A stretch of DNA of 38,543 nucleotides from Bifidobacterium breve. GTDB lineage: Bacteria; Actinomycetota; Thermoleophilia; Miltoncostaeales; Miltoncostaeaceae. The DNA lies in NCBI GenBank assembly GCA_945873475.1, contig CAMCDF010000002.1, positions 1 through 38,543 on the forward strand, in the 5' to 3' direction. A program made the position numbers and the translations under genes. This document shows positions 1-38,543 of this stretch, piece by piece (positions within the stretch are counted from its first letter, which is position 1; each line of letters opens with the position of its first letter). The notes beneath the pieces were generated by a model. It did no database searches. It saw only the letters and a list, made by a program, of their open reading frames with translations, and had not been told where the DNA came from.

Positions 1-2
1 TG

Positions 3-2762
3 CGCGAGCGCGCCGAGGCGATGATCCCCGGAAGCCACGAGACCCTGCGGGTCACCACCTTCCACTCGTACGCGCTCGACCTGGTGCGCACGCTCGGCAC
101 CGACCGCGACCTGGCGCCCGTGCTGCAGCCGGTGGGCACCGAGGAGCGCGTGCTGGTGCTGCTGGACCGCCTGGCCGACCTTGAGCTGACCGATCGCGAC
201 CACGACCTGCGCACCAATCCGGTGCAGGTGGTGCGGGGGTTCGTGGACCGCATCGACCGCTGCCGCGACGAGCGGGTGGACCCCCTTCGCTACGGATCGT
301 GGGCGCAGGCATCGCTCGACGGCGCGCGCAGCAGCCGCGACGCCGCCGACGCCCGGCGCGAGGTCGAGTTCGCCCGGGTCTTCCGCCTGCACGACGAGTG
401 GCTTGCCGATCTGGGGATGGAGGACTTCGGCCGGCAGATCACCCGGGCCATCGACCTGGTGGCCGCGCACCCCGACCTGCTCGACATCGCGCGCTCGCGC
501 GCCCGGCACGTGCTGGTGGACGAGTTCCAGGACACCAACCACGCGCAGGCCGAGCTGCTGTACCTCGTGAGCCAGCGCAGCGACTCGCTGGTTGTGGTGG
601 GCGACGACGACCAGGGCATCTACCGGTTCCGCGGTGCCTCGGCCAAGAACATGGCCGACTTCCGCATCAGGTTCCCCGACGCCCCGGTGGTGCGGCTGGA
701 GCTCAACCACCGATCGACGCAGAGCATCCTCGACGCCGCGCACGCGGTGGTGGAGCCCATCATGGCGCGCGAGCCCAAGGTGCTCACGGCCCTCCCCGGT
801 GCCGAGGGCCCCGCTCCTGAGTTCTGGGTGGCGCCCGACCCAGCGGGTCAGGCGCGCGCGGTGGCCGCCGAGATACTGCGCCTGGCCGATGAGGGCACGC
901 CGTACGAGGAGATGGCCGTGCTCATGAAGGCCGTGCGCACGGAGGGCCGGTCGATCGTGGCCGAACTGGAGCAGGCGGGCATTCCGCACCAGGTGCACGG
1001 TGGCACCGACCTGTTCGACCGCCGCGAGGTGCGCCTGGCGCTGGCCTGGATGCGCGCGGTCACCGACCCCACCGACTCCATCGCCCACCTGCGCGTGGCG
1101 GCCGACCCCGCCCTGGGGCTGCCCTGGGCGCCTGCCGCGCAGGTGGTGAGCGAGGCCGCGGCGGCGGGCACGCACATCACCGGACCTCTGGCCGACCTGG
1201 CCGAGGGGCCGGCGGCACGCGACCTTCTGCAGGAACTGGGGCGCACCGCCGCGGTGGCCGCGCCGCTCGACCTGGTGCGCGATGTGCTCGACCGCACGGG
1301 CATCCGCGTGCGCGCGCTGGCGCTGGGCGGTGCCGAGGGCGCAGCGCGGCTGGCCGACCTTGCGTCGCTCGAGCGGCTGGCACGGGAGATCGTGGAATCT
1401 GCGCCCGGCATCGATGCCGCCGGCATGGTGCGTCGCCTCGACGGCCTGGCGGGCGTGGGGTTCAGGGCATCCGGTGGCGCGCCCGATCGCCTGGGCGTGC
1501 AGGTGATGACCATCCACCAGTCCAAGGGGCTCGAGTTCGACGCCGTGTGGGTGCTGGGCCTGGTGCACTTCAACTTCCCCGGCCGCGACCGCGCACGCAC
1601 GGACATTCCCGACGCCCTGCTTCCCGAGGCCCTTCCCCGCGGCAAGGACGCCCACGTGGCCGAGCAGCGCCGACTGGCCTATGTGGCCATGACCCGCGCG
1701 CGGCGGCACCTGTACCTGTCCACCTATCGGGCGGGCGACAACGGAATGGGGCAGAGGCCGTCGGCGTTCATCGAGGAGTCGCGCGCGGCCTTGGGCGACC
1801 CGCCCTACCTCGAGGTGGGAGCCGCGCCCGACCGCGCCGTGCTCGACGCCGTGGCGTCGGCCCGCGCCCGGCTGGAGGACGCCGTCAACCGGGCGGCCGA
1901 GGCCGGAGCTGCGGGAGACGCTGCCGCGCCGTCGCTGGTGGAGGATGCCGCCGAGGCCGCGCGCGCGCTGGTGGCCGCCAGGGCCGAGGTGCTGGCGGGC
2001 CCTGTCGCCACCGATGCGCCGGCCCCCGAGCCGCGGGTGCCGCGGCCGGGCCTGCAGCTCAGCCCCACCGACATCGCGCGCTACATGGCATGCCCGCTGG
2101 CCTACCGGTTTGCGTCGGTCGACCGCGTGCCGCCCAGGTGGGACCCCAACCGGGCCATCGGCAACTCCATCCACGCGGCGCTCGAGGCCTGCTTCCGCGA
2201 GGGCGTGCCCGACGACGGCGCCGACAAGGTCATCGCCCGCTTTGCGGTGGAGATGAAGCGCCGTGGCGCCGCCGGCACCGCGGTGGGCATGCAGGCCATG
2301 GAGCGGGTTCGCGAGCACGTGCCCAAGTACCTCGACCGGGTGCGCAAGAGCGGCGTGCGCCCGGTGGGCGTGGAGCGCGCCTTCAGCCTGAAGGTGGGCC
2401 CCCATGTGATCCACGGCCGCATCGACCGCATCGACTCCCATCCCCAGGGCGGACACCAGTTGGTCGACTACAAGAGCGGGCGCGCGCCCTTCCGCGAGAC
2501 CGACTCAGGCCGCCTGGTGCTGGTCACCTACATCGAGGGCGCGCGCGACGCGTGGGGCATCGAGCCGCGCGGAGCGGTGCTCGAGTACGTGCTCGATGGC
2601 GAGATGCGCAATGTGCACCCCGACGGCCAGGAGCGCGCCGAGGCCATGGAGATGGTGCGCGATGTGGCCGACGCCATCTCGGCCGGCGAGTTCGAGCCCA
2701 CGCCGGGCTGGGCCTGCCGCACGTGCGACTTCAACATGATCTGCCCCGCACAGGACCGTTAG
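3..2762 (+). CDS. UvrD/Rep-type superfamily 1 helicase with C-terminal PD-(D/E)XK nuclease and probable 4Fe-4S cysteine cluster (5' end outside window)
   Basis: Frame open to the left edge (RERAEAM...). SF1 motifs VDEFQDTN, GDDDQGIYRFRGA, HQSKGLEFDAVWVLGL, LAYVAMTRARRHLYLS. C-terminal VDYKSG and Cys pattern MACPLAYRF...CRTCDFNMICP. Confidence 0.9.
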   Translation, partial: RERAEAMIPGSHETLRVTTFHSYALDLVRTLGTDRDLAPVLQPVGTEERVLVLLDRLADLELTDRDHDLRTNPVQVVRGFVDRIDRCRDERVDPLRYGSWAQASLDGARSSRDAADARREVEFARVFRLHDEWLADLGMEDFGRQITRAIDLVAAHPDLLDIARSRARHVLVDEFQDTNHAQAELLYLVSQRSDSLVVVGDDDQGIYRFRGASAKNMADFRIRFPDAPVVRLELNHRSTQSILDAAHAVVEPIMAREPKVLTALPGAEGPAPEFWVAPDPAGQARAVAAEILRLADEGTPYEEMAVLMKAVRTEGRSIVAELEQAGIPHQVHGGTDLFDRREVRLALAWMRAVTDPTDSIAHLRVAADPALGLPWAPAAQVVSEAAAAGTHITGPLADLAEGPAARDLLQELGRTAAVAAPLDLVRDVLDRTGIRVRALALGGAEGAARLADLASLERLAREIVESAPGIDAAGMVRRLDGLAGVGFRASGGAPDRLGVQVMTIHQSKGLEFDAVWVLGLVHFNFPGRDRARTDIPDALLPEALPRGKDAHVAEQRRLAYVAMTRARRHLYLSTYRAGDNGMGQRPSAFIEESRAALGDPPYLEVGAAPDRAVLDAVASARARLEDAVNRAAEAGAAGDAAAPSLVEDAAEAARALVAARAEVLAGPVATDAPAPEPRVPRPGLQLSPTDIARYMACPLAYRFASVDRVPPRWDPNRAIGNSIHAALEACFREGVPDDGADKVIARFAVEMKRRGAAGTAVGMQAMERVREHVPKYLDRVRKSGVRPVGVERAFSLKVGPHVIHGRIDRIDSHPQGGHQLVDYKSGRAPFRETDSGRLVLVTYIEGARDAWGIEPRGAVLEYVLDGEMRNVHPDGQERAEAMEMVRDVADAISAGEFEPTPGWACRTCDFNMICPAQDR

Positions 2763-2772
2763 GGTCCCGGCC

Positions 2773-3639
2773 GTGACCACCCTCGAGCCCGGGCGCCCCG
2801 TGGAGGGCGTGTTCGCCGTCCGTCGCAAGGAGCGGCGCATGAGCCGTAAGGGCTCGCCGTACCTGGCGCTCACCCTGGGCGATGCCACCGGCACCATCTC
2901 CGCGGTCATCTTCGACGAGCCCGACTGGTTCGCCGGGCAGTTCGAAGAGGGCGATCGCGTGCGGGTGACGGGCGAGGTCACCGACCGGGGCGGCCGCGCA
3001 GTGCTGCGCGTGCGGTCGCTGCGTCCGGCCGAGGCCGCAGACGCCGAGGTCGACCTGCTGCCGAGGAGCCACCGCGACCCCGAGGACATGTGGGGCTTCG
3101 TGCTGGGCCTGGCCGATGAGGTTCACGACCCGGCGCTGCGCGCGCTGCTCGACCGCATGACGGCCGACGCCGTGCTGGCCGAGGCCTGGTGCACCGTGCC
3201 GTGCACGCGATCGGGCCACCACGCATACCTGGGCGGCCTGGTGGAGCACACGGTGGGCGTTGCCATGCTGTGCCAGAGCCTGTGCACCTGGCACCCGCGG
3301 CTGGACAGCGACCTGCTGGTGACCGCCGCCCTGCTGCACGACATCGGCCATACCCGCAACTGGGACGTGCGGCCCGCCACGGTGGAGCAGAGCGACGAGG
3401 GCAGGGCGCTGGGCCACCTGGCCATCGGCCTGCAGATGGTCGACCAGGCCGCGCGCGCATCTGGCCTGCCCGACGAGCGCCGCCTGGCCCTGCTGCATGC
3501 CATCGCGTGGCACCACGGCCCGCCCGCCGGCCAGCACGTGGGCCAGGCGTCGGCCGAGGCCGTGGCGCTCTGGCGCGCGAACTCCATGGAGGCCGGCGTG
3601 AAGGCCCGCATGGAGGGCGCAAGCGCCCTCGACGACTAG
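2773..3639 (+). CDS. OB-fold + HD-domain 3'-5' exoribonuclease, YhaM-like
   Basis: N-terminal OB-like segment (KGSPYLALTLGDATGTISAVIFD) and HD motif (HHAYLGGLVEHTVGVA...LLHDIGH). GTG start. Confidence 0.85.
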   Translation: MTTLEPGRPVEGVFAVRRKERRMSRKGSPYLALTLGDATGTISAVIFDEPDWFAGQFEEGDRVRVTGEVTDRGGRAVLRVRSLRPAEAADAEVDLLPRSHRDPEDMWGFVLGLADEVHDPALRALLDRMTADAVLAEAWCTVPCTRSGHHAYLGGLVEHTVGVAMLCQSLCTWHPRLDSDLLVTAALLHDIGHTRNWDVRPATVEQSDEGRALGHLAIGLQMVDQAARASGLPDERRLALLHAIAWHHGPPAGQHVGQASAEAVALWRANSMEAGVKARMEGASALDD

Positions 3640-3644
3640 CCCCG

Positions 3645-4724
3645 CTACACGTTGAAGCGGATCTGCATGACATCGCCTTCCTGCACGATGTAGTCCTTGC
3701 CCTCCATGCGGGCCAGCGCCACGTCGCGGGCCTTCGAGAACGATCCGCACTCCACCAGCTTGTCCCAGGCCACGACCTCGGCGCGGATGAACCCGCGCTC
3801 CATGTCGGAGTGGATCTTGCCGGCGGCCTTGTCGGCGGGGGTGCCGCGGGGGATGGGCCAGGCGCGGGCCTCGGGCGGACCCGACCCGGTGAAGAAGGTG
3901 ATGAGGTCGAGCAGGCGGTATCCGGCCTGGATCACGGCGTCGGCGCCACGCGTGCTGCCGAGGCCCATCTCCTCGGCGAACTCCGCCGCCTCGTCCGGGT
4001 CCATCTCGGCCAACTCCAGCTCCACGCCCACGGGAAGGGCCAGCGCCTGCGCGCCCTGCTCGGCCGCGTATTCGGCGATCTCCACCGGCGGGTCGCCGGG
4101 GTCGTCGGTGTTCACCAGGTACAGCACGGGCTTGGCGGTGAGCAGCCCCATGGCCCTGCCCACGGCGATGGCGTCGTCGTCGGCCATGGTGCGCACGGGC
4201 AGGCCGCTCTCCAACTGGGCCGTGATGGCCTCGAGCGCCGCGGCCTCGGCCTTGGCGTCGGCGTCGCCGGCGCGCACGCCCTTCTGCACCTTCTCCATGC
4301 GGCGCTCCACCTGGCCGGCATCGGCGAGCATGAGCTCGTCGTCCACGGCCCTGGCGTCTGCCAGCGGGTCGACCTCGCGCTCGAGGGGGTGCGGTACCTC
4401 GGCGTTGGCGAAGCCCCGCAGCACGTGCACAGTGGCCTCGAGCTCACGGATGCGCCCGAGGGCCGCGCCGCCCAGCCCCTCGCCCTGACCCGCGCCCTCG
4501 CTGAGGCCGGCGATGTCCACCACCTCGACCTGGGCCTGCACGCGATTGGGAATGTCCTGCGCATCGGCGATGGCGTCGATGCGCGGGTCGGGCACTCCGG
4601 CCACTCCCACGTTGGGATCGCGGGTGGTGAACGGGTACGCGGCCACCTCCGCGCTTCCCCCGGTGACGAGGTTGAAGAGTGCGGTCTTGCCGGAGTTGGT
4701 GAGGCCTACGAGCCCGAGTTGCAG
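3645..4724 (-). CDS. ychF: Obg-like GTPase/ATPase YchF (apparent CTG start)
   Basis: Reading upstream of the listed ORF gives LQLGLVGLTNSGKTALFNLVTGGSAEVAAYPFTTRDPNVGVAGVPDPR (P-loop), ending in a TGS domain (GKDYIVQEGDVMQIRFNV). Only CTG 4722-4724 is available before in-frame TAA 4755-4757. Confidence 0.9.
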   Translation of the reverse strand: MQLGLVGLTNSGKTALFNLVTGGSAEVAAYPFTTRDPNVGVAGVPDPRIDAIADAQDIPNRVQAQVEVVDIAGLSEGAGQGEGLGGAALGRIRELEATVHVLRGFANAEVPHPLEREVDPLADARAVDDELMLADAGQVERRMEKVQKGVRAGDADAKAEAAALEAITAQLESGLPVRTMADDDAIAVGRAMGLLTAKPVLYLVNTDDPGDPPVEIAEYAAEQGAQALALPVGVELELAEMDPDEAAEFAEEMGLGSTRGADAVIQAGYRLLDLITFFTGSGPPEARAWPIPRGTPADKAAGKIHSDMERGFIRAEVVAWDKLVECGSFSKARDVALARMEGKDYIVQEGDVMQIRFNV

Positions 4725-4725
4725 C

Positions 4726-4944
4726 TCAGGCCCCGCTGAAGCCGATCCGCCCGGTTACCTCGCCGGGCAGCACGCGCAGGTAGATGACCTTCGCGAGGTC
4801 CACGAGGTGGTCGCCCTCCTCGGACGGCACGTCGTGGAAGCCCGATCCCCCGAGGGCGCTCCGCAGGACGGTGACGTGGTCATCCTCGACAGTGAGGAGA
4901 AGCACGCCACCGCCCTCGAAGCCCAGCTCGATACGTCGGCTCAC
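4726..4944 (-). CDS. small hypothetical protein (72 aa)
   Basis: Compact ORF between the radical SAM gene and ychF; starts at the radical SAM stop; stop TGA lies 1 nt before the ychF CTG. Confidence 0.55.
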   Translation of the reverse strand: MSRRIELGFEGGGVLLLTVEDDHVTVLRSALGGSGFHDVPSEEGDHLVDLAKVIYLRVLPGEVTGRIGFSGA

Positions 4945-6584
4945 GAAAGCACCTTGAGCGACGGCGACTCCTGGCCCTGCGTCTCGTCCGACGCCGGCGG
5001 CGTCCAGGCCGGCAGGCGACGGATCTCGTCGAGGTGCACCATCGACTCTGGCTGGTCGGTGAACTTCAGCAGCTGCTTACGGCCGTAGGCGCGGAAGATG
5101 GCCACGCCCAGGGTCTCGTAGATGGTGCGCATGCCGCGACGCGAGATGGTCGTGCGGATGAGCTTGAAGCTCTCCGACGGACGGTTGGTGAGCCACAGGC
5201 GGATGGCCTTGGGCAGGTTCTTCATGAACCTGACCTCGGTGAGCAGGCGCAGGAACTGGAACAGGTTCGCCCTGATCTCCTTGCGGCCGAGCTCCCACGG
5301 CGTCTTCTTGGAGTAGAAGCGCAGCATGTTCTTCCAGGTCTCCATCTGGAGCTGGTAGGGCGTCATGAGCTTGGGCTGGATGATGCAGTGGTGCCCGTCG
5401 TACAGCGAGTAGTCGTCGGTGAGCACCCGGCCCTCCGCGCGCATCTGGGCGTCGAACGCCGTGCCCGGCAGGGTGGTGAGCATCATCATCTGCAGGGTGT
5501 CGACGCCGTGCTCGATGGCGAAGTCCACCGTGGCACGCACGGTCTCGGGCGTGTCGGTGTCGGCGCCCACCACGAACATGCCGTGCACGCGGATGCCGTA
5601 GTCGTGGAGAAGCTTGATCGAGGTGGTGATGTGCTCGACCGTCTGCTTCTTGTTGTAGGCGTCGAGGCCCTCCTGCGTGATGCTCTCGAAGCCGATGTAC
5701 ACCATGTAGCAACCCGAGTCGCGCATGAGCGCCAGCAGTTCGTGGTCGGGCTCGAGGGTCTGCTTGCTCTTGTAGATCGAGTCGGCGCGGATCTGCGCGG
5801 TCCACTGCGGCGTGATGTCCTCGTCGATCATCGCCGTGAACAGCGCCTTCGCCTGCTTCTTGTCGACGATGAAGATGTCGTCGTAGAAGAAGACGCGCTC
5901 GGGGTTCACCCCGCGCAGCTCCTCCATCATGTTCTCGACCGAGCGGGTGCGCAGCTTGCGGCCGAACATCTTGATGACGCTGCAGAACGAGCAGTCGTAC
6001 GGGCAGCCCCACTTCATCATGATGGGGTGCGTGACCATGCGCTCGTGGCCCTCGAGCAGCTCGAGCGCCGGGAACGGCAGCGCGTCGAGGTCCTCGCCCG
6101 ACGCCATCGGCGCCTCGGGGTTGTCCACCTGGGCGCCCTGGGCGTCGATGTACGACAGGCCCATGATCTCGTGCAGGCCGTCGGGCTCGCGGTCACCGCG
6201 GAACCAGTCGAGGAACTGCGCGAAGCCCACGTGGCCCTCGCGGCGGATGACGTAGTCGGCGTGCTGCAGGGCCTCGTGCGCCATGAAGGTCACGTGCGAG
6301 CCACCGAACAGCACGGGGATGCCCGCGGCACGGCAGCGGTCGGCGTAGCGGTAGCCCTCGAGCGTGGTGTTCGTGGTGGTCGAGATGCACACCAGGTCGG
6401 CCGTGAGCACGTCGTCCCAGTCCACCTCCACGCCGCGGATCAGCTCGCAGTAGATGTGCTGGTCCACGTCGTCATACATGTTCCGGGCGATCGCGGCGAG
6501 CAGCGGCAGGCCCAGCTTCGGCAGGTTGGCGATCTCGTAGATCGTGGCCCCGCGGGGCTTCGGCTCGAGGTAACGGATCTTCAC
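4941..6584 (-). CDS. B12-binding-domain radical SAM protein
   Basis: Radical SAM motif CPYDCSFC preceded by a B12-binding-like N-terminus (KLGLPLLAAIARNM...ADLVCISTTTNTTLEGY...GIPVLFGGSHVTFMAHEAL). Confidence 0.9.
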   Translation of the reverse strand: MKIRYLEPKPRGATIYEIANLPKLGLPLLAAIARNMYDDVDQHIYCELIRGVEVDWDDVLTADLVCISTTTNTTLEGYRYADRCRAAGIPVLFGGSHVTFMAHEALQHADYVIRREGHVGFAQFLDWFRGDREPDGLHEIMGLSYIDAQGAQVDNPEAPMASGEDLDALPFPALELLEGHERMVTHPIMMKWGCPYDCSFCSVIKMFGRKLRTRSVENMMEELRGVNPERVFFYDDIFIVDKKQAKALFTAMIDEDITPQWTAQIRADSIYKSKQTLEPDHELLALMRDSGCYMVYIGFESITQEGLDAYNKKQTVEHITTSIKLLHDYGIRVHGMFVVGADTDTPETVRATVDFAIEHGVDTLQMMMLTTLPGTAFDAQMRAEGRVLTDDYSLYDGHHCIIQPKLMTPYQLQMETWKNMLRFYSKKTPWELGRKEIRANLFQFLRLLTEVRFMKNLPKAIRLWLTNRPSESFKLIRTTISRRGMRTIYETLGVAIFRAYGRKQLLKFTDQPESMVHLDEIRRLPAWTPPASDETQGQESPSLKVLS

Positions 6585-6616
6585 GCGTCAGGCCTCCGAC
6601 GTGGTGTTCTGAGCGG

Positions 6617-7021
6617 TCAATGCTCTTCGATGAGTTCGGTGAGCACCCCGCCCGTGGAGCGGGGATGCAGGAAGGCCACCATGTGGCCGCCCAGTCCGCG
6701 CCGGGGCGCGGTGTCAATCAATTCGACGCCCTCATCGGAGAGTTCACGCAGCGTGGACTCCAGATGGGGAACGGCGAATGCCACATGATGCATGCCCGGG
6801 CCCTTCTTGGCTAGGAACCTGGCCACGCCGGTGTCGTCCGACACCGGGGCGATCAGCTCCACGTACGAGGGCCCCGAGCCCAGCAGCACGGCCTCCACGC
6901 CCTGTTCGGGCATGACCTCCCGCACGCCCACGTCCATGCCGAGCACGTCGCGGTACACGGGTATCTCGTCGTCCAGGTCGGCGACGACGTATCCGACGTG
7001 GTGGATGAGGCCCAGCTGCAT
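6617..7021 (-). CDS. methylmalonyl-CoA epimerase / VOC family protein
   Basis: MQLGLIHHVGYVVADLDDEIPVYRDVLGM...GMHHVAFAVPHLESTLREL...LGGHMVAFLHPRSTGGVLTELIE. Internal ATG at 7021 matches the family start. Confidence 0.85.
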   Translation of the reverse strand: MQLGLIHHVGYVVADLDDEIPVYRDVLGMDVGVREVMPEQGVEAVLLGSGPSYVELIAPVSDDTGVARFLAKKGPGMHHVAFAVPHLESTLRELSDEGVELIDTAPRRGLGGHMVAFLHPRSTGGVLTELIEEH

Positions 7022-7041
7022 CCCCGCAAAGGCTAGTGGAG

Positions 7042-8148
7042 TCACCGGACCGACAGGTCCACGGGCTCCATTCGCGGGTTGGGCGATTCGCTGCGGCCCA
7101 CCTTGGCGCACGGCCGGCCGTCGACCCGCACGATGTCGGCCGTGAAGTCGTTGGCGCCCAGCAGCAGGCTCGACCCCACGCCGTAGGCGTCAACCGGCAC
7201 GCAGTCGCGCTCGAAGGCCTCGATCTTCGCGGCATCGAACCCGCCCGACGCCACGATGCGCACGCCCGCGTGGCCGGCGTGGTCCAGGGCGTCGCGCACC
7301 TTGCGCACCAGCTCGGGCACCACGCCGGTGGGCGTGAACCTGCCCATCTCCTGCCACAGGCCGCGGTCGACCATCGTGTTGGAGGTGTCCAGGCGAACCC
7401 CCCAGAGGTCGTCGCCCAGGGCATCGGCCAGCTCGAGCGCCGTGCGCACGGAGTCGTTCTCGTAGTCGACGAGCACGATCACGTTCAGCTCGCCGGCGAA
7501 GCGCTCGGCGAACTTCCGCGCCGCCAGCACGGTGTCGCCGCCATACGCCGCGATGAGCCCGTGAGGCACGGTGCCCATGCCGCGCCCGCCCCACCACGAC
7601 GCCTGGGCATCGGTGCTCACCCCGATGGCGCCGGCCACGTGCGCGGCCCAGCCGTCGCCCGTCTGCACCTGCCAGTGGTCGAAGCGGGCGGGGAAGTACA
7701 GGATGGGCTTTCCCTTGGCGGCCTCCACCACGGCGCGCACGTTGCGGCTGATCAGCGTGCGCCGGCCCAGCACGCCCAGCACCAGGGTCTCGAGGTGGGC
7801 GAACAGCGAGTAGTCGCCCTCGATCGACAGCACGGTCTCCCATGGGGCGATCTCGTCGCCGTCGTGCAGCGCCTGCACCTCGAGGTCGGCCCAGCCGTCC
7901 GTCCACTCACCGCCTGCGCGCCGCCCCGAACACAGGGCGAGGATCGCCAGCGCCTCGTCCATGCCGCCCAGCACCGCGTGCTCGCGCTGGAACACCTGCA
8001 TCAGCACCCGGGGGCGGTGGTCGTCGCCCTCCAGCACCTCGCGGGTGAACGTGAAGTAGGCATCGCTGTAGTAGCCGTCGCGCATGCGCTCGACGGGCAG
8101 CTGGAAGGTCGAGGGCGACAGCCGCGGACGGTCCGCGGGGGCGGTCAT
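7042..8148 (-). CDS. nicotinate phosphoribosyltransferase
   Basis: MRDGYYSDAYF, YFPARFDHWQ, GVRLDTSNTMVDRG, VRIVASGGFDAAKI are typical of NAPRTase. Confidence 0.85.
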   Translation of the reverse strand: MTAPADRPRLSPSTFQLPVERMRDGYYSDAYFTFTREVLEGDDHRPRVLMQVFQREHAVLGGMDEALAILALCSGRRAGGEWTDGWADLEVQALHDGDEIAPWETVLSIEGDYSLFAHLETLVLGVLGRRTLISRNVRAVVEAAKGKPILYFPARFDHWQVQTGDGWAAHVAGAIGVSTDAQASWWGGRGMGTVPHGLIAAYGGDTVLAARKFAERFAGELNVIVLVDYENDSVRTALELADALGDDLWGVRLDTSNTMVDRGLWQEMGRFTPTGVVPELVRKVRDALDHAGHAGVRIVASGGFDAAKIEAFERDCVPVDAYGVGSSLLLGANDFTADIVRVDGRPCAKVGRSESPNPRMEPVDLSVR

Positions 8149-8789
8149 CGCCCGGGCCCGTCCTCCGGGCCGTCGGGCGGCAACTCAGCCGGTCGCGACG
8201 ACCACACCAGCCCCACGCCCACCAGTGCCAGCACGCCCAGGGCGATTCCCACGACGCCCAGCCACACGGCGCCCCCGCTGCTGCCGCCACCACCGGCCGC
8301 GGTGGGGGTGGCCACCACCTGCACGGCCCATGCCGGGCCCGGGGCGTCGGGCCCGGTCTCGGGCGCAGCCTCGTCGCCGGTCTCGGGCGCACCGGTCCAC
8401 TTCTTGGTCTTCCCGTTGGTGAGCCCCTGCTCGCTGCGCCACACGCTGGTGCCCTCCTCGAAGGGCGTGCCCAGCACGGTGAAGGTGGCGTACTGGTTGG
8501 GGGGGATGAGGCCACCGGTCCATTCGGCGCCGCGCAGGCGACCATCGGGCTTCTTCAGCACCCGGGTGGTCCAGCCCGGCGCATCGGCGACGGCGTACAC
8601 GCTCACCTGCGACGGGAAGAACACACGCACGGCGTTCGTGGTGAGCCCGCCCTCGGCGGGCACGGTGATGGTGAACTCGGTCGACTCCCGCAGTACGGCC
8701 TGCTCGGGCGACACCGAGATATGGGCCGACGCCGAGGTGGCGCAGGCGGCCAGTGCCGCGAGGGCGAGTGGGATGCACCAGCGCGTCAT
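8145..8789 (-). CDS. YcnI/DUF1775-like secreted, C-terminally anchored protein
   Basis: Signal peptide then AHISVSPEQA...STEFTITVPAEGGLTTNAVRVFFP; C-terminal TM segment. ATG at 8789; stop overlaps the downstream start. Confidence 0.75.
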   Translation of the reverse strand: MTRWCIPLALAALAACATSASAHISVSPEQAVLRESTEFTITVPAEGGLTTNAVRVFFPSQVSVYAVADAPGWTTRVLKKPDGRLRGAEWTGGLIPPNQYATFTVLGTPFEEGTSVWRSEQGLTNGKTKKWTGAPETGDEAAPETGPDAPGPAWAVQVVATPTAAGGGGSSGGAVWLGVVGIALGVLALVGVGLVWSSRPAELPPDGPEDGPGR

Positions 8790-9613
8790 GCGGCTGCCTC
8801 CATTGATTGCTCGGCACGCAGTATCTCGTGCATCGCCGCGCGGCCCACCGCCAACTGGGCGGCGTCGGGCTCGCGGGTGACGAAGCCCGCCTGTATGGCA
8901 TGGCCGGCCGCGTGCACGGTGCGCCCCACGGCGCTGCGGGGGTGCCGCTCGGCGAACGAGAACGCCTCCACGGCTGCCCCGATGCCGGCGGCCATTGCCA
9001 CAGCGCGGCCCACCAGGCGCGCGCGGCGGTTGGGCAGGCGGCGGGCCAGCAGATTCCCGGCGGCCGTTGCGAGCGCCAGCGGCAGCACGAGGTTGCTGCC
9101 GCAGCGGTCGTGTTCCTTGGGGTCGCTGGCGTTGTCGGCGATGCCGGCCTCGCCCGCCCGTTCGTATGCCGCGATGCTCTTGTGCTCCACGGCGTGCCAT
9201 GCCGAGGCGTCTGACGCGCGCAGCACGATGAGCGCGGGCGCCAGCGCCAGCGTGGTGGCAATGGCCTCCTGCGCCAGGGGCGACCCGATGATGCGCCGCG
9301 ACAGCGCGGTGGCCGCCATCGAGCCGGCCATCACCGGACCCATCGGGCCGTCCTCCATGGCCAGTCGGGCCTCGGGCAGGCCCCTGCGGGCCGCGGGAAC
9401 CACCATGAGCATCTCGGCCATGCGCACCAGCCCGCGCGTGAACGGCACCCTCTCGAGCAGCCCGGCCGACAGGCGCGGGCGCGGGCCCGAGGCCACGATG
9501 GTGCGGCCGTCATCGTCCACCACCGCGGCGGCCCAGTGCCGGGGCCCGTGCACCAGCAGGCCGTTGGCCAGGGCCATGCCCCCAAGGCGCATGCGCGGTG
9601 ACTCGGATGCCAT
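8786..9613 (-). CDS. DUF1385 family membrane protein
   Basis: Family-like core AWHAVEHKSIAAYE...KEHDRCGSNLVLPL and N-terminal GGMALANGLLVHGP. Confidence 0.75.
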   Translation of the reverse strand: MASESPRMRLGGMALANGLLVHGPRHWAAAVVDDDGRTIVASGPRPRLSAGLLERVPFTRGLVRMAEMLMVVPAARRGLPEARLAMEDGPMGPVMAGSMAATALSRRIIGSPLAQEAIATTLALAPALIVLRASDASAWHAVEHKSIAAYERAGEAGIADNASDPKEHDRCGSNLVLPLALATAAGNLLARRLPNRRARLVGRAVAMAAGIGAAVEAFSFAERHPRSAVGRTVHAAGHAIQAGFVTREPDAAQLAVGRAAMHEILRAEQSMEAAA

Positions 9614-11286
9614 CAGGAATCCACGGTATCAGCGGCGCGGCGGGCCTCCGTGCGCCGCTCCTGCGCCAGTCGTCCGCCCTCTCCCGACATGTCGGTGAAC
9701 GACATCATCGCGGCGATGCCGGGGTGCCCGGCGTCGTCGCGAATTGCCAGCAGCATCTCCTGTGCCACGCGCCGGTATGCCGTGTGCCCCTGGGGCTGGC
9801 TGCGCAGTTCGATCAGGTGCATGGCCTCGCGCGCGTTCATGCGGATGGTGAATCGGATGCGGTGGGCCATGGTCACTGCGTAGGGCGCCTCGTCGGGAAC
9901 CACGGCGATCACCTCGCGCCACAGGTCGGCCGATGCCTGCTGCACCCGCGCGAACTCATCGGCCAGACCGGCGGCCTCGACGTCGGCCGAGGGCTCCCAG
10001 CCCAGGTCGGCGCCCAGCGCCTGGGCCTCGAGCGTGAGGATTCGGTGGCGCTGAAGGTCGCGGTAGGCGCCGTAGTCGCAGGTGACCTCGAACAGGTACG
10101 AGGTGGCCTCGAGGGCCCGGCCGGGACGCTCGCGCCGGTCGGCGCGCCCGTCGGCCCACTCGGCCAGGGCAGCCCGGCGCTCGTCGACCGGCATCTGCGC
10201 CACCCGGGCCCGCACCTCGTCGATGGGCAGCCCCGATGCCGGCCACAGCGCATGCGCCAGAACCCGGGCCTCGCCATCGGGATCATGCTCGAGCAGCCGC
10301 ACGGAACTTCCCCCGCGTTCCCCCGGGAGGCCGGAGAGCGTGTCTGGCACCCGCAGGGTGCCTGACACGGGGGTCGCGCCCTCCAGCGCCGCCCACATTC
10401 CCGCCGCCCTCTCGTCCGTCGCCCTCCGGTACGCGCCCATGCGCTCACCGCGGTCCTCGCGGTCGGCCCTCGTGAGGAAGTCGGGGATCACCTGGCGCAG
10501 GGCGGCCAGCACCTGGTCTCCCACGTCGCGGGCCTCGGCCAGTGGGTGGGCGCGCAGGCGGATGATCAGCGACTCCCACGCCTGACCCGATGCGTACACG
10601 CCCAGGTTCGCCGTGGTGGCGGCGGGCAGAAGGCCGCGCACGGCGTCGAGCGCCCTCGCCCGCAGGGCGCGTCTCAGGGCCTGGTCGTCTGCCCCTGACG
10701 CGTCGCGCGCAACCAGATCGGCCAGCACGGCGTCGAACAGGCGCGCGTAGGTGGCGAAGGCGTCATCCAGCACGGCCTCGTACCGGGCCAGCAGATCGGG
10801 GTGCGCGGCGATGCCCGGCGGCCGCACGTACTTCCATCGCCCGTCGACCATGTCGGTGTAGGGCACGTAGCGGGTGGACTGCTCGAGGTACGACGCCAGG
10901 CGTCCCCACTCGATCACCTTGGTGAGCACGTTGCTCACGCCCTCGATCGCCACGTGAGCCCCGCCCAGTTGCGCCACCGAGTCGTCGCCGTAGTCGGCCA
11001 GCACGCGCTGGAAGAACTCCCGGGCGCGGGCCGAGCCGACCTCGGCTCCCGGCTCCCCAGCCCCCGTGCCAGGCACCGTTCCGGTGCCGGGCACGGTCTC
11101 CGTGGTCACGAACTCATCCAGCAGGATGCGGCGCACCGAGTTCGCGCTGCGCGAGTACCGCGCGAACAGGGCGCCCTTCACGGCCTCGGGCAGGTTGACC
11201 AGCGCGAATACCGGCCCGACCGGGTCGGTCACGTAGTGCGCGACGCGCGCGCGCTCGTCCGCGGTCAGGTCGCCGCCCGTGCCCAC
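9613..11286 (-). CDS. ThyX-like protein with two ThyX-like halves
   Basis: N-half EWGRLASYLEQSTRYVPY; C-half LQRHRILTLEAQALG and MNAREAMHLIELRSQPQGHTAYRRVAQEM. GTG start (VGTGGDLTADER) just after the upstream gene's stop. Confidence 0.75.
   Translation of the reverse strand: MGTGGDLTADERARVAHYVTDPVGPVFALVNLPEAVKGALFARYSRSANSVRRILLDEFVTTETVPGTGTVPGTGAGEPGAEVGSARAREFFQRVLADYGDDSVAQLGGAHVAIEGVSNVLTKVIEWGRLASYLEQSTRYVPYTDMVDGRWKYVRPPGIAAHPDLLARYEAVLDDAFATYARLFDAVLADLVARDASGADDQALRRALRARALDAVRGLLPAATTANLGVYASGQAWESLIIRLRAHPLAEARDVGDQVLAALRQVIPDFLTRADREDRGERMGAYRRATDERAAGMWAALEGATPVSGTLRVPDTLSGLPGERGGSSVRLLEHDPDGEARVLAHALWPASGLPIDEVRARVAQMPVDERRAALAEWADGRADRRERPGRALEATSYLFEVTCDYGAYRDLQRHRILTLEAQALGADLGWEPSADVEAAGLADEFARVQQASADLWREVIAVVPDEAPYAVTMAHRIRFTIRMNAREAMHLIELRSQPQGHTAYRRVAQEMLLAIRDDAGHPGIAAMMSFTDMSGEGGRLAQERRTEARRAADTVDS
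10340..10368. repeat. palindromic repeat A inside the thyX-like gene
   Basis: GTGTCTGGCACCC-gca-GGGTGCCTGACAC, 12/13 pairing, 3-nt loop. Confidence 0.75.
11064..11096. repeat. palindromic repeat B inside the thyX-like gene
   Basis: CCGTGCCAGGCACCG-ttc-CGGTGCCGGGCACGG, 14/15 pairing, 3-nt loop, same core as repeat A. Confidence 0.75.
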
Positions 11287-11290
11287 CGCG

Positions 11291-11959
11291 CTACGCCAGG
11301 TCGTCGGGCCCGCCCGGCGCGCCCAGCTCGCGGCGTCCGGCGAAGAGGTCGTTGAGGCGGTCACGCAGTTCGAGGTCGCCGTGGTAGCGGGCCACCAGGG
11401 CCCACTCGTCGGGCAGCAGAAGCGGCACGCCGGCCACATCGCGGTCGTCGTCGGGGATGTCCTCGTCCACGTCCAGCGGGATCTCCATCATGTGGTGCCC
11501 GGTGGCGTCCACGAAGAAGTAGTCGTTCAGGCGATCGCGGATGTCCATGTCGGGGCAGGTCACGGCCATCTCGGCCCACGCCGCGGCCACCAGCGCCACG
11601 TCGCCACGGCGCGTGCGCACAACCGCGCGCTCGTGGTCGTGGTCGCCGTGGGTGTGCCACGAGACCTCCTCGGTGAGCCCGCCGTCCAGCTGCTGCTCGA
11701 GGCGGTGCGACACGCCCTCGCGGATGAGCGAGGCGCGGATGGCGAAGACCTCCTCATCGGCGCCGTCGGGCAGCGTGACCCGGAAGGCCTCCTCGCCCAC
11801 CGCGGTGCCGCCGTGGCGCACGATGATCTCGGCCACCGTGCGGAGGGGGTCGTCGGCCTTGCCCTGGGCGCGGTCGCCCGCCGACTCGGACTCCGCGTAG
11901 CGGAACAGCCTGCGGAACTCGCCCGCCGACATCGGTCCCACCTGCACCTCGATGCTCAC
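11291..11959 (-). CDS. hypothetical protein (222 aa)
   Basis: Long ORF with high-GC coding composition between rarA and the thyX-like gene; no family recognised. Confidence 0.7.
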   Translation of the reverse strand: MSIEVQVGPMSAGEFRRLFRYAESESAGDRAQGKADDPLRTVAEIIVRHGGTAVGEEAFRVTLPDGADEEVFAIRASLIREGVSHRLEQQLDGGLTEEVSWHTHGDHDHERAVVRTRRGDVALVAAAWAEMAVTCPDMDIRDRLNDYFFVDATGHHMMEIPLDVDEDIPDDDRDVAGVPLLLPDEWALVARYHGDLELRDRLNDLFAGRRELGAPGGPDDLA

Positions 11960-13323
11960 CCGTCGTCCCCCCGGTCGTCTGACGGCGGCATGGTGTCAGA
12001 CGCGGCCGCGCCCCGCGCCCGCGCGCGCAGGGCCGCCAGGCGCGCGGCCAGCTCGCCCTCCGGACCCACGCCGCCGGGCTCGAAGAACCGCACGTCCTCC
12101 ATGCCGTCCGGCATGCACGAGCTGTCGGTCACGCGCCCGCGAGCGCCGTGGGGGTTGACGTACCCCGTGCCGTGCCCGAGGTTCTCGCGGTTGGGCCGGC
12201 TGGCGTCGCGCAGGGCCAGCGGCGGAACGCGTGCGCCCTCGTCGCGCACCCTGCCCAGCGCTGCGTCGATGCCCCGGTACGAGGCGTCGCTCTTGGGCGC
12301 CAGCGCCAGGTAGGTGGCCGCCTGGGCCAGGTTGATGCGGGCCTCGGGCAGGCCGACGAACTCCAGCGCGCGCGCCGCGGCCACGGCCACCTCGAGGGCG
12401 CGCGGGTCGGCGTTGCCGATGTCCTCGCTGGCCGCCACGATCATCCGGCGCGCGATGAACTTGGGGTCCTCGCCGCCCTCGAGCATCACGGCCATCCAGT
12501 ACAGGGCGGCGTCCGGGTCGCTGCCGCGAAGCGACTTGATGAACGCCGACGCCACGTTGTAGTGCTGGTCGCCATCCTTGTCGTACACCACCGCCCGTCC
12601 GCCACCCGCGCGCTCCACCACCCCGGGTGTGATGGGGGAGTCGCCGGCGAGCCCGGCAGAGGCCTCGAGCAGGTTCAGCGCGTACCGGGCATCCCCGCCG
12701 CTCAGGCGCACGATCGCCTCACGCGCCTCGGGGGTGACAGTCACCTCACCCGCCAGGCCGCGCTCGTCGCGGGCTGCGCGATCGACCAGGGCGGTGATGT
12801 CGTCGGGCGACAGCGACTCCAGCTGCAGCACCCGCATGCGCGACACCAGCGCGGCGTTCACCTCGTAGTAGGGGTTCTCGGTGGTGGCGCCGATCAGCAC
12901 CACCAGGCCGTCCTCCACGGCGGGCAGCAGGGCGTCCTGCTGGCTCTTGGTGAATCGGTGGATCTCGTCGATGAAGAGCACGGTGCGGGTGCCGGCGGCA
13001 AGGCGGTCGCGGGAGCGCTGCATGACGGCCCTCACGTCGGCCAGGCCGGCCGATACCGCGGAGAGCTCCTCGAACTCGGCCTGCGTGCTGGTGGCCACCA
13101 CGCGGGCAAGGGTGGTCTTGCCGGTTCCGGGGGGGCCGTAGAGGATCAGCGACGGCACGTCGTCGTCGGCGATCGCCCGCCGCAGGAACCCGTCGGCCCC
13201 CAGGTGGTCGGCGTGCCCCGCGACCTCGTCGAGGGTCTGCGGGCGCATGCGGGCGGCCAGCGGCCGCGACCCCGACAGCGTGCGCTCGACGGCGTCGCCG
13301 AACAGGTCGGGCGCGCCGGTCAT
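11956..13323 (-). CDS. rarA: AAA+ replication-associated recombination protein RarA/MgsA
   Basis: [21 protein letters not shown], Walker [15 protein letters not shown], Walker [10 protein letters not shown], and typical C-terminal region. Confidence 0.93.
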
Positions 13324-13604
13324 GCGTCGCCGTCTGGTGCCGGGAGGTCGTCGGGCAACGGCTGCCCCGGGTTCGCGCGGATCCACGAGACCCTCAGGTA
13401 CAGGTCGCGGTCGGAGATGTCGGGTTCCAGGTCGAAGCCCGTCATGCACAGCGGGCACAGCGTGGCGTTGGCGAACTCCGGGATTCCGTCGCGGTCGGTG
13501 TTCCCGGTGGGGAACAGCACCAGGTCGCCCCAGCAGTCGGGCGTGGGGCAGCTGACCCGTGCGTCGGGGTTCACGAACTCGCTCTTGGGGACCTGCTGGG
13601 CCAT
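13320..13604 (-). CDS. small Cys-containing protein, possible zinc ribbon (94 aa)
   Basis: Two Cys pairs (SCPTPDCWG; LCPLC); TGGAGG upstream; stop overlaps rarA start. Confidence 0.65.
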   Translation of the reverse strand: MAQQVPKSEFVNPDARVSCPTPDCWGDLVLFPTGNTDRDGIPEFANATLCPLCMTGFDLEPDISDRDLYLRVSWIRANPGQPLPDDLPAPDGDA

Positions 13605-13754
13605 TCCGTACGCGCCTCCACCGGGGCGGGCCGCCCGCTATGGTCGTCGGCCTCTCCCGGGGTTGCGAGGTTACGCGCTGCGGGACCCCCGCGGGCTAAT
13701 TGCTATTATTGCCACCGGATTTACCGGGAAACGAGGAACGAGGCGAATCACCCG

Positions 13755-14945
13755 ATGTCCCCGAGCTATCAGGACCTCCTGGCACAGGCCCGCGAGGCCA
13801 TCCCCGAGGTCGAGCCCTCCGACATCGCGCCCCGCGTGGAGTCCGGAGACGGCCCCCTCATCATCGACGTCCGCGAGACGGCCGAATGGGACCAGGGCCA
13901 CCTGCCCGGCGCCATCCACGTGCCGCGGGGCTTCCTCGAGAGCCGCATCGGCGGCGTCACCTCCGGCACCGACCAGGAGCTGCTGATCTCGTGCGCCAGC
14001 GGCCAGAGGTCGCTGCTGGCAGCCAAGACGCTGGCCGACATGGGCTTCAGCAACGTCACGAACCTCGCCGGTGGCTTCGCCCGCTGGAAGCAGAACAACT
14101 ACCCGGTCGAGGTGCCGCGCATCCTCAGCCCGGCACAGCGCTCGCGCTACTCGCGCCACGTGCTCATCCCCGAGGTGGGCGAGGAGGGCCAGCTCAAGCT
14201 GCTCGACAGCAAGGTACTGCTCATCGGTGCCGGCGGGCTGGGATCGCCGACGGCCTACTACCTGGCCGCGGCCGGCGTGGGCACCCTGGGCCTGGTCGAC
14301 GACGACGTGGTGGACGAGAGCAACCTGCAGCGCCAGATCATCCACACCACCGATCGCGTGGGGATGAACAAGGGCGAGAGCGCCAAGCAGGCCATCGCCG
14401 CGCTCAACCCCGAGGTGCAGGTGAACGTGCACCCGTTCCGCGTGAACCGCGACAACGTGCTCGACCTGCTCGACCAGTACGACGTGGTGGTGGACGGCGC
14501 CGACAACTTCCCCACGCGGTACCTGATGGCCGACGCCTCGCTGATGACGCGCACCCCGCTGGTGCACTCCAGCATCCTTCGCTTCGAGGGCCACGCGTCC
14601 ACCTTCATGCCCTACGACGGGCCGTGCTACCGCTGCCTGTTCCCGGAGCCCCCGCCGCCCGACCTCGCGCCCTCGTGCGGCGAGGCCGGCGTGCTCGGCG
14701 TGCTCTGCGGCGTGATGGGGAACATCCAGGCAACCGAGGCCATCAAGGTGCTGCTGGGCATGGGCGACACCCTGTCGGGCCGCCTCATGATCTACGACGC
14801 CCTGGGCATGACCTTCACCGAGCTCAAGGTGCGGCGCGACCCGGACTGCCCGTCGTGCGGCCCGAACGCCGACCTGCAACTGCGCGACTACGAGGCCTGG
14901 TGCGCCGGCGTGGGCAGCCACGACCATGCGGGGGCCACCGCGTGA
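13755..14945 (+). CDS. rhodanese-ThiF/MoeB fusion sulfurtransferase/adenylyltransferase (MoeZ-like, rhodanese at N-terminus)
   Basis: N-terminal rhodanese (IIDVRETAEWDQGHLPGAIHVPRG; LLISCASGQRS) followed by ThiF domain (LLIGAGGLGSPTAYYLAAAGVGTLGLVDDD). Confidence 0.9.
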   Translation: MSPSYQDLLAQAREAIPEVEPSDIAPRVESGDGPLIIDVRETAEWDQGHLPGAIHVPRGFLESRIGGVTSGTDQELLISCASGQRSLLAAKTLADMGFSNVTNLAGGFARWKQNNYPVEVPRILSPAQRSRYSRHVLIPEVGEEGQLKLLDSKVLLIGAGGLGSPTAYYLAAAGVGTLGLVDDDVVDESNLQRQIIHTTDRVGMNKGESAKQAIAALNPEVQVNVHPFRVNRDNVLDLLDQYDVVVDGADNFPTRYLMADASLMTRTPLVHSSILRFEGHASTFMPYDGPCYRCLFPEPPPPDLAPSCGEAGVLGVLCGVMGNIQATEAIKVLLGMGDTLSGRLMIYDALGMTFTELKVRRDPDCPSCGPNADLQLRDYEAWCAGVGSHDHAGATA

Positions 14946-15217
14946 GCACCGTGAAGATTCCCCCGGTGCTGCGCCAGGCCGTGGGCGGCGAGCGCACGGT
15001 CGAGGCCCCGGGCAGCACGATGGGCGAGGTGCTCACCAACCTGTGCCAGGCGCACCCCGCCGTGGGCGCGCAGATCCTCACGCCGGATGGCGAACTGCAC
15101 AAGTACGTGAACATCTACGTCAACGACGAGGACGCCCGGCTGCTGCAGTGGACCGACACGCCCGTGGGTGAGGGCGACACCGTGATGATCCTCCCCGCGA
15201 TGGCGGGCGGCGCCTGA
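14942..15217 (+). CDS. cysO: MoaD/ThiS-like sulfur carrier, CysO-like
   Basis: Beta-grasp-like sequence ending DTVMILPAMAGGA; GTGA overlap with upstream gene; sits directly before cysM. Confidence 0.85.
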   Translation: MSTVKIPPVLRQAVGGERTVEAPGSTMGEVLTNLCQAHPAVGAQILTPDGELHKYVNIYVNDEDARLLQWTDTPVGEGDTVMILPAMAGGA

Positions 15218-16182
15218 TGAGCCGGTCGGGCCTCGAGGCCCCGCCCCTCGCGGTGTCGGAGGACATCGTCGCCACCATCGGCGAGACGCCGCTGCTCGAC
15301 GTGTCGGGGCTGTCGCCCAATCCCGACGTGCGCATCCTCGCCAAGATGGAGAGCCACAACCCGACCGGCTCCATCAAGGACCGCACGGCCAAGTCGCTCA
15401 TCGACGACGCCGAGGCCCGCGGGGTGCTCAAGCCCGGCGACACCATCATGGAGCCCACCTCGGGCAACACCGGCATCTCGCTGGCCATGATCGCCCGGGT
15501 GCGCGGCTACAAGCTCGTCGCGGTGATGCCCGACAACGTCACCGAGGAGCGCCGGCGCCTGCTGCAGATCTACGGTGCCGAGATCGTCGAGAGCCCGGGA
15601 GAGACCGGGTCGAACGGATCGGTCGAGATGGCCAAGGCGCTGTCGGCGAAGGAGGGCATCCCGATGCTCTTCCAGTACGGCAACCCGGCCAACCCGCGCG
15701 CCCACTACGAGGGCACGGCTGCGGAGATCCTGCGCGACTGCCCCGAGATCGACGCCTTCGTGGCGGGCCTTGGCACGGGCGGCACGCTCATGGGCTGCTC
15801 GGCGCGCTTCAAGGAGCACCGCCCCGACATCCAGGTGATCGCCTGCGAGCCGCTTCAGGGCGACCCGGTCAGCGGCCTGCGCAGCCTCGACGACGGGTTC
15901 ATCCCGCCCATCCTCGACCTGTCGCGGCTCGACAGGAAGCTGCTGGTCGAGAACATGGACGCCATCGTCATGACCCGTCGCCTGGCGAGCGAGCACGGCA
16001 TCTTCGCCGGGGTATCCAGCGGGGCGGTTTTCCACACCTGCGCGCGCGTGGCGTCGAAGATGGACAGCGGCACCGTGGTCGGCATCGTGTGCGACGGCGG
16101 ATGGAAGTACCTCTCGGCGGGCATCTGGACCGACGAGATCGAGGCCGTCGAGGAGACCCTCGACAACGGCGTCTTCTGGTAG
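15217..16182 (+). CDS. cysM: PLP-dependent cysteine synthase, CysM (CysO-dependent) type
   Basis: NPTGSIKDRTAKSLI, EPTSGNTGISLAMIA, GLGTGGTLMG; TGATG overlap with cysO. Confidence 0.88.
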   Translation: MSRSGLEAPPLAVSEDIVATIGETPLLDVSGLSPNPDVRILAKMESHNPTGSIKDRTAKSLIDDAEARGVLKPGDTIMEPTSGNTGISLAMIARVRGYKLVAVMPDNVTEERRRLLQIYGAEIVESPGETGSNGSVEMAKALSAKEGIPMLFQYGNPANPRAHYEGTAAEILRDCPEIDAFVAGLGTGGTLMGCSARFKEHRPDIQVIACEPLQGDPVSGLRSLDDGFIPPILDLSRLDRKLLVENMDAIVMTRRLASEHGIFAGVSSGAVFHTCARVASKMDSGTVVGIVCDGGWKYLSAGIWTDEIEAVEETLDNGVFW

Positions 16183-16195
16183 CGGCGGGCAGTCC

Positions 16196-16612
16196 GTGAG
16201 GTTGCCGTCCGCGCTGGCGCACCAGATCATCGAGCACGCACGCGCCGAGTTCCCCAACGAGTGCTGCGGCCTCATCGCCGGCAGTGGAGACCTCGCCACC
16301 CGGGTGCTGCCCACCACCAACGCCGAGGGCACCCCGTTCATGTACGTCATGGACCCGCGCGAGCAGATGGAGCTGATGGACGCCATCGAGGACGCCGGCG
16401 AGGACCTCGTGGCCATCTACCACTCGCACACCCGGTCGGCGGCCTACCCGTCGAAGACCGACGTCGAGCTGGCGTTCTTCGCCGAGCCGCTCTACGTGAT
16501 CGTGTCGCTGCAGGACGCCGACCAGCCGGTGATCCGCGCCTTCCGCCTGGCGCGGTCGGCGCCGGAGGGCGAGCAGATCACCGAGGAGCCGATCACGGCT
16601 CCCGACGCGTGA
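16196..16612 (+). CDS. mec: JAMM/MPN metalloprotease, Mec-like CysO-cysteine peptidase
   Basis: FPNECCGLIAG and JAMM motif YHSHTRSAAYPSKTD; last gene of the cysO-cysM cluster. Confidence 0.88.
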   Translation: MRLPSALAHQIIEHARAEFPNECCGLIAGSGDLATRVLPTTNAEGTPFMYVMDPREQMELMDAIEDAGEDLVAIYHSHTRSAAYPSKTDVELAFFAEPLYVIVSLQDADQPVIRAFRLARSAPEGEQITEEPITAPDA

Positions 16613-16985
16613 CCGTGCCCACCCGGTCGAGGGCCCGGTCGAACGACAGCACCTCGCCCACGCCCGTGGCCTCGGCCTGGGCGGCCAGGTATGCATCGGC
16701 GAAGGCGAGCCTCTCCCGCTCGTAGATCGTCAGGGCGCGCAGCAGCACCGGCGTGTCCACCGTCCGTATGCCCGGGTGCGCCAGTGCCGCGCGCATCAAT
16801 TGCGCAACGCGGCCCCGCGGCACCTCGTACACCGACGCCAGCACGTACACGCACTCGGCGAGGACCAGGTCGCAGAGCAGCAGTGGCTCGCCCGATGCCA
16901 GGGCCGCGGTTGCCCGGGCCGCCATGTCGGGCGGGTCGCCCGTGAGGTGCCGGATGATGACGTTGGTGTCGACGAACGCGGTCAG
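16593..16985 (-). CDS. PIN-domain toxin (VapC-like), apparent CTG start
   Basis: Extended N-terminus reads (CTG)TAFVDTNVIIRHLTGDPPDMAARATAAL; C-terminal ERERLAFADAYLAAQAE and LSFDRALDRVG. CTGA overlap with the antitoxin stop; in-frame TGA 16998-17000 leaves only CTG. Confidence 0.85.
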   Translation of the reverse strand: MTAFVDTNVIIRHLTGDPPDMAARATAALASGEPLLLCDLVLAECVYVLASVYEVPRGRVAQLMRAALAHPGIRTVDTPVLLRALTIYERERLAFADAYLAAQAEATGVGEVLSFDRALDRVGTVTRREP

Positions 16986-17224
16986 GCGTCTCCCCGGTCA
17001 CGGTATGCGCGCTTGAGCACGTCGGCCCATGCCATTCCGCGCACCGCCGGGGGCACGGCCACGCATCCCGCCATCGCGATGAAGTCATCCGACCGCGCGA
17101 TGGTCGCGTGTGATCCCTCGACCCGGAACAGCACGGCGTCACCCTGCTCGAGGTTCAGCGCATCGCGCACCGGCTTGGGGATCGTCACCTGCCCCTTCGA
17201 CGTGACTCGTGCATGGATGTCCAC
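16982..17224 (-). CDS. AbrB/SpoVT-type antitoxin
   Basis: VDIHARVTSKGQVTIPKPVRDALNLEQGDAVLFRVEG; GTG 17224 preceded by AAGGAGG. Confidence 0.88.
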   Translation of the reverse strand: MDIHARVTSKGQVTIPKPVRDALNLEQGDAVLFRVEGSHATIARSDDFIAMAGCVAVPPAVRGMAWADVLKRAYRDRGDA

Positions 17225-17236
17225 GCTAGCCTCCTT

Positions 17237-17256
17237 ACTGTGACAGTGATGTAAGG
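17237..17256. promoter_or_regulatory. putative autoregulatory operator of the AbrB/PIN module
   Basis: Perfect ACTGT-g-ACAGT palindrome 17237-17247, inside CCTTAC(17233-17238)...GTAAGG(17251-17256), at the antitoxin ribosome-binding site. Confidence 0.4.
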
Positions 17257-17323
17257 ATACCGCGCGCCATCGCACGTAGATCCCCGGCGGTGGCCGCGCG
17301 GGAGGCCGTGCCGGACTGGCGTC

Positions 17324-17830
17324 CTAGGGCTGGACCTCGTTCAGGCGGCCCGTGGTGACGTCGTAGATGAAGCCGCGCACGCTGTCCGTGAAGGGGATGA
17401 ACGGGCTGGTGCGCACCCTGCGCATGGACATGCGCAGGTCCTCCTCGGTATCGGCGAAGGTCTCCACCGCCCAGGTCGGGCGGATGCCCGTCTCGTTGTG
17501 CAGCGACCTCAGCAGTTCGTCATCCGTGAAGCGCAGCATTCCGCAGTCGGTGTGGTGGATGAGGATGATCTCCCGCGTTCCCAGGAACCGCTGGGAGATC
17601 ACCAGCGAGCGGATCATGTCGTCGGTCACCGTGCCGCCGGCGTTGCGCATGTAGTGCGCCTCGCCGGGGCGCAGGCCGAGAAGGGCCTGGGGGTTCAGCC
17701 GGGAGTCCATGCACGCGACGACCGCGAGCTTGAGGGTCGGCTCCACGCCCAGGTCGCCCTGGGTGAACGAGGCCGCCCACTCCTTGGAGTAGTGCAGCAG
17801 GTCATCGGTTGCGCTCATGCGCTGAATCAT
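17324..17830 (-). CDS. beta-class carbonic anhydrase
   Basis: Zn-binding motifs ACMDSRL and HHTDCGM; MRNAGGTVTDDMIRSLVIS. Confidence 0.92.
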   Translation of the reverse strand: MIQRMSATDDLLHYSKEWAASFTQGDLGVEPTLKLAVVACMDSRLNPQALLGLRPGEAHYMRNAGGTVTDDMIRSLVISQRFLGTREIILIHHTDCGMLRFTDDELLRSLHNETGIRPTWAVETFADTEEDLRMSMRRVRTSPFIPFTDSVRGFIYDVTTGRLNEVQP

Positions 17831-17851
17831 GCCCGTCGGGCACGACGCCCA

Positions 17852-18820
17852 CTAGCCGCCGATGGCCTGCGCGATCCAGAAGAAGAGCGGGATGCCCACG
17901 ATGATGTTGAACGGGAAGGTGATTCCCAGGGCGGCCGTGAGGTAGAGGGCCGGGTTGGCATCGGGCAGGGCGATGCGTACGGCGGCGGGCGCGGCGATGT
18001 ACGAGGCGCTGGCCGCCATGATTCCCACCACGGCCGCACCACCCACCGACAGGCCGGACAGCGTCGCGAACGTGACCCCCAGCGTGCCGTTCACCAGCGG
18101 AATCACGATGCCTGCGGCCACCAGGCGAACGCCGAACACCCGCAGGCTGCGCGCGCGCCGGGCCACGGTGACGCCCAGGTCGATCAGGAACAGCGTCAGC
18201 GCGCCGTAGAAGAGATCGACGAACAGGGGGTCCACCAGTTCCATGCGCGCGGGGCCGGCGATCCAGCCGATGGCCAGCCCGCCTGCCAGAAGCACGATGC
18301 TGCGCCCGAGCACGGCCTCCTTGAGCGCCGCACCCCAGCCCGAGCCCTCGCCCTTCACCTCGCCGGCGGCGAGCGTGAGCGCCACCACGATTCCGGGGAT
18401 CTCCAGCAGGGCCAGCAGCGCGGGCGCGAAGCCCTCCACGAACACACCCGTGTCGGCAAGCACCGTGAGTGCCGCGGCGAACGTTACGGCGCTCACCGAC
18501 CCGTAGTGCGCGGCCAGGGCGCAGGCATCCACCTTGCCGATGGGAAGCATGCGCTTCGCAAGCACGTAGGCCACGAGCGGCGTCACCACGCCGAGCCCGA
18601 TGGTCACGAGCAGTGGCACCAGGATGTCGCCCACCTGCTCCTTGGCCAGGGCCGTGCCGCCCTTGAAGCCGATGGCCAGCAGCAGGTAGATCGAGAGGCT
18701 GGTGGAGAGCGCCTTGGGGAGGTGCAGGTCGCTGCCCGCAGCCGTGGCGATCACCGCGAGGATGAACGCCAGGATCATGGGCGATGCGAGAGTATTGGCC
18801 AGTAGGTCGGCCGCAGGCAC
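17852..18820 (-). CDS. SbtA-like sodium-dependent bicarbonate transporter
   Basis: Polytopic protein with GFKGGTALA, LAAHYGSVSAVTFAAAL, ASASYIAAPAAVRIALPDANPALYLTAALGITFPFNI. Confidence 0.85.
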   Translation of the reverse strand: MPAADLLANTLASPMILAFILAVIATAAGSDLHLPKALSTSLSIYLLLAIGFKGGTALAKEQVGDILVPLLVTIGLGVVTPLVAYVLAKRMLPIGKVDACALAAHYGSVSAVTFAAALTVLADTGVFVEGFAPALLALLEIPGIVVALTLAAGEVKGEGSGWGAALKEAVLGRSIVLLAGGLAIGWIAGPARMELVDPLFVDLFYGALTLFLIDLGVTVARRARSLRVFGVRLVAAGIVIPLVNGTLGVTFATLSGLSVGGAAVVGIMAASASYIAAPAAVRIALPDANPALYLTAALGITFPFNIIVGIPLFFWIAQAIGG

Positions 18821-18903
18821 GCGCGCAGGCTACCCGGGTGGGGGCGCGATGCCCAGAGAACGGTTGGCGGCGGGGCGCGCCCGGCCCCGCCGCCGTACCG
18901 GTG

Positions 18904-20451
18904 CTACTCGGCGGGAGACTCCGCTGCCTCGTCGGCGGGTGCCTCCTCGGCCTTCTTGCGGGTGACCCTGCGGCGCTTGGGCTTCTCGTCCTCGGCGGGG
19001 GCCTCCTCGGCCTTCTCCTCGGCGGGAGCCTCTGCCTCGGCCTCGGCCACCTTCTTCTTGGCCGGCGGACGGCGGCGCTTGGGCTTCTCCTCCTCGGCGG
19101 GAGCCTCTGCCTCGGCCTCGGCCTCTGCCGCCTTGGTGGCCGCGCTGCTGCGACGCACGCGGCGACGCGATGCCACGGGCTTCTCCTCGTCGGCGGGCGG
19201 GGCCTCGGCGGCCTCCTGCTCCTCTGCCGTGGGGGTCTCGCCGATCTCGGCCAGTCCGGCCTCGGCGGCCTCCTCGGCCTCGGCGTCCTCGTCGGCGATG
19301 GCCTCGAGGTCGTCAGGCGTGGGCTCGCCCTCGAGGTCGACGTCGGCCGATGCGCGCCTGCGCCTGCGGCGCGTGCTGCGCGCGGGCGGGGCGTCGGGGT
19401 CGTCGTCCTCCACGCCCGCGGCCTTCACCTCGGCCTCGACCTCGGGGGTCAGCAGCACCATGTCCTCGTAGGTGATGGGCTCGTCGAGCGACGGCAGCTG
19501 GCCCAGGTCGGGGTCGGGGGTGGGGGTGACGAACACCTCGAAGATGTCCGCGCCCGTGGCGGCTGCGGCCACCGCGGCGTCGGAACGCGACTCGCGCTCG
19601 GCGCCGCCCTCGCCGCCCGACGACCCACGGCCGCCCCGGCCGCCGCGACGGCGACGGCGACGGCCATCGGCCGGCGAGTCGTCATCGTCAGCGCTCGGCA
19701 CCGGCATGGCCAGCACCGGCGCGTCGGACATGCTCACGCGGTAGGTGCCGCTGCGCGGGTCGGTGTTGAGGCTGATGCCGGCCTTGCCGGCCGAGCCCTC
19801 GAGGAACTTGCTGAATGTCGAGAAGCCCAGGGCGTTCTCGTCGAAGGCGGGGTCCTTGCGGCGCATGGCGTCCTTCACCACGCTGGCCAGCGGGAGGTCC
19901 ACGCCCTCGCGCTGCAGCGCCATGAGCGACTCCGACAGCAGGGCCACGGGGTCCTTGCGCGACCCGCCGCGGCCGCGGCGCGACGATGACGACGAGGCGA
20001 TGCTGTCGTAGAAGATGAACTCATCGCAGTTGGCGATGAGGAGCTCGCTCGAGCTCTCGCGGTTGCCCATGCCCACCACGCGCTTGTTGAGCTCGCGCAG
20101 CTTGCCGACCAGCGGGGTGAAGTCGCTGTCGCCGGACACGATGACGAAGTTGTCCACGTGCTCGCGCGAGTACGCGAGCTCCATGGCGTCGACCGCCAGC
20201 TTGATGTCGGCGCGGTTCTTCGCGCCCTCGCGGGCCGACGGCATCTCGATGAGCTCGAGGCCGGCGTTCTGCAGGTCCATCTTCGCCTCGCGGTAGCGGC
20301 TCCAGTCCGCGTACGCGCGCTTGACGACCACGCGGCCCTTCTCCGCAAGGCGGCTCAGGACCAGGTTGATATCGAAGTCGCCTCGGGACTTGGCGCCGGG
20401 TCGCGCCATGTTCTCGAAGTCGACCAGCACGGCGAGCACGTGCTCTGCCAT
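18904..20451 (-). CDS. NYN (DUF88/LabA-like) nuclease-fold + OST-HTH/LOTUS protein with long charged C-terminal tail
   Basis: VLVDFENMARPG...DIKLAVDAMEL...NFVIVSGDSDFTPLVGKLRELNKRVVGMG; LOTUS-like ALLSESLMALQREGVDLPLASVVKDAMRR; tail EEKPKRRRPPAKKK... ATG 20451 after GGAGG. Confidence 0.88.
   Translation of the reverse strand: MAEHVLAVLVDFENMARPGAKSRGDFDINLVLSRLAEKGRVVVKRAYADWSRYREAKMDLQNAGLELIEMPSAREGAKNRADIKLAVDAMELAYSREHVDNFVIVSGDSDFTPLVGKLRELNKRVVGMGNRESSSELLIANCDEFIFYDSIASSSSSRRGRGGSRKDPVALLSESLMALQREGVDLPLASVVKDAMRRKDPAFDENALGFSTFSKFLEGSAGKAGISLNTDPRSGTYRVSMSDAPVLAMPVPSADDDDSPADGRRRRRRGGRGGRGSSGGEGGAERESRSDAAVAAAATGADIFEVFVTPTPDPDLGQLPSLDEPITYEDMVLLTPEVEAEVKAAGVEDDDPDAPPARSTRRRRRRASADVDLEGEPTPDDLEAIADEDAEAEEAAEAGLAEIGETPTAEEQEAAEAPPADEEKPVASRRRVRRSSAATKAAEAEAEAEAPAEEEKPKRRRPPAKKKVAEAEAEAPAEEKAEEAPAEDEKPKRRRVTRKKAEEAPADEAAESPAE
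19015..19123. repeat. 34-nt direct repeat at 75-nt spacing in the NYN-LOTUS tail
   Basis: CTCCTCGGCGGGAGCCTCTGCCTCGGCCTCGGCC at 19015-19048 and 19090-19123. Confidence 0.85.
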
Positions 20452-20681
20452 GTGGGTGCCTCCAGTGAATTGTTGGTGCCCCTCGAGCGGGGGCTGATCA
20501 TGCGGCGAAGTCGCCACGTCCCCGCCCGTGGGCAGGGATCTCGGGTCACCGTAGCAGCAACCCCCCGTTCCCCCGGGTGCGGGGGCGCGTCATTCCCTAG
20601 ACTCGCCTGCGGTCCGGGAGGAATCCGGCACACCGAGGGGCCAATCGGGCCCTGGAAGTCACGATGGAGGAAAGGCGTCGA

Positions 20682-21971
<1,290 letters not shown>

Positions 21972-21978
21972 CCGGAGC

Positions 21979-22002
21979 GCGGCGCCCCCTCGGGGGCGCC
22001 GC
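21979..22002. terminator. strong hairpin downstream of gltA (possible terminator or processing element)
   Basis: GCGGCGCCCCC-TC-GGGGGCGCCGC, 11-bp perfect arms; no T-tract. Confidence 0.45.
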
Positions 22003-22024
22003 CATCCGGCGCCTGCGACACCGC

Positions 22025-22426
22025 ATGGCAGATCAGCCCGACACCGGCACCGTGGACGTCATGCAGTCGTGGGGTGAGGTCGTGGACGCCCTCGAGGGTG
22101 CCATGCCCCCGGAGTGGACCAAGTTCGCGCGTGAGTCCGCCGACACCTCGTGGATGCGGGCCATGCTGCTGCTCGACGCCCACGACCGCCTGGGCAGGCC
22201 CACCCCCACCGAGCACATCTCCCACACGCTCCACCACCTCGCGGCGTCGAACAAGCACGAGGTCGAGGCCAAGGGGTGGGAGGCGCTGCACGACAAGCGG
22301 CGCGAGGAGCGCCGTCAGATGCTGCTGCTCATCGAGGAGCGCGGCCCCGGCGTGCTCGACGGCGAGCCCGCCGAGCTCTTCGCCCGGTCGATCGTGCCGG
22401 TCGTCATCAGCGCGCCCGCAAGCTAG
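22025..22426 (+). CDS. hypothetical protein (133 aa)
   Basis: ATG 22025; acidic/helical protein, no family recognised. Confidence 0.65.
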   Translation: MADQPDTGTVDVMQSWGEVVDALEGAMPPEWTKFARESADTSWMRAMLLLDAHDRLGRPTPTEHISHTLHHLAASNKHEVEAKGWEALHDKRREERRQMLLLIEERGPGVLDGEPAELFARSIVPVVISAPAS

Positions 22427-22899
22427 GCGCCGGCGCGCAGCACGCGCGGTGGCAGCACCGCGCTGAGCACCCCGCCGCCGATGCGCGGCACCTCGAGGGT
22501 CACCACTGCGGCACCCGGGCGCTTGAAGCCCACGTCGCCGCACCCGGTGAGGTCGTCGAGGGCGTAGGTGAGCCCCGGCTGGTGCGAGCAGGCCAGCAGC
22601 ACCTCGCAGTCCGGGTGCTCGATCACGATCTCCAGAAGGTCCGACGTGCTCATGCCCGGCGCCAGGCGGTCGTCGTGCTCGAGCGGGCACCCGGCCGCAC
22701 CCGCCACGAGCTCGGCGGTCTGGCGGCACCGCACCAGCGGGCTGGTGACCACCACGTCGGGGCGCACGCCCAGCGCCACCAGCCCGCGGGCGGCCTCCCC
22801 TGCCCGCGCGAGCCCCTCGTCGGTGAGCTGTCGGGCGGAGTCGCCGCCCGGGTTGTCATCCTCGGCCACCCCGTGGCGCATCAGCACGAGCGTCGTCAT
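22423..22899 (-). CDS. SixA-like phosphohistidine phosphatase
   Basis: MTTLVLMRHGVAEDD...QLTDEGLARAGEAARGL...VVTSPLVRCRQTAEL...LLACSHQPGL. Confidence 0.88.
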   Translation of the reverse strand: MTTLVLMRHGVAEDDNPGGDSARQLTDEGLARAGEAARGLVALGVRPDVVVTSPLVRCRQTAELVAGAAGCPLEHDDRLAPGMSTSDLLEIVIEHPDCEVLLACSHQPGLTYALDDLTGCGDVGFKRPGAAVVTLEVPRIGGGVLSAVLPPRVLRAGA

Positions 22900-24344
22900 G
22901 AGATCGGCGGTACCTGACCCACCAGAAGGGCCGAGAACGCCACGATCACCAGCGTGATGGTCACTTCCACCCATGCCTGGCGGCGCACCAGCGCCAGGGT
23001 GGCGGTGTTCGGCGTGGCCCCGCCGCGCCTGATGGCGGCCACGATGCGCCGCGACCTCAGGGCCAGTACCGACGCCACGGCGAGCAGACCGATCTTCACG
23101 AGGATCGTCCAGCCGTAGGAGGTCTGCCAGAGGTCCTCGGGCGACGACAGCTGCCCCACGGCCCTGATGACGCCGGACACCACCAGCAGCGCGACGGCGA
23201 TCACGGCAAGCGCCGAGAATCGTGCAAGGGCGAGCCCCGCCACCAGCCTGCCACCCGCGCCGGCCACCTTCGGCAGGCGCAGCAGGTGCACGGCGACGAT
23301 GGCCAGGCAGCCCACCCAGGCAGCGGCCATGGCGGCGTGGAGGGCGTCCACCGGCACCTGCAGTCCCGGCATCGAGGTGGTCGATGCGTGGCCCTGTGCC
23401 GATATGGACCCCAGTGCCACGAGCGCGGGCACCAGCATCACCAGCATGGGCACCCGCCCGCCGTCGGCATCGCGCGGCGCCGGCGCGGCGTCGCTGCGGT
23501 ACTCGACCAGGAACCGCCACACGCCGAGCGCGAACAGCACGAACAGGGCGAGGGTGCGCACCTGCAGCAGGTCGCCGAAGCGGGTATCGGCGAGCACGCG
23601 CACGATGCCTGCCGGGTCGGCCAGCGCCCCCCATACGGATGTGCCGAGCGACCCCGCGGTCTTCACCACCAGCACGGTCGCCTCGCCGACCAGCGCGACC
23701 AGCGCCAGCGCCCCGAACCCGACCCACCAGGCATCGCGGCCCCATGCGAGGGTGCTGTCGCGCTCGCCCGCGGGAATGCGGGGAGGGGGAGACCACGCCG
23801 CACGCCAGATGAGCAACCGGAACACGATGAGGGCCAGCAGCCCTCCTATGCCCACCAGTTCGACCCACCGTGCGGTCACCGCCCAGGCCGATGTCTCGGT
23901 GGGGCCCGATCCACCACCGGGCCCGCCCAGGTACGGCGGGGTGATCGGCACGTCGCCCACGGCGAACACGCTGGCGCCGGGGATGATGTGGCCATCGGCC
24001 GACACCACCCGCCAGCGCACCGTGTAGGTGCCGGACGGCAGCCTCGGCGCCACGGGTACCTCGGCCACCGATGCGTCGGCGGCCAGCACGCGCCCGCCGC
24101 CGCTGGATGCCGGCTGCCCGCCCGATCCCACCACGGTCAGGTCCTCTGGCCGCAGCAGCTGCACGGCCTCCGAGAACCTGATGGTCACCCGGGGCGGGCC
24201 CGACGTCAGCCGCTGGCCGTCTGCCGGCGTGATCTGCTCGACCACCGCATGGGCGCTGGCGCGCGGCGCCATCACCATGACGCCCGCCAGCACGACCGCG
24301 ACGGCGATGAGGATCTGCGTGAATGCCTGGCCGGGGAATCGCAT
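22896..24344 (-). CDS. CopC-CopD fusion protein
   Basis: Signal peptide then AHAVVEQITPADGQRL...VTIRFSEAVQ...YTVRWRVVSADGHIIPGASVFAVG; multi-TM CopD-like C-terminus. Confidence 0.88.
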   Translation of the reverse strand: MRFPGQAFTQILIAVAVVLAGVMVMAPRASAHAVVEQITPADGQRLTSGPPRVTIRFSEAVQLLRPEDLTVVGSGGQPASSGGGRVLAADASVAEVPVAPRLPSGTYTVRWRVVSADGHIIPGASVFAVGDVPITPPYLGGPGGGSGPTETSAWAVTARWVELVGIGGLLALIVFRLLIWRAAWSPPPRIPAGERDSTLAWGRDAWWVGFGALALVALVGEATVLVVKTAGSLGTSVWGALADPAGIVRVLADTRFGDLLQVRTLALFVLFALGVWRFLVEYRSDAAPAPRDADGGRVPMLVMLVPALVALGSISAQGHASTTSMPGLQVPVDALHAAMAAAWVGCLAIVAVHLLRLPKVAGAGGRLVAGLALARFSALAVIAVALLVVSGVIRAVGQLSSPEDLWQTSYGWTILVKIGLLAVASVLALRSRRIVAAIRRGGATPNTATLALVRRQAWVEVTITLVIVAFSALLVGQVPPIS

Positions 24345-24348
24345 GGCT

Positions 24349-24366
24349 CCGCAGGCTAGCCTGCGG
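24349..24366. promoter_or_regulatory. 18-bp perfect palindrome in the divergent copCD/fabI intergenic region, carrying TAGCCT on both strands
   Basis: CCGCAGGCTAGCCTGCGG is its own reverse complement. Confidence 0.5.
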
Positions 24367-24394
24367 CGGTCAGCCGGAGAACGTGGGGGATGCA

Positions 24395-25177
24395 GTGAGC
24401 GGGATCGTCGCGGGCAAGCGTGCCCTGGTGGTGGGCGTGGCCAACAAGCGCAGCATCGCGTGGGCGATTGCCCGTCGCCTCGATGAGGAGGGCGCGCGGG
24501 TTGCGCTGACCTTCCAGGGCGACCGGGTCGAGAAGGACGTCCGCAAGCTGGCGGATGAGCTGACCAACGGCCCTGTGCCCGTGCTTCCGCTGGATGTCAC
24601 AGACGACGACCAGCTTGATGCCGCGGTCGCCGGCACCGCGGAGGCCCTCGGGGGAATCGACATCCTCGTGCACGCCGTGGCCTTCGGGAAGGTGGAGGAC
24701 CTCGGCGGACGCTTCATGGAGGTGTCCGACGACGGCTTCCAGCTGGCCCTCGACATCTCGTCGTGGTCGCTCAAGCGCCTGGCCCAGCGCGTGGAGCCGC
24801 ACATGCGCGATGCCGGCGGTGGCTCCATCATCACCATGAGCTACGTGGCCGCCGAGCGTGCGGTGCCCGGCTACAACGTGATGGGCATCGCGAAGTCGGC
24901 CCTCGAGTCGATCGTGCGCTACCTCGCCTGGGACATGGGCCCCGACAACGTGCGGGTCAACGCCGTGTCGGCGGGGCCGGTGCGCACCCTCGCCGCCCGG
25001 GGAATCCCCGGGTTCGGCGACATGGTGGACAACGCCGTGGAGCGGTCGCCGCTCAGGCGTCCCATCGACGCCGATGAGGTGGCCGACGCCGCCCTGTTCC
25101 TGTGCTCCGACCTCGCGCGCGCCGTCACCGGCGAGACCCTGCACGTGGACGCCGGCTACCACGCCATGGCCATCTGA
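24395..25177 (+). CDS. fabI: enoyl-[acyl-carrier-protein] reductase FabI
   Basis: VVGVANKRSIAWAIARRLDEEGARVALTFQGD, SYVAAERAVPGYNVMGIAKSALES, VNAVSAGPVRTLAARGIPGF. Confidence 0.94.
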   Translation: MSGIVAGKRALVVGVANKRSIAWAIARRLDEEGARVALTFQGDRVEKDVRKLADELTNGPVPVLPLDVTDDDQLDAAVAGTAEALGGIDILVHAVAFGKVEDLGGRFMEVSDDGFQLALDISSWSLKRLAQRVEPHMRDAGGGSIITMSYVAAERAVPGYNVMGIAKSALESIVRYLAWDMGPDNVRVNAVSAGPVRTLAARGIPGFGDMVDNAVERSPLRRPIDADEVADAALFLCSDLARAVTGETLHVDAGYHAMAI

Positions 25178-25812
25178 GCAGCACCATCCGCATCGGCGTG
25201 GTCGCCGACACCCATGTGGGGGAGGTGCTGCCCGAGCTGCCGGCGTCCGTGCCGGCGGCCCTCGCGGGCTGCGACCTCATCCTCCACGCCGGGGACATCA
25301 CCTGCATGTCGGTGCTCGACCAGCTGGGCGAGATCGCCCCGGTGGTGGCCGTGCAGGGCGACCACGACCGGCTTGCCGGAATCGACCTGCCGCGTGAGCG
25401 CATCGTCACCGTGCGCGGCCGGCGCATCGGCCTGGTGCACGGCCGCCGCTCGCGGGCCATCGAGATGCCGGCAGCCGGGATGAGCCTCGCCCGCAGGCGC
25501 GCGGTGCTGCTGGGCCTGCACCGCCACATGCGCAGGCGTCTGGGCCCTGTGGACCTCATCGTGCACGGACACCTGCACATGCCGGTGGATACCCAGGTGC
25601 GTGGCACACGGGTGTTCTCGCCGGGCGCGGTGTACATCCCCGAGGAGCGCGACGCGGGCGAGCGCACGGGCGTGAAGGGGCGTGCCTATCTGAGGTTTCG
25701 CGAGACCATGACGGACGACGATCGCGCCAGCGCCGTGGGCGTGGTGCAGGTTGGCCCTGGCGGCATGTCGGTCGAGCGGATACTGCTCCGTGATGTCCGG
25801 ACCCCCGGCTAA
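25174..25812 (+). CDS. YfcE/MJ0936-type metallophosphoesterase, apparent CTG start
   Basis: (CTG)SSTIRIGVVADTHVGE...LILHAGDITCMSVLDQL...VQGDHDR...IVHGHLHMPV...FSPGAVYIPEE. CTGA overlap with fabI stop. Confidence 0.85.
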   Translation: MSSTIRIGVVADTHVGEVLPELPASVPAALAGCDLILHAGDITCMSVLDQLGEIAPVVAVQGDHDRLAGIDLPRERIVTVRGRRIGLVHGRRSRAIEMPAAGMSLARRRAVLLGLHRHMRRRLGPVDLIVHGHLHMPVDTQVRGTRVFSPGAVYIPEERDAGERTGVKGRAYLRFRETMTDDDRASAVGVVQVGPGGMSVERILLRDVRTPG

Positions 25813-25823
25813 GGTGACGGCAC

Positions 25824-25882
25824 ACCGGATGGATCGAGCTCCGGAGTAGGCCTCTACGCCGGGTCCCGCCTTCATCCGCGGT
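25824..25882 (+). other. candidate structured RNA leader upstream of the 63-aa ORF
   Basis: Outer stem ACCGGATG(25824-25831)/CATCC-gc-GGT(25873-25882); inner hairpin CGGAGTAG(25842-25849)-gcct-CTACGCCG(25854-25861) with one mismatch. Confidence 0.25.
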
Positions 25883-25909
25883 CGACCCCGACGCGGGAGC
25901 ACTGCCGAG

Positions 25910-26101
25910 ATGACCGCAGAAGTCGCCTACCAGTTCCGCAACGCCCACGATGAGCTCGAGCGCGCGATGGCCGATTACCTGGCCGTGTCGCGCGGGTCTC
26001 ACCTGTATGCCGACGCGGACGCCCATGCCGCTGCCGAGCAGAAGGCGTGGGAGAGGATGATGACCGTGCGCGACCGCGCGGACGCCGCGGCCGCCGTCTA
26101 G
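25910..26101 (+). CDS. small hypothetical protein (63 aa)
   Basis: Helical, Ala-rich ORF ending in a CTAG shared with the convergent histidine kinase gene. Confidence 0.5.
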   Translation: MTAEVAYQFRNAHDELERAMADYLAVSRGSHLYADADAHAAAEQKAWERMMTVRDRADAAAAV

Positions 26102-27663
26102 CCGGGGATCTCCACCACGACCGTCGTCCCCGATCCCGGGGACGACTCGAACGTGGCCGTGCCCTCCAGCAGGGCCACTCTCTCGCGGATGCCCTCCATG
26201 CCGAGGCGGTCGGTGCCCGCTGCCGGATCGAAGCCCGCGCCGTCGTCCTCGATGACCACGCGAACCCGGCCGGGGAGGCGGCTCACCAGCACGCTCGCGT
26301 GACGGGCTCCTGAATGGCGCTGGATGTTGGTGAGGGCCTCCTGCACCACGCGGAACACGGCGATCTCCGTTTCCTCGTCCAGGCCGGTGGGTATGTCGAT
26401 GGCCACGTCGACCTCGATGCCCGGGTCAACCCGCAGGCGGTCGGCCTGCCGCTCGATCGCGCTCTCGAGCCCGTGGTCCTCGAGGCCCGACGGGCGCAGG
26501 CGCAGCGCCAGGTCACGAAGCGCGGATGTCGCCTCGGCCAGCGATCGCCGGGCGCCCGCCAGCTGCTCGCGTCCCACGTCGTCCACGTGCTCCTCGAGGG
26601 CCAGCAACTTCAGTGCCACCGCCGTGAGCACCTGGCCGGTCTCGTCGTGCAGCTCGCGTGCCACCCGCACCCGCTCGGCCTCCTGCGCCCGGATGGCCCG
26701 GCGGTGTCCCTCTGCCGCCGCTGCCTCGCGCTCGCGGGCCGCGGCGAGCGCGGCCGACTCGGTGATGCGCTCGCGCTCCTCGGCTGCCGTCCGGGCGTTC
26801 GAGATGGCGGCCGCGGCCTGCGCGGCCAGCACAAGGGCGATGCGCTCGTCCGTTTCGGTGAACGCCCCGCCCTCGCGGTCGGTGAGGTAGAGGTTGCCGT
26901 AGACCTCTTCGCCCAGGCGCACCGGCACCCCCAGGAACGTGTGCATGGGAGGGTGGCCCGCAGGGAATCCCGCCGACGATGGGTGCTCACCGATGTGCTC
27001 CACGCGCAGCGGCTGCGGGTCGGTGATGAGCCGCCCGAGCAGGCCACGGCCTCCCGGAAGGCGCCCGATGTTCATGGCCGTGAGGTCGTCGATGCCCGAC
27101 CACAGGAAGCGGGCGAGGCCGTCACCTCCCGGCTCCAGCACCCCGAGTGCGGCGTAGCGCGCGCCCACCACGCGGCGTGCCGACTCGACCAGCCGCGTGA
27201 GCACGGTGTCGAGCTCGAGCCCCGTGCCGATGGCCAGGCCGCTCTCCACCAGGCGCCCGGCCCGCTCCACCGCCTGCGCGCCCGCCAGGCCGACCCCCGC
27301 CACCAGGGCCAGCCGGGCCAGCGGCTCGGCCACGGCGGGGTCAAGCGATGCCCCCGGGGCGGCCCGCACCACCAGTGCCCTCACCCCTGTGCCATCGGGT
27401 CCGATGCCGGCGGCCAGCGCGGCGATGCCGTGGCCGCCGCTCTCCTGCGCAGCACGCCCCGCCTGGATCGCGGCCAGGGCCAGCAGGGAATCGGGCCCTG
27501 CGCCCTCTGCCGATGCCAGTACCGCGCTGCGCGCGCCCGTGAGGGCGATGGCCTCGCTGCACACCGCTTCTTCGAGGGTGTCGGGCCGCGCACCGCTGGC
27601 CACCAGGCCCCAGACGCGGGCGAGACCGCGGTCCTGCTCGGCGGGCTCAGCCCGCGTCGCCAC
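26098..27663 (-). CDS. GAF-domain sensor histidine kinase (HisKA_3/NarL type)
   Basis: GAF-like region (IGRLPGGRGLLGRLITDPQPLRVEHIGEH...FLGVPVRLGEEVYGNLYLTDREGG), VARELHDETGQVLTAVALKL, VVQEALTNIQRHSGA, IEDDGAGFD, LGMEGIRERVALLEG. Confidence 0.92.
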   Translation of the reverse strand: MATRAEPAEQDRGLARVWGLVASGARPDTLEEAVCSEAIALTGARSAVLASAEGAGPDSLLALAAIQAGRAAQESGGHGIAALAAGIGPDGTGVRALVVRAAPGASLDPAVAEPLARLALVAGVGLAGAQAVERAGRLVESGLAIGTGLELDTVLTRLVESARRVVGARYAALGVLEPGGDGLARFLWSGIDDLTAMNIGRLPGGRGLLGRLITDPQPLRVEHIGEHPSSAGFPAGHPPMHTFLGVPVRLGEEVYGNLYLTDREGGAFTETDERIALVLAAQAAAAISNARTAAEERERITESAALAAAREREAAAAEGHRRAIRAQEAERVRVARELHDETGQVLTAVALKLLALEEHVDDVGREQLAGARRSLAEATSALRDLALRLRPSGLEDHGLESAIERQADRLRVDPGIEVDVAIDIPTGLDEETEIAVFRVVQEALTNIQRHSGARHASVLVSRLPGRVRVVIEDDGAGFDPAAGTDRLGMEGIRERVALLEGTATFESSPGSGTTVVVEIPG

Positions 27664-28369
27664 GCTCGCGGGCCGCGCGCTCGGCAGCCCGCTCCTCCTC
27701 GGCCTGCACCATCTCGGCGAACCTGGCGATGATGTCCTCGGGCACCGGACCGTCCGGGGGATCCTCGATCTCCATGTAGGGCCGCGCGGGGGCCTCCTCG
27801 ACCTCGGCGATCACCGGCACCTCTCCCGTGGTCGACACGTCATCGGCCGCCACCTCGTCTGCAAGCCCCTTGTGCTCGCCCGTGGCGGCCAGGTCGTCCT
27901 CCTGGACCACCATCAGCTCGCCGGTGGCCTCGATGGGCTCCGGCCCATCGTCCACCGCGGCCTCCGGCTCGACCGGGGGCTCGGGATCCGGCTCCACCAG
28001 GGGCTCGGCTGCTGCCTCGGCCACCACCTCGGGCTCCGGATCGGGTTCCGCTTCAGGCTCGATGGGCTCGCCAAGCGCCCCGATGCTGGCGCCGAGGGGA
28101 GTGACCGTCTCGTCGAGGATCCCCGGCGCAGCCTCGGCCGGCAGCTCGGGCATGGGCACCTCGCCCACCTCGACGCCGTCGTCCTCAATGGCCACGCGGT
28201 ACCTGTCCACGTGCGGCGCGTGCACGAAGAGGATGCGGCGCCATTCGTCCTGTCCCGCCTGCTGGGCGGCGCCCATGCTGCGGAAGCGGCCCACCTCGCT
28301 GCGCTGAGCCTCGGCCGGGCTGCCCGGCACGCCCACCACCACCACGAGAAAGCGCTTTCTCACACCCAT
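27647..28369 (-). CDS. hypothetical protein with long acidic Pro/Glu-rich disordered region
   Basis: MGVRKRFLVVVVGVPGSPAEAQRSEVGRF then EPEAEPDPEPEVVAEAAAEPLVEPDPEPPVEPE; ATG 28369 preceded by TAGCAT-N7. Confidence 0.65.
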   Translation of the reverse strand: MGVRKRFLVVVVGVPGSPAEAQRSEVGRFRSMGAAQQAGQDEWRRILFVHAPHVDRYRVAIEDDGVEVGEVPMPELPAEAAPGILDETVTPLGASIGALGEPIEPEAEPDPEPEVVAEAAAEPLVEPDPEPPVEPEAAVDDGPEPIEATGELMVVQEDDLAATGEHKGLADEVAADDVSTTGEVPVIAEVEEAPARPYMEIEDPPDGPVPEDIIARFAEMVQAEEERAAERAARERGDAG

Positions 28370-28438
28370 TGCGGCCATGCTACCCCGTGGCCCGACGGCG
28401 GCGGGGCCACGGGGGGTATGTACCGATACTCTGGCGGG

Positions 28439-28921
28439 GTGAGTTCAGGTCCCTTCACGCACGTCGTCGCCTGTGTCGACGACTCTCCCGCGACCGAGTC
28501 GGTCATCCGCCTGGCGCAGTCGGTGATGGCCGCGGGCGGGCGCATCTCGGTGGTGCACGTGCTCGGTGGCCCGCCCTTCAGCGAGTCGTTCCTCGCGGCC
28601 ATCGGCACGGCGTTCGGCGGCACTCCGCTGGGCGACAATTCGGGAGCGCAGCGCGAGATCGCGCAGGGACTGCTCGAGACGGTCTGCGACGGCGTGGATG
28701 GCGCCCACCCGGTGCTGCTCGACCCGCACGACGCCGATTCCGCCCCCGACGCCGTGGTGCGATGGGCCGAGGACAACGACGTCGACTGCGTCGTGGCGGC
28801 CTCGCATGGCGACCCGCTCACCCGCGTCGTCAAGCTGGTGGGGTCGTTCAGCGGTTACCTCGCGCGGCACGCGCCCTGCCCGGTGATTCTGCTGCCCCCG
28901 GGAACCACCTCGACCGACTAG
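28439..28921 (+). CDS. universal stress protein (UspA family)
   Basis: FTHVVACVDDSPATESVIRLAQSVMAAGGRISVVHVL...DCVVAASHGDPLTRVVKLVGSFSGYLARHAPCPVILLPPG. Confidence 0.85.
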   Translation: MSSGPFTHVVACVDDSPATESVIRLAQSVMAAGGRISVVHVLGGPPFSESFLAAIGTAFGGTPLGDNSGAQREIAQGLLETVCDGVDGAHPVLLDPHDADSAPDAVVRWAEDNDVDCVVAASHGDPLTRVVKLVGSFSGYLARHAPCPVILLPPGTTSTD

Positions 28922-29679
28922 TCGGAACGCGGCGGCCGCGGGAAGAACCCGCTGGTGCGCCGCACATACTCCGCGTAGCCGGGCCTGCGCTGGGCGATGT
29001 CCTTCTCGAGCAGCCCTGCTCCCGAGACCTTCACCAGCAGCACGGTCATGAGGATGGGCCCGATGAACCCCCAGGCGCCCGCTCCGCTCTCGGCGGCGAT
29101 GAGGAAGATGCCCCACCACACCATGAAGTCGCCGAAGTAGTTCGGGTGGCGCGTGTAGCGCCACAGCCCGCTGTCGAGAACCTTGCCCTTGTTCGACGGG
29201 TCGGCCTTGAACCGCGCCAGCTGCCAGTCGCCTATCGACTCGAAGGCGAACCCGATTGCCCACGCCACCCCGCCGGCCGCCACCAGCCATCCCAGTCCGC
29301 GGTCGGGCACGGCGGCCAGCTGCACCGGCAGTGAGACGACCCACATCAGCACCCCCTGCAGCACGAAGATGGTGACCAGGCTGATGATCCAGAAGCTGGG
29401 GCCGCGCTTCTCGCGCATGGCCGCGTAGCGGAAGTCCTCGCCCTTGCCCGCGTTGCGCCACATCAGGTAGCCCGACAGGCGCAGCCCCCAGAGCCCGACC
29501 AGCACCAGGATGAGCAGGCGCCGGCCCTCGTCGCCATCGCCCGCGACGAACGCGGTGATGGCCACGGCCACGAATCCCAGCGGCCACACGGGATCAATGA
29601 CGCTGGCATCGCGCAGCGCCAGGCTGATGAGCCAGGTGATGACGACGATCGCCAGGACGACGATGGCCGACGTGAGCAT
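28918..29679 (-). CDS. DUF1295 family membrane protein
   Basis: LDSGLWRYTRHPNYFGDFMVWWGIFLIAAESG...LLEKDIAQRRPGYAEYVRRTSGFFPRPPR. Confidence 0.9.
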   Translation of the reverse strand: MLTSAIVVLAIVVITWLISLALRDASVIDPVWPLGFVAVAITAFVAGDGDEGRRLLILVLVGLWGLRLSGYLMWRNAGKGEDFRYAAMREKRGPSFWIISLVTIFVLQGVLMWVVSLPVQLAAVPDRGLGWLVAAGGVAWAIGFAFESIGDWQLARFKADPSNKGKVLDSGLWRYTRHPNYFGDFMVWWGIFLIAAESGAGAWGFIGPILMTVLLVKVSGAGLLEKDIAQRRPGYAEYVRRTSGFFPRPPRSD

Positions 29680-29737
29680 GATGGCGCCGTATCCGATGGG
29701 GGGAGAATCGCACGCCGCGGCCGGTTACGCTCGCCGT

Positions 29738-30781
29738 GTGGAGCCCTGGTACATCCGGCTGGTCGAAGACCACGACGTGCCGCGTCCGCTGCTGCTGGCC
29801 GCAATCCGTGCGCGCGTGGCCACGCGGCTGCGTCGCGAGCGGCGCGGCGGCACCGATGCCGTCAGTGAGCGTGCCCGCGCGCTGCGCCGCCGAATGGCCG
29901 AGTCACCGGTGGCCGTCCGGGCCGACGCGGCGAACGAGCAGCACTACGAGGTGCCGGCCGAGTTCTTCGAGCTCTGCCTCGGACCGAGGCTGAAGTACTC
30001 GTCGTGTCTTTACCCGCCGGGCATCGATGACCTGGGCCTGGCCGAGGAGGCCATGCTGGCCCTCACCTGCGACCGCGCGCAGCTGGAGGATGGCCAGGAC
30101 ATTCTCGAGCTCGGCTGCGGCTGGGGGTCCCTCACCCTGTGGATGGCCGAGCAGTACCCCGCCAGCCGCATCACCGCCGTCAGCAACTCCGCGGGGCAGC
30201 GTCAGTACATCGAGCGGCAGGCCGCGGCGCGCGGGCTCTCGAACGTGACCGTCATCACGTCGGATGTCACGGTGCTCGAGATGCCCGACGGCGCGTTCGA
30301 CCGGGTTGTCAGCGTGGAGATGCTCGAGCACGTGAAGAACCACCACGCGCTGTTTGCGCGCATCCACCGCTGGCTGCGGCAGGACGGCCTGTTCTTCGTG
30401 CACGTGTTCACGCACCGCGACATCGCGTTCGAGTTCAGCGAGGACGACCGCAGCGACTGGATCGGCCGCCACTTCTTCACCGGCGGCACCATGCCTTCGG
30501 ACGACCTGCTGCTGCACGCGGCCACGGGCGAGTTCGCCGTGGTCGACCACTGGCGGGTGTCGGGTCGCCACTACGAGAAGACGGCCCTGCACTGGGACGA
30601 CAACCTGGTCGCGCATCGCGACGAGGCCGTGGCCATCATGGATCGCGACCACCCGGGCGAGGGGGAGAGGTGGTTCCGCCGCTGGCGGCTGTTCTTCCTC
30701 GCCTGCGCCGGGCTGTGGGGCTACTCAGGCGGCGACGAGTTCATGGTGTCGCACTACCTGTTCTCACCGCTGCCGGACTAG
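29738..30781 (+). CDS. cyclopropane-fatty-acyl-phospholipid synthase family methyltransferase
   Basis: HYEVPAEFFELCLGPRLKYSSCLY, LELGCGWGSLTLWMAEQYP, VVSVEMLEHVKNH, WRVSGRHYEKTALHWDDN. Confidence 0.92.
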   Translation: MEPWYIRLVEDHDVPRPLLLAAIRARVATRLRRERRGGTDAVSERARALRRRMAESPVAVRADAANEQHYEVPAEFFELCLGPRLKYSSCLYPPGIDDLGLAEEAMLALTCDRAQLEDGQDILELGCGWGSLTLWMAEQYPASRITAVSNSAGQRQYIERQAAARGLSNVTVITSDVTVLEMPDGAFDRVVSVEMLEHVKNHHALFARIHRWLRQDGLFFVHVFTHRDIAFEFSEDDRSDWIGRHFFTGGTMPSDDLLLHAATGEFAVVDHWRVSGRHYEKTALHWDDNLVAHRDEAVAIMDRDHPGEGERWFRRWRLFFLACAGLWGYSGGDEFMVSHYLFSPLPD

Positions 30782-32109
30782 CCGGGCGCCGGCGGCTGCG
30801 TGCCGCCCGGCGGGGGGGCGGGCGGGGGCGCCTGCACGCCGCCCGGTGGGGGCGGGGCGGGCACGGGTGTTGCCGGCTCGGGCGTGGTGACCGGCGTCGG
30901 TGTGGTGGTGGGCTGGTCCTTGGCCGGCGGGGTGGTGTCCGACACCCTGAAGCTGCGGGCGTTCATGAGTCCGCTGGGCCAGTACGTGGGCAGCCACGAG
31001 ATGCTCACGCCCCCACGGCCACCTGACGAGTGGATGATCCACTTGTTGCCCAGGCTTATCGACATGTGTGAGGCCTGGTTCATGGGCGTCCTGCGCCCGG
31101 AGCCGCCGAAGAAGACGAGGTCGCCCGCCCGCGCGGCCTGCCACGCGATGCGCTTGCCCCGCTTGCCCACGTTCATGGTGTAGGTGGTGCGCCCGCTGGG
31201 CATGTTGATGGCCGCCTCGGCGGCGCGGTCGCCGGTGGTCCACACGTACCAGACGATTCCCGAGCAGTCGAAGCCCCCTGCCGCCTGGGGGTCGAGCGGG
31301 GAGTTCTGGTCGGTCCACTCGCCGCCCCACACGTACGGATTGCCCACCAGTGCCAGTGCGCGCTGCACGGTGGGCACGAACATGGGGTCGACCGCCGGGA
31401 TGCGGAACGCCTGCAGGGCGCGCACCGACGAGGGCAGGCCGCCGCGGCGTATGGCCCGGCCGCGGGCCGCCATGAGCACAAGGTCTGCCAGGCGGATGGG
31501 CTGCGAGTCGTGACGCTCGAGCGCGTCGTCGCTCGCCGGGTAGTTGCGGCGCAGCCCGGCCTCGCGCGCGGTGATGGAGGTGGCAAAGCCCTCGGGCAGC
31601 ACGAACCGGCGCCCAGCGCCGTCGCGGAACTGGCCGAGGCGCGAGACCGCGCGGCCCATGCCCAGCCCCAGCGTCCATGCCTGGTTGGCATCGCGCCCGA
31701 TGAGCGGGGCGTCGAGGGCCACGGCGCCGCCGGGCGCCGCAAGCCAGCCCCTCTCCACCGCGCGCTTCGCCGCGGCTCCCTGTGGGTCGTCTGCCGCGAC
31801 GTCGTTCCATGCCGCGCCGATGGGCCCTGCCGGCAGGCCCAGCACCGGCTGCATGAGAACCACAAGATCGCGGCGCGTGGCGTCACGCGAGAGCGCGACG
31901 GCGTCCCTGGGGCCGGCCCACATGCGCGCCTTCGCGAGATCGCGCGCGGCCTCCTCGGCGAACCGGAACGCGGCGGCCGGAACCGGCCCGCCCGTGGGCG
32001 GTGTCTGCGCGAGGGCGACCGCCGTGAGCGATCCGATCGCGATGAGAGGCGCGGCAACGGTCGTGGCGACGATCGCGCGGCGCCGCGGTGTGCGACGAGG
32101 GCCCGTCAT
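30778..32109 (-). CDS. secreted NlpC/P60 peptidase with C-terminal Pro-rich tail
   Basis: N-terminal signal-like segment; GNPYVWGGEWT...GGFDCSGIVWYVW...ARAGDLVFFGGSG...SHMSISLGNKWIIHSSG. Confidence 0.88.
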   Translation of the reverse strand: MTGPRRTPRRRAIVATTVAAPLIAIGSLTAVALAQTPPTGGPVPAAAFRFAEEAARDLAKARMWAGPRDAVALSRDATRRDLVVLMQPVLGLPAGPIGAAWNDVAADDPQGAAAKRAVERGWLAAPGGAVALDAPLIGRDANQAWTLGLGMGRAVSRLGQFRDGAGRRFVLPEGFATSITAREAGLRRNYPASDDALERHDSQPIRLADLVLMAARGRAIRRGGLPSSVRALQAFRIPAVDPMFVPTVQRALALVGNPYVWGGEWTDQNSPLDPQAAGGFDCSGIVWYVWTTGDRAAEAAINMPSGRTTYTMNVGKRGKRIAWQAARAGDLVFFGGSGRRTPMNQASHMSISLGNKWIIHSSGGRGGVSISWLPTYWPSGLMNARSFRVSDTTPPAKDQPTTTPTPVTTPEPATPVPAPPPPGGVQAPPPAPPPGGTQPPAPG

Positions 32110-32218
32110 GAGGGAGGAGAGGCTAGACCCGCCGTGCGGTCCCCGGGGTTGCGATGGAACACCTGTCGACGATTCGCAACATGTCCTGCATATCGCCCTG
32201 ACGCAGCAGGACCGCCGC

Positions 32219-34027
32219 CTACCGGCTTGAGCGCAACTCCCTCAGGTTCTGCGCCAGCAGCACCACGGCGCCGACGAGCAGCAGAACCCCCAGCGTGAGG
32301 CGCCATTCCTGTACGAGGCCGACCACCACGGATGCGCCCACGATCACGATGATCGCCCACCCGAGGAACGCCAGCAGCCTGCCCCTGGCGAGCGACTCGA
32401 AGCCCACCACCACGAGCACGCCCACCAGCGCACCGAACCAGTAGTAGCCCGAGTCGTTGCCGACCAGCAGCCAGATGACGATGGCGATGATGAGGGGCGT
32501 GCTGATGGCGGCCCAGATGCGCAGCAGGCGGCTTCGCACCTTGCTGGTGGGCACGTCGGACCCGGCTGTCTCGAGCGCGGCCACGGCCGCCTCGCCCAGA
32601 TGGGCCCTGGGCGACTCGACGGGAAGACCGTCCTGCTCGGCCGCGTCCAGCGCATCGAGTTCCGCCGTGAGGTGGCGTCGCTCATCCCGCAGTGCGAACA
32701 ACGACTGGTCGTGCGCCACGAGGGCCTCGCGCCTCTTCCCGGCGATCTCGGCCGTGATGGTGTCCGCTTCCAGCGCCCGCAGTTCGGCGACCTCGTGACG
32801 GGCGACCTCGCGCTCGGCCTGCACCTCGGCGTCGATGTCGCGTATCCGGGCCTGCACGGCTGCCCGCCGTGCGGCGATGGCGGCATCGGCGGCTGCGGGG
32901 TCGGGGTCGACCTTCTGCATGCCGGCCCAGCCGAGGGGGTCCTCCCAGCGCATGCGGTCGATGCCGTCGCGCTCGTGCTTGGGCCCGGTGGGCGCCGACT
33001 CGCCGCCGAACGGATCGCGCGAATCACGCCCCCAGCGGCCGCTGAAGTCGCGCACCCACGGCGTGTGGTCATCGATGAGCACCGGCTGCCAGTCGCGGTC
33101 GCCCCCCGGGCCCACCGCCACGCCGTCACCGCGGTGGTAGTCGATGAACGGCACACCGAGGCCCTCTTCCAGCTGCGAGTGCTCGCTCCACGGCGTGATC
33201 TTCCTGAAGACCCGGCGCAGGGCGTTGATGAACCCGCGCATCACGGGGGGGTCCACCCGCACGGCCTCGTCCACCGACCGCGGTGCATGGGAGTGCGACC
33301 CCGCCCCGGGGTACGCCACGATGTGGCCGTCGACCCACTCGAGGTCGGGGTCGTCGACGCGGCGCCTGAGGCCGTCGCCCTCGGCATCGTGCGACGAGAA
33401 GGCCACCCAGCGCGGCTCGAGTTCGCCGTGCCGGCCAGGCGCCAGGAAGATGATGATGTTCTCCCAGTCGGCCTCGTGGTCGTTGATGCCGTGGAACGAC
33501 GAGCGCCAGTCGTTCATGGGGTAGAAGAACCAGTACTGCAGGATCGTCCAGCCGGCCTCGCGCGATACCCGGCCGTAGTACGGGGTGCCGGCCGCCGCGA
33601 TCTGCTCGCGGTAGGTGATCTCCGCCGCCGCCACGCTGCCGCGGGGAACGCGGCCACGGAACAGCAGCGTGAGGCGGAACAGGGCGTCGAAGATGCGGCT
33701 GGTGATGCCGACCTCCGAGAAGCGGCTGCCACCGCGCATGGGCTCGCCGTGGCCCTCGCGCCGCCACTCGCGGAACTCGCGGCGGCTCAGCGGGTGCTCC
33801 ACGTAGAGCAGGTGCAGCGTGTCGCCGCGGTGCTCGCGTGCGATTTGCGCCAGCACGTCGAGGTCGAGGCCACCCGCCTCGACAAGCTTCACGTCGCTGT
33901 CGTCGTCGCGGCGCATCCACAGCGAGCACGCGCGCACGTAGGCGTCGGCGTCGGATGGCAGGAACAACTCCACCCGGTTGAACCGCAGGATGGGTTCGAA
34001 GCGACGAAGCAGCTGCAGGTCGTCCAC
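32219..34027 (-). CDS. Vps62/NPP1-like domain + coiled coil + C-terminal multi-TM membrane protein
   Basis: LQYWFFYPMNDWRSSFHGINDHEADWENIIIFL resembles the Vps62/NPP1-type HEGDWE region; Glu/Arg/Ala-rich coiled-coil-like segment; hydrophobic C-terminal segments. Confidence 0.6.
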   Translation of the reverse strand: MDDLQLLRRFEPILRFNRVELFLPSDADAYVRACSLWMRRDDDSDVKLVEAGGLDLDVLAQIAREHRGDTLHLLYVEHPLSRREFREWRREGHGEPMRGGSRFSEVGITSRIFDALFRLTLLFRGRVPRGSVAAAEITYREQIAAAGTPYYGRVSREAGWTILQYWFFYPMNDWRSSFHGINDHEADWENIIIFLAPGRHGELEPRWVAFSSHDAEGDGLRRRVDDPDLEWVDGHIVAYPGAGSHSHAPRSVDEAVRVDPPVMRGFINALRRVFRKITPWSEHSQLEEGLGVPFIDYHRGDGVAVGPGGDRDWQPVLIDDHTPWVRDFSGRWGRDSRDPFGGESAPTGPKHERDGIDRMRWEDPLGWAGMQKVDPDPAAADAAIAARRAAVQARIRDIDAEVQAEREVARHEVAELRALEADTITAEIAGKRREALVAHDQSLFALRDERRHLTAELDALDAAEQDGLPVESPRAHLGEAAVAALETAGSDVPTSKVRSRLLRIWAAISTPLIIAIVIWLLVGNDSGYYWFGALVGVLVVVGFESLARGRLLAFLGWAIIVIVGASVVVGLVQEWRLTLGVLLLVGAVVLLAQNLRELRSSR

Positions 34028-34085
34028 GGGGTCACACTAGGGGAGCCGCGCTCTGCGCCGCCGGGGCCGCCGCTAGCGTTGGGCC

Positions 34086-34511
34086 ATGAACATCACCCGC
34101 CTCAGCGGCCTTGCTGCCGCCACACTCCTGTCCGCCGCGCTGCTCGTCGGCTGTGGGTCATCGTCTGATGCCACGACCGCCGCCGACACCACGGCCGCCA
34201 CCTCGACCGCGACGTCCACCGGCGAGAAGGTCGGCGGCATCGCAACCTGCGACGCCGCATCCATCACCAAGGCCGCCCAGGGCACCGAGACCACGCCCGT
34301 GGCCCTGGCCCAGCCCGACTCCTTCAAGTGCGCCGATGGCTGGGCGTACGCCTTCGTGAACGTTGGCGAGGGCGAGTCGCAGTACACGGCCACCCAGGTG
34401 TTCCAGGCAGAGGGCCAGTTCTGGATTCCCAAGGACCGCGCGAAGGTGTGCACGGCCCCGGGCAACGAGGTGCCGGCCTCGATCTACCAGGACGCCTGCG
34501 AGACGAACTAG
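34086..34511 (+). CDS. small lipoprotein
   Basis: Signal peptide with lipobox LLVGC followed by a Ser/Thr/Ala-rich linker. Confidence 0.8.
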   Translation: MNITRLSGLAAATLLSAALLVGCGSSSDATTAADTTAATSTATSTGEKVGGIATCDAASITKAAQGTETTPVALAQPDSFKCADGWAYAFVNVGEGESQYTATQVFQAEGQFWIPKDRAKVCTAPGNEVPASIYQDACETN

Positions 34512-34640
34512 GCGCTTCCATGCGGGCCGCGCCGGGATGGTGCGGCCCGCATGCGGCGCCCCGGCGCCGGACCGACCGTTCTCCGCATTTCGGACCCTCC
34601 CGCATGTAGCGTCGCGCCACGACGACGACGGGGGTGTTCG

Positions 34641-35120
34641 TTGAGACTCGAGCCGCTGTACCGCGTGACCTTCCGGTATCCCGATGGGGGTCATGGAACC
34701 GTCCTCGAGGGCGAGGCCGGTAGCGAGGGCCACTACTTCTTCGTGGCCGAGGGCGAGGTGACCGGGCGCATCGCGGGTCGCATGCAGGCGGCCAACCACC
34801 CCCGCTCGCGCATCGACAAGAACGCGCTCCCCAACATCCAGGGCGCGATCACCACCGACGACGGCGCCACGATCATCTTCGACTGGCACGGCTTCGCGCG
34901 TCCCGCGCCGCCGTCGCCGCGGCAGATCGTGGTGTCGGGCACGCACACCACCGGAGACGAGCGCTACTCGTGGCTCAACAACGTGGTGTGCGTGGGCTGC
35001 GGCGAGATCCGCCCGCAGGACGACTCCGGCGGCGCCCGCAACGTGGTGGGCGGTCGCATCGACTTCGTCATCGAATTCTCTGAGCTCATCTGGGAGCCCA
35101 TCGACCAACAGGAGGCCTGA
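34641..35120 (+). CDS. DUF3237-like protein (probable TTG start)
   Basis: RLEPLYRVTFRYPDG...GAITTDDGATIIFDWHGFA...ERYSWLNNVVCVGCGEI; coupled TGATG to the next gene. Confidence 0.55.
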   Translation: MRLEPLYRVTFRYPDGGHGTVLEGEAGSEGHYFFVAEGEVTGRIAGRMQAANHPRSRIDKNALPNIQGAITTDDGATIIFDWHGFARPAPPSPRQIVVSGTHTTGDERYSWLNNVVCVGCGEIRPQDDSGGARNVVGGRIDFVIEFSELIWEPIDQQEA

Positions 35121-35416
35121 TGTTCCTGCTGCGCGCCACGTACAACCGCCCCATCGAAGAGGTCGACCAGCTCCTCGAGGGTCACAAGGCCTGGATCATG
35201 AAGAACTTCGATGAGGGCCGCATCCTTCTGACCGCCCGTCAGGTTCCCCTGGTCGGCGGCATCATCCTCGCCCGCGGCGAGAGCGTCGAGGAGATGTGGG
35301 CCATGCTGGAGGAGGACCCCTTCAAGACCTCCGGGATGGCCGACTACGAGGTGCTCGAGTACGCGCCGGTACGCGCGGCAGAGGGCGTCGAGGGGTTGCT
35401 CGAGCCCGACGCCTGA
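35120..35416 (+). CDS. YciI-like protein
   Basis: MFLLRATYNRPIEEVDQLLEGHKAWIMKNFDEGRILLTARQ...FKTSGMADYEVLEYAPVRA. Confidence 0.8.
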   Translation: MFLLRATYNRPIEEVDQLLEGHKAWIMKNFDEGRILLTARQVPLVGGIILARGESVEEMWAMLEEDPFKTSGMADYEVLEYAPVRAAEGVEGLLEPDA

Positions 35417-35587
35417 TCGGCACGCCGCCCGCGGGAGGCGCGCCGGGCTCAACGTGACAGGCGCGCGCGCGTGATCGCGCCGCGCTCGTCGCGGCCTCGC
35501 GGGTGACGGTCGTCGCCGCACCGCGGTCCGGCGGGCCCGCGTCACCGGCTAGCCTCCGGGGCGACCTCGACCCCGACGGACGCCCGC

Positions 35588-35680
35588 GTGCAGATGATCC
35601 GGTTCAGCACCATTGTTGTCGTCGTCGGCCCCTCGGACCGCTCTGTGGCCCGGGGCGGCTGCGGCAGGGTGCCGCGCTGA
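35588..35680 (+). CDS. possible 30-aa upstream ORF coupled to the membrane protein gene
   Basis: GTG...TGA reads MQMIRFSTIVVVVGPSDRSVARGGCGRVPR; its TGA overlaps the next ATG (TGATG); TAGCCT lies upstream in GGCTAGCCTCC. Confidence 0.3.
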   Translation: MQMIRFSTIVVVVGPSDRSVARGGCGRVPR

Positions 35681-35970
35681 TGCACCGTTTGGTGCAGGGC
35701 TACCGGCGCCTGCGCGGCCTGTCATGGCCCAAGGGCTATCCGATCGCGCAGTTCCCCAACCCGCCGCTGCTCATCGGGCTGCTGGCGCTGCTCCTGCGCT
35801 ACCTCACCAGTGGCGCCCTGGCCGATGCGTTCGCCGCGATCGCCTACGTATTCATCGGCGTCTGGGCGTACCTCGAACTGACCGCAGGGGTCAACCTGTT
35901 CCGCCGTGTGCTGGGCCTTGCCGGGCTCATCTACATCGTGGTGGTCATCGCCCAGCGCTTCGGCGCGTAG
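35680..35970 (+). CDS. small integral membrane protein (96 aa)
   Basis: Hydrophobic segments PPLLIGLLALLLRYLTSGALADAFAAIAYVFIGVWAYLEL...GLAGLIYIVVVIA. Confidence 0.7.
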   Translation: MHRLVQGYRRLRGLSWPKGYPIAQFPNPPLLIGLLALLLRYLTSGALADAFAAIAYVFIGVWAYLELTAGVNLFRRVLGLAGLIYIVVVIAQRFGA

Positions 35971-35980
35971 GGCGGCGGGA

Positions 35981-37069
35981 GTGCAGCACGACATCGCGGT
36001 CGTCGGGGCCGGCCTCAGCGGTGTGCGTGCGGCATGGCTGCTGCAGCAGGCGGGTGCAGACTTCGTGGTGCTCGAGGCGGCTGCCCGAACCGGTGGGCGC
36101 ATCCTCTCGCTGGGCGCGGATGGCGCCCGCGGCCCCCTCGACATGGGCCCGTCATGGTTCTGGCCGGCCTTCCAGCCCCGCATGCCCGCGCTGGTGCGCG
36201 AGATGGGCATTCGGACGTTCCCGCAGGCAGGCGCAGGAGCGCTCGTGTGGGAGGAGTCGCCCACGCAGTGCACCCGTTTCGAGGCGGGGGCACCCGACGA
36301 TGGCTCCATGCGCATCGAGGGCGGAGTCGCGACCCTCGTGGATGCGCTGCTGGCCGATATACCCGCTGATCGCGTTCTGACCGGGCACCGCGTGAGCGCG
36401 CTGCGGTGCACGCCCGGCGGTGTGTCGATCGAGGCGGCGGGCCCGGATGGCGCCACCACCGTCGAGGCGCGCGTGGTCATCTGCACGCTGCCGCCGCGCC
36501 TGCTCGCGCGGTCCCTTGTCTTCGACCCACCTCTCCCGGAACCGGTTCGCAGTGGCTGGATCGCCGTTCCCACCTGGATGGCCGGCAACGCGAAGTTCGT
36601 GGCCGTCTACGAGCGCCCGTTCTGGCGCGACGCGGGCCTGTCGGGCGAGGGTCGAAGCCGCGTGGGCCCGCTGGTGGAGATCCACGACGCATCCGACGGC
36701 CACGGACTCGCTGCGCTCACGGCGTTCATCGGAACGCCTGCGCAGGCACGCATTGGTGCAGATCATCAGGTGCGCGACGCCGCCATCGCCCAGCTGACGA
36801 GGCTGTTCGGCGACGAGGCCGCGCACCCCGTGGCCAGCCTGATCAAGGACTGGGCCGCAGACCCGCTGGTGGCAACCGACGACGACATGCAGCCGCTGTA
36901 TGCGCATCCGTCATACGGCGGCCACCCGCCGCCTCCGGGGGAATGGGCGCCCCGCCTGCTGCTCGCCGGAACCGAGTCGGCGCGCACGTACGGCGGCTAC
37001 ATGGAGGGCGCCCTCGAGGCAGCCGAGGTCGCGGTGGCCGCAGCGCTCGCCGGATCCCCCCCGGCATGA
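35981..37069 (+). CDS. flavin-containing amine oxidase family protein
   Basis: VAVVGAGLSG-type FAD motif (IAVVGAGLSGVRAAWLLQQAGADFVVLEAAARTGGRI), C-terminal LLLAGTESARTYGGYMEGALEAAE. Confidence 0.88.
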   Translation: MQHDIAVVGAGLSGVRAAWLLQQAGADFVVLEAAARTGGRILSLGADGARGPLDMGPSWFWPAFQPRMPALVREMGIRTFPQAGAGALVWEESPTQCTRFEAGAPDDGSMRIEGGVATLVDALLADIPADRVLTGHRVSALRCTPGGVSIEAAGPDGATTVEARVVICTLPPRLLARSLVFDPPLPEPVRSGWIAVPTWMAGNAKFVAVYERPFWRDAGLSGEGRSRVGPLVEIHDASDGHGLAALTAFIGTPAQARIGADHQVRDAAIAQLTRLFGDEAAHPVASLIKDWAADPLVATDDDMQPLYAHPSYGGHPPPPGEWAPRLLLAGTESARTYGGYMEGALEAAEVAVAAALAGSPPA

Positions 37070-37137
37070 ACGCCCCCCACGGGTGCCGGCGTGTGTGTCT
37101 GCGTGCGCACCGTCGGCGGAGGGATAGAATCGCTGCC

Positions 37138-38295
37138 GTGCCGCGCCGCCCCTCCCATCGCGCATGGACCGCCCTGCTCGCCATCATCTTCGCGTGCATG
37201 GTCCCCTTCGCGGGCCCCGCGGCGGGAGTCGTGGAGGACAGGAACCCGCGCATCGTCGGGGGCTCATACGCAGCGCAGTCCGACTGGCCCTTCCTGGTGG
37301 CCCTGGTCAGGCCGGGTGCCGGGCGGCCGTTCGAGCGTCAGTTCTGCGGTGGAAGCGTCATCGCGCCTGACTGGGTGCTCACGGCAGCGCACTGCGTGGT
37401 GGACAGCGCGAACCAGCCAATCGCCCCGGATCGGGTGGCCATCCTCACCGGCACCGTCTCGCTGGCCGGGGGGTCGGGCGCCGAGACCCCGGTGACGCAG
37501 GTGGTGGTGGCCCCGGGTTACCCGGCGGGCCCGGATGCTGCGCTGCTGCGCCTCGCGCTCCCCACCACTGCGCCGGCTGTGGCACTGGCGCGGCCGGGGC
37601 AGCCGGAACTGTGGGCTGCCGGGACGCGGGCCGCGGTGGCCGGTTGGGGGGATACGGCTGAGGACGCCGGCGTCTTCCCGATGGCGGCCCGTCAGGTGAG
37701 CATCCCGCTCATCGCGGACTCGCGGTGCCGGTCGGCCATCGGCAGTGACTTCGCCGCGACGCGCGAGCTCTGCGCAGGGGTGCCCCGGGGCAAGGCCGAC
37801 TCATGCCAGGGCGACTCAGGCGGGCCCCTCGCGGTGCGCACGCGCATCGCCCCCGTGCTGGTGGGCATCGTGTCCTGGGGGTACGGCTGCGCCCGCCCCG
37901 GCAGGCCGGGCCTGTACACGCGGGTGAGTGCCATCGGCGACTGGGTGACGCAGGTGACCGGGGCCCGGCCGGGCGGGGTGGTCCTTCCGGCCCCGCTGAT
38001 CCGTGTCGGCGCGCAGCGGGTCGTTGCCCGTCGCGGCAAGGCGGTTGACCTCTCGTACAGGCTCTTCGGGTCAGCGCGGCGCAGTTCCGAGTACGTGGCC
38101 ATCCTCGATGGCAGTGGTCGCATCCTCTCGGACTACGAGACGGCCGAGGGCCCCTTCGTGGCGGGCCGGGACGTGTTCTACGTGCGCTGGCGCGTACCGC
38201 GTAGTGCCCCGAGCAGCCTGTACTTCTGCGTCGCGGCCGCGCCCCCGAAGAGGGACTACGGGGACCCGGGCTGCGCGCGAATCATCGTGCGCTGA
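37138..38295 (+). CDS. secreted trypsin-like serine protease (S1 family)
   Basis: Signal peptide, RIVGG activation site, LTAAHC, DAALLRL, DSCQGDSGGP, VSWGYGCARPGRPGLYTRVS. Confidence 0.93.
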   Translation: MPRRPSHRAWTALLAIIFACMVPFAGPAAGVVEDRNPRIVGGSYAAQSDWPFLVALVRPGAGRPFERQFCGGSVIAPDWVLTAAHCVVDSANQPIAPDRVAILTGTVSLAGGSGAETPVTQVVVAPGYPAGPDAALLRLALPTTAPAVALARPGQPELWAAGTRAAVAGWGDTAEDAGVFPMAARQVSIPLIADSRCRSAIGSDFAATRELCAGVPRGKADSCQGDSGGPLAVRTRIAPVLVGIVSWGYGCARPGRPGLYTRVSAIGDWVTQVTGARPGGVVLPAPLIRVGAQRVVARRGKAVDLSYRLFGSARRSSEYVAILDGSGRILSDYETAEGPFVAGRDVFYVRWRVPRSAPSSLYFCVAAAPPKRDYGDPGCARIIVR

Positions 38296-38360
38296 TCGCC
38301 GGCTCACGCGTCTTCGCGATTGTGCCGTCCACGCGGCGGAAGGCGTGAAGGTGGTGAACG

Positions 38361-38390
38361 ACGAGAGCCCCGCGAATGCGGGGCTCTCGT
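38361..38390. terminator. perfect 13-bp hairpin between the trypsin gene and tRNA-Asp (candidate bidirectional terminator)
   Basis: ACGAGAGCCCCGC-gaat-GCGGGGCTCTCGT; no obvious T-tract on either side. Confidence 0.55.
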
Positions 38391-38394
38391 GAAG

Positions 38395-38468
38395 CGGGAG
38401 TGACGGGACTTGAACCCGCGGCCTCAGGATTGACAGTCCTGCGCTCTAACCAGCTGAGCTACACCCCC
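38395..38468 (-). tRNA. tRNA-Asp (anticodon GTC), CCA not encoded
   Basis: Minus strand GGGGGTGTAGCTCAGCTGGTTAGAGCGCAGGACTGTCAATCCTGAGG...GGTTCAAGTCCCGTCACTCCCG; loop CTGTCAA. Confidence 0.93.
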
Positions 38469-38488
38469 GGGTTGCTCCGGGCGAGCCA

Positions 38489-38543
38489 TGGGCGGTGACG
38501 GACTTGAACCGCCGGCCCCCTGCTTGTAAGGCAGGTGCTCTAC
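38489..38543 (-). tRNA. tRNA-Val (anticodon TAC), 5' part beyond window
   Basis: Minus strand GTAGAGCACCTGCCTTACAAGCAGG...GGCGGTTCAAGTCCGTCACCGCCCA; loop CTTACAA. Confidence 0.9.

What the first reader, a model, noticed from the sequence alone, without database searches (positions are those of the whole stretch)
16983..17000. PIN toxin starts at CTG in a CTGA overlap with its antitoxin
Minus strand: TGA(16998-17000) CCG GGG AGA CGC CTG(16983-16985) ACC GCG TTC GTC GAC ACC AAC GTC = (M)TAFVDTNVIIRHLTGDPP, a canonical PIN N-terminus whose first catalytic Asp is in FVDTNV. The only start-like codon is CTG, and it overlaps the antitoxin TGA as CTGA, exactly analogous to the usual ATGA/GTGA coupling. 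A weak CTG start would also suit keeping toxin below antitoxin.
Basis: partly seen in the sequence, partly recalled or inferred. Interest (0 to 1): 0.7.

Follow-up and report, generated by a model that had tools for sequence, protein, structure and literature searches.

The report
CTG-start toxin overlapping antitoxin stop
In this uncultured actinobacterium a toxin gene begins at the rare start codon CTG, which overlaps the stop codon of its antitoxin gene; the arrangement is conserved in relatives, and even housekeeping genes of this genus begin at such odd codons where they overlap the preceding gene's stop codon.

Summary
On the minus strand a PIN-domain (VapC-like) toxin has one possible start, CTG 16985-16983, overlapping the AbrB/MazE-type antitoxin's TGA (16984-16982) as CTGA; an in-frame stop (17000-16998) lies four codons upstream.

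It is not a sequencing error or decayed gene. In 55 homologous pairs the overlap codon is CTG 26, GTG 20, TTG 7, ATG 2. A cluster of 21 neighbouring members from several actinobacterial families, window included, is CTG without exception, though third-codon positions are near saturation; none of the other 39 antitoxin codons examined has an invariant third base. Other PIN genes of the class rarely do this (3 of 36).

It is not toxin-specific. In the window's genus, maf and dnaJ (19 of 19 loci each) start at CTG in CTGA overlaps, and adk starts at ATA (GTA in one species) in an overlap with the upstream stop.

Best reading: stop-coupled (termination-reinitiation) initiation at a non-canonical codon, here a weak start kept by selection. 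Initiation is inferred from conservation; no protein or ribosome data exist. Initiator-tRNA anticodon stem and IF3 look normal, so the cause of the tolerance is unknown. CTG starts and 4-nt overlaps are each known; genus-wide fixation on core genes looks new.

The parts
16593..16985 (-). PIN-domain (VapC-like) toxin, 130 codons from CTG plus TGA stop; acidic residues D6, E44, D97, D116
   Evidence: Pfam PF01850 E=1.3e-18; 84% identical homologs in two species of the genus; conserved residues
16983..16985 (-). CTG start codon of the toxin
   Evidence: only start-like codon in the open frame; CTG at the same place in 21 of 21 members of the cluster
16982..16984 (-). TGA stop of the antitoxin, overlapping the CTG as CTGA
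16998..17000 (-). in-frame TGA upstream of the toxin frame; excludes an upstream start
16990..16995 (-). GGGGAG, possible Shine-Dalgarno element 4 nt before CTG
   Evidence: sequence; 11 of 26 CTG members carry a 4-nt SD-like match against 1 of 20 GTG members (Fisher p=0.006, not corrected for relatedness)
16982..17224 (-). AbrB/MazE-type antitoxin, GTG start 17224-17222
   Evidence: PF04014 E=8e-11, TIGR01439 E=3e-12
17230..17236 (-). AAGGAGG, strong Shine-Dalgarno of the antitoxin, 5 nt before its GTG
   Evidence: sequence; similar in homologs
17233..17256 (-). CCTTAC-N12-GTAAGG inverted repeat, probable operator; its right arm overlaps the antitoxin SD
   Evidence: matched by a strict pattern in 31 of 40 homologous pairs that could be scored; the operator role is inferred

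Best explanation
This is a chromosomal AbrB/PIN (VapBC-like) pair. The antitoxin is translated first from a strong SD and a GTG. Ribosomes that terminate at its TGA slip back one base, put CTG in the P site with initiator tRNA, and restart to make the PIN toxin (termination-reinitiation in a 4-nt overlap). [quoted passage not shown] In this pair CTG is kept by selection, most likely because it lowers toxin output relative to antitoxin. The same stop-coupled use of non-canonical codons is fixed in core genes of this genus (maf and dnaJ CTG, adk ATA), so it is a lineage habit and not a toxin invention. Shown: the anatomy, the absence of other starts, conservation and purifying selection. Inferred: that CTG is decoded by initiator tRNA, the reinitiation step, and the lower toxin yield.
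For: Only start in the frame. 55 pairs: CTG 26, GTG 20, TTG 7, ATG 2. The 21-member CTG cluster keeps C as last base of the last antitoxin codon in 21 of 21 while the amino acid there varies (R, G, H, S, T, A, P); the other 39 codons examined reach at most 20 of 21, and that one is mostly Trp. 13 of the 21 have no ATG/GTG/TTG upstream in the open frame or between CTG and the catalytic Asp. In the genus trio, codons 2-20 after CTG differ 17 synonymous to 3 nonsynonymous, while the same frame upstream differs 11 to 39, so protein-coding constraint begins at CTG. Other PIN overlaps: CTG 3 of 36 (Fisher p=5e-5). Housekeeping: maf CTG 19/19; dnaJ CTG 19/19 (12 in a strict count); adk ATA in 16 and GTA in 1 of 17 genus members, ATA in two sister genera, with A as third base of the last secY-like codon (CAA, TCA, CGA) where third-position A is about 6%.
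Against: No Ribo-seq, N-terminal proteomics or reporter data. All genomes of the genus are draft assemblies. Initiator-tRNA anticodon stem and IF3 look normal, so nothing explains relaxed start choice. C is also common before TGA in ordinary genes (0.53-0.65), which weakens the neutral test (0.6^21 = 2e-5 if rows were independent, which they are not). Eight cluster members still have an in-frame ATG or GTG upstream inside the antitoxin gene. For maf the invariant C is not special against its neighbours.
Confidence: 0.85

Rival explanations
1. CTG at the overlap is merely tolerated: the base before the stop is a free third codon position, and any NTG there works equally well because the stop codon positions the ribosome.
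For: Over the whole family the base follows third-position composition (A 2, C 26, G 20, T 7 against 6, 19, 24, 6 expected; p=0.09).
Against: Within the CTG cluster C is invariant at near-saturated divergence while GTG and TTG dominate elsewhere (5 C of 34). In ordinary overlaps of the genus ATG and GTG dominate (53 and 49 against 9 CTG and 2 TTG), so start identity does matter there.
Confidence: 0.3
2. The toxin frame is entered from the antitoxin frame by programmed -1 frameshifting, giving a fusion protein, and CTG is read as Leu.
For: The geometry (-1 frame at the stop) would allow it; Leu is invariant at that place within the cluster.
Against: No slippery heptamer; the bases before CTGA differ from species to species for PIN and dnaJ; GTG, TTG and ATG replace CTG in other family members.
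Confidence: 0.04
3. Translation starts upstream inside the antitoxin gene at an ordinary ATG/GTG, and CTG is an internal codon.
For: Eight cluster members, including the two genus relatives, have ATG/GTG upstream of CTG in an open frame, in the relatives 51 nt upstream.
Against: An in-frame stop closes that frame in the window and in most members, and the upstream frame shows no coding constraint.
Confidence: 0.03
4. Sequencing error or pseudogene.
For: Draft metagenome assembly; only 3 of 20 searched genus members carry the pair.
Against: CTG recurs in homologs from several species and independent projects; dN/dS about 0.14-0.2; catalytic residues kept; synteny kept in L009.
Confidence: 0.02

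Closest known systems
VapBC toxin-antitoxin modules (PIN toxin with AbrB-fold VapB antitoxin)
   Same: Gene order, PIN acidic residues, AbrB/MazE-type antitoxin, inverted repeat in front of the operon, overlapping genes; the weak fold hits are mostly VapBC.
   Different: CTG start of the toxin; sequence below the NCBIfam Mtu_PIN_fam cut-off (25 against 73.6 bits).
Termination-reinitiation at 4-nt (NTGA) overlaps
   Same: Stop and start share bases; coupling tested for overlapping pairs in Haloferax and E. coli (PMC6728339, PMC10666635; review PMC12548453).
   Different: The passages read describe ATGA and GTGA; CTG does not occur in the main text of the two surveys and CUG does not occur in the review.
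CTG-initiated Rhs orphan toxin of Salmonella Typhimurium
   Same: A toxin translated from a CTG start at low yield (PMC7043789).
   Different: No stop-codon overlap with an antitoxin is described in the passages read; internal transcription inside an rhs gene.
Rare CUG starts in prokaryotic genomes
   Same: CUG is an admitted start codon (NCBI table 11; own knowledge).
   Different: Very rare switch: 2 of 61,358 ancestral AUG starts and 1 of 5,080 GUG starts changed to CUG in 36 genome groups (PMC5622118); here it is fixed across a cluster of toxins and in core genes.

Membership tests
VapBC type II toxin-antitoxin | PIN-domain toxin with conserved acidic residues | tested here: met
   PF01850 E=1.3e-18; D6 and D116 21/21, E44 20/21, position 97 D or E in the cluster
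VapBC type II toxin-antitoxin | small antitoxin with a DNA-binding domain encoded upstream in the same operon | tested here: met
   MazE/AbrB domain, 4-nt overlap
VapBC type II toxin-antitoxin | operator palindrome for autoregulation | tested here: inconclusive
   conserved CCTTAC...GTAAGG repeat in front of the antitoxin; binding not tested
VapBC type II toxin-antitoxin | toxicity rescued by the antitoxin; RNase activity | not testable with these tools
   needs expression experiments
Termination-reinitiation coupled gene pair | overlapping stop and start codons | tested here: met
   CTGA at 16985-16982
Termination-reinitiation coupled gene pair | downstream translation depends on translation of the upstream gene | not testable with these tools
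   needs a reporter with an early stop in the antitoxin
CTG-initiated gene | no standard start available and coding constraint beginning at CTG | tested here: met
CTG-initiated gene | protein N-terminus observed at CTG | not testable with these tools
   no proteomics or Ribo-seq available

The most novel reading that the evidence does not exclude
In this actinobacterial genus (and partly its family) start selection in stop-overlapping genes is set mainly by the position of the upstream stop codon, so that CTG and even ATA/GTA serve as fixed, selected starts of core genes (adk, dnaJ, maf) and of a toxin family: a lineage with relaxed, stop-guided initiation.
Probability: 0.45. Interest if true: 0.8.

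Novelty: new variant of a known kind. Interest (0 to 1): 0.62.

Why it matters
CTG and ATA starts are usually dismissed as annotation noise and most gene finders do not call them, so these toxins, DnaJ, Maf and Adk are probably mis-annotated in this lineage. A natural, conserved NTGA series (ATGA, GTGA, TTGA, CTGA) at one locus, and ATAG in a normally essential gene, make it directly testable whether the terminating ribosome or the start codon decides where a coupled gene begins, and whether weak starts set toxin-to-antitoxin ratios.

Tried and rejected
Frameshift fusion: no slippery sequence, contexts differ. Upstream start: frame closed by TGA in the window. Relaxed initiator tRNA: the three G-C pairs of the anticodon stem are present. 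Loss of IF3: present in the window's genome and in every relative at least 90% complete (24 of 24). Counting all genes without a standard start near coding onset gave 29 of 367 in the window's genome and 35 of 294 in G149, too noisy to use because onset calls are rough; only cases conserved across species were kept. Several CTGA sites in other genes have an ATG or GTG nearby and were not counted. A PDB search by sequence found nothing, and the structure model from six sequences is poor at the N-terminus (mean pLDDT 69.6), so its fold hits are only weak support.

Full report
Observation. The minus strand carries a PIN-domain toxin whose stop-to-stop frame (16997..16593) contains one start-like codon before the catalytic Asp, CTG 16985-16983. 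It overlaps the antitoxin's TGA (16984-16982) as CTGA. The TGA at 17000-16998 quoted in the finding is the stop that closes the PIN frame upstream; it is what excludes any upstream start. Pfam gives PIN (E=1.3e-18) and MazE/AbrB antitoxin (E=8e-11). The antitoxin has a strong SD (AAGGAGG, 17236-17230) lying in the right arm of a CCTTAC...GTAAGG repeat, which a strict pattern finds in 31 of the 40 homologous pairs that could be scored.

Homologs. The pair is patchy: 3 of 20 genomes of the genus, more in other families of the class and phylum. Two genus relatives (84% identical) have CTGA at the same place; one of them (L009) has the same neighbours: a permease, carbonic anhydrase, JAB protein and cysteine synthase. 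In 55 distinct pairs the overlap codon is CTG 26, GTG 20, TTG 7, ATG 2; leaving out those with another standard start nearby, 24, 20, 4 and 1. Nearly all lie at the window's register, four codons between the start codon and the catalytic Asp codon.

Is it selected? A tree of the PIN proteins, start residue left out, places 21 CTG members, the window included, in neighbouring branches without a single other codon (one branch of 17, one of 3 and a single row), across families f1, f5, f7 and f9. CTG versus other needs 6 changes over the tree; many forks are weakly supported, so I call this a cluster and not a proven clade. In these 21 the last antitoxin codon always ends in C although it encodes seven different amino acids, while PIN third positions differ by 52% at the median. 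None of the other 39 antitoxin codons examined is invariant at the third base; the nearest, 20 of 21, is mostly a Trp codon. C before TGA is common in these genomes generally (0.53-0.65), so the test is strong but not extreme. In the genus trio, coding constraint begins at the CTG: codons 2-20 differ 17 synonymous to 3 nonsynonymous, the same frame just upstream 11 to 39. Thirteen of the 21 have no standard start upstream in the open frame or before the catalytic Asp.

Controls. In other PIN genes of the class with a clean NTGA overlap the codons are GTG 21, ATG 11, CTG 3, TTG 1; CTG is enriched in the window's family (p=5e-5) and ATG depleted (p=2e-4). These p-values ignore relatedness. In general overlaps of three genomes of the genus the counts are ATG 53, GTG 49, CTG 9, TTG 2, so start identity matters there, and ATG is far above what third-position A (about 6%) would give.

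Beyond the toxin. Looking for the same pattern in the window's genome led to three core genes. Maf starts at CTG in a CTGA overlap with a gene read here as ndk in all 19 genus loci found; DnaJ starts at CTG in a CTGA overlap with a grpE-like gene in all 19 genus loci found, each of the 12 strictly scored having an SD-like element; Adk starts at ATA in an ATAG overlap with a secY-like gene in 16 of 17 genus loci, GTA in the other (G014), and ATA again in two sister genera, one of them as ATAA. Seven adk, eleven maf and all twelve strictly scored dnaJ copies have no ATG/GTG/TTG anywhere upstream in the open frame. For adk the last codon of the upstream gene ends in A (CAA, TCA, CGA) in genomes where third-position A is about 6%. 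For dnaJ the last codon of the upstream gene varies (S, R, H, N, P) but always ends in C. For maf the invariant C is not distinctive against neighbouring codons. The names ndk, grpE and secY rest on reading the C-terminal sequence, not on a family search. Other families of the class have ordinary adk and dnaJ starts where scored, and the three maf genes scored outside the genus have standard starts available.

Mechanism. The simplest account is termination-reinitiation, already established for overlapping pairs (PMC6728339, PMC10666635), acting on non-canonical codons because the terminating ribosome is already in place. For the toxin a weak start is probably useful, and ATG is avoided; this last step is inference. 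CUG initiation complexes are reported to be less stable than AUG, GUG and UUG ones (PMC11497404). I found no molecular cause for the tolerance: initiator-tRNA anticodon stem normal, IF3 present. A CTG-initiated toxin at low yield has a precedent in the Salmonella Rhs orphan (PMC7043789).

Novelty. CTG starts, 4-nt overlaps and VapBC pairs are each known. What I did not find in the open-access papers searched is fixation of CTG at a toxin-antitoxin junction across a family branch, or genus-wide CTG/ATA starts of core genes at stop overlaps. The search was narrow, and most subscription journals are not covered.

Limits. All evidence is from DNA. Genomes of the genus are draft assemblies. Gene calls in the control scans were made with a simple codon model.

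Noticed in passing
L300-L318 (secY-adk junctions): Adenylate kinase, normally essential, has only ATA (GTA in L315) as start, overlapping the preceding stop as ATAG, GTAG or ATAA, across the genus and two sister genera.
   Followed up: yes
L330-L348 (grpE-dnaJ junctions) and L360-L378 (ndk-maf junctions): DnaJ and Maf start at CTG in CTGA overlaps in every genus locus found.
   Followed up: yes
window 25174 (+): Phosphoesterase-like ORF 'LSSTIRIGVVADTH...' with a CTGA overlap; a GTG 24 nt downstream is an alternative start. Compared with one other genome only.
   Followed up: partly
L419 4287 (+) and its ortholog in the window: The same overlap reads CTGA in G007 and ATGA in the window's genome, a possible ATG/CTG interchange; the CTG copy has a GTG 33 nt downstream.
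   Followed up: partly
L418 10897 (+) and L401 10584 (+): Further single-genome candidates without a nearby standard start: a CTAG overlap before '...IRIWIDATNSPHV' and a CTGA overlap before 'LTPSLQPLVVIYDGDCRFC'.
   Followed up: no
L159, L194, L200: Three PIN genes of other subfamilies in the class also have CTGA with no standard start nearby.
   Followed up: no
L060: A truncated family copy in which the antitoxin TGA position reads CGA and no start remains; looks decayed.
   Followed up: no

Follow-up and report, generated by a model that had tools for sequence, protein, structure and literature searches.

Termination-reinitiation coupling that works without a Shine-Dalgarno sequence of the downstream gene has been documented for UAAUG and AUGA junctions, as in the coat-lysis pair of phage GA (PMC9955659; for a survey of ATGA/TAATG junctions see PMC10666635). 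The gene pair described here shares with these systems a four-base overlap and apparently no need for a Shine-Dalgarno sequence, but its downstream gene appears to start with CTG instead of ATG, and the coupling is read from the sequence. Initiation at CUG is rare in bacteria. It is reported to reach 0.86% of the activity of AUG in E. coli, and 0.024% is the reported share of CUG among bacterial starts (PMC11497404). When annotated genomes were surveyed, AUG-to-CUG switches made up 2 of 61,358 (PMC5622118). Such survey numbers are biased by gene prediction, as Prodigal considers only ATG, GTG and TTG (PMC2848648), and the warning of the first-pass annotation that callers of this kind would misplace CTG starts is thus well founded. 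In the lineage studied here we recovered the order ATG > GTG > TTG > CTG known from E. coli and other bacteria, and here, too, the initiator tRNA presumably reads CTG despite a mismatch at the first position. The lineage differs in that CTG is fixed throughout a genus in ychF and across seven genera in the ribosomal protein gene rplJ.

The window, i.e. the whole analysed stretch of 38,543 nucleotides from an uncultured actinobacterium, contains the pair and the codons to be considered as follows:

24323..25177, plus strand: fabI-type enoyl-ACP reductase ORF (PF13561, E=6e-87), upstream gene of the pair, with the stop codon TGA at 25175-25177
25174..25812, plus strand: YfcE-like metallophosphoesterase of 212 codons, counted from CTG, and a stop codon, assigned by profile matches and by a coding score that sets in at 25174
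25174..25177, plus strand: CTGA, in which the putative phosphoesterase start CTG overlaps the stop codon of fabI, proposed from sequence, conservation and coding score
25186..25188, plus strand: ATC, rival start aligned with the Met of the family profile (GTC or GTG in other species)
25198..25200 (+24), plus strand: GTG, rival start that falls within the first beta strand and is missing from species G038
25102..25104 (-72), plus strand: GTG, rival start inside fabI

Positions 25160-25220 read ...CACGCCATGGCCATCTGAGCAGCACCATCCGCATCGGCGTGGTCGCCGACACCCAT, and the CTG with its four-base CTGA overlap is present at 25174-25177 as first described. FabI ends in HAMAI followed by TGA, and the base preceding this TGA is a C, so that CTGA joins fabI to the phosphoesterase frame. 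The true start of fabI is probably GTG 24395, judging from family profiles that begin near residue 26 of the ORF. CTG 25174-25176 opens (L/M)SSTIRIGVVADTH in a frame running to 25812, and no Shine-Dalgarno sequence was seen upstream of it. Both protein assignments hold: the phosphoesterase scores 74.1 bits against TIGR00040 (curated cutoff 56.25) and resembles YfcE-type metallophosphoesterases (TIGR00040, PF12850) in exceeding the curated cutoffs and in its DxH, HAGD and GHxH motifs. It differs from them by its unusual start codon and by GDHD (window 25345-25375) in place of the GNHD of most calcineurin-like enzymes; VPS29-type proteins share the Asp at this position. Our comparisons make it very probable that translation of the phosphoesterase begins at CTG 25174, overlapping the end of fabI.

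Judged from aligned sequences, CTG starts are independently real in this lineage, and the comparisons of rplJ and ychF are decisive. The N-terminus of rplJ (L10) was searched in 42 family genomes with a pattern that left the first base free. All 28 matched genomes, which come from seven genera and include the window's own (G000:C52:2618-2646), have C as this base, behind GAGGTGA; genera g2, g4, g9, g11 and g12 gave no match. The spacing of GAGGTGA differs in G010 and G011, and an upstream in-frame GTG is present in G011 and G012. Outside this family, the pattern found mostly ATG in the rest of the class, with GTG in G158 and G227 and TTG in G061 and G129; a match in G228 that contains a stop was ignored. 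The gene ychF lies in the window together with a third candidate, both named in the first-pass annotation:

3645..4724, minus strand: ychF, putative CTG start at 4724-4722, a single base beyond the stop of the upstream gene (TGA-G-CTG)
16593..16985, minus strand: PIN-domain (VapC-like) toxin, putative CTG start at 16985-16983 in a CTGA overlap with the antitoxin gene, GGGGAG just upstream
16982..17224, minus strand: AbrB/MazE-type antitoxin gene, upstream of the toxin gene and overlapping it by CTGA

No ATG, GTG or TTG precedes the P-loop of the window's YchF. Its start is CTG in 13 of 13 pattern-matched genomes of the genus, as opposed to GTG (three) or ATG (one) in four matched genomes of the sister genus g2 and GTG (eight) or ATG (two) in ten genomes of family f2; named public metagenome-assembled genomes, several of them labelled Thermoleophilia, are concordant. 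The CTG start proposed for ychF is therefore borne out, and the toxin likewise has no ATG, GTG or TTG before its active-site motif. No reciprocal best match of the toxin was found in the examined part of the close relative G028. The statement that all three candidates lie at stop/start junctions is correct for the CTGA overlap of the toxin, but ychF is separated from the preceding stop by one base and has no such overlap.

Further CTG cases common to the window's genome (G000) and G028 were named by eye from their sequences. They comprise dnaJ, with a Shine-Dalgarno sequence in both genomes and CTG in six genomes of the genus, as well as maf and the genes for an epimerase, a decarboxylase, a MarC-like protein and a small protein that follows GGAAG. 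Two orthologous pairs exchange ATG for CTG at the aligned start (G000_C15_9/G028_C1_262 and rarA, G000_C2_11/G028_C7_35), and lysS, ftsH and ribBA of G028 have no ordinary start near the N-terminus. A likely CTG start of an ispE-like gene, LRLAAPAKLNLRLLVGPA, was also met at a CTGA junction in the control genus G019 (L230-L234, piece b, ~80336), which suggests that CTG starts are not confined to the genus of the window.

Other unusual starts were encountered along the way. In both genomes adk (L181, G000:C14, ~17750; G028:C4) has an apparent ATA start that overlaps, as ATAG, the TAG with which the gene before it (probably secY) ends. The gene for IF1, infA (L222, G000:C35:7308-7541; G028:C2:145202-145423), has no ATG, GTG or TTG near its N-terminus; G000 and G028 share a single near-cognate codon, ACG, which follows AGGA(G) at a distance of 5-6 bases. 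Possible ATT/ATT and ATC/ATC starts with a Shine-Dalgarno sequence in both genomes, and an exchange of ATG and ATA at an aligned start, were seen at G000:C7:13855-14724, G000_C34_3/G028_C1_373 and G000:C19:4475-4852.

Three candidates within 38.5 kb and several conserved cases could indicate that CTG serves this organism as a regular initiator where genes are coupled, as the first-pass annotation had suggested. We consider this very improbable on the basis of a scan of junctions in 1.46 Mb of G028 and in 0.75 of the 1.66 Mb of G000, which found a depletion of CTGA and no excess, the outcome that the annotation itself had named as refuting. Where NTG at a stop is out of frame with the next gene, the base before TGA is C in 77% (G028) and 82% (G000) of cases. 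Among in-frame NTGA junctions near coding onset (G028/G000) we counted ATGA 112/64, GTGA 127/66, TTGA 7/3 and CTGA 79/48, so that CTGA contributes 24% and 27%, a three-fold depletion relative to other TGA stops (Fisher P below 1e-15). Moreover, an ordinary start lies within eight codons of most in-frame CTGAs (67/79 in G028 and 38/48 in G000, i.e. 79-85%, mostly as CTGATG), compared with 45% of the ATGA plus GTGA junctions. CTGA junctions that have no other ordinary start show a small surplus over control registers (22/127 versus 18/201, P=0.02). Their share among CTGA junctions is similar in the control genus G019 (5/19). The best conserved CTG starts, rplJ and ychF, also speak against regular use at coupled junctions, as they are not stop-overlapping CTGA junctions.

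Start use per opportunity, set to 1 for ATG, was 0.24 for GTG, 0.03 for TTG and 0.008 for CTG, which puts CTG at about 0.8% of ATG; these figures are rough because the CTG class holds false positives at about the control rate. An expectation-maximisation fit over start codons (485 orthologue pairs, flat prior, 61 codons) gave ATG > GTG > CTG, with 4% for CTG, which is an upper bound since the fit also assigned 2-3% to each of ATC, AAG, TAC and CTC. The fit to a single genome from flat priors was dropped, as it could not separate start codons from merely coding-like codons. A count by coding score of genes that have no ordinary start was unspecific (2.8-3.2% in the genus versus 2.5% in G019) and was replaced by orthologue comparison; in a strict cross-genus comparison such genes numbered 2/88 (G000) and 0/151 (G028) versus 0/149 and 0/92 in the control, with few genes shared. 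We estimate that CTG starts about 1% of genes. The codon is thus a genuine start in this lineage, though a rare and occasional one that GC-rich sequence around stops favours.

Orthologues of the phosphoesterase were found in 41 of the 42 genomes of the family, and CTG is kept in all ten species of the genus that have the same arrangement with fabI, the window's own included. This invariance is weak evidence when taken alone: the last codon of fabI is ATC in 10/10 species, and the resulting Ile-stop (ATCTGA) partly holds CTG in place and could conserve it for fabI alone, so that other evidence is needed. Such evidence comes from G038, in which an in-frame stop at -42 is followed by no ATG, GTG or TTG until +42, beyond the catalytic DTH metal motif; neither rival GTG is therefore usable in this species. 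Codons 5-7 (R I G), located between CTG and the first internal GTG, show only synonymous changes among the ten species, which indicates that translation begins upstream of +15. In other genera of the family a GTG occupies the codon aligned to CTG (L020, L024, L029, L032), and four sister species that have lost the overlap (L013-L016) have a GTG one codon upstream. A gene caller based on codon usage and blind to start codons placed the coding onset exactly at 25174, and a two-genome start model gave CTG/CTG a posterior of 0.86. From these comparisons CTG is the sole plausible start common to all ten species, in agreement with the initial proposal.

A start at ATC 25186 would give MRIGVVADTH and match the family profile exactly in length; position 2 of the Pfam and TIGR00040 profiles aligns with the Arg after this codon, and ATC, ATA and ATT resemble rare starts elsewhere in the genome. 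However, ATC is found in only 3/10 species, whereas 5/10 have GTC, a codon that cannot be used as a start, and 2/10 have GTG (+12), a possible start in these species. We therefore regard initiation at ATC as very improbable. The two GTG codons that had been named as alternatives both exist and are formally possible starts in G000, yet each is even less probable. GTG 25198, in GVVADTH, is the first ordinary start codon past the fabI stop in the window's genome and would yield a short N-terminus, but it would delete most of the first beta strand, it has no Shine-Dalgarno sequence, and the synonymous constraint on R-I-G at +15 to +23 opposes it; besides, this codon is not GTG in 2/10 species, and both V codons are non-GTG in G038. 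GTG 25102 within fabI, an ordinary start codon usable in 9/10 species that would add an Arg-rich extension, is just as improbable, since it is there as part of a fabI codon that is conserved, the in-frame stop of G038 separates it from the phosphoesterase gene, and this frame shows no coding score before 25174. BLAST searches with N-terminally extended frames were discarded because the conserved overlapping upstream gene gave false extensions.

For the CTG start at 25174, which has no Shine-Dalgarno sequence of its own, the most probable reading is that ribosomes finishing fabI would reinitiate within the four-base overlap and that the ordinary initiator tRNA would insert formyl-Met at this codon. 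In this genome of 71% GC most genes terminated by TGA end in C-TGA, and CTGA junctions thus arise often. Selection would mostly exchange CTGA for ATGA or GTGA, or make use of an adjacent ATG, and CTG would be tolerated in some genes, presumably where modest expression suffices or a strong Shine-Dalgarno sequence compensates. Stop composition does not explain rplJ and ychF, neither of which is a stop-overlapping CTGA, and rplJ has a full Shine-Dalgarno sequence. Alternatively, the family might have relaxed its discrimination against CUG (perhaps also against AUA, AUU, AUC and ACG) through a changed ribosome or factor, which would let near-cognate codons start core genes (rplJ, dnaJ, ychF and lysS among them) at useful levels; we consider this unlikely. 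Inspection of the initiator tRNA and IF3, recommended together with the CTG hypothesis, found both to look ordinary: the tRNA (L162:4606-4679) retains CGGG-CTCATAA-CCCG with the GGG/CCC anticodon stem, and IF3 is 46% identical to that of E. coli over 166 residues, with no gross change seen. Two patterns for G1338/A1339 of 16S rRNA gave 0 matches in 42 genomes and may not fit the family.

Callers that admit three start codons can systematically misplace the starts of conserved proteins where the genome is GC-rich. Core-gene CTG starts that are fixed in this lineage, as opposed to ATG, GTG or TTG at the same position in its relatives, offer clean comparisons made by nature for asking why CUG is used so rarely. 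The CTG start of rplJ, a ribosomal protein gene, across seven genera is the most interesting by-product of this analysis.
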